DNA of 39,933 bases, taken from NCBI GenBank assembly GCA_025362075.1, contig JANYIL010000267.1, forward strand, positions 1 through 39,933. Direction: 5' to 3'. Every line of letters begins with the position of its first letter. The first letter of the stretch is position 1. Positions 1 to 39,933 of this stretch are shown piece after piece. The position numbers were made by a program, and so were the translations under genes. A model generated the notes under the pieces. That model saw nothing but the letters and a program-made list of their open reading frames with translations, searched no databases and had not been told where the DNA came from. This DNA comes from Chloracidobacterium sp. (GTDB lineage: Bacteria > Acidobacteriota > Blastocatellia > Pyrinomonadales > Pyrinomonadaceae).

Positions 1-1
1 C

Positions 2-811
2 CTTAAATCAACGGGTTCCTTTTGGTTAAATCTTGGCGACACTTATAGCGCCAAAGGACTTCTTGGGATACCGTGGCGCGTCGCTTTCGAACTAACGGAT
101 AACCAAGGCTGGACACTACGAAACAGCGTTGTGTGGAATAAGTTAAAAGGCGGGATGGATAACAGCAAAGATCGTTTGGGGAATGTACACGAGCTTGTTT
201 TTCACTTCGTTAAGCAGCCTAACGGGTACTATTACAACGCCGATGCAATTCGCTCTCGGCCCGGTCAGTCAAAGGTCGTTAATGGTTCTATCGTCTCAGC
301 TACTGGAGTTTCGGGAGTTCGCTATAAGCGGCAAATCGAACTTTCGACCGCACTCTCAGACGATGAAAAGAAATATGCTTTTAGTTCACTCGATTTGATG
401 TTGTTCGACCTCGCCCAAGGAAAGATTTCGGATTTCCGTATGGTCATTCGCGGTCAACAACGCGCGACGCATTCAGATAGTGAGAAAGTCTCAGGTAGGG
501 CGAAAGAGCTGAGGGATAAAGGCTTCTACTTCCTGAAATATCATCCCAACGGAAGCAAGCCGAACGATGTTTGGGACATTATTCCGGAGGACACTCAGCG
601 TCGCGAAAGCCATTTTGCACCATATCCCATCGATTTATGCCGCATTCCGCTATTGGCAACTTGCCCGAAAGATGGCATCGTTCTTGATCCGTTTTGTGGA
701 ACTGGGACAACGCTAGTCGCGGCACGTGACGGTGGAAACAAGTCGATTGGAATCGATATATCCCGTCGGTATCTGGAACTCGCACAGGAACGCTCTTGGT
801 CATTGCTATGA
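2..811 (+). CDS. Site-specific DNA methyltransferase (N4-cytosine/N6-adenine type), 5' end outside window
   Basis: Frame 2 is open from the window edge and reads LKSTGSFWLNLGDTYSAKGLLGIPWRVAFELTDNQGWTLRNSVVWNK before the listed GTG start. The C-terminus has VLDPFCGTGTTLVAARDGGNKSIGIDISRRYLELA (SAM-binding FxGxG motif). Confidence 0.92.
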   Translation, partial: LKSTGSFWLNLGDTYSAKGLLGIPWRVAFELTDNQGWTLRNSVVWNKLKGGMDNSKDRLGNVHELVFHFVKQPNGYYYNADAIRSRPGQSKVVNGSIVSATGVSGVRYKRQIELSTALSDDEKKYAFSSLDLMLFDLAQGKISDFRMVIRGQQRATHSDSEKVSGRAKELRDKGFYFLKYHPNGSKPNDVWDIIPEDTQRRESHFAPYPIDLCRIPLLATCPKDGIVLDPFCGTGTTLVAARDGGNKSIGIDISRRYLELAQERSWSLL

Positions 812-1659
812 ATAAAGTAGTCGAATTGTTTGGCAACAATGCACGCAAGAAAGGGGCGAAGTGGCGCCGAATCGTTGCCGCCCAAGGCTGTCCTTTCCTC
901 GGCAAACGTTGCTACAAGGTCAGGAAATCTGACCCGACAACATCCATCGGCACTTGTACCGTCCTTTACGGCGCCAACGCCGCACCAATAATAATCTGCC
1001 CAGCGCGACTCATCGAGAGAGGTCAGATTTTCACGGACTGCCTTCATCTCCTAACTACGCACGAGCCTGGTAACGAGCTTCACGTCGTTTCCGAAGTTAC
1101 AATACCTGGTGGGAGCGTTGATTATTTCCTTGTGTCGGTGAAGCGCGGGAAAGTACGGGACTTCGTAGGAATCGAATTACAAACCTTGGACACGACGGGT
1201 ACGGTTTGGCCTGAAAGGCAACGATTACTCAAGGACCTTCGTGTTCCTAGAATTGATAACGCAGAAGAAGGAACCAAAACTTTTGGAATGAATTGGAAGA
1301 TGACGGCTAAAACAATTCTGGTTCAAATGCATCATAAAGTTCAGACGTTTGAACATATAAATAAGAAGCTCGTGCTCATCGTCCAAGACAATTTATTAAA
1401 CTATATGACCAGAGAGTTCCGGTTCGATCATTTAAGCAATCCAGTCGTCATTGGTGATCCAATGCATTTGCATTCATATTCGATGACTTGCGACGCTGAT
1501 GGCGAGTACAGTCTTTCGCTTGCATCGCGATTAAGCACCGATGTCGAGGGAATCGCGTCTTGTCTGGGTTTACAAGCCGAGGCCCGCGTCGAGCTTGTGG
1601 AGATAATTACTCGGTTGGAGTCCAAAATCTCGCCTGCAACTCGTTTTCGACCGGTGTGA
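808..1659 (+). CDS. NotI-family type II restriction endonuclease
   Basis: ATG at 808 overlaps the methylase stop (ATGA). The N-terminal Cys-rich region GCPFLGKRCYKVRKSDPTTSIGTC...IIICPARL...IFTDC, followed by VDYF...FVGIELQTLDTTGTV, resembles the NotI endonuclease family. Confidence 0.8.
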   Translation: MNKVVELFGNNARKKGAKWRRIVAAQGCPFLGKRCYKVRKSDPTTSIGTCTVLYGANAAPIIICPARLIERGQIFTDCLHLLTTHEPGNELHVVSEVTIPGGSVDYFLVSVKRGKVRDFVGIELQTLDTTGTVWPERQRLLKDLRVPRIDNAEEGTKTFGMNWKMTAKTILVQMHHKVQTFEHINKKLVLIVQDNLLNYMTREFRFDHLSNPVVIGDPMHLHSYSMTCDADGEYSLSLASRLSTDVEGIASCLGLQAEARVELVEIITRLESKISPATRFRPV

Positions 1660-1935
1660 AACTTTAACTAGTCTTATGACATACGTTCGACCTTCATTTC
1701 GGCATCCGGCATTGCCTAAGAACGCGTCGGTGCTACACGATCGATTATTCGAGGGCTCGCTTTCGACTCTATGCTCCGATAGAACTCTTCCGGCTCCGCC
1801 GCTCGATGTGCGAAACGGCTCTGCCTCCGGCTCTGCCTTTCCGAGCGTTAGAAAAATGATCTGCGGCTCCGCCCCCCGCTTCCGGCAGTAAGTGAGGTTA
1901 CGCGGGAAACGGCGGCACAGCCGCGATGAAGAAGT

Positions 1936-4686
1936 TTAAACGCCGGGTTTACGCCGGGCAAAGATTTTTGTTATCTCGACGATAACGACAGGAATAATCA
2001 CCGCAAGCAAAATCACTATAAAATCAGCATTTGCCGGCGGAACGGTGTCTAACACTCGCGCCAGCGGCGGGAAATAAAGGGCGAGCAGTTGTAAAGCAAT
2101 GACGATGAGCGATGCGATGAAAATATATGGATTACGGAAAAAGCCCTCGAATGCCGAACGTGTTCGTGAACGGCAGTTATAAAGATGTCCGAGCTGTACG
2201 CCGACGACGGACAACAGCGTAACGGTGCGGGCGTGCGCTCCTTCGCCGTAAGTCTGCAAAGCCCAGAAATAAGCGGCAAGCGTTATGGCGGCGAGCATCG
2301 TCCCCTGCCAGGAGATTAAGAATAAAAAAGGCGCTGACAATAATCCTTCCTGTTGTTGCGGGCGGCGACTCATCGTTTCCGGCGATGGCGGCTCGACGGC
2401 AAGCGAGAGAGCCGGAAAAATATCGGTGACCAGATTTACCCAGAGAATTTGCAATGGAAGCAGCGGCAACGGAAATCCGGCGGCAATGGGAATGAAAATA
2501 ACAATAATCTCGCCGAGATTGCTCGAAAACATCAAATGAACAAATTTAGTAATGTTGGCATAAATCGAGCGTCCACCTTCGACGGCTTTGACGATTGTCG
2601 AAAAATTATCGTCCGTCAGGACAATATCGGCGGCTTCTTTTGCTACCTCTGTTCCGCGCATTCCCATTGCAATTCCTATGTCGGCGCGTTTTAGGGCTGG
2701 AGCGTCATTTACTCCGTCGCCCGTCACCGCGACGATTTCACCGGCTTGCTGCAAAGCCTCGACGATGCGGAGTTTGTCTTCGGGCGTAACGCGGGCGAAA
2801 ACGTGGGCTTCACGCGCCATTTGAGCGATCTTTTCGCTGTCAGAGTCTGCCAGATCGTCGGAATGCAGTGCAAAAATATCGGCGCCTTCACTTAAATGAA
2901 GTTCTTGAGCGATGGCGCGGGCTGTATTTATCTGGTCGCCTGTCAGCATTACGACGCGAATCCCGGCTTGCTGAGCTTCGCGGACGGCTTCGACAACGCC
3001 TTCGCGCAGCGGGTCGATCATCCCCGTAAAGCCTAAAAAAATGTAGCCGTTCTTCGTTTCGTCATTTGAATTGAAATCAAAATCGCCTTTTAATGGCTTT
3101 TCGGCAAAAGCCAGAACGCGTAGCGCACGGCTCGCCATTGCTTCGTTAATTTTTAAGAAATCGCGGCGTGCTTCTTCATCGAGGACGCTGATTTTCCCGT
3201 CTCGGGCGACATAGTTACTGCAAGCATCGAGCAACACGCCGGGAGCGCCTTTCATCGCCGCAAATTGTTTTTCATCTTCTCCTTCTAAAACGGTTACCAT
3301 CCGTTTAGTGGCGGCATCGAAAGGATGCTCGAAGAGTTTCTTATAAAGTGAGCGTTCGGTTTGGGCGTTTAATCCAAATTTATGAGCGGCCACGAGCAGA
3401 GAGGTTTCAGTCGGGTCGCCGATGGCTTGTTTTCCATCGGCGCTGCTTGGGTCAAACGAAGCCTCGTTACACAAGACACTGACGCGCAAAAGCCGCTGAA
3501 GATTTTCATCCGCCAGATTTGTTTTAGTGTGTGCGGAAACTTGAATAACCTCCCCGTTTGCCAGTTGATATTCTTGCACGGTCATCCGGTTTTCGGTCAG
3601 CGTTCCGGTTTTGTCCGTGCAAATAACCGTCGTGCTGCCGAGCGTTTCGACCGCCGAAAGTTTTCGGACAATCGCGTTGCGGCGAGCCATCCGCAAAACG
3701 CCGAGAGCTAAGATCAGAGTTGTCACGGCGGGAAGTCCCTCCGGAACTGCCGCCACCGCTAAACTGACTGAAACTTCTAGCATCAGCCACCACTCATCGC
3801 CGCGTAGCAAACCCGCCAGCATCACGGCGGCAGCTACGCCCAAAACGATATAAACGAGCTTTTTGCCCAACTCCTGCAACTTTTTCTCAAGCGGCGTTTG
3901 TTCAGACTTTGTTTGATTGATTAACTGTCCGATACGACCGATCTCGGTCTGCTTCCCAGTTGCTGTTACTACGGCAACGGCGCGGCCTCTAACAATATTT
4001 GTTCCCAGAAACAGTATCGAAGGTCGTTCGGCGAGCGGCGCGGAAATTTTGCTTACAGTGACTGATTTTTCGACTGGCACGCTTTCGCCCGTCAAGGTGG
4101 ATTCATCGGCACTTAAATTGATCGCTTCGATTAAGAGTGAATCCGCCGGAACGCGATCGCCCGCAGTCAAAATGATAATGTCGCCGGAGACAAGGTCGGA
4201 TGCCTCGATGACTTGTTCGCGTCCATTGCGCCGCACACGAGCATTGATATGCGTCGCCTTACGCAAAGCATATAGTGCACGTCCGGCTTGCCATTCGATG
4301 GCAAATCCAATCAGCGCGTTGAGAATCAGCACCGCCAAGATCGCCGCAGCTTCGACCTGACTTTCTGTGAACCACGCGACCACAGCCGCAAACGCCAACA
4401 GCCACACCACAATACTAGTAAATTGTCCGAGGAGAATCCTCAACGGACCTCGCCCGACAGCGGTTTCCAGCGTGTTTGTTCCGTCGCGGAGCAGCCGTGT
4501 TCCAGCGTCTTCGTTTGATAAGCCCTTTGAAACCTCAACATTTAGCAAACTCGTAATCTGTTCTGACGAATAAGCATGTGGCGCAAGCAAGAGTTGGAAA
4601 CTCTCGTTCGCTGAGGGCGGCCGGTTAAACCTTTCACTAGCGTTTTTAGCAGTTTTTGTTGACATTTTAGATGAGTGTTCGAGCAA
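1936..4686 (-). CDS. Cation-transporting P-type ATPase, PII/SERCA-like (Ca2+/cation)
   Basis: DKTGTLTENRMTV phosphorylation motif, LTGESVPVEK, GDGVNDAPALKRADIGIAMG, N-terminal cation ATPase domain. The alternative start MSTKTAKN is at about 4665. Confidence 0.93.
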   Translation of the reverse strand: MLEHSSKMSTKTAKNASERFNRPPSANESFQLLLAPHAYSSEQITSLLNVEVSKGLSNEDAGTRLLRDGTNTLETAVGRGPLRILLGQFTSIVVWLLAFAAVVAWFTESQVEAAAILAVLILNALIGFAIEWQAGRALYALRKATHINARVRRNGREQVIEASDLVSGDIIILTAGDRVPADSLLIEAINLSADESTLTGESVPVEKSVTVSKISAPLAERPSILFLGTNIVRGRAVAVVTATGKQTEIGRIGQLINQTKSEQTPLEKKLQELGKKLVYIVLGVAAAVMLAGLLRGDEWWLMLEVSVSLAVAAVPEGLPAVTTLILALGVLRMARRNAIVRKLSAVETLGSTTVICTDKTGTLTENRMTVQEYQLANGEVIQVSAHTKTNLADENLQRLLRVSVLCNEASFDPSSADGKQAIGDPTETSLLVAAHKFGLNAQTERSLYKKLFEHPFDAATKRMVTVLEGEDEKQFAAMKGAPGVLLDACSNYVARDGKISVLDEEARRDFLKINEAMASRALRVLAFAEKPLKGDFDFNSNDETKNGYIFLGFTGMIDPLREGVVEAVREAQQAGIRVVMLTGDQINTARAIAQELHLSEGADIFALHSDDLADSDSEKIAQMAREAHVFARVTPEDKLRIVEALQQAGEIVAVTGDGVNDAPALKRADIGIAMGMRGTEVAKEAADIVLTDDNFSTIVKAVEGGRSIYANITKFVHLMFSSNLGEIIVIFIPIAAGFPLPLLPLQILWVNLVTDIFPALSLAVEPPSPETMSRRPQQQEGLLSAPFLFLISWQGTMLAAITLAAYFWALQTYGEGAHARTVTLLSVVGVQLGHLYNCRSRTRSAFEGFFRNPYIFIASLIVIALQLLALYFPPLARVLDTVPPANADFIVILLAVIIPVVIVEITKIFARRKPGV

Positions 4687-4725
4687 GGATCTCAGGGTTT
4701 AAAGTCTCGTAATCAAAAATTAATA

Positions 4726-4741
4726 GGCACAATTCGTGCCG
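4726..4741 (-). promoter_or_regulatory. Candidate sigma-54 promoter for the PII ATPase
   Basis: Minus strand CGGCACGAATTGTGCC: GG-N10-GC spacing, near-perfect -24 element, weaker -12 element; about 40 nt upstream of the ATPase start. Confidence 0.4.
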
Positions 4742-4812
4742 AATCAAATTTATAGAGACAGGACGATTCTATATCAATTCCTATAACCCTTATTCACGAA
4801 ATAATTTTGCAG

Positions 4813-4849
4813 CCGCGAAAAATTACGCGGGCTTCGAGAATTTTTTCAC
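4813..4849. promoter_or_regulatory. Candidate tandem enhancer (UAS) sites between divergent genes
   Basis: CCGCGAAAAATTACGCGG (4813-4830) and GAGAATTTTTTCAC (4836-4849), centres 21 bp apart. The first matches the 14-bp core of the perfect palindrome at 9072-9089 at 13 of 14 positions in reverse complement. Confidence 0.45.
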
Positions 4850-4902
4850 ACCTTGCCGTCTGTCGCAGTGGTTAAGCCTGAATAAATAAAGAAAATGGAG
4901 AA

Positions 4903-4918
4903 TGGAACACGGGTTGCC
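4903..4918 (+). promoter_or_regulatory. Candidate sigma-54 promoter for the PPOX-family gene
   Basis: TGGAACACGGGTTGCC: GG-N10-GC, -24 TGGAAC, -12 TTGC; about 97 bp upstream of ATG 5015. Confidence 0.55.
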
Positions 4919-5014
4919 TTTAAGTAATATCAGTATGTCTTTGGACGAAATCAAAAGTGTTTAACCGGGAACTAAAATTGTCCTAAGATGGAATAGTTTC
5001 GGGGAGATTTGTTT

Positions 5015-5467
5015 ATGTTTATCAAGGAATTGACAACCGAGGAGTGTTTCGAGGTTCTAACTGCAAAACGGATCGGCAGACTTGCTTGTACCCGTGAAAA
5101 CCAGCCGTATATCGTACCGTTTCATTTTGTCGTTGACGGCGGCAAATGCTTTTACGCCTTTTCGATGCTAGGAAAAAAAATTGAATGGATGCGGGCGAAT
5201 CCGCTGGTTTGCGTCGAAGTGGACGAAATCAAAAATCAATTTGAGTGGACGAGCCTGGTTGTATTCGGACGCTACCAGGAATTGACGGATGCGTCGGAAT
5301 TTGAAACCGAGCGAAACCGGGCTTATGAACTACTTTCGAGCCACGCATTGTGGTGGCAGCCGGCGTATGTTACCGGAGCGCACCTCCCTCCGGCGACGGA
5401 TGACAAACCGATCTATTTCCGCATTTTTATTGACAAAATTACCGGGCGGTGCGCTTTTTCTGATTAA
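5015..5467 (+). CDS. Pyridoxamine 5'-phosphate oxidase-related FMN-binding protein
   Basis: ELTTEECFEVLTAKRIGRLACTRENQPYIVPFHFVVDGGKCFYAFSMLGKKIEWMRANPLVCVEVDEI is typical of the PPOX/FMN-binding split barrel. ATG at 5015 follows the upstream TTG. Confidence 0.85.
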   Translation: MFIKELTTEECFEVLTAKRIGRLACTRENQPYIVPFHFVVDGGKCFYAFSMLGKKIEWMRANPLVCVEVDEIKNQFEWTSLVVFGRYQELTDASEFETERNRAYELLSSHALWWQPAYVTGAHLPPATDDKPIYFRIFIDKITGRCAFSD

Positions 5468-5601
5468 CCGTCATTTGAATCGAGCGAGGGAAAAATTGTG
5501 CCGGAATCCAGACAAAAATGGTTTTGAAGTTTTTGGAAGTCTTGAAATCCGGGCAGCATTAATATTAAACAATGAAAAGGCGGACAAATTCTCATCAAAC
5601 G

Positions 5602-5775
5602 ATGAAAGCGTGGGTGCTGGAAAAAACCGTGTCAGATGGCGCCATTCACTCCGTTTGACTGAAGTTCCAATTCCGGTTCCTTTGCCGGATGAAATTCTCG
5701 TACAGATTACGGCCTGGGTAATTTACTGAACAGATTTGCACGGGCTGCCGAACGAAGACTTGAACAGAACGGGCG
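5602..5775 (+). pseudogene. Decayed N-terminal remnant of a zinc-dependent alcohol dehydrogenase
   Basis: MKAWVLEKTVSDGAIHS (frame 1), then RLTEVPIPVPLPDEILVQITA and, after a stop, TDLHGLPNEDLNR (frame 0). Together these resemble MKAWVLEK...RLTEVPIPEPGPGEVLVKVxACGVCRTDLH, with a frameshift and stop and no downstream body. Confidence 0.75.
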
Positions 5776-5876
5776 TAGCTTAACTACTTTTTAACTTTAT
5801 CAGAACATCTAAGATTAAATTTGGTTAAAATTTGCGTGACCGTCAAAGTTGCATAGTTTTCGGGTGAGAAAAAATA

Positions 5877-6350
5877 ATGGGCAAGGAAATCGAAAAGAAG
5901 TTTTTGCTGCGCCGTCTTCCAACTGGAATTGCGAATGGAGTAAAAATTCTGCAAGGCTACTTGAGGGTCGGCGACCCGGAAATGCGCGTGCGGGCAAAAG
6001 GCGACCAGTTTTTTCTGACCCGAAAAAGCGGTGAAGGTTTCGTTCGCAGCGAGGAGGAATATGCAATTTCAAAGGAGATTTTCCAAATTCTGTGGTCGCT
6101 GACGGTAAACGCCAGAATCGAAAAAACGCGCTACGAAATCAACGGCGCGGACGGACTTTTGTGGGAAATCGACGAGTTTGATGCGGCGTCAGGCGAAAAA
6201 CTGTTTCTCGCCGAAGTAGAATTGCTGGACGTATCAATCGTGCTTGAGATTCCGCCCGAGATTGCCAAAGTCATTGAAAAAGATATAACTACTGATGAAA
6301 TGTATAAAAATAAGAACCTGGCGATTAACGGAACATTGATAAGACAGTAA
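5877..6350 (+). CDS. CYTH domain-containing protein
   Basis: MGKEIEKKFLLRRLP...LQGYLRV...MRVRAKGDQFFLTRKSGEG..R.EEEYAI...IEKTRYEI...EIDEF...LAEVEL. Confidence 0.88.
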   Translation: MGKEIEKKFLLRRLPTGIANGVKILQGYLRVGDPEMRVRAKGDQFFLTRKSGEGFVRSEEEYAISKEIFQILWSLTVNARIEKTRYEINGADGLLWEIDEFDAASGEKLFLAEVELLDVSIVLEIPPEIAKVIEKDITTDEMYKNKNLAINGTLIRQ

Positions 6351-6371
6351 GGATTGTTTCGATTTAAAACT

Positions 6372-7319
6372 ATGGTAAAAGCAAAAGAAATAACCGGACT
6401 TGACTGCGCAGCGGACGCCCTTCTTTGGGCGGCGGACGTTCTTCGTGCGAGTTTCGGTGAAGTGCTGGCTTTGCGTGGCGCGGCGCTTGATTTCTCGGAC
6501 ATTGAAGGCGTTCATGCGATGCGTGTGGCGACCAGACGGCTCCGCAGTGCACTGCGCGATTTTACGCCGTTGATGGTTCGGCGTCCGCCAAAACGGGTAA
6601 GAAAAGAATTAAAACAGCTTGCCGACACGCTCGGCACGGTCCGCGACCAGGATGTGGCGATTGTCGCACTCGAAGCGCTGCAAAAGGAAGCGGAAGACGA
6701 ACCGATTAAGGAAGGCATCGGACGATTGCTAGCAAAAATGAATGATTCGCGCGATGCTGCCCGACGGGATTTGAAGAAAGCTCTAGCTGTCGAAATTCTT
6801 AACGATTTGCAAACGCTATTTACGACTGCTATTGGTAAATTGAAGGGCCGGAAAAAATTGAAACGAGTAATCACCTTCAACGAAGCCGGACGAGAGGTAG
6901 TCGCCGACGGTTCGCGGGATTTGCTTGAATTGGGCGCGAGTCTTTACGAGCCTTTTAATATCGAGGGACTGCACGAGATGCGTATCGCCGCAAAACGTCT
7001 TCGTTACGCGGTCGAACTTTTTACGGCTTGCTGGGGCGCGTCTATAGCTCCGTATGCTGAAGAAATCGCCGCGATGCAGGGTTTTTTGGGTAAGGTTCAC
7101 GACTGCGACACTTGGATTGAAGGTTTAGGCAAGCGTCTGCGACTCGGAACCCAGAAAAGCGGCGCGACGAACGAAAGCGATTATCAAACCGCCGTCTGGC
7201 TCTTATCCGAATTCGTCAAAAAGCGAAGCAAAGAATACCGCTCGGCGCTCAAACTCTGGAGCGAATGGCAGTCAAACGATTTTGCCGAAAGAATGCGGGC
7301 GATAGTTGAAACTTCATAA
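6372..7319 (+). CDS. CHAD domain-containing protein
   Basis: EGVHAMRVATRRLRSALRDF and EGLHEMRIAAKRLRYAVELF are the paired CHAD His-containing motifs. ATG at 6372. Confidence 0.9.
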   Translation: MVKAKEITGLDCAADALLWAADVLRASFGEVLALRGAALDFSDIEGVHAMRVATRRLRSALRDFTPLMVRRPPKRVRKELKQLADTLGTVRDQDVAIVALEALQKEAEDEPIKEGIGRLLAKMNDSRDAARRDLKKALAVEILNDLQTLFTTAIGKLKGRKKLKRVITFNEAGREVVADGSRDLLELGASLYEPFNIEGLHEMRIAAKRLRYAVELFTACWGASIAPYAEEIAAMQGFLGKVHDCDTWIEGLGKRLRLGTQKSGATNESDYQTAVWLLSEFVKKRSKEYRSALKLWSEWQSNDFAERMRAIVETS

Positions 7320-7382
7320 GGCGCAAGCAAATCGCTTCAACCGACTCTTTCTTTAACAGAGGAAGATGTGGTCATAGGAGGA

Positions 7383-7865
7383 ATGATGAAAATTTTACTT
7401 TCCCTGGATGGCTCGGATTTCAGCAAGGCGGCGATTGATTTTTGCCGAAACATTGTTGCCGACCCCAAAAATACTAGTCTTAAAATCATTTCAACGGTCG
7501 GGCGTCCAATGCCGATTGACGTTGAGCCGGCCGCGTTTTCGGCGGAATACTACACCGAGATGGAGAGATCTTTGTGTAAACAGGGACAAAAAATCATCGA
7601 GCAAGCCGAAACGGAGGTTCGTTCGTTGTTTCCGGGCGGTTTGCTTGATTTAACGGCGGAAGTAATTACCGGTTTGCCGCAGTGGGTCATTGTCGAAACG
7701 GCGCGAGAATGGGGCGCGGATTTGATCGTCGTCGGCTCGCACGGTTATGGTTTTTGGTCGCGAGCACTGCTCGGTTCGGTTTCGAACTCGGTGATGCATC
7801 ACGCTCCGTGCTCGGTGCTGGTGGTTAGAACACATAAAGAAGATAAGGGAATTAACAACCAGTAA
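7383..7865 (+). CDS. Universal stress protein (UspA family), single domain
   Basis: MKILLSLDGSDFSKAAIDF...[42 protein letters not shown] ribosome-binding site just upstream. Confidence 0.92.
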   Translation: MMKILLSLDGSDFSKAAIDFCRNIVADPKNTSLKIISTVGRPMPIDVEPAAFSAEYYTEMERSLCKQGQKIIEQAETEVRSLFPGGLLDLTAEVITGLPQWVIVETAREWGADLIVVGSHGYGFWSRALLGSVSNSVMHHAPCSVLVVRTHKEDKGINNQ

Positions 7866-7900
7866 CAAAAACTTTTAAGACAAAGATAGTAATTTCAAGC

Positions 7901-7916
7901 ACCGGCATCGGCCGGT
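7901..7916. terminator. Short hairpin between convergent USP genes
   Basis: ACCGGC-ATCG-GCCGGT perfect 6-bp stem followed by TTAATTA, between convergent stops. Confidence 0.4.
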
Positions 7917-8009
7917 TAATTACGGCTGAAAGCCCTTCACAAACGCTTGGATCAGAATATCAACTACGGTCGTTCGGCCGAGTTTGTTTGCCGAAGCAAC
8001 GGCCTCCGG

Positions 8010-8951
8010 TTATGCCGGATTCTTTCTTACGGCCTCCACCGAGCAGTGCGATCGCTCCGCCACTGCCGCCGAAACACTGCCGAGCAAAAATCTTTCAAGT
8101 CTGCTGCCCGCGGCGTTGGCTCCGACGAAAATCGCATCGGCGTTCCAGCGTGCGGCTTCTTCAACCAAGACTTGTTTAGGATTTCCCGCGATGATTGAAA
8201 GAGTCGCGATTAATCCGGCATCCTTTAATTTTTGCAAAGCGGGTTGCGCTAGTTTTTCGAGCCGTTCCCGCTCGCCTTCATTGACTTCTTCAACCAAATC
8301 GGCAATCGGCGGCACAAAACGTCCGATTAACGACGGCGTAATCGGATCGCTGACCGCGAGCAGGCGAACTTCACTGTTTTCCAACCAATTTCTCGAAGCA
8401 ACCACTTCGACTGCGGCCTGTGTGCCTTTCGAGCCGTCGAAGCCGATTACGATGCGGACGATCGTCGGGTCAACTTCAATGCGCCCGCGAGCAACTCTTA
8501 CGGAACAATGAGCTTCGGTTAAAATCTTCTGCGAGATGCTGCCGAGAAAAAAACGTCCGACGGCCGACCGACCTTGCGAGCCGGCGACGATCAAATCCGG
8601 TTTGAAATTATCGGCTTTTGTCAGTACTTCCCATGCAGGCGAGCCATATGTGGCTTCCGCCGAAACCGTCCAGCGCGGAAACATTTTTCGCAGACGCTGG
8701 GCGGCGTGATTTGCCAGAGTTTCGACCTCGGCGACCGCTTTTCTGTTTTTTGCACAATGTTTGCGACTTAGTTCTCTTAAATAAGGATCTGAAGTTTCCG
8801 CGTCCCATTCCGGTGACTTTTCAGGCGGAAGCCAGACTTCGGCAACGGACATTACCGAAAACTCGCCCGCCTTCGGCAATCCGGCTCGTACTAAATCATC
8901 GAGAGCCGCTTCCGCGCAACTTGAACCGTCGTAAGCAATTAATAGTTTCAT
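8010..8951 (-). CDS. Universal stress protein, tandem UspA domains
   Basis: MKLLIAYDGSSCAEAALDDL...LIVAGSQGRSAVGRFFLGSISQKILTEAHCSVRVAR repeated as IVIGFDGSKGTQAA...[37 protein letters not shown]. The listed 9089 start is an over-extension. Confidence 0.92.
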   Translation of the reverse strand: MKLLIAYDGSSCAEAALDDLVRAGLPKAGEFSVMSVAEVWLPPEKSPEWDAETSDPYLRELSRKHCAKNRKAVAEVETLANHAAQRLRKMFPRWTVSAEATYGSPAWEVLTKADNFKPDLIVAGSQGRSAVGRFFLGSISQKILTEAHCSVRVARGRIEVDPTIVRIVIGFDGSKGTQAAVEVVASRNWLENSEVRLLAVSDPITPSLIGRFVPPIADLVEEVNEGERERLEKLAQPALQKLKDAGLIATLSIIAGNPKQVLVEEAARWNADAIFVGANAAGSRLERFLLGSVSAAVAERSHCSVEAVRKNPA

Positions 8952-8992
8952 AACCTTTCTCCGAAGCGTTTCGGCAACCTTCTTTTGAGAGA

Positions 8993-9009
8993 TGCAATGC
9001 CTGTGCCAA
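8993..9009 (-). promoter_or_regulatory. Candidate sigma-54 promoter, consensus-like
   Basis: Minus strand TTGGCACAGGCATTGCA matches TGGCAC-N5-TTGCA; about 42 bp upstream of the USP start at 8951. Confidence 0.8.
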
Positions 9010-9071
9010 GCGGTAGAACAAAGATTTGCGGCTCGCAAGCTGTTTTCACACGGGAAAGTTTTTAATCTTTG

Positions 9072-9089
9072 GTGCGAAATTTTTCGCAC
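9072..9089. promoter_or_regulatory. Perfect palindrome, candidate enhancer for the response regulator
   Basis: GTGCGAAA-TT-TTTCGCAC, perfect 8-bp arms, 73 bp upstream of the -24 element at 9006-9007 and between the divergent USP and response-regulator genes. Confidence 0.6.
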
Positions 9090-9187
9090 TTTTGTGTTTA
9101 CAGGTTATTGAAAAGAAATCATTACGTATATAGTTATTTTTTATCTCGTTTTACACACCGAATACACCATTCGAGGGAATACCTCAT

Positions 9188-10609
9188 ATGCAGATGACGC
9201 GCGGTAAAATTTTGATCGTGGATGACGAGCGTTTTATTCGAATGACGCTTGCGGAAGCCTTGCGCTCGTGGAATTACGATCCGGTCGAGGCGGCGAGCGT
9301 CGAGGAAGCCACGCGCCTCTTTTCCGAAGAAGAGCCGAGCGTTGTACTGCTCGACATTGATCTACCGGACGGTTCGGGGCTTGACGTTCTAGATGAAATC
9401 AAACGGCAAACACCTGAAACGATCGTCATAATGATTACCGGAAACGTCGACGTTCCGAATACAATTGCCGCCTTGCGCGGCGGGGCTCACGATTTTATCG
9501 AGAAACCAGTCAGGCTCGAAGAGTTGCGGGTAACCTTGCGAAACGGCCTGGAAATTAAACAATTGAGGCGCGAAGTCAGCGCGGCGCGGCGGGAGCGGGT
9601 GAATCAGTTCAATTTTTCAAAAATCATCGGCGAATCGCCCGCGATCCTTCGCGCCAAAAAACTCGCGCAAAAAGTTTCCGCCTCCGACTCTTCGATTCTT
9701 TTGCAGGGCGAGACGGGAACCGGCAAAGACCTTTTCGCCCGAGCGATTCACTACGCATCAGAGCGCGCAGACGGGCCTTACGTTGCGATAAACTGCGCAG
9801 CTCTTCCGGCGACGTTGATTGAAAGTGAGCTTTTCGGCTATGAAAAGGGCGCCTTCACCGACGCCAAACAGAAAAAGGAAGGTTTATTAGAACAAGCACA
9901 GCACGGCACGATTTTTCTTGACGAAATCGGCGAACTCGAACTCAATCTGCAAGCGAAACTTTTGCGCGTTTTGGAAGAAAACACTTTTCGACGCGTCGGT
10001 GGCCTGAAGGATCTGCCGCTCGACGTGCGCGTTATCGCCGCCTCGAATCACGATTTGAAACGTGAAAGTGAAGAAGAGAAATTCCGGCTTGATTTATATT
10101 ATCGCTTGGCCGTGATTCGACTTGATATTCCGCCGCTCAAGGAAAGAGGCGATGACGTTTTACTGCTTGCCGGACACTACATCGAAAAGACGAATGAAAA
10201 ACGGCGGGGAGCGAAACAACTGCGCGGGCTTTCAAAGGAAGTCGTCGCGATTTTCAAAGATTACGATTGGGCGGGAAACGTTCGCGAGCTGCGAAATGTC
10301 ATCGAACGCGCTTCCATTTTAGAAGACGGAGAGTTTATCACGACCGAATTTTTACCATCGGATTTAACGGCAGGGAAGCTACAAAGAGTGGCAAATGGAA
10401 ATTTTACGCTTCCGCCGGACGGCATCCCGCTAGAAGAAGTCGAACTTCTGCTTGCGCGACAAGCCTTTGAGCGGAAGGGCGGAAATTTAACGCAAGCCGC
10501 CCGGCTCCTGCATATATCCCGCGACCAGCTTCGTTACCGTTTAAAGAAACCCGGCGCATACAAAATGGAGTCGGCGTCCGGGCAAAGGGCCGAGGACGAG
10601 TCAAAATGA
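9188..10609 (+). CDS. Sigma-54-dependent response regulator (REC-AAA+-Fis HTH), NtrC family
   Basis: [14 protein letters not shown]...[13 protein letters not shown]...; [42 protein letters not shown]-terminal [24 protein letters not shown] helix-turn-helix. Confidence 0.96.
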
Positions 10610-12918
10610 GCGGAATTATCAAAAACGAGACAAACGAAATCGGTCTGGACAAATCTGAATACGGAAGTTTGTTCAAAGAGCTTTCCGAATTAAAGTTCGC
10701 GCTCGATAAATCGGCAATCATCGGCATCACCGACAAGAGCGGGCGGATAACTTTTGTCAATGATAAATTCTGCGAGATCTCGCAATACTCACGCTCCGAG
10801 CTAATCGGACAAGATCACCGCATCATCAATTCCGGTTATCATCCGAAAAAATTTATCAAAAATCTTTGGACAACGATCAAGAGCGGCAATACCTGGCGCG
10901 GCGAGATTCGTAATCGGGCGAAAGACAATTCGATTTACTGGGTTGACACCACGATTGTGCCTTTTCTGGACGAAGACGGAAAGCCTTATCAATATATTGC
11001 TCTTCGGACTGAAATTACCGAACGAAAGCAGGCTGAAGCATCTCTCGCGGAAAGCGAAGAACGTTACCGTTTATTGTTTGAGAGTAATCCGTTTCCGGCT
11101 TGGGTGATGGATGCCGAAAATTACCAATTTTTAGCGGTTAATACTGCGGCTGTCAAACTCTACGGTTACAGTCGCAAAGAATTTTTGAAAATGAATGCCG
11201 AAGCTGTAGGTTCGCCCGCTGACGCTTCCGAATTCTTTTCCGCAATGAAAAAAGTAGAAGATTCGGATGCCGTCATGATGCTTCCCGCTAAACACCGCAA
11301 AAAAAGCGGTGAAGCGATTGACGTTGAAATTTCCTATCACCGAATCATTTTTGAAACCCGTCCGTCGCTGTTCGTCGTAGTGCTGGACGTGACCAGACGC
11401 AACCTGGATGAGGAGCGCATCCGCCAACAGGCATCTCTGCTCGATAAGACCAAAGACGCGATCCTCGTTTGCGACCTTAGTTACCAGATTTCGTATTGGA
11501 ACAAAGGCGCGGAATTGCTTTACGGCTGGCAAACCAAGGATGTTTTGGGCAAAGATATATGCGATGTTCTCTGCGGTGGAGACGACTCGCAGCTTCGCGC
11601 CGCGCAAAAAACGTTTGCCCTAAAGGACGAATTCAATATCGAAGCGAATCACACGACGCAAGACAATAAAACCGTGGTTGTCAAAAGTCGCTGGGATTTA
11701 GTGCGAAACGATCGAAACCAGCCGGATTATTTTCTTATCGTCAACACCGACGTTACCGAACAGAAAAAAATCGAAGAACAGCTTTTACGGGCGCAGCGAA
11801 TGGAATCAATCGGAACCCTCGCCGGCGGCATCGCGCACGATCTCAACAACGTCTTATCGCCGATTTTGATGGCGACTGATATGCTCGCAATGAACGCTAC
11901 GGACGACGACTCGGCACGTTGGCTGTCGATTATCAGGGAAAACACCGAGCGGGGCGCGGATTTAATTCGGCAGGTTCTGAGCTTTGCGCGCGGCGTGGAC
12001 GGCGACCGCGTCGTCGTTCAGCTAAAACATATAGTTAGGGATTTGGTGAAAGTTTTGCGGGAAACTTTTACCAAATCAATCACCATAAAATTCAACATCG
12101 AGCCGGACCTAAGCGTTATTTCGGCCGACCCGACCCAGATTTACCAGGTTTTGATGAATTTATGCGTCAATGCGCGCGACGCGATGCCATCGGGTGGAAC
12201 ATTAACGATAACGGCCACAAATACCCTTTTGGATGAAAATTACGCTCAAATGAGTTTGGAAGCCGAAGTCGGATTCTATATCAATGTCACAGTTACGGAC
12301 ACAGGAACCGGAATGGCGCCGGAAGTAGTCAAACGCATTTTTGACCCGTTCTTTACGACCAAAGAAATTGGCAAAGGAACTGGCTTGGGCTTAGCGTCCT
12401 CGCTTTCCATCGTCAAAAGTCACGGCGGCTTTGTAAACGTCTACAGCGAACCGAACAAAGGAACACAGTTTTCCATTTACCTTCCAGCATCGGGAAGTGC
12501 GAAAGCCGACGGCGACGAGCAAAAGGCTTTACCGTATCCTACTGGCGACGGCGAATTGATTCTGGTGGTGGACGACGAAGAAAACATTCGGCAGATAACG
12601 CGAGCTACGCTCGAAAAATTTGGCTACCGCGTTTTGACCGCCACTGACGGCACGGACGCGCTCGCCGCGTATGCCGAACACCGCGACCGAATCGCGCTCG
12701 TCCTGACCGATATGATGATGCCCTTTATGGATGGAGCGGCGACGATTCGCGCTTTGCGGCGGCTAAATCCCGAGCTGAAAATCATCGCCGCTAGTGGTCT
12801 GACAACTAACGAACAATCCTCTGACGTGAAAACCGTAGGCGTCAACGCATTTCTGGCAAAACCATATACTGCGGAAAAACTTCTGACCACCATATCCGAC
12901 GTTCTACAAAAAAAATAA
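10606..12918 (+). CDS. Hybrid sensor histidine kinase with PAS domains and C-terminal receiver
   Basis: PAS motifs ([45 protein letters not shown]), H-box [21 protein letters not shown]...[10 protein letters not shown]-terminal receiver [12 protein letters not shown]...[17 protein letters not shown] overlap with the response regulator. Confidence 0.95.
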
Positions 12919-13055
12919 AAGAAACTCTCGTTCTGATTACGCAAGAAATTTCAGAGTGCAAAGGTATATGCCGCGTTTTTGTTTTGACTCAAAATCTATT
13001 ACAAAAATAATAATTCAACCAAAATCATGCAAAAACCGTCGCCAAAAAGGTACAT

Positions 13056-13472
13056 TTAATCTTGCGACGCGTTAGGCAAGACATTTTCCGGTTCGTTTCG
13101 GCGGGAAAAACGGCGAAAAGCCAGCCCGGAAATCAAAAATAAAATTCCGGGAAGTGCGAAAATGATAAACGACGATCCGAGCCAAATTTGACCGTTCAAC
13201 TGCCACCCATAAATCAGGTAAAACCCCAATAAACTCAAGACCGTTACGCCGCCTCCCAAAACTTCGCGCCACCAGCGGAGAAGCATTCCCGCAATCACAC
13301 CTATGGGAAAGAAAAAAAGTCCGACCCATTCGTTCGGTGCGACTCGTCCGAACGTCGGCACGTCCCAACTGAAGAACGTCAGAATCACGACGATGCTGAC
13401 AATGCTGAGGATGATGATTAAATTATGAATCGTTAGCAATAATCGAAAGCGGTTAATATTCCACACGTGCAT
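13056..13472 (-). CDS. Small multi-pass membrane protein
   Basis: MHVWNINRFRLLLTIHNLIIILSIVSIVVILTF... with several hydrophobic segments. CAT at 13470-13472 with CCTCCT (minus-strand ribosome-binding site) adjacent. Confidence 0.75.
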   Translation of the reverse strand: MHVWNINRFRLLLTIHNLIIILSIVSIVVILTFFSWDVPTFGRVAPNEWVGLFFFPIGVIAGMLLRWWREVLGGGVTVLSLLGFYLIYGWQLNGQIWLGSSFIIFALPGILFLISGLAFRRFSRRNEPENVLPNASQD

Positions 13473-13525
13473 CGGATGTTCCTCCTGAATATTTTTGTCG
13501 AAATGGTTTCGGCAGCAAGTAATTC

Positions 13526-13541
13526 TGCAACCGACATACCA
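13526..13541 (-). promoter_or_regulatory. Candidate sigma-54 promoter for the small membrane protein gene
   Basis: Minus strand TGGTATGTCGGTTGCA: GG-N10-GC, perfect TTGCA -12; about 54 bp upstream of start 13472. Confidence 0.55.
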
Positions 13542-13610
13542 CGGATTCGAGGTAGAATTTCCGTGGTTCGTCGTGAAAAAATCACCTTTTTTCAAAAACG
13601 TCGTGCCGAA

Positions 13611-13647
13611 GTGCGAATTCCCCCTCACCGAACGCGAATTTTTCCAC
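13611..13647. promoter_or_regulatory. Candidate tandem enhancer sites, divergent region 2
   Basis: GTGCGAATTCCCCCTCAC (13611-13628) and GCGAATTTTTCCAC (13634-13647), centres 21 bp apart, related to GTGCGAAATTTTTCGCAC. Confidence 0.35.
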
Positions 13648-13709
13648 TCTTTTTAATCAATAAAAGTCGATTTAGGAAAAAGTTCGCCCAAACATTGACT
13701 CTTTGCGAG

Positions 13710-13725
13710 CGGAACAGCTTTTGCA
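13710..13725 (+). promoter_or_regulatory. Candidate sigma-54 promoter for the DUF5335-like gene
   Basis: CGGAACAGCTTTTGCA: GG-N10-GC and a perfect -12 TTGCA. Confidence 0.5.
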
Positions 13726-13793
13726 CTTAAGTTTACGGAACATCATTGTTTTATTGATTTGAATACAAATAATCGAAATCAGAGAGGAATAAA

Positions 13794-14183
13794 ATGACAA
13801 ACGAAATACCAAAAAAAGGTTGGAAACAATTTTTTGACGATTTAAGCCGCGAAAAACTTGATTGGCAGACGAAGATCGAAGTGATGAACAACGAGACAGG
13901 GGCGCAAATTTTGACCGAAGGACTTGCGCTCGGTGGCCTGACCTTTGAAGACGAGGAAGGGCAGGAAAGAATTGAAGTTATGGTCGGAAGCGGCACGGAA
14001 AATCACCAGACGCACAACATTTGTGAGCCGGAAAAGGTTTATTTTCGTCGAGCGGACGATCGTCAAATTGGCACGGTCGAGATTGAAGACGCGAGCGGCA
14101 CGAAAACGTTGGTTCACATCATTCAACCGATGCCCATATTGGTCGAATACGTCGAAACGGAAACCGTGATTACCGCTTTCTAG
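13794..14183 (+). CDS. DUF5335-like small protein
   Basis: W..FFDDLSREKLDWQTKIEVMNNETGAQILTEGLALGGLTFED pattern; ATG with GAGAGGAAT ribosome-binding site. Confidence 0.65.
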   Translation: MTNEIPKKGWKQFFDDLSREKLDWQTKIEVMNNETGAQILTEGLALGGLTFEDEEGQERIEVMVGSGTENHQTHNICEPEKVYFRRADDRQIGTVEIEDASGTKTLVHIIQPMPILVEYVETETVITAF

Positions 14184-14306
14184 TTGCAATGAAAAGGCGA
14201 TTGCGTGAAAAAATTGGCGATATTCGCTGATAAACCCGACTCCGGAAAACTGGCGGAGCGAACTACTTCGCCTTTGGGAGTAAACATTCATTATAGGAGA
14301 AAGAAA

Positions 14307-14711
14307 ATGACAGACGAAAAATCAACGATAGGAACAAAACTTTTGTATTTATTAGTTGGCGGCGGAGTCGGAGTAATTTTAGCTTTGCTTTTCGCACCAA
14401 AAGCGGGGCGCGAATTTCGCACTGACATTGCTGATGCGACCCGCAAGGGCTTGGATAAAACTGAAGAAATAGCTAATCAGTTAAGCGAAAAAGCGCAAAC
14501 CATTTATGAAGATACCAAAACAGAAGCGGGCCAACTTTACGATTCGGCTATGCAAAAAATAAACTCGGCTGCAACCGCATTGGTAGAAATGCCTGAAAAT
14601 TTGCAAAATGCCGTTCACAATAAGGTGGAGCAAATTTCTTCAAGCATTGAAGCCGGCAAAATCGAACATGACCGTGAATATGAAGTTTTAAGCCATAGAG
14701 CAAAGGCATAA
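14307..14711 (+). CDS. YtxH domain-containing protein
   Basis: IGTKLLYLLVGGGVGVILALLFAPKAGREFRTDIADATRKGLDK. ATG at 14307 after AGGAGAAAG. Confidence 0.88.
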   Translation: MTDEKSTIGTKLLYLLVGGGVGVILALLFAPKAGREFRTDIADATRKGLDKTEEIANQLSEKAQTIYEDTKTEAGQLYDSAMQKINSAATALVEMPENLQNAVHNKVEQISSSIEAGKIEHDREYEVLSHRAKA

Positions 14712-14898
14712 CAAAATAATAAAAGTCAAAAATCAAAACTCAGAACACTTTTTATTTTAGTAAGTCTTTATGCTCTTGCCAAAGCAGACAGAACGCCACG
14801 ACTTTGGCTACCACCTTCGCAAACGGTTAGATGTTTGCAGATTTTAACAACATTGAGTTGTCAGAGTGAAAGCTTTGAAACAGTTTAAGGAGATAACC

Positions 14899-15468
14899 AT
14901 GCAAGCACATGCAGTAAGCATCGCAGAGAAATCGGAAGGGTCGGAAACGGGAGAGAAGAGTGCGGCAGTCGCCGTCTATGACAATCACAGGGAAGCAGAA
15001 CAAGCTGTCCGTGAACTCGAGAGATCGGGATTCGACATGCAGAAACTGTCGATTGTCGGCAAGGATTACCAATCGGAAGAGGAGGTGGTCGGCTACTACA
15101 CCACTGGCGACCGCATGAAAGCGTGGGGCAAGACGGGAGCTTTCTGGGGCGGAATTTGGGGGATGCTGTTCGGGTCGGCGTTCTTCTTGATACCCGGCAT
15201 TGGACCGCTGCTCGCAGCCGGACCGCTGGTCGCATGGATTATTGGGGCGCTGGAAGGTGCTGTCGTGGTTGGTGGGGTGAGCGCACTCGGCGCGGGCCTA
15301 TACAGCATCGGGATTCCCAAAGACAGCATCATCGAATACGAGATGGAGATCAAAGCCGGTAAGTTCGTCGTTATCGCCCATGGCTCACCAGACGAAGTGA
15401 GCAAGATCGAAGGCACCCTTGCGATGACCAAGCATCAAGGCATGAAACAACATGCCTGTTGCTTGTAA
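14899..15468 (+). CDS. DUF1269/general-stress-like glycine-rich membrane-associated protein
   Basis: AVAVYDNHREAEQAVRELERSGFDMQKLSIVGKDYQSEEEVVGYYTTGDRMKAWGKTGAFWGGIWGMLFGSAFFLIPGIGPLLAAGPL. ATG at 14899 after AAGGAG. Confidence 0.8.
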   Translation: MQAHAVSIAEKSEGSETGEKSAAVAVYDNHREAEQAVRELERSGFDMQKLSIVGKDYQSEEEVVGYYTTGDRMKAWGKTGAFWGGIWGMLFGSAFFLIPGIGPLLAAGPLVAWIIGALEGAVVVGGVSALGAGLYSIGIPKDSIIEYEMEIKAGKFVVIAHGSPDEVSKIEGTLAMTKHQGMKQHACCL

Positions 15469-15482
15469 GCGAGATGACTATG

Positions 15483-15521
15483 GCGGCGATAAGAACTTAT
15501 TCACAAGAGTCTTATCGCCGC
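15483..15521. terminator. 12-bp perfect stem-loop, terminator or attenuator candidate
   Basis: GCGGCGATAAGA-(15 nt)-TCTTATCGCCGC starting 15 bp after the 15468 stop, followed by GTTTTGG. Confidence 0.5.
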
Positions 15522-15561
15522 GTTTTGGCGAATGATTTTAAAGTTAAAGGGGATCAAAGCA

Positions 15562-15981
15562 ATGAGAGCAGAACAACAACAGCAACAGACAAAATACGGG
15601 TTCAGTAAAACGGTGGACATTGGCTTTGACGAGGCCATTGAGAAAACACGGGCCGCCCTCAAAGAAGAAGGCTTCGGCGTTCTTTCCGAGATAGATATCA
15701 AGGAGAAGCTAAAAGAGAAGCTCGATGTTGATTTTCGTCGTTACACGATCCTCGGTGCGTGCAATCCCTCGCTCGCCTACAAAACACTGCAGGAGGAATT
15801 GGAGATTGGGCTGCTTCTGCCGTGCAACGTGATCGTTTACGAAGCCGACGATAAGAACACGTCCGTGATCTCAGCCGTCGACGCGAAAGCGATGCTCTCA
15901 GTTGTCGGAAACAATGCGGCGCTCGATCAGGTCGCCGGTGAAGTAAACGAGCGCCTTCAGCGTGTGCTCAGCAGTCTTTAG
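15562..15981 (+). CDS. DUF302 domain-containing protein
   Basis: YGFSKTVDIGFDEAIEKTRAALKEEGFGVLSEIDIKEKLKEKLDVDFRRYTILGACNPSLAYKTLQEELEIGLLLPCNVIVYE. Confidence 0.92.
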   Translation: MRAEQQQQQTKYGFSKTVDIGFDEAIEKTRAALKEEGFGVLSEIDIKEKLKEKLDVDFRRYTILGACNPSLAYKTLQEELEIGLLLPCNVIVYEADDKNTSVISAVDAKAMLSVVGNNAALDQVAGEVNERLQRVLSSL

Positions 15982-16074
15982 AGCGGGCAAAGGTCGGAAG
16001 TCGGCTGAATATTCAAATTGTCTATTGGGTTGAATTGGTTGAACTGGAAGGGATTAAAAAATAGGAGAAAAATC

Positions 16075-16635
16075 ATGAATACGAAAAGGCATTTACTAAT
16101 TTCGATTTTAACTGTTGCGGTGCTGGTAGGCAGCGCCCTTGGAATAATGGCCCAAGGCAAAAGGGACAAGATGAAGGGCAAGCCGATGGTCATGGCGAAG
16201 ATGATGAAATCGCCGCCTCACATGCTGATGATGGCTCATATGAAGAGCATGTCCGAGTTTGCGAAGACTCTCCATCATCAGGCAATGATGCCTATGGCTC
16301 TGGACGTTGAATTTGCCCGAGCGGCGGTTGGCGAGCTAAGACATAGCCTTGACGCAATGGACGCCATTCACCAAAAACACATGGCGACGATGAGCGATGA
16401 GATGAAGGCGAAGATGAAGATGATGATGGACAAAATGGACAAGGGCCAGGCGACGACAAAGGAACATGTCATGGCTCTCGAAACAGCCGTTCAGGCCGAT
16501 CAGCCGGACGCAAAGCAAGTGGCGATGCATGCGGGAGCCCTGCTCAAACACGTCGCCATGATGTCGAAGATGGGTGGTGGACAGAAGCCGGGCAAGAAGA
16601 TGGCGATGAAGAAGATGACGATGAAGCCGATGTAA
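16075..16635 (+). CDS. Secreted Met/Lys/His-rich protein, putative periplasmic metal-binding
   Basis: Signal peptide MNTKRHLLISILTVAVLVGSALGIMAQG, then a Met-rich body (about 34 Met in 186 aa by hand count). AGGAG ribosome-binding site upstream. Confidence 0.8.
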   Translation: MNTKRHLLISILTVAVLVGSALGIMAQGKRDKMKGKPMVMAKMMKSPPHMLMMAHMKSMSEFAKTLHHQAMMPMALDVEFARAAVGELRHSLDAMDAIHQKHMATMSDEMKAKMKMMMDKMDKGQATTKEHVMALETAVQADQPDAKQVAMHAGALLKHVAMMSKMGGGQKPGKKMAMKKMTMKPM

Positions 16636-16726
16636 TATCCGGAGTCAACGCCAGTTTCGCTGTGGATCGCACAATGTTGCGTTCCCGGCTGGCGTTCCTG
16701 TCTTGGATTAGGAGATAGAGAAATTC

Positions 16727-18406
16727 ATGGAACGTCGTAAATTTATCGGTGCTTTAGCGGGCTCGGCGGCATTTGCCTCGTCAGGCGTTGGGTTGCTGTT
16801 GAGCGCCTGTAATACGGGACAATTTGAACAGCGGACGGATGCCATCAAGAAGGCCGGCGAGTCGTTCGCGGGCTATCCGCATGACCCGGTGCGGGCGGAG
16901 AATTTTACCAACCCGCTGTTCATCCCCGGGGTTGAGGGGCCCTTTGGGGTGTTAAGCGTAACCGATACGCCGCTTACACTTACAGCACAAGCGAAGACGT
17001 TTCCGATCCTTGAAGCCCGGGCCTCGCCATTTTTGCTGTACGAGACCAACTATGCAGGCAAGAGCTACCAAAATCCGATTTTTCGCATTAAGAGCGGCAA
17101 CCGTTTCAATGCCACTCTCCAAAACGGACTGAACGAGCCAACCATAATTCACTGGCATGGTCTGCGCCTCCCAGCGAATATGGATGGCCATCCAAACGAC
17201 AGCATCGCCGCGGGCAAGAACTACCCTTACGCATTCCCGGTCACCAATCGCGGCGGCACCTATTGGTATCACTCACATGCGGATCAGTTGACAGCAAAAC
17301 AGGCTTACGGCGGTCTGGCAAGCTTTTTTATCGTCGAGGATGATGATGAGGTGCGACTCTCAAGTGCTCTCGACCTCAAGCTTGGCGAAACCGATTTACC
17401 GTTAGTTATTCAGGACAAACGCTTCAACGCCAACGGCGAACTGGTTTACCAGCCGAGCATGATGGAGAAGATGATGGGGTATATCGGCGACATCGTGCTC
17501 GTCAACCTAACACCTAATCCCTTCCTTGAAATCAGCCCAAAAATCTATCGGTTCCGCTGTTTGAATGGCTCAAACGCACGTATCTACAAACTCTCTTTTA
17601 TGCGGGGCCTGGAGAAGATGGAGTATCGGGTGATCGGTACCGACGGGGGCCTGCTCGATCGGCCTTATCCGGCGACGGAGGTATTTCTCGCGCCTGCCGA
17701 ACGCGTGGACATATTGTTCAACGCCAGCCAGTTGCGTCAGGGCGAAACCGTGTTTCTTAAAAGCCTCGCTTTCGATCCGATGGAACAGGACGGCATGAAT
17801 GGCATGGGTGGTATGGATGGAGGCATGATGGGCGGCCGGGGAACCAACCAGTCGGCTCAGACGGGCGGCAATACCCGGCTTGCCAACGGGGTTGAGTTCA
17901 ACCTTTTAAAACTCATGGTGGCAAAAGCCGCGCAAGGGCCCCGCGAGGTACCCGCAAGTCTCTCAACCGTCGTGCCGATGGACACGGCCGGAGTCAGTCC
18001 GCGTCGAGTGACGCTCTCGCTTAATCACATGCAGTGGCTAATCAACGGCCAGAGTTACCGGCGTGACGCCGCGGCGTTTGAGGTCCGGCGCGCCGTTGAA
18101 GTGTGGGATATCGAAAACGCCACCAACAGTATGATCCATCCAATGCACCTGCACGGCTTTTCGTTTCAGGTGGTCGGGCGAAGCAAGAGCCCCGCGGCAC
18201 TGCGTCCCCTAGCAACGGCGAGCGGTGGACGTGTCATAACGGACCTCGGCTGGAAGGACACCGTAATGATTTGGCCCGGCGAAACTGTGCGTATCGCCAT
18301 TGACTTCCGGCAAGCGTTTCCGGGCGAACAGCTTTACTTATTTCATTGCCACAATCTGGAGCACGAAGACGGGAACATGATGGTTAACTACCGCATCCCT
18401 GCATAA
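16727..18406 (+). CDS. Multicopper oxidase (CueO/CotA-like), Tat-type signal with possible lipobox
   Basis: MERRKFIGALAGSAAFASSGVGLLLSAC; HWHGLRLP; YWYHSHADQLTAKQAYGGLAS; HPMHLHGFSFQVV; LFHCHNLEHEDGNMM; Met-rich loop MNGMGGMDGGMMGGRG. Confidence 0.95.
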   Translation: MERRKFIGALAGSAAFASSGVGLLLSACNTGQFEQRTDAIKKAGESFAGYPHDPVRAENFTNPLFIPGVEGPFGVLSVTDTPLTLTAQAKTFPILEARASPFLLYETNYAGKSYQNPIFRIKSGNRFNATLQNGLNEPTIIHWHGLRLPANMDGHPNDSIAAGKNYPYAFPVTNRGGTYWYHSHADQLTAKQAYGGLASFFIVEDDDEVRLSSALDLKLGETDLPLVIQDKRFNANGELVYQPSMMEKMMGYIGDIVLVNLTPNPFLEISPKIYRFRCLNGSNARIYKLSFMRGLEKMEYRVIGTDGGLLDRPYPATEVFLAPAERVDILFNASQLRQGETVFLKSLAFDPMEQDGMNGMGGMDGGMMGGRGTNQSAQTGGNTRLANGVEFNLLKLMVAKAAQGPREVPASLSTVVPMDTAGVSPRRVTLSLNHMQWLINGQSYRRDAAAFEVRRAVEVWDIENATNSMIHPMHLHGFSFQVVGRSKSPAALRPLATASGGRVITDLGWKDTVMIWPGETVRIAIDFRQAFPGEQLYLFHCHNLEHEDGNMMVNYRIPA

Positions 18407-18445
18407 AGCGCTTATCGGAGGACTGACACATAGGAGATTAATGTT

Positions 18446-18679
18446 ATGAACGAATCGAATAAAACACCTTTGATCATCGCGTTTATCGTCGTCGTGTTAC
18501 TTTTTCTGGTCTTCGGCGGCGGAGCGATGTCCGGGTCCTTTATGGGCGGCGGGATGATGGGCGGCGGGCCCATTGGCGACCACCGTGTTGGCGGGTTCGG
18601 CTGGATGTGGATCCCGACGCTGGTCACCCTGGGCGTCGGCGTATTACTTGGTTGGATGATCTTTGGGAAGAAAAATTGA
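18446..18679 (+). CDS. Small Gly/Met-rich two-TM membrane protein
   Basis: TM-GGGAMSGSFMGGGMMGGGPIGDH-TM; ribosome-binding site TAGGAG; in line with flanking genes. Confidence 0.7.
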   Translation: MNESNKTPLIIAFIVVVLLFLVFGGGAMSGSFMGGGMMGGGPIGDHRVGGFGWMWIPTLVTLGVGVLLGWMIFGKKN

Positions 18680-18708
18680 CTGGTCTAAGGACCGAAAGGA
18701 GAGAAAAA

Positions 18709-19811
18709 TGCAACGTTTTAGTAGTCTGACACGAATGTTCGGAGCAATTACTTCGGCTTGTTTTATTGTCCTGAGTTTTTGCGCATCGTCCGCAAATGCG
18801 CAGCAGTCCATGTCGATGGCGATGCCCACACCAACGCCAGAAATGAAAGACATGAAGCCGGGTATTGACTCTTCAATGGATAAGGACATGGGCGACGACA
18901 TGATGGGCACGCCGGGGCTTGTTCCGCCGGGTATCATGGTCGGAATGAAAGGGCGATGGATGGTGGGCTATCAGGTTATGTTTGACAGCCTGAAAGGCAA
19001 ACTTGTCGGGACCCGCCATGTTAGTGACGCGACGGTACTTAGCCGGTTTGAAACTTCACCGACCGACATGACGATGCAAATGCATATGTTCATGGTCATG
19101 TATGCCCCGACCGATAAATTCACTCTCATGGCGATGCTCCCATACACCCATATGTCGATGGGTGAACTCCACCGCGACGGAACGCGAGCGAACGAGCGAA
19201 GCAAGGGTATAGGTGACCTCGAATTGCGCGGCCTGTATGTCCTCTATGCGCGGAAGGATCTGCGGCATCGGTTCCTGTTGAACGCCGGAGTGGGACTTCC
19301 CACCGGATCGATCAATGCGCTTGACGCGGAAAGAGCTAGGTTGGAGTATCCGATGCAGCTCGGATCGGGGACGTTCTCCGTTATGCCCGGTTTCACATAT
19401 CTTGGTCAGGCAAAGCCGTGGGGCTGGGGAGCGGAATTCATACCGACGCTTAGAATTGGCAAGAACCGCAATGGCTTCCGGTTTGGTAATCGCTACCAGC
19501 CGAAAGTATGGGGTGCACGTCAGTTAACTCATTGGATAAGTTTGTCAGCAAGTCTCAAGGGCGACATATTGCAAAACATCAAGGGTGCAGATGTGACTCT
19601 CGACCCACTGGATGAGCCGACCAAAGATCCCAAACTTCAAGGCGGACGCCGAATTGATCTTACATTTGGGATGAGCATTCACCCTGCCAAAGGAGAACTG
19701 AAAGGAAATACGTTTTTTGTCCACGCCGTTAAACCCATATATCAATCCCTCGATGGGCCGCAAATTCAGCGGCGATGGGGATTACAGTTGGGTTGGCAGT
19801 TTGAGTTTTGA
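18709..19811 (+). CDS. Met-rich outer-membrane beta-barrel/transporter-like protein
   Basis: Signal peptide ending SSANAQQ, Met-rich N-terminus (SMSMAMPTPTPEMKDMKPG...MDKDMGDDMMG), alternating barrel strands, C-terminal aromatic GWQFEF. Confidence 0.75.
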
Positions 19812-19823
19812 TAGGAGAACATT

Positions 19824-20084
19824 ATGAAAATCAATTCGTTAAAATTTGGGTTGGCAAGCGCGATCACCGCTGCCGTTTTTTGGATAATCTGCTCGTTTTT
19901 CGTCTGGATGGTACCGGGTGGAATGATGAGCTTGACCACTAATATGATGCATATGGAGATGGGCCGGAGCGGTTGGGCACTATCGCCAATCGGCGTCGTA
20001 TGGGGGCTTTTTGCGTGGAGTTTGTTTACGGGAATTTTTGCATGGCTCTTGGCTACAATTTACAACCTGTTAACCAAGGATTAA
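19824..20084 (+). CDS. DUF5676-like small membrane protein
   Basis: KFGLASAITAAVFWIICSFFVWMVPGGMMSLTTNMMHMEMG...WSLFTGIFAWLLATIYN; GATAGGAG ribosome-binding site. Confidence 0.7.
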   Translation: MKINSLKFGLASAITAAVFWIICSFFVWMVPGGMMSLTTNMMHMEMGRSGWALSPIGVVWGLFAWSLFTGIFAWLLATIYNLLTKD

Positions 20085-20107
20085 AAAACTGATTTTTCGG
20101 CGGCCCG

Positions 20108-20183
20108 GATCGCAAATGTGAATTGCGATCTAAGTGCTGAATCAAAATGAGATACGAGTATTTTGAGATTAAACAACTCGTAT
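20108..20183. promoter_or_regulatory. Two perfect inverted repeats in the leader of the SHOCT gene
   Basis: GATCGCAA-N7-TTGCGATC (20108-20130) and ATACGAGT-N16-ACTCGTAT (20152-20183). Confidence 0.5.
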
Positions 20184-20209
20184 AACTTTAAATTTAGAGG
20201 TGAAAAATT

Positions 20210-20443
20210 ATGATGAATTATGACTATGGTTTCTTTGGAATGCACATGCTGTGGTGGTTTTTTTGGATAATTCTTATTTCCATCCTTTTCGGATGGTTTG
20301 AACCAGTTCCGAAAAGGCGGATTAGAAAAGATTCGCCGCTCGATATTCTACAAAAGCGGTTTGCTTCGGGCGAAATTACTGCTGAAGAATATCAAGTGAA
20401 AAAGAATGTTCTGGCAAGTGATTTAGCAAATAGCACCATTTAA
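20210..20443 (+). CDS. SHOCT domain small membrane protein
   Basis: TM segment followed by SPLDILQKRFASGEITAEEYQVKKNVL. Confidence 0.82.
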   Translation: MMNYDYGFFGMHMLWWFFWIILISILFGWFEPVPKRRIRKDSPLDILQKRFASGEITAEEYQVKKNVLASDLANSTI

Positions 20444-20484
20444 GTCTGAGCGAAATTTCAACAGACAATAAATGTTTCAAATTA

Positions 20485-20513
20485 GAGTTTGAGATTCAAC
20501 GAAACTCAAACTC
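20485..20513. promoter_or_regulatory. 9-bp perfect inverted repeat in the leader of the Cys-rich CBS gene
   Basis: GAGTTTGAG-N11-CTCAAACTC, with outer TGTTT/AAACA pairing (20474-20519), immediately before the AAAGGAG ribosome-binding site. Confidence 0.5.
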
Positions 20514-20534
20514 CAAACATAAAGGAGAAAAAAA

Positions 20535-20951
20535 ATGAGTTGTTGTAGTGATGTAATGAAACCAATCGAAGCGTCGTCATGTTGTACGCCGGAGGACACT
20601 GCGGCCCACGCCGCGCAGGCAATGAAACATTCAGGCTGCGGGTGTGCACCTGTGGTTGAAGACACAGAAAGTCTGAAACTTGTCGGGGTCGTCACCGAGC
20701 GTGACATCTGTCACCATGTGGCGGCTGAGGACGTTAAAGCGTCAGAAGTGAGCGTCGAAAAGATCATGCGTCCCGCTTCGTCTTGTTGTAGTACGGATGA
20801 TTCTCTGGACGAAACGGCGAGGAAGCTTAACGAATACCAAACAACGAGTCTGCCAGTTATCGATCAGGCCGGCAGTTGTTGCGGCACCGTTAGCGCGCAC
20901 CACATTCTGGCGAACTCGCATGAGCAAGTTAGTAAAGCAGAGGTGACTTAA
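20535..20951 (+). CDS. CBS-domain-pair protein with Cys-Cys motifs
   Basis: MSCCSDVMKP...VGVVTERDICHH...VEKIMRP...LPVIDQAGSCCGTVSAHHIL; five CC/CxC pairs. Confidence 0.88.
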   Translation: MSCCSDVMKPIEASSCCTPEDTAAHAAQAMKHSGCGCAPVVEDTESLKLVGVVTERDICHHVAAEDVKASEVSVEKIMRPASSCCSTDDSLDETARKLNEYQTTSLPVIDQAGSCCGTVSAHHILANSHEQVSKAEVT

Positions 20952-20966
20952 AACCAAAGAAGCTAT

Positions 20967-21191
20967 ATGAAACTATCAAAATTCTTACATGTTATCAGCG
21001 TTGTTTTTGGACTAATTGGTTTAGCAATGTGGTTCTTCACCGTTCTTTTCTGGCCATCCGGAGTGGTTTGGTGGGGTTCGACCAGGGAATTTATGATGAT
21101 GTGCGCTGTGACATCTCTTCTGGCCGCAATCTGGCTCCAAATCGCAACAATTCATCACATAATGCTTGAAAAAAAAGGAGAGATAATCTGA
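20967..21191 (+). CDS. Small hypothetical membrane protein (74 aa)
   Basis: Two hydrophobic segments (VISVVFGLIGLAMWFFTVLFW; FMMMCAVTSLLAAIWLQ); co-directional with tight spacing. Confidence 0.55.
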   Translation: MKLSKFLHVISVVFGLIGLAMWFFTVLFWPSGVVWWGSTREFMMMCAVTSLLAAIWLQIATIHHIMLEKKGEII

Positions 21192-21322
21192 ATTTGACTA
21201 GTCGCGCGACTGGCTCGATCACTTAGTTGGAAACCTTTATCGGCGTTCCTTACGGGCATCTCTAACAGTTGGAGGCCAGTGGATAGCCAGCGGAGTGAAG
21301 CGGGTAAAGTGCGAGATAGTAG

Positions 21323-21341
21323 TTCCGAATTAGATTCGGAA
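21323..21341. promoter_or_regulatory. Perfect inverted repeat upstream of the DUF6629-like gene
   Basis: TTCCGAAT-TAG-ATTCGGAA, 27 bp upstream of ATG 21369. Confidence 0.45.
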
Positions 21342-21368
21342 AACAGGATACAAAAAAGGAGATATCCA

Positions 21369-22049
21369 ATGTGTTTTTCAGCTCCGGCAAGTTTTATTGC
21401 GGGAACCGCGTTGTCTGCGATAGGCGTTGCAGCGCTCAGAAACACAAGAGTGCGAAGCGAACTGCCCTTTGCGATGATCCCACTGCTGTTCGGCATACAG
21501 CAGTTGACTGAGGGGGTCATCTGGCTGACGTTCAGTTACGACGCGCCGATTCTCAAAGAGACGATGACGTACCTGTACTCAGTTTTCTCACACGTGCTGT
21601 GGCCGATTTATGTTCCGCTAGCGATGGGCATAATGGAAGCCGTACGCTGGCGCAAGAAGGCGATCTTTGCGTTCGGCGTGGCGGGAGTCGCGGTGAGTCT
21701 CTACCTTCTCTATTTCATCGTAGCCACACCCATGGTCGCGGAAGTCGTTGGCAGGCATATCGTATATGACTCGCCGCATTTCTACTTGATTCCTGTAATG
21801 GTCGTCTACCTTGCGGCGACGTGTGTAAGTTGTGTTTTTTCGAGTCACGCATTCGTAAAACTGTTCGGTGGATTGTTGTTCGCGTCCTTTGCAGCGGCAT
21901 ACATTATTCATGTCATGGCATTGGTCTCGGTGTGGTGTTTCTTCGCGGCCATATTGAGTCTACTGATTTACATTCACCTAAGATTCAGAGATCTGGGCGG
22001 GTTTCCAAAGAATATGCGTTTCCGCCGTCGGCCCCACCTAGCGGCGTAA
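21369..22049 (+). CDS. DUF6629-like multi-pass membrane protein
   Basis: MCFSAPASFIAGTALSAIGVAALRNTRVRSELPFAMIPLLFGIQQLTEGVIWL... The listed 21279 start is an over-extension; ribosome-binding site AAGGAG before ATG 21369. Confidence 0.78.
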   Translation: MCFSAPASFIAGTALSAIGVAALRNTRVRSELPFAMIPLLFGIQQLTEGVIWLTFSYDAPILKETMTYLYSVFSHVLWPIYVPLAMGIMEAVRWRKKAIFAFGVAGVAVSLYLLYFIVATPMVAEVVGRHIVYDSPHFYLIPVMVVYLAATCVSCVFSSHAFVKLFGGLLFASFAAAYIIHVMALVSVWCFFAAILSLLIYIHLRFRDLGGFPKNMRFRRRPHLAA

Positions 22050-22116
22050 TGGAGGAGCGAATAACTATCGTCACAGTATCAGAGAAGTTTTTTGTTGAAA
22101 AACATTAGGAGGCGCG

Positions 22117-24792
22117 ATGAAAACAAGTGTTATTGAAGTACACGACATGCTGTCGGTATTGAGTGTGCTCGGGGTAGAAAAGCGGATCGGTGAGGTAGGC
22201 GGCGTCGAAAGCGTTACCGTCAATTATGCTGCCGAAAGTGCCACGGTACGATACGACGAAACCCGTCTTAGTATTGCCGACATCAGATCCGCCGTGCGCC
22301 AAAAAGGATATGAGTCCGATGGTGAATCCACGGTTCCGGATACGCTACCGACGGCTGAAACTCCCACGCCTGAGGAAAAGGTCAAGGCTGAAACCCAGTT
22401 GCCCGCGAGCGACCCGAAGGCTGAAGATCACGCCGCTCACAAGGCGGATGAAATGTCGCCGGCGAAGGCGGAAGATTCCGTCCGGATTCCCGCCTCGCAA
22501 CCCTCGGTTGTCCAATCGCCAAAGAAAAAAGTAGAAACTGAAACCCAATCGTCCGCGAGCGGTGTAAAGATGGAAGTTCCTCTGACGCCGACTGACAAAC
22601 CTTTGGAGGAAGAACCCAAAGCTGAGAAGAAAGTCGAGGCTGAGGATCAGGCGTCCGCGAGTGGAGCGAAACCTGAGAATCACGCCGGCCACAAGATGGA
22701 TGAAATGTCCCAGGACAAGGCGGAGATGGCTCAGGAGATGGGACACGGCACAGGAGCGTCAATGGAGGCGATGGTGCTCGGGATGCGTAATCGCTTCTTG
22801 TTCACTCTCCTTTTCACGGTCTTCATCTTGCTTTACACACCAATGTTCGGGAAACTAACCGGCTTTGAAATGCCATCGCCGTTCGGCTGGTCAAAGGAAC
22901 TGATGGGTTTTATTTTTGCCACTCCCATCGTTCTTTACGGCGGTTCGGTCTTTTTCGTAGGAGCCTATCGAGCCCTAAAGAAAGGTATCGCCAACATGGC
23001 GGTGCTAGTTTCGCTGTCTGTTTTGGCGGGTTATTCGTTCAGCGTGGGTGCGACGTTTTTTTTCCAGGCCGATGTGTTCTACGAAGCTGTCGCCGTGCTG
23101 CTTGTTTTTATTCTTTTGGGTCATTGGCTGGAGATGAGGGCGCGGGCTGGGGCGTCTAAAGCTGTTCAGGCACTCCTGAATCTAGCGCCACGGAAAGCGA
23201 CCGTGATACGAGACGGCCAGAGCGTCGAAGTGCCGACCTCAGAAGTTGTGATGGACGATATTGTGATGATTCGTCCCGGCGACAAGATTCCGGTTGATGG
23301 CATCATTACCGACGGGCAGTCGAACGTAGACGAGTCAATGATCACAGGCGAAAGTATGCCTGTGGCAAAGAAGGTCGGTGACCAGGTAATCGGAGCGACA
23401 ATAAACAAGACAGGCACATTTCGTTTCAAGGCGACTAAGGTCGGCGCCGATACTGCTCTCGCGCAGATCGTTAAACTCGTCCAAGACGCCCAGAACTCCA
23501 AGGCGCCTTCGCAACGAATCGCCGACACCGCAGCTCAGGTGCTCACCATCTCCGCAGTTGTCATCGGAATTGCGACTTTTGTCGGATGGTTCTGGTTCGC
23601 CGGGTCGACGCTGGTTTTCGCTATGCTGTTAGCGATCACGGTCGTCGTTATCGCGTGTCCCGACGCTCTTGGTCTTGCGACGCCGATGGCGATCATGGTG
23701 TCGAGCGGCAAGGGAGCTCAAAACGGAATTCTCTTCAAGGACGCAACAGCTCTTGAAGACGTTGGCAGACTGCAGGCAATAATCTTCGACAAAACGGGTA
23801 CGCTTACGATCGGGCAGCCACAAGTAGTAGAGATCGTCGCCGATGGAAAACCTGTCAGTGATAAAGAATTGCTCCAACTCGTAGCTTCGCTGGAACAGTC
23901 GAGTGAGCATCCTCTGGCACAAGCCATGATCGAGAAAGCCAAGGCTGATGGCCTGACCCTAAGTTCGCCGACGAATTTCGAATCGATTCCCGGGCAAGGC
24001 GCGCGTGCGACAGTTGACGGACGCACGGTTCTTGCTGGCAATCGCAAGCTAATGGACGAGAACAAAATCGATCTTGACACGCTTAACGAGCGGGCAAAGG
24101 CCCTTGAGGAAAAAGGCAACACGGTCATCTATTCAGCCATTGACGGTTCTTCCGGAGGACTGATCGCCATTGCCGACGCAATTCGCCCGAGTGCGAAACA
24201 AGCGATCAACCAATTACTCGCCTTAGGTGTCGAGGTGGCGATGTTGACCGGCGACAACCAAGGTACGGCAAACCTGGTCGCTAAAGAACTCGGTATCAAG
24301 ACGGTCTTCGCCGAGGTCCAACCGGGCCAAAAAGCTGAGAAAGTCAAAGAAATGCAAGAGCGGGGTCGGCGCGTCGGGATGGTTGGCGACGGCATAAACG
24401 ACGCACCGGCGCTAGCGCAAGCCAATGTCGGCATGGCGATCGGCGCCGGGGCGGACGTAGCAATGGAAGCGGCCGATGTCGTCTTAATGAAAAGCGACCC
24501 GTTCGATGTTATCGGGGCGATCCTCCTGAGCCGCGCGACGCGGCGGAAGATGCGGCAAAATTTGTGGTGGGCGGCCGGATACAACGTCATTGCATTTCCG
24601 CTCGCCGCTGGCTTGCTTTACCCCTCGATCGGGTTGCTGCTGACCCCGGAGATCGCCGCGTTTTCTATGTCCGGCTCGACTTTGGTTGTGGTCGCCAACG
24701 CGCTTTTGTTGAAGCGCGTGAAGATGAGAGGAACCGAACAGATTGAAACGACGCGCCGTGATGAGGTGAAAACCACTGAAGGAGAAAAATGA
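22117..24792 (+). CDS. P1B heavy-metal-translocating ATPase, CopB-like with CPD motif and repeat-containing His/Met linker
   Basis: [66 protein letters not shown]8 [14 protein letters not shown]. Confidence 0.93.
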
Positions 24793-25736
24793 TGAAAATA
24801 CTTTTAGCTACAGATGGTTCTGAGCAAAGCAAAGCGGCCGTATTGGAGGTTGCCACAAGACCATTTCCGCCCAACACGACAGTCAGCATAGTTTCTGCTT
24901 ACGAAAGGACACCGCTGATAACTCGTCTGGAGCCAATGGGAGTCATGGAGGAGACATATGCAAAAGCTGACCACTATGCTCTTAAGGCGGCCGAGGATGC
25001 AACCGAAAAAGCAGCGAAAATATTGCGTGAGGGTAACCCGGCTTTGACCGTGACAGCGATCGTTATTGAAGGCTCTCCAAAAAGTGTCATCCTCGACGAA
25101 GCGGAAGCATTTGGCGCTGATTTGATTGTCGTCGGCTCACACGGTTATGGAATGGCTGAGGGTTTCCTTCTTGGCTCGGTTTCACATGCAGTGGCATTAC
25201 ACGCGACGTGTTCGGTCGAGATCGTTCGCGGCGCAAAATCAGGAGAAAAGCGTTGGAAAATACTTTTAACAATAGATGGCTCTGAACAGAGCGAAGTGGC
25301 GGTCGAAGAACTCGCCCGCCAACCTTTTCCAGACGGCAGTGAATTGCATGTAATTTCTGTGGCCGAAGTTCCATATTTACCCTTAACCTACCCGGGAGAC
25401 GGTATAGATATGAACGTCTATGCAGAGATCGAAAAATCTTACTTACAGCGGGCCAATGCGGCCGTTGAAAATGCGGCAGTCAAGCTCCGCGTGGGATCTG
25501 AGAGCAACAAACTTAGTATTTCAACCGACGTCCCTTCGGGCTCGCCAAAAGAAGTGATCCTCGAAGAAGCGGAAGCGTTTGGCGCTAATTTGATCGTCCT
25601 AGGCTCACACGGCTACGGAATGATTGAACGTTTCCTGCTCGGCTCGGTTTCACAGGCCGTAGCCCTCCACGCCAAGTGTTCGGTCGAGATTGTGCGTGGC
25701 GCGGAAAAGCTGACAAATGAAAGTAGGTTCCGGTAA
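24789..25736 (+). CDS. Universal stress protein, tandem UspA domains
   Basis: [17 protein letters not shown]...[37 protein letters not shown] repeated. ATGA overlap with the upstream ATPase. Confidence 0.93.
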
Positions 25737-25862
25737 GAATGAAAGAACATGGTGAAATAAATGATCAAGATAAAGCTACCGCTAGGTGAGAACGAAGGCG
25801 GCCACACTGAGTTGGCGCACCGTCAGAGAGGCGAAAGGCGAGTAAGTGAATAAATACGCTCC

Positions 25863-26951
25863 ATGAAACTGCATTTTCGTGATCCAACATTTTCATTCGA
25901 GCTGCTCCGTGCGGCGAGTTATGGAATGTACGGCGGTTCCGAAATAGGTGAAGTGCTGGCGACCGCACGACGGATTCAAGAAGGTGATTTTGAGAGTTGG
26001 TATATCGAATGGTCTCGAATCGCGGAGCGCATCGAAATGATTGCAGGCACTTCGCTCCAGGAGGGCCTCCGGATCAGCGCGCAGCAGGCATTCCTGCGAG
26101 CGAGCAATTACTTTCGCACCGCGGAATTTTTTCTCGCTCCCGATGATCCGCGCCGAATCGAAACATACGAAAAAAGCCGCTCAACATTTTGGCGATTTCT
26201 CGAATTGTCCGGGTTGTGTGTTGAACGCGTGAATATTCCTTACGAAGGAACGACCTTGCCGGGCTATTTCTACCGCGTGGATGATTCACAGACGCTGCGT
26301 CGAACGCTGATCTCGCTGGGCGGTTTCGATTCAACGGGTGAAGAGTTGTACTTTTTCGCGGCGGCGGCGGCACTGCAACGCGGGTATAACGTCCTTGCTT
26401 TTGACGGACCGGGACAAGGCGAACCATTGCGGATGCAGCATTTGCCGGCGCGACCGGATTACGAAGTTCCAGTAGGCGCGGCCATTGATTATTTAATGAC
26501 GCGCGTGGAAGCGGATCGCGATCGCATTGCTTTGATGGGGACGAGCATGGGTGGGTATTACGCGGCCCGCGCCGCAGCCTTCGAGCCGCGCGTGAAAGCG
26601 TTGATTGTTCACGGTGTTTTTTATGACTTTTGGGAAATGCAAGCCACGACCAAACCCATGCTTGCCCGTTTGGGCAAATGGAAATCGCCGCGGATCGTGG
26701 AATTGGTACTAAAGTTGGCTGCTTATTTCAACCCCGAGCTGCGTTGGGCAGATGTCACTGGAATGTGGGTGTTTGGTGCGCGAAATCCATCGGAACTCTT
26801 ACGCGAAATGCATCGCTATTCGTTGAAAGACACGGCCGACCTCTTCGGGCGCAGATACGCGAAGTGGTGCATACGCCAAATGGTGAAGGAGCTCAGGACT
26901 CCTTCGCTACGTAAGCAGCCTATTGTGCTTTTCTCGATCGATTCAACCTGA
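25863..26951 (+). CDS. Alpha/beta hydrolase, C-terminally truncated or frameshifted
   Basis: GYNVLAFDGPGQGEP...DRIALMGTSMGGYYAARAAAFEPRVKALIVHG (GxSxG). No recognisable catalytic Asp/His segment after YSLKDTADL. Confidence 0.78.
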   Translation: MKLHFRDPTFSFELLRAASYGMYGGSEIGEVLATARRIQEGDFESWYIEWSRIAERIEMIAGTSLQEGLRISAQQAFLRASNYFRTAEFFLAPDDPRRIETYEKSRSTFWRFLELSGLCVERVNIPYEGTTLPGYFYRVDDSQTLRRTLISLGGFDSTGEELYFFAAAAALQRGYNVLAFDGPGQGEPLRMQHLPARPDYEVPVGAAIDYLMTRVEADRDRIALMGTSMGGYYAARAAAFEPRVKALIVHGVFYDFWEMQATTKPMLARLGKWKSPRIVELVLKLAAYFNPELRWADVTGMWVFGARNPSELLREMHRYSLKDTADLFGRRYAKWCIRQMVKELRTPSLRKQPIVLFSIDST

Positions 26952-27009
26952 CATTTGCAGTGAAACCCATGACGACAACGACAAGCGGGATGAGCAACGA
27001 GGACATAGA

Positions 27010-28272
27010 ATGGACGCAATGAAAACAAACTTGTTCGTGCTCCTCGCCTGCCTGTTTGTGGTGATGATCGGCTTCGGCATCACGCTGCCTGTTTTGCCGT
27101 TTTATGTCGAGCGGCTCGCGCTCGAATCGGGCGCGGCTCAGTCGTCGATCGTACTGCACGTCACGCTTTTGACGGGTGTCTATGCCCTGATGCAGCTCAT
27201 CTTCGCGCCCTTGTGGGGACGCTGGTCAGATCGCATCGGTAGAAGGCCGCTGATCTTAATCGGCATCGCGGGTTACGTTATCGCACAGGTATTGTTCGGA
27301 CTTTCCACGTCGTTGTGGCTGCTTTACGTGGCTCGAATCGTCGGAGGTATTTTATCGTCAGCGACTCTGCCCGTGTCGGCAGCTTACATCGTTGACATGA
27401 CGACGACGGAAGAACGTAGTCGTGGAATGGCGTGGCTCGGTACAGCGGCAAGTCTCGGCGTCGTTGTCGGGCCCGCTCTTGGCGGGTTACTCTCGCAGCG
27501 AGACTGGCATTTTGCTTGGAGTGCCGGACATTTCAGGGTTGACAGCTTTTCGACCCCATTTTTTGCGGCAGCGTTGTTAGGACTTCTAACGTTGATTGCT
27601 GCACTTCGCTGGCTGCCGGAGTCATTGCCAAAGACTTCGGTTCAGGACAGGACCCCGGTAAACAATACCATTGAAAACTGTAGGACGGACTGGCGTGCTC
27701 TTGTGAAAATCTTGTCTCCTCTGCTCGCTCTGACTCTCGCCGGACAATTTGCGTTAACAATGTTTGAGGGAACGTTCGCTCTTTTTGCTCAGGCGAAGTT
27801 CAATTTTGGGCCCACCGAAGTGGGTTACGTATTCGTTGTGTGCGGGCTAGTCATGACAGTTTTTCAGGCAGGCGCAGTTGGCTTTCTGGCGGGAAAAATC
27901 AGCGAGCTGATTCAGATCGGCGTGGGCTTTGCCTTGATGGGATCGGGCATTGCGTTTCTCGCGATGGCCCAGACAAGGATGTTTATTTTCGCCTTTGTCG
28001 CTCTGCTGGCTTTAGGAATGGCTTTCATTGCTCCGAACGTCTCGGCACTCGTTTCCAAGCGCGGCGGAGAAGGGCAGGCGGGAGCGTCGCTCGGAATTCA
28101 GAATGCTGCCAACAGTCTTGGTCAGACGGGCGGGCCAATTCTGGGCGGTGCGCTGTTTATGTGGCAGATAAACGCGCCTTATCTGTTTAGTGGAGCAGTT
28201 TTGCTTGTGCTCGCTGTGGGGATCGGGTGGAGGATTATGGTTAGGAAGAGCGATGTCGGAATTGCATCATGA
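27010..28272 (+). CDS. MFS drug/tetracycline-efflux-like transporter
   Basis: MKTNLFVLLACLFVVMIGFGITLPVLPFYVERL...APLWGRWSDRIGRRPLILIGIAGY...ERSRGMAWLGTAASLGVVVGPALGG. Confidence 0.9.
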   Translation: MDAMKTNLFVLLACLFVVMIGFGITLPVLPFYVERLALESGAAQSSIVLHVTLLTGVYALMQLIFAPLWGRWSDRIGRRPLILIGIAGYVIAQVLFGLSTSLWLLYVARIVGGILSSATLPVSAAYIVDMTTTEERSRGMAWLGTAASLGVVVGPALGGLLSQRDWHFAWSAGHFRVDSFSTPFFAAALLGLLTLIAALRWLPESLPKTSVQDRTPVNNTIENCRTDWRALVKILSPLLALTLAGQFALTMFEGTFALFAQAKFNFGPTEVGYVFVVCGLVMTVFQAGAVGFLAGKISELIQIGVGFALMGSGIAFLAMAQTRMFIFAFVALLALGMAFIAPNVSALVSKRGGEGQAGASLGIQNAANSLGQTGGPILGGALFMWQINAPYLFSGAVLLVLAVGIGWRIMVRKSDVGIAS

Positions 28273-28318
28273 AAACCCCGGTCAAAAGGTCGCAAGACGA
28301 TTTAAGGAGAGAGTGGCA

Positions 28319-29989
28319 GTGAAAGTAAATCCGTTAGCAGGGAAGTCGGCTGAGCAAGCGATGCTGGTCAACATACCAAAATTGATCACCGCCTACTACG
28401 CCGAGGTTCCAGATCCATATATTCCTGAGCAACGTGTAATGTTTGGCACTTCAGGGCATCGCGGTTCCGCATTCGAAAAAGCATTCAACGAATGGCATAT
28501 CCTCGCTATCAGTCAGGCTATTTGCTTGTACCGAAAGGAACAAAAGATCGATGGCCCCCTATTTCTCGGCATTGATACGCATGCACTCTCCGAACCGGCC
28601 TTTGCCACTACTCTGGAGGTGTTGGCGGCCAACGGAGTAGAGGTCATGATCGCGGGAAATGACGAATATACTCCGACACCAGCCGTTTCCCACGCTATTC
28701 TCGCGTACAACCGTGGGCGCACGAAAGGTCTTGCTGACGGTATCGTCATCACGCCTTCCCATAATCCGCCCCGTGACGGGGGATTCAAGTACAACCCGCC
28801 AAATGGAGGACCGGCTGAGCGGGCCGTCACCAATTGGATCGAGGCGAAGGCAAATGAGTTCCTCGAAAATGGGTTAGCAGACGTGAAAAAAATTGTTTAC
28901 GAGAAGGCTCTTCGCTCCCCTACGACGCACCGGCACGATTATATCGGCGACTACACGAACGATCTTTGTAACGTAGTTGACATGGATTCAATTCGCGGTG
29001 CCAATCTCAATCTTGGCGTTGATCCGCTTGGAGGCGCCGGCGTCCATTATTGGATCCGAATAGCCGATGTTTACGGATTGAACCTCACTGTCGTCAACGA
29101 TGCTGTCGATCCAACGTTTCGTTTCATGCCTTTGGATTGGGATGGTAAGATCCGTATGGATCCATCCTCGCCTTACGCCATGCAAAATTTGGTGGGCTTG
29201 AAGGATCGTTTCGACATTGCCTTCGCCTGCGACACAGACCATGACCGGCACGGGATTGTCACACGGAGCTCTGGACTGCTTCCGCCTAACCACTACCTTT
29301 CGGTAATGGTCGATTACCTTTTCCAACATCGGCCGCAGTGGAGTATTTCTTCCAAGATTGGCAAGACTGTGGTGAGCAGTCAAATGATCGATCGCGTCAC
29401 CGCGAAGCTAGGGCGCAAACTGTACGAGGTGCCAGTCGGCTTCAAATGGTTTGTTGACGGCCTGCTCGACGGGTCACTAGGATTCGGCGGCGAGGAGAGC
29501 TCTGGAGCATCTTTCTCACGTCGAGATGGCGGTGTTTGGACCACAGACAAGGACGGAATTGTGCCGGCTTTGCTCGCGGCGGAGATCACAGCGCGGATGA
29601 GCCGCGATCCTGGCGAGATCTATCGCAACCTTGAGTGTGAGCTCGGGGAGTCTTCCTATGATCGCGTCGAAGCGTCGGCCAACCCGATACAAAAAGAAAT
29701 GATTGGGAAACTCTCGCCAAAAGATATTAAGATCACGGAGCTGGCTGGCGAACAGATCCAAGCCATCCTCAGCCACGCAACTGGAAATGGAGCCCCGATC
29801 GGCGGGGTAAAGGTAATCGCCGATAGCGGATGGTTCGCCGCACGTCCCTCTGGTACTGAGAACATTTACAAGATATATGCGGAGAGCTTTCGCGGGCCGG
29901 ATCATTTGAGCCGTATCATTGATGAGGCGCAAATAATAGTCGACGACGCACTGGCGACGACAATGCCGCCCGCGAGGTTGAAACCATGA
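28319..29989 (+). CDS. pgm: Phosphoglucomutase (alpha-D-glucose phosphate-specific)
   Basis: NPLAGKSAEQAMLVNIPKLITAYY...VMFGTSGHRGSAFEKAFNE...IVITPSHNPPRDGGFKYNPPNGGPA...FACDTDHDRHGIV. Strong AAGGAG before GTG 28319; an in-frame ATG at 28253 is an alternative. Confidence 0.95.
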   Translation: MKVNPLAGKSAEQAMLVNIPKLITAYYAEVPDPYIPEQRVMFGTSGHRGSAFEKAFNEWHILAISQAICLYRKEQKIDGPLFLGIDTHALSEPAFATTLEVLAANGVEVMIAGNDEYTPTPAVSHAILAYNRGRTKGLADGIVITPSHNPPRDGGFKYNPPNGGPAERAVTNWIEAKANEFLENGLADVKKIVYEKALRSPTTHRHDYIGDYTNDLCNVVDMDSIRGANLNLGVDPLGGAGVHYWIRIADVYGLNLTVVNDAVDPTFRFMPLDWDGKIRMDPSSPYAMQNLVGLKDRFDIAFACDTDHDRHGIVTRSSGLLPPNHYLSVMVDYLFQHRPQWSISSKIGKTVVSSQMIDRVTAKLGRKLYEVPVGFKWFVDGLLDGSLGFGGEESSGASFSRRDGGVWTTDKDGIVPALLAAEITARMSRDPGEIYRNLECELGESSYDRVEASANPIQKEMIGKLSPKDIKITELAGEQIQAILSHATGNGAPIGGVKVIADSGWFAARPSGTENIYKIYAESFRGPDHLSRIIDEAQIIVDDALATTMPPARLKP

Positions 29990-31284
29990 GCAGCAATAAA
30001 CTATCCGTGGATGCCGAGCTGGAAAAACTTCAGCACGATTCATTCAAATACTTTTTGCATGAGACGAATCCAACGAATGGGCTGGTGATCGACAAGACCG
30101 AAGCAGATTGGCCTGCCAGTATTGCCGCGACTGGTCTGGCATTGGCATCGTATCCGGTCGCTGTCGAACGCGGATTTATGACGCGCACTGCGGCGGTAGA
30201 ACGAACGCTGACTACCCTGCGTTTTTTCTGGAATAGCCCGCACGGCCCCGAGCCTGACGCGACCGGTTATAAAGGGTTTTACTATCATTTTCTCGACATG
30301 CAGACCGGGCGGCGAGCCTGGAGATGTGAGCTATCGACAATAGACAGCACTTTTTTACTTGCCGGCGCGCTGACGGCTGGGACGTATTTTGTCGCAGATA
30401 CATCTGACGAAAATGAGATCCGCAACTTGGCGGAAGCACTCTATCATCGTGCCGATTGGCAATGGGCCCAAGACGGTGGCTCAACGGTTACGCACGGCTG
30501 GAAGCCCGAAAGCGGATTTCTTAAGTTCCGTTGGGAAGGATATGACGAAGCATTGTTGCTGTATATCCTCGGGTTGGGTTCGCCGACTCATCCGCTTCCC
30601 GAAGAGAGTTACACGGCATGGGCGTCCACGTACGAATGGAAAGAGTGTTACGGACAAGAATATCTTTACGCCGGGCCATTGTTTACGCACCAACTTTCAC
30701 ATATATGGATCGACTTTCGCCGCATTCAGGACGCTTTCATGCGCGACAAAGGCATCGACTATTTCGAGAACACTCGTCGCGCGACTTATGTACAACGTCA
30801 GTACGCGATTGATAACCCGCTAGAGTTCGCGCACTATGGCGAGCACTGCTGGGGACTGACCGCGAGCGAAGGTCCCGGTCCGGACACCATCAACGTAGCC
30901 GGTATCGAGCGCCAGTTCTTCGATTACGTGGGGCGCGGCGTGCCGTACGGACCTGACGACGGCACTATCGCGCCGTGGGCCGTGGCAGCCTCTCTGCCAT
31001 TTGCGCCGGAGATTGTGCTGCCCGTACTCGAGTACTGTATTCATGAAATCAAATTAACAGAGTCCAACCGCTATGGCTTCAAAGCGTCCTTCAATCCAAC
31101 CTATCCTGCTGCATCCGGCAATCCCCACGGCTGGGTATCGCCGTGGCATTTCGGGTTGAATGAAGGGCCGACTATTTTAATGATCGAAAATTATCGTTCG
31201 GGGCTATTGTGGCAATTGATGCGGAATTGTCCTTATATCGTCGCAGGCTTGCGCCGGGCCGACTTTGACGGGGGTTGGCTATGA
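29986..31284 (+). CDS. Glucoamylase-like glycoside hydrolase family protein
   Basis: LEKLQHDSFKYFLHETNPTNGLVIDKT...SIAATGLALASYPVAVERG...GFYYHFLDMQTGRRAWRCELSTIDSTFLLAG...GLTASEGPGP. ATGA overlap with pgm. Confidence 0.88.
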   Translation: MSSNKLSVDAELEKLQHDSFKYFLHETNPTNGLVIDKTEADWPASIAATGLALASYPVAVERGFMTRTAAVERTLTTLRFFWNSPHGPEPDATGYKGFYYHFLDMQTGRRAWRCELSTIDSTFLLAGALTAGTYFVADTSDENEIRNLAEALYHRADWQWAQDGGSTVTHGWKPESGFLKFRWEGYDEALLLYILGLGSPTHPLPEESYTAWASTYEWKECYGQEYLYAGPLFTHQLSHIWIDFRRIQDAFMRDKGIDYFENTRRATYVQRQYAIDNPLEFAHYGEHCWGLTASEGPGPDTINVAGIERQFFDYVGRGVPYGPDDGTIAPWAVAASLPFAPEIVLPVLEYCIHEIKLTESNRYGFKASFNPTYPAASGNPHGWVSPWHFGLNEGPTILMIENYRSGLLWQLMRNCPYIVAGLRRADFDGGWL

Positions 31285-31346
31285 CGCTATTCGCACATGA
31301 CGTTCTGAGATAGAAACTTGCGGATTAAGGTCATTTACGTTTGAGG

Positions 31347-32660
31347 ATGAAAGAAAATATGTCCGACTTGGTAGAAGAAGAAAAACCAATATCCAAAAAT
31401 CACTCGCACAGGAGCGTGCGAAAGTTCTTTGCCAATCTAGGTCCAGGCTTGATTACCGGCGCGGCCGACGACGATCCTTCAGGTATCTCGACATATTCAG
31501 TGGCGGGAGCGTCATTTGGCTACCTGCCGCTTTGGGTGGCACCTTTTGCTTTCCCGCTCATGGCCGCCGTGCAATTGATGTGTGCCAGATTGGGTTTGGT
31601 GACGGGACGTGGGCTGGCGGGAGTCGTGCGGCTTCAGTATCCGCGTTGGGTTTTGTGGGGAGCATGCTCTCTTTTGATTGTTGCTAATGTTTTTAACATC
31701 GGCGCGGATTTGGGCGGAATGGCCGAAGCAACCGAGATGATGACGGGAGTAAAATCGCATTACTGGACGCCGGTTTTTACCGCGTTGATTATTGCCCTGC
31801 TCTTTTTCTCTTCGTATCGCCAAATCGCCCGCATCTTCAAGTGGCTGACGCTTGTTTTGTTTGCTTATGTAATAACGGCGTTCCTCGCGCAGCCGGATTG
31901 GTATGCCGTCTTGAAAGCGACATTTGTGCCCCGCGTCATTTGGTCGAACGCATTTCTGGCAACTTTCGTCGGTGTCCTCGGCACGACCATCTCGCCGTAT
32001 CTTTTCTTCTGGCAATGCTCACAGGAAGTCGAAGACGAACGGACGCAGGGAAGAAGCACGGTCGAAGAACGCGAAGGAGCGACCGACGAAGAATTGCGAG
32101 TGGCGCGCATAGACGTTTTTACGGGAATGTTTTTCGCGAACACGGTGATGTTTTTTATCATTCTGACGACCGCTGCAACGCTGAACGCAAACGGGCAAAC
32201 CAGCATCGAAACGGCGCAACAGGCATCCGAAGCATTACGTCCCTTGGCGGGAAATGGAGCTTATTTATTATTCACACTCGGCATTATCGGGACGGGAATG
32301 TCGCCCGTTCCGGTGCTTGCAGGTTCGGCGGCTTACGCTGTTGCCGAAGCAGAATCGTGGCAGCACGATTCTTTAGAAGACCGACCGCGAATCGCTCCCA
32401 GATTCTATATTGTTGTCGCAATTGCAATGCTGCTCGGTTTAGGCCTGGATTTTGTAGGCTTCAACGCCGTCAAGATGCTTTTTTATTCAGCGGTTTTGAA
32501 CGGCATACTCGCGCCCCCGTTGGTTGTACTCGTAGTGTTATTGACGAGTAATCCAAAAATAATGGGTAATCGTGTGAGTTCACGTTCGCTGCGTTATTTG
32601 GGATGGGCAACGGCAGCGATTATGACGTTCGCTGCCTTGGGAATGTTTGCGACAATGTGA
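31347..32660 (+). CDS. Divergent NRAMP-superfamily divalent cation transporter
   Basis: [34 protein letters not shown]...[16 protein letters not shown]; 10+ hydrophobic segments. Confidence 0.85.
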
Positions 32661-32679
32661 AAATTTGGCGAAAAATAAT

Positions 32680-35055
32680 ATGAATCAATCTGAGAATGAA
32701 CAATCGTTGAGTGTCGATGAACTTCGGAAAATCAACGCCTACTGGCGAGCAGCGAACTATCTATCCGTTGGGCAGATCTACCTTTACGACAATCCGCTGC
32801 TGAAGCGGCCGTTGGAGATAGGAGACGTAAAGCATATGCTGCTGGGCCATTGGGGCACGACTCCCGGGCAGAACTTCGTTTACGCTCACCTAAACCGTGT
32901 CATCAAGAAATACGACCTCAGCATGATTTACGTTTCCGGCCCCGGGCATGGCGGGCCGGCCGTCGTGGGCAACACGTACCTAGAGGGGACCTATAGCGAG
33001 GTATATCCTGACATCAGTCAGGATGAAGCGGGGCTTCGAAAATTGTTTCTTCAGTTCTCGTTTCCCGGAGGCATTCCGAGTCATGCATCGCCTGAGACGC
33101 CCGGCTCTATTCACGAAGGCGGGGAGTTAGGCTATTCGCTCAGCCATTCGTTTGGGGCAGTGTTCGATAATCCGGATCTCATCGTCGCCTGCGTTGTCGG
33201 CGATGGCGAGGCGGAAACCGGACCGCTCGCCACCGCCTGGCATTCCAACAAGTTCCTCGATCCGGTCACCGACGGAGCGGTGCTGCCGATCCTGCATCTA
33301 AACGGTTACAAGATCGCCAACCCGACCATCCTCGCGCGCATCACTCGCGAGGAATTGGAGCAGCTTCTCCGAGGCTATGGATGGACCCCCTATTTCGTTG
33401 AGGGCCATGAGCCAGGGCCGATGCATGAGGCGATGGCCGCGACACTCGACACAGTAGTTGAACAAATCAAACACATCCAGCTCCACGCTCGCACCAGTGG
33501 CGATACCACGCGTCCGCGTTGGCCGATGATCGTGCTTGACTCACCTAAAGGTTGGACAGGGCCGAAAGTTATTGATGGTGTACAGATTGAAGGCACTTTT
33601 CGTTCGCATCAGGTGCCGTTGTCGGACCCGGCCACGCATCCTGAACACCTCAAGCTGCTGGAGGATTGGCTGAAAAGCTACAAGCCGCAAGAGCTCTTTG
33701 ACGAGCAGGGACGCCTGAGACCGGAATTGGCAGAACTCGCGCCCAGTGGCGAACGACGTATGGGATCAAATCCCCACGCCAACGGGGGCGTTCTGCTCCG
33801 CGACCTGCAGATGCCGGATTTCCGTGACTACGCGATCGACGTGCCTTTGCCTGGTGTCCGCGGAATCGGCGACACGCATCTATTAGGAGGGTTCCTTCGC
33901 GACGTGACCAAGTTGAACAATGAACAGCGCAATTTTCGTGTATTTGGTCCCGACGAGACGCTTTCAAACGGCCTTGAAGCCCTCTTTGAAGTGACGAACC
34001 GGCAATGGGATGCCGCCACCGCGCCGAACGACGAATTTCTCGCTCCCACAGGGCGCGTCATGGAAATGCTTAGCGAGCACCAATGCGAGGGCTGGCTTGA
34101 GGGCTACCTACTCACCGGACGGCATGGACTCTTCAACTGCTACGAGGCGTTCGTACATATCGTTGATTCGATGTTCAACCAGCACGCCAAGTGGTTGAAA
34201 GTCACCTCGCATTTGCCATGGCGGCGGAAGATTGCTTCATTGAACTACTTGCTGGCCTCGCATGTCTGGCGACAGGATCACAACGGCTTCACGCATCAGG
34301 ATCCCGGTTTCATTGATGTCGTTATGAATAAAAAGGCCGAGATCGTGAGGGTTTATCTGCCGCCGGACGCGAATTGTCTGCTGTCGGTAATGGACCACTG
34401 CCTGCGTAGCCGCCATTACGTCAACGTCGTGATAGCGGGCAAACATCCGGCGCCGCAGTGGTTGACGATGGACGATGCCGTCAAGCACTGCTCGGCGGGC
34501 ATCGGCATCTGGGAGTGGGCCGGGAACGATCAAGGAGCCGCTCCCGACGTAGTCATGGTCTGCTGCGGCGACGTTCCCACGCTTGAGACGCTCGCCGCCG
34601 TTTCCATTCTGCGCGAGCATTTGCCGAATCTAAAAGTCCGTGTGGTCAATGTCATCGACCTTATGAAGCTCCAGCCTCGGGAAGAGCACCCCCACGGGTT
34701 GAGCGACGCGGATTTCGACGAACTCTTCACCAAGGATAAGCCGGTCATTTTCGCCTTTCATGGTTACCCATGGTTGATCCACCGGCTCACCTACCGCCGG
34801 ACCAACCACGACAACATACACGTCCGTGGCTATAAGGAAGAAGGTACTATCACCACGCCCTTTGATATGACGGTGCTGAACGATCTCGACCGTTTCCATC
34901 TGGTCGAGGATGTGATCGATCGTGTACCGAGCTTAGGGCCAAACGCTGCCCGCGTTCGTCAAGCGATGAGTGATAAGATTCTGGAACATAGTAAGTACAT
35001 CCGGAAATACGGTGAGGATATGCCCGAGGTCCGCAATTGGAAATGGACAGATTAA
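32680..35055 (+). CDS. xfp: Phosphoketolase (xylulose-5-P/fructose-6-P)
   Basis: [25 protein letters not shown]...[17 protein letters not shown]...[26 protein letters not shown]...[24 protein letters not shown]. Confidence 0.97.
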
Positions 35056-35059
35056 AGCT

Positions 35060-36307
35060 ATGAATATTTTAGTTCTAAATTGCGGAAGTTCTTCGATAAA
35101 GTTTCAAGTCATTGCCACCGACTTGGAGCGAATCGAGAAAAATACGGATGAACGGCTCGCGCACGGAATCGTCGAGTTTCACGGCGGACAGGCGATTGTC
35201 ACATTAAGTGCGGAGGGAAAAGCGGCACATCATTCGACCGCTCCGTTGCGTGACACACGAGCGGCCGTCAAATTGATCTTAAATTGGGTGATCTCGAAGG
35301 AATCCGAGGTTAAAGCAATCAAAAGCAAGTCAGATATTCACGCCGTCGGTCATCGGGTCGTTCACGGCGGCGAGAAGTTCAAAGCATCGGTTTTGATAAC
35401 CGGCGAAGTCTTGAGCGATATTGAAGAGTGCATCGAACTCGCCCCGCTGCATAACTCCGCAAACATTCAAGGCATCAATGCCAGCCGCGAAATCTTCGGT
35501 GAAGAAATGCCAAACATCGCGGTTTTTGATACGGCTTTTCACCAGACTCTGTCGGAAAAAGCGTTTCTTTACGCCCTGCCGTATCAACTCTACCGCCGAC
35601 ATAAGATCCGCCGTTACGGTTTTCACGGAACCTCGCACCGATATGTCGCTTATCGCTTTCGCCAACTGGAAAAAATTGAACGCGAAAAGGTGAACATTAT
35701 CACCTTGCATCTCGGTAACGGCTGTTCGGCAGCGGCAATCAAGAACGGCGATTCGATTGATACTTCGATGGGAATGACACCGCTCGAAGGCTTGGTGATG
35801 GGAACGCGGGCCGGTGATTTCGACCCGGCGATCATTGATTTTATCGCTGCCAAAGAAGGTTTGTCAGCACTGGAAATCGAATCGCTGGTTAATAAACAAT
35901 CGGGCTTGCTAGGGATTTCTGGTTTGACCAATGACATGCGCGAACTGCTCGCCGAAGCCAAAGAAAACGGCGACCGTCGGGCCCGTCTTGCGATCGAAAT
36001 TTTCTGTTACCGCGCGAGCAAATACATCGGCGCCTATTTAGCGGCGATGAACGGTGCCGACGCCATTGTTTTTACCGGCGGCATCGGCGAAAATTCGCCC
36101 GAAGTTCGGCGGCTGATATGTGAAAAACTGTCCTGGATGGGAATCGAGATCGATCCATTGCTGAATGAGACATTCAGCAATGGAAGTGAAGGGATCATCA
36201 GTAAAGATAAGGCACGTGTTAAGGTGTATGTCATTCCGACAAACGAGGAACTGCTCATTGCCCGCGATGCCGTAAGGCTGACTAGCAACGATGCCTCTGG
36301 CTTGTAA
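35060..36307 (+). CDS. ackA: Acetate kinase
   Basis: [18 protein letters not shown]...[11 protein letters not shown]...FDTAFHQTL...[13 protein letters not shown]...[17 protein letters not shown]...[17 protein letters not shown] 4 bp after the xfp stop. Confidence 0.97.
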
Positions 36308-36407
36308 CCCACCGTCTCTTGAACAAGAAGAGTTATGAAAATTGTAATTAGAATCGGAGACTCCTTACGGATATTCTAGGGTCGGAAACAGCAATAATTT
36401 ACGTGGT

Positions 36408-38924
36408 ATGAAGCAACCGTTAATTGAAAACCAGTTATCATCTAGGCACCCGACCGACAGGTTCGCGGGACTGAGCGGAGCGGAAGCACGCCAAAGGCTC
36501 AAGCAATTCGGGTACAATGATCCTGTCAAATCGCACAAAACCTCAAGAATCGTACAATTTCTTCTTCTCTTCGCGGAACCTCTTATAGCGATTTTACTTG
36601 TTGCGAGCGCGGTTTCAGTGGTCGTAGGCGATGTGGTCAATGCTCTCATAATTCTGGTAATGGTGCTTTTGGGCGTGATTCTGAATTTTATTCAAACTTC
36701 GCGATCACAAAATGCTGCTGAGGCTTTGAAAAAAGCAGTGTCGTTGACAGCGACAGTGTTGCGTGGCGGGGAATGGCTAGAAATAACTCGTCGTGAGGTC
36801 GTGCCGGGCGATCTGGTGAGGCTATCTGCCGGTGACCTGGTGCCCGCCGATGCTGATCTGATCGAAGCCAACAGCCTCCATGTGGCCGAATCCGCCTTGA
36901 CCGGTGAATCCCTCCCGGTTGAGAAAGATGTAGGAGCTAAAGATGCTAGTCAGACAAAGGTCTTCTTAGGAACCTCCGTTATCAGCGGAACCGCGAAGGC
37001 TCTGGTTACCGCGACAGGCAGCGAGACGGTTTTCGGCGATATAGCGAAACGTTTAGTCGGTAAGACCCCGGAATCGGACTTTGAACGAGGCACTCGCAAA
37101 TTCGGATACCTGATAATGCGGGTTGTTTTTTTCCTGGTGGTCTTCGTGCTGATTATTAACGTCCTGATGCACCGGGACATCCTTGAATCGCTGTTTTTCT
37201 CTATCGCACTTGCGGTTGGGCTCACTCCCGAATTCCTGCCGATGATAACTGCGGTCACCCTCGGTCAGGGAGCAGTGCGAATGGCTAAGCATAAGGTTAT
37301 CGTAAAACACCTGGGCGCGATGCAGAATCTTGGCAGCATGGACATTTTGTGCAGCGATAAAACGGGCACACTTACAAGCGGAGAACTCTCACTCGAAGGC
37401 CACGTCGACCCGTTTGGCGAACCGTCTGAGCATGTATTTCAGCTTGCTTTTCTTAATTGCTCCTTTCAAACGGGGATTCCGAACGCTCTAAACAAAGCGA
37501 TAAAAAGTAAAGGAGATCCGCTCGATGACGCCATTTTGCTCCATGAGCCGTCAGGTCTTGCCGACTTTAACGTTCTCGACGAGGTCCCATTTGATTTTGA
37601 GCGCCGCCGGGCAACCGTAGTTGTTGAAAAAGGCGCTAAAAGAACACTCATCTGTAAAGGTGCTCCGGAAAGCATTTTTTCAGTATGTTCGGACTATGAG
37701 ATGGACGCCAAAACTTTGTCATTTGACGATCAAAGCAAGAAAAAATGTTTGGATTTATTCGGCAGCTTCAGCGAAAAAGGCCTTCGAGTTCTTGCGGTTG
37801 CGTATCGGACTGTCAAAGTTCAACAAAGCTATAAGAAAGAGGACGAGACAGGTTTGACGCTTGCAGGTTTCCTAACGTTTGCTGACGAACCGCTCGAATC
37901 CGCGGCTGCGGCTCTAAAGGCCCTTGCACGAGACGGCGTCGAAGTCAAGATTCTAACAGGCGATAACGAACTTGTTGCCCGCCACGTATGCGAAAAGGTG
38001 GGATTGGCGACTGCCAAGATAATACTGGGCGATGAGATCGAGCGAATGGCGGACGGTGCCCTAGCTCAGGTAGCAGAAACCGTCAGTATATTTGCACGAG
38101 TCTCTCCGATGCAGAAAAACCGCATCTTGCTCGCGCTAAAGAGCCGCGGACACGTCGTCGGGTACCTGGGCGACGGCATCAACGATGCTCCATCACTGCG
38201 AACGGCAGATGTAGGCATCTCCGTCTCATCTGCAACGGACGTGGCCAAAGACGCGGCCGAGATCGTCCTGCTCGAACGCAGTCTCTCGGTACTGCATCAC
38301 GGTATTCTCGAAGGGCGGAAATCGTTTGGCAATGTAATGAAGTACCTTCTCATGGGAACAAGTTCCAATTTCGGAAACATGTTCAGCATGGCCGGAGCCG
38401 CTATCTTTTTGCCTTTTCTGCCCATGCTGCCAACGCAGATCCTGCTCAATAACTTTCTCTATGACCTCGCCCAGATCACGATCCCGACCGATAATGTCGA
38501 TAGCGCATTTATTCGCAAACCCCAGCATTGGGACATTAAGCTTATCCGAAATTTCATGCTCGTTATCGGCCCTATCAGCTCGATCTATGATTTTTTGACT
38601 TTCTACGTGCTGATCGCATATTTTCACGCTGCGGAAAAGGAGTTTCACACCGGTTGGTTTGTTGAGTCTCTGGCCACTCAAACAGCCGTTGTCTTTGTTA
38701 TTCGCACAGTCGGTAATCCATTTAAAAGCCGCCCGAGCCGTGCGCTGACCGTAACCGTGCTCACCGTCATTGCTCTTTCCGTTCTCCTCCCTTTTAGTCC
38801 TTTCGGACCGATTCTCGGTTTTGTGCCACTACCGTTCAGCTATTTTATTTTCTTGGCGGGAGCTACGGCGACGTATTTGCTGCTCGTGGAATTAGTGAAA
38901 CGCCGTCTAATGCGGAAATTGTGA
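36408..38924 (+). CDS. mgtA: Magnesium-translocating P-type ATPase (MgtA/MgtB family)
   Basis: [88 protein letters not shown]. Confidence 0.93.
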   Translation: MKQPLIENQLSSRHPTDRFAGLSGAEARQRLKQFGYNDPVKSHKTSRIVQFLLLFAEPLIAILLVASAVSVVVGDVVNALIILVMVLLGVILNFIQTSRSQNAAEALKKAVSLTATVLRGGEWLEITRREVVPGDLVRLSAGDLVPADADLIEANSLHVAESALTGESLPVEKDVGAKDASQTKVFLGTSVISGTAKALVTATGSETVFGDIAKRLVGKTPESDFERGTRKFGYLIMRVVFFLVVFVLIINVLMHRDILESLFFSIALAVGLTPEFLPMITAVTLGQGAVRMAKHKVIVKHLGAMQNLGSMDILCSDKTGTLTSGELSLEGHVDPFGEPSEHVFQLAFLNCSFQTGIPNALNKAIKSKGDPLDDAILLHEPSGLADFNVLDEVPFDFERRRATVVVEKGAKRTLICKGAPESIFSVCSDYEMDAKTLSFDDQSKKKCLDLFGSFSEKGLRVLAVAYRTVKVQQSYKKEDETGLTLAGFLTFADEPLESAAAALKALARDGVEVKILTGDNELVARHVCEKVGLATAKIILGDEIERMADGALAQVAETVSIFARVSPMQKNRILLALKSRGHVVGYLGDGINDAPSLRTADVGISVSSATDVAKDAAEIVLLERSLSVLHHGILEGRKSFGNVMKYLLMGTSSNFGNMFSMAGAAIFLPFLPMLPTQILLNNFLYDLAQITIPTDNVDSAFIRKPQHWDIKLIRNFMLVIGPISSIYDFLTFYVLIAYFHAAEKEFHTGWFVESLATQTAVVFVIRTVGNPFKSRPSRALTVTVLTVIALSVLLPFSPFGPILGFVPLPFSYFIFLAGATATYLLLVELVKRRLMRKL

Positions 38925-38988
38925 AGTGCGAAAACGAAGAATGCTAATGGTAGCTGACGGATTTTGTATGTTAAAAATGAATCAGTAA

Positions 38989-39933
38989 ATGAACCAATCG
39001 GTTCTGAAATTCGAGCTGAAAATGGCTAAACATCTTATGGAAAAAGTAATCGATCCAATTTGTGGTATGACGGTTTCGCCGGACACTGCGGCCGGTCAAG
39101 ACGAACATGACGGCCAAATGTATTATTTCTGTTCTAAAGAATGTTTGGAGAAATTTAAGGTGAATGTAATGCCCAACGAAGGTTTGGCAGAGACAGAGGA
39201 AAAAAAAGATTTCGGCCACGAAGGTAAAATGACAGCGGCACCGCTTGGTGGTGAAATCGACCCTGTTTGTGGAATGACTGTAAATCCCGAGACGGCAGCC
39301 GGGAACTATGCCTACTTGGGTAAAACCTATTACTTTTGTTCTCCGGGCTGCTCGGAAAAATTCAAGAATGGTCCTGAATCGTTTTTGAAACCAAAAGACG
39401 AACCCCAAAATGTTCCCGGAGATGTCGAATACACATGCCCCATGCACCCACAGATCGTTCAAATTGGTCCCGGCAGCTGCCCTATCTGCGGCATGGCATT
39501 AGAACCAAGGATAGTCAGTTTGGACGATAAGCCCGACGCCGAACTCGGTTATATGACGAGACGTTTTTGGTTTTGCGTCTTATTGACTGTGCCTGTTTTT
39601 GCGTCAGCAACGTTGGAAATGGTTCCGACTTTCGAGCGAATGGTTCCAATGCGAGTTTCGCTATGGGTCCAGTTTTTCCTGGCCACGCCCGTAGTTTTGT
39701 GGGGTGGTTTCCCCTTTTTTCAACGGGGCTGGGCCTCGATCAAGAATCTTAGCCCAAACATGTTCACGCTGATCGCGGTGGGCACGACCGCAGCCCTGAT
39801 ATACAGCATAATCGGTTTGTTTTTTCCGCAACTTTTTCCCTCCTCGTTTCGCGGTCATTCAGGGGAAGTCCCCGTTTATTTCGAGGCAGCAGCGGTAATC
39901 ACGACACTGGTTTTGTTGGGTCAGGTCCTTGAA
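38989..39933 (+). CDS. Copper-type P1B ATPase N-terminus with two YHS domains and a heavy-metal-binding domain (runs off window)
   Basis: [16 protein letters not shown]...[29 protein letters not shown]...[39 protein letters not shown]; ATPase TM region [46 protein letters not shown]. The frame is open to the edge and absent from the supplied ORF track. Confidence 0.9.

Follow-up and report, generated by a model that had tools for sequence, protein, structure and literature searches.

CBS modules are known to sense adenine nucleotides. The module of MgtE is fused to its transporter and, to our knowledge, senses Mg2+ without cysteine pairs; it differs in both respects from the stand-alone, cysteine-paired CBS protein described here, which we call CBS-C. 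HRP1 (Rv2626c; PDB 1XKF and 1Y5H) of Mycobacterium tuberculosis belongs to a hypoxia/dormancy regulon. Like CBS-C, HRP1 is a stand-alone CBS pair, and the title of its 1XKF structure names two coordinated zinc ions. The CBS module of MgtE senses Mg2+ and regulates the transporter, and thus resembles CBS-C, as proposed below, in being a CBS module that handles a metal (PMC6429129). The canonical nucleotide cavity of such modules is composed of the linker before β1, strand β2, and the last strand and following helix of the other motif, and is marked by the motifs hyy'h'P and GhhT/SxxD (PMC6429129). The CBS fold itself is common; what is new here is the link of cysteine-rich CBS proteins to copper. 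Searches of one open-access full-text collection returned no paper that connects CBS proteins with copper resistance or with metal binding by paired cysteines. CBS-C is real and conserved and, judged from sequence, is probably a copper-associated CBS variant that binds metal.

CBS-C is encoded within a 39,933-nucleotide stretch of Chloracidobacterium sp. DNA (the window), where it has a multicopper oxidase/Met-rich group on one side and a P1B-type ATPase on the other:

16018..16635, + strand: small Met-rich protein, no Pfam or NCBIfam match
16727..18406, + strand: multicopper oxidase, CueO-like (Cu-oxidase_2 3.9e-26, Cu-oxidase_3 2.9e-22)
20535..20951, + strand: CBS-C, ATG start, 138 amino acids plus stop
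20967..21191, + strand: membrane protein of 74 amino acids, 15 bp after the end of CBS-C
22117..24792, + strand: heavy-metal/copper P1B-type ATPase (TIGR01525 624 bits, TIGR01511 605 bits, HMA 9e-11)
38989..39933, + strand: start of another P1B ATPase, bearing CGM/FCS (YHS-like) motifs and cut by the contig end

The gene has a good Shine-Dalgarno sequence (AAAGGAG) immediately 5' of the ATG. The small, soluble protein contains two CBS domains (PF00571 in two stretches, E 2.5e-20, 73 bits against a gathering cut-off of 24), with no apparent signal peptide and no DNA-binding domain. A perfect 9-bp inverted repeat, GAGTTTGAG...CTCAAACTC, precedes it at 20485–20513; the expected number of such repeats across the window is 0.02. 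We discarded this repeat as a candidate regulator, as it occurs in one copy in the window and has an unremarkable RNA fold (z –1.1). Promoter and terminator scans gave no excess over shuffled sequences.

The initial annotation had reported eleven cysteines, with five CC or CxC pairs among them, within these 138 amino acids. A recount gave the same number, made up of four CC pairs, one CxC pair, and a lone cysteine. All lie on the + strand:

20541..20546, + strand: C3-C4, MSCC N-terminus, in a low-confidence tail of the structural model; invariant in the family
20580..20585, + strand: C16-C17, just before or at β1 of CBS1 (block 1 of cavity S2, by homology); 95–100% conserved
20637..20645, + strand: C35-G-C37, in the h-y-y'-h'-P adenine motif of CBS1, at the start of β2
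20709..20711, + strand: C59, in DIC, within the first turns of the helix that follows GVVTERD; invariant
20784..20789, + strand: C84-C85, β1 of CBS2, repeat-equivalent of C16-C17; invariant
20877..20882, + strand: C115-C116, start of β3 of CBS2, just before GTVS; invariant

At the cysteine content of the window's genes (0.92%), eleven or more cysteines in 138 amino acids would arise with P ~8e-8, and 0.01 CC pairs are expected. A scan of the genome collection yielded 19 relatives of CBS-C, two of them decayed, and about 18 intact relatives are 61–90% identical; the scan patterns included MSCCSDVM and so favor members with that start, and unbiased whole-protein searches agreed. In the 19-member alignment, nine cysteine columns are invariant and C16 and C35 are conserved at 95%, against an average of 71% for the other columns. 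The position next to C59 (position 60) is Cys in 14 of the 19 members, forming CC there, and His in the other five. The window copy and a second, intact copy in the same genome (G000:C251, 90% identical) differ with dN 0.05 and dS 0.52. The 95–100% conservation of the cysteine columns, together with this low dN relative to dS, indicates from alignment that the cysteines of CBS-C are under selection, and with the compositional P it rules out chance cysteine richness.

The family is rare, occurring in five of 396 Acidobacteriota genomes and in three of 36 further genomes from the genus, with a decayed copy in one of the three. Its members come from MAGs labeled Acidobacteriota, Gemmatimonadota (Gemmatimonadaceae), Deltaproteobacteria, and Nitrospirota (Nitrospira/Nitrospiraceae). 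This patchy distribution suggests horizontal transfer of CBS-C, with mis-binning of MAGs as the alternative. Decayed copies with stops or frameshifts occur at three loci (L009, L027, and L028), implying that CBS-C is dispensable in some lineages.

An AlphaFold2 model built from 18 family members predicts a CBS pair. The best model has a mean pLDDT of 83.7 and a pTM of 0.76 and is weak at residues 1–3 and 131–138, the other four models being weaker (52–76). Predicted strands span residues 37–41 and 48–54 in CBS1 and 105–109 and 114–120 in CBS2. A Foldseek search of the PDB with the model gave 412 matches (E≤0.001) headed by CBS pairs, and model and search together assign CBS-C to the Bateman-module fold. 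With canonical PF00571/Bateman modules it shares two repeats, the order of strands and helices, and GVVTERD in CBS1; it differs from them in its eleven conserved cysteines and in a CBS2 without the Asp of GhhT/SxxD. The nearest stand-alone CBS pair in the PDB is HRP1 (1XKF; E 1.4e-9, TM 0.68–0.71), which is about 24% identical to CBS-C and for which no copper context was seen. The likeness is one of fold, and orthology to HRP1 did not hold, in that other CBS proteins score equally well or better.

The placement of the cysteines is suggestive with respect to the nucleotide cavities. The sequence C35-G-C37-A-P is itself the first cavity motif, hyy'h'P. By analogy with the canonical cavity, we infer that C16/C17 and C35/C37 occupy two of the three blocks of cavity S2, and C84/C85 and C59 two blocks of cavity S1. 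C115/C116 lie on an S2 strand but may be too distant from the ligand end of S2. While CBS1 retains GVVTERD, CBS2 reads GTVSAHH and lacks the ribose-binding Asp, and some Bateman modules use a single site. This loss in CBS2 and retention in CBS1 suggest that S2 has possibly turned into a metal site and that S1 possibly still binds nucleotide. It had also been proposed that cysteine pairs at equivalent positions in both repeats form two symmetric sites. Half of this proposal holds: the SSCC-TPED and SSCC-STDD pairs are equivalent, at β1 of CBS1 and CBS2, respectively. The second pairing fails in the alignment and in the secondary structure of the model, as SGCGC belongs to β2 of CBS1 and GSCCG to β3 of CBS2. 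C35 and C37, which precede and begin β2 ahead of PVV, have T103 and S105 as repeat partners, and the partners of C115 and C116 are L49 and V50.

Pairs of this kind could instead constitute a thiol redox switch, in which disulfides formed under oxidative or copper stress would alter the Bateman module. CC and CxC are plausible redox motifs, and copper stress is also thiol stress, but disulfides between adjacent cysteines are rare and no thioredoxin-type partner recurs in the family neighborhoods; we consider a redox switch quite improbable.

The extent to which these cysteines set CBS-C apart was evaluated by aligning the family with 55 ordinary CBS homologues (most at E≤1e-9), which were taken from the genomes that carry the family and more widely from the genus and the phylum. 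Cysteine was found in this background at column 17 in 64% of proteins, at 35 in 53%, at 85 in 33%, at 4 and 59 in 31%, at 16 in 27%, at 115 in 24%, and at 37 and 116 in 22%, rates that are inflated because the homologues were found with a Cys-rich query. Only C3 (0%, absent from 54 background proteins) and C84 (one of 55, 2%) are nearly private to CBS-C. The initial description of the decoration as not typical of the family was thus too strong, and uniqueness of the decoration as a whole is rejected by the alignment. The suggestion to look for other CBS proteins with CC motifs was borne out by a widespread, unnamed Cys-rich subfamily with up to 10 cysteines (motifs ACC, DCGC, DICC, and CCG; L069, L071, L072, L074, and L059). 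CBS-C itself carries the cysteines that define this subfamily, at columns 16/17, 35/37, and 115/116. The fullest members share with it the cysteines at columns 16, 17, 35, 37, 59, 115, and 116 as well as the fold (e.g., L069, L074, and L092). They differ in having no MSCC and no CC at β1 of CBS2, in keeping a QAD motif in CBS2, and in having CC at columns 94/95 instead. Identity between CBS-C and the subfamily is 30–38%, followed by a gap up to about 61%. Given this coherent subfamily and the frequency of Cys in the background columns, the sequences indicate that the CBS-C decoration takes an existing tendency to its extreme and is no singular invention.

These comparisons bear on a competing explanation, which we rate as unlikely: CBS-C would be a general stress or dormancy CBS protein sensing adenylates, like those of universal-stress islands, its cysteines would fill small buried positions, and the copper genes would share horizontally moving islands with it. 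Cysteine is indeed common at core positions of ordinary CBS relatives. At C17, C35, C59, C85, and C115, Cys takes the place of a small or hydrophobic residue, and related CBS proteins frequently have Cys at these positions too, which by alignment would count against a metal site. C3, C4, C16, C84, and C116, in contrast, are conserved though these are not typical hydrophobic core positions. The window itself has the look of a stress island, with universal stress proteins, phosphoketolase, acetate kinase, a PNPOx-like protein, CYTH/CHAD, and a sigma-54 regulator.

Copper genes recur around CBS-C. The window's multicopper oxidase has the CueO model as its best NCBIfam match, under that model's cut-off. 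At two other family loci (L012 and L013), a homologue of the Met-rich protein lies directly upstream of CBS-C, which is preceded there by the Met-rich gene and CusB, and a homologue of the 74-amino acid membrane protein adjoins CBS-C too. At a further locus (L032), a multicopper oxidase is two genes upstream. The CusA and CusB families are each present at seven family loci and multicopper oxidase at five. P1B ATPases, counted when TIGR01525 scored over its cut-off, occur within 8 kb at nine of 21 family loci versus 0.17 expected (Poisson-binomial P ~2e-14, which overstates independence because the loci share ancestry), and within 8 kb of ordinary CBS genes in the same genomes at none of eight. 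At three loci (L034, L020, and L033), a same-strand P1B ATPase is 31–39 bp from CBS-C, and some of the P1B ATPases within 8 kb share an apparent operon with it. Such close packing with P1B ATPase, CusB, and Met-rich genes speaks against a general stress protein, while the presence of CBS-C loci without copper genes speaks for one. Four loci (L010, L011, L014, and L025) have MFS, phosphoketolase, and glycosidase neighbors and no complete copper exporter, and these count against the copper reading. The association with copper genes is nevertheless strong. Overall, cysteine conservation and copper-efflux neighbors, both read from sequence, favor a metal role over chance.

The P1B ATPase next to CBS-C in the window (22117..24792) has a CPD motif instead of CPC or CPH, has Ser in place of both ligand Cys in its HMA domain (MLSVLS versus the expected MxCxxC), and contains one Cys in 891 amino acids. 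CPD-type ATPases are present in four of 396 genomes of the phylum, three of which also hold CBS-C. We rejected this type as an obligate partner, since ATPases of the CPC or CPH type occur at other CBS-C loci.

The Cys-rich subfamily provided an independent replicate of the copper association. Its members occur on plasmids of Deinococcus and Alphaproteobacteria (L092–L098, L100, and L101), where they bear no annotation beyond "CBS domain-containing protein" and have copper-gene neighborhoods. Among annotated plasmids, copper or metal genes lay within 7 kb of six of eight Cys-rich CBS genes (7–9 Cys, at least 3 CC) and of none of 12 Cys-poor ones (Fisher P 0.0007, which, like the other P values, is optimistic because plasmid neighbors were scored by eye from product names and because MAG loci and plasmids are phylogenetically non-independent). 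The neighbors were P1B ATPase, multicopper oxidase, DUF411, CueR, or SCO plus metal transporters. Positive plasmids were those of Deinococcus, Sulfitobacter, Erythrobacteraceae, Limimaricola, Sphingorhabdus, and Marinovum, the last on SCO and metal transporters; those of Nitratireductor and Microvirga (SCO and oxidase assembly only) were counted as negative. Excluding Marinovum gave five of eight (hand-calculated P about 0.004). In a sequence-based test, multicopper oxidase, P1B, and CusA sequences of the window and the family, used as queries, matched six of nine Cys-rich and none of 13 Cys-poor plasmid loci (P about 0.001, by hand). The lack of copper enrichment beside Cys-poor plasmid CBS genes further disfavors the general stress explanation. 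The plasmids also bear on whether zinc or some other metal is bound in place of copper, in a structural or sensing role as in zinc-bound HRP1. HRP1 is the closest stand-alone CBS-pair fold and carries zinc, and CDF/ZIP genes lie near some plasmid relatives; against this, the neighbors that recur belong to copper systems (multicopper oxidase, Cu P1B, CusA-type, DUF411, and CueR), and we judge a metal other than copper to be improbable.

Since its cysteines are conserved and copper-resistance genes are unusually often adjacent to it and to the looser group of Cys-rich relatives, CBS-C probably binds copper. The specific role we propose from sequence, with roughly even confidence, is that of a Bateman module binding Cu(I) or another soft metal in the service of copper-detoxification operons, as either a buffer/chaperone or a sensor. 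CBS-C would be cytosolic and stand-alone, with its conserved thiolate pairs holding Cu(I) or a soft thiophilic metal such as Ag(I). In either role it would serve copper export, with its cysteines placed around the ancestral nucleotide clefts. As a sensor, it would change shape upon metal binding and act on a partner such as an exporter; with no DNA-binding domain, it would act through a protein. A speculative candidate for this partner is the neighboring CPD-type P1B ATPase, and CPC- and CPH-type ATPases adjoin CBS-C as well. What the data establish is the sequence, its conservation, the assigned fold, and the association with copper genes. The present evidence fits buffer/chaperone and sensor alike, and the identity of the metal and the geometry of its site are likewise inferred.

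A bolder version of the sensor, which we hold to be doubtful, is that Cys-paired CBS proteins make up an unrecognized class of soluble copper sensors. Thiolate-bound Cu(I) in the former adenine pocket would drive the Bateman module, and a possible nucleotide in the other pocket would tie export to adenylate status; such proteins may serve P1B exporters that have lost their N-terminal Cys ligands. A soluble copper-handling class of CBS proteins, if true, would be a new component of bacterial copper homeostasis and would give a role to a widespread subfamily with a generic annotation. The proposal makes testable whether a nucleotide-sensing pocket became a metal site.

The genome harbors a third copy of CBS-C (L033:7025-7399, on G000:C288; 76% identical), which has an in-frame TGA exactly at the invariant C17 codon ("CU" replacing CC) and His in place of C4. 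The remaining frame is open and, compared with the window copy, shows dN 0.18 and dS 2.0. A tRNA-Sec with anticodon tca (67.6 bits) is encoded in the genome, as is selA (538 bits), and no selB over cut-off was found in the assembly, which is 88% complete. There was no Rfam match behind the TGA codon, and the RNA fold after the C17 codon is comparable in the window's Cys copy and in the TGA copy. Selenocysteine is possible in the third copy, and recent decay is at least as likely.

Positions 1936–38924 of the window form a stress/fermentation island, which also contains Nramp and two further P-type ATPases. Its MFS, phosphoketolase, and 432-amino acid protein (no NCBIfam match) are 80–88% identical to those at CBS-C loci in MAGs of other groups, a level of identity that suggests that the island is mobile.
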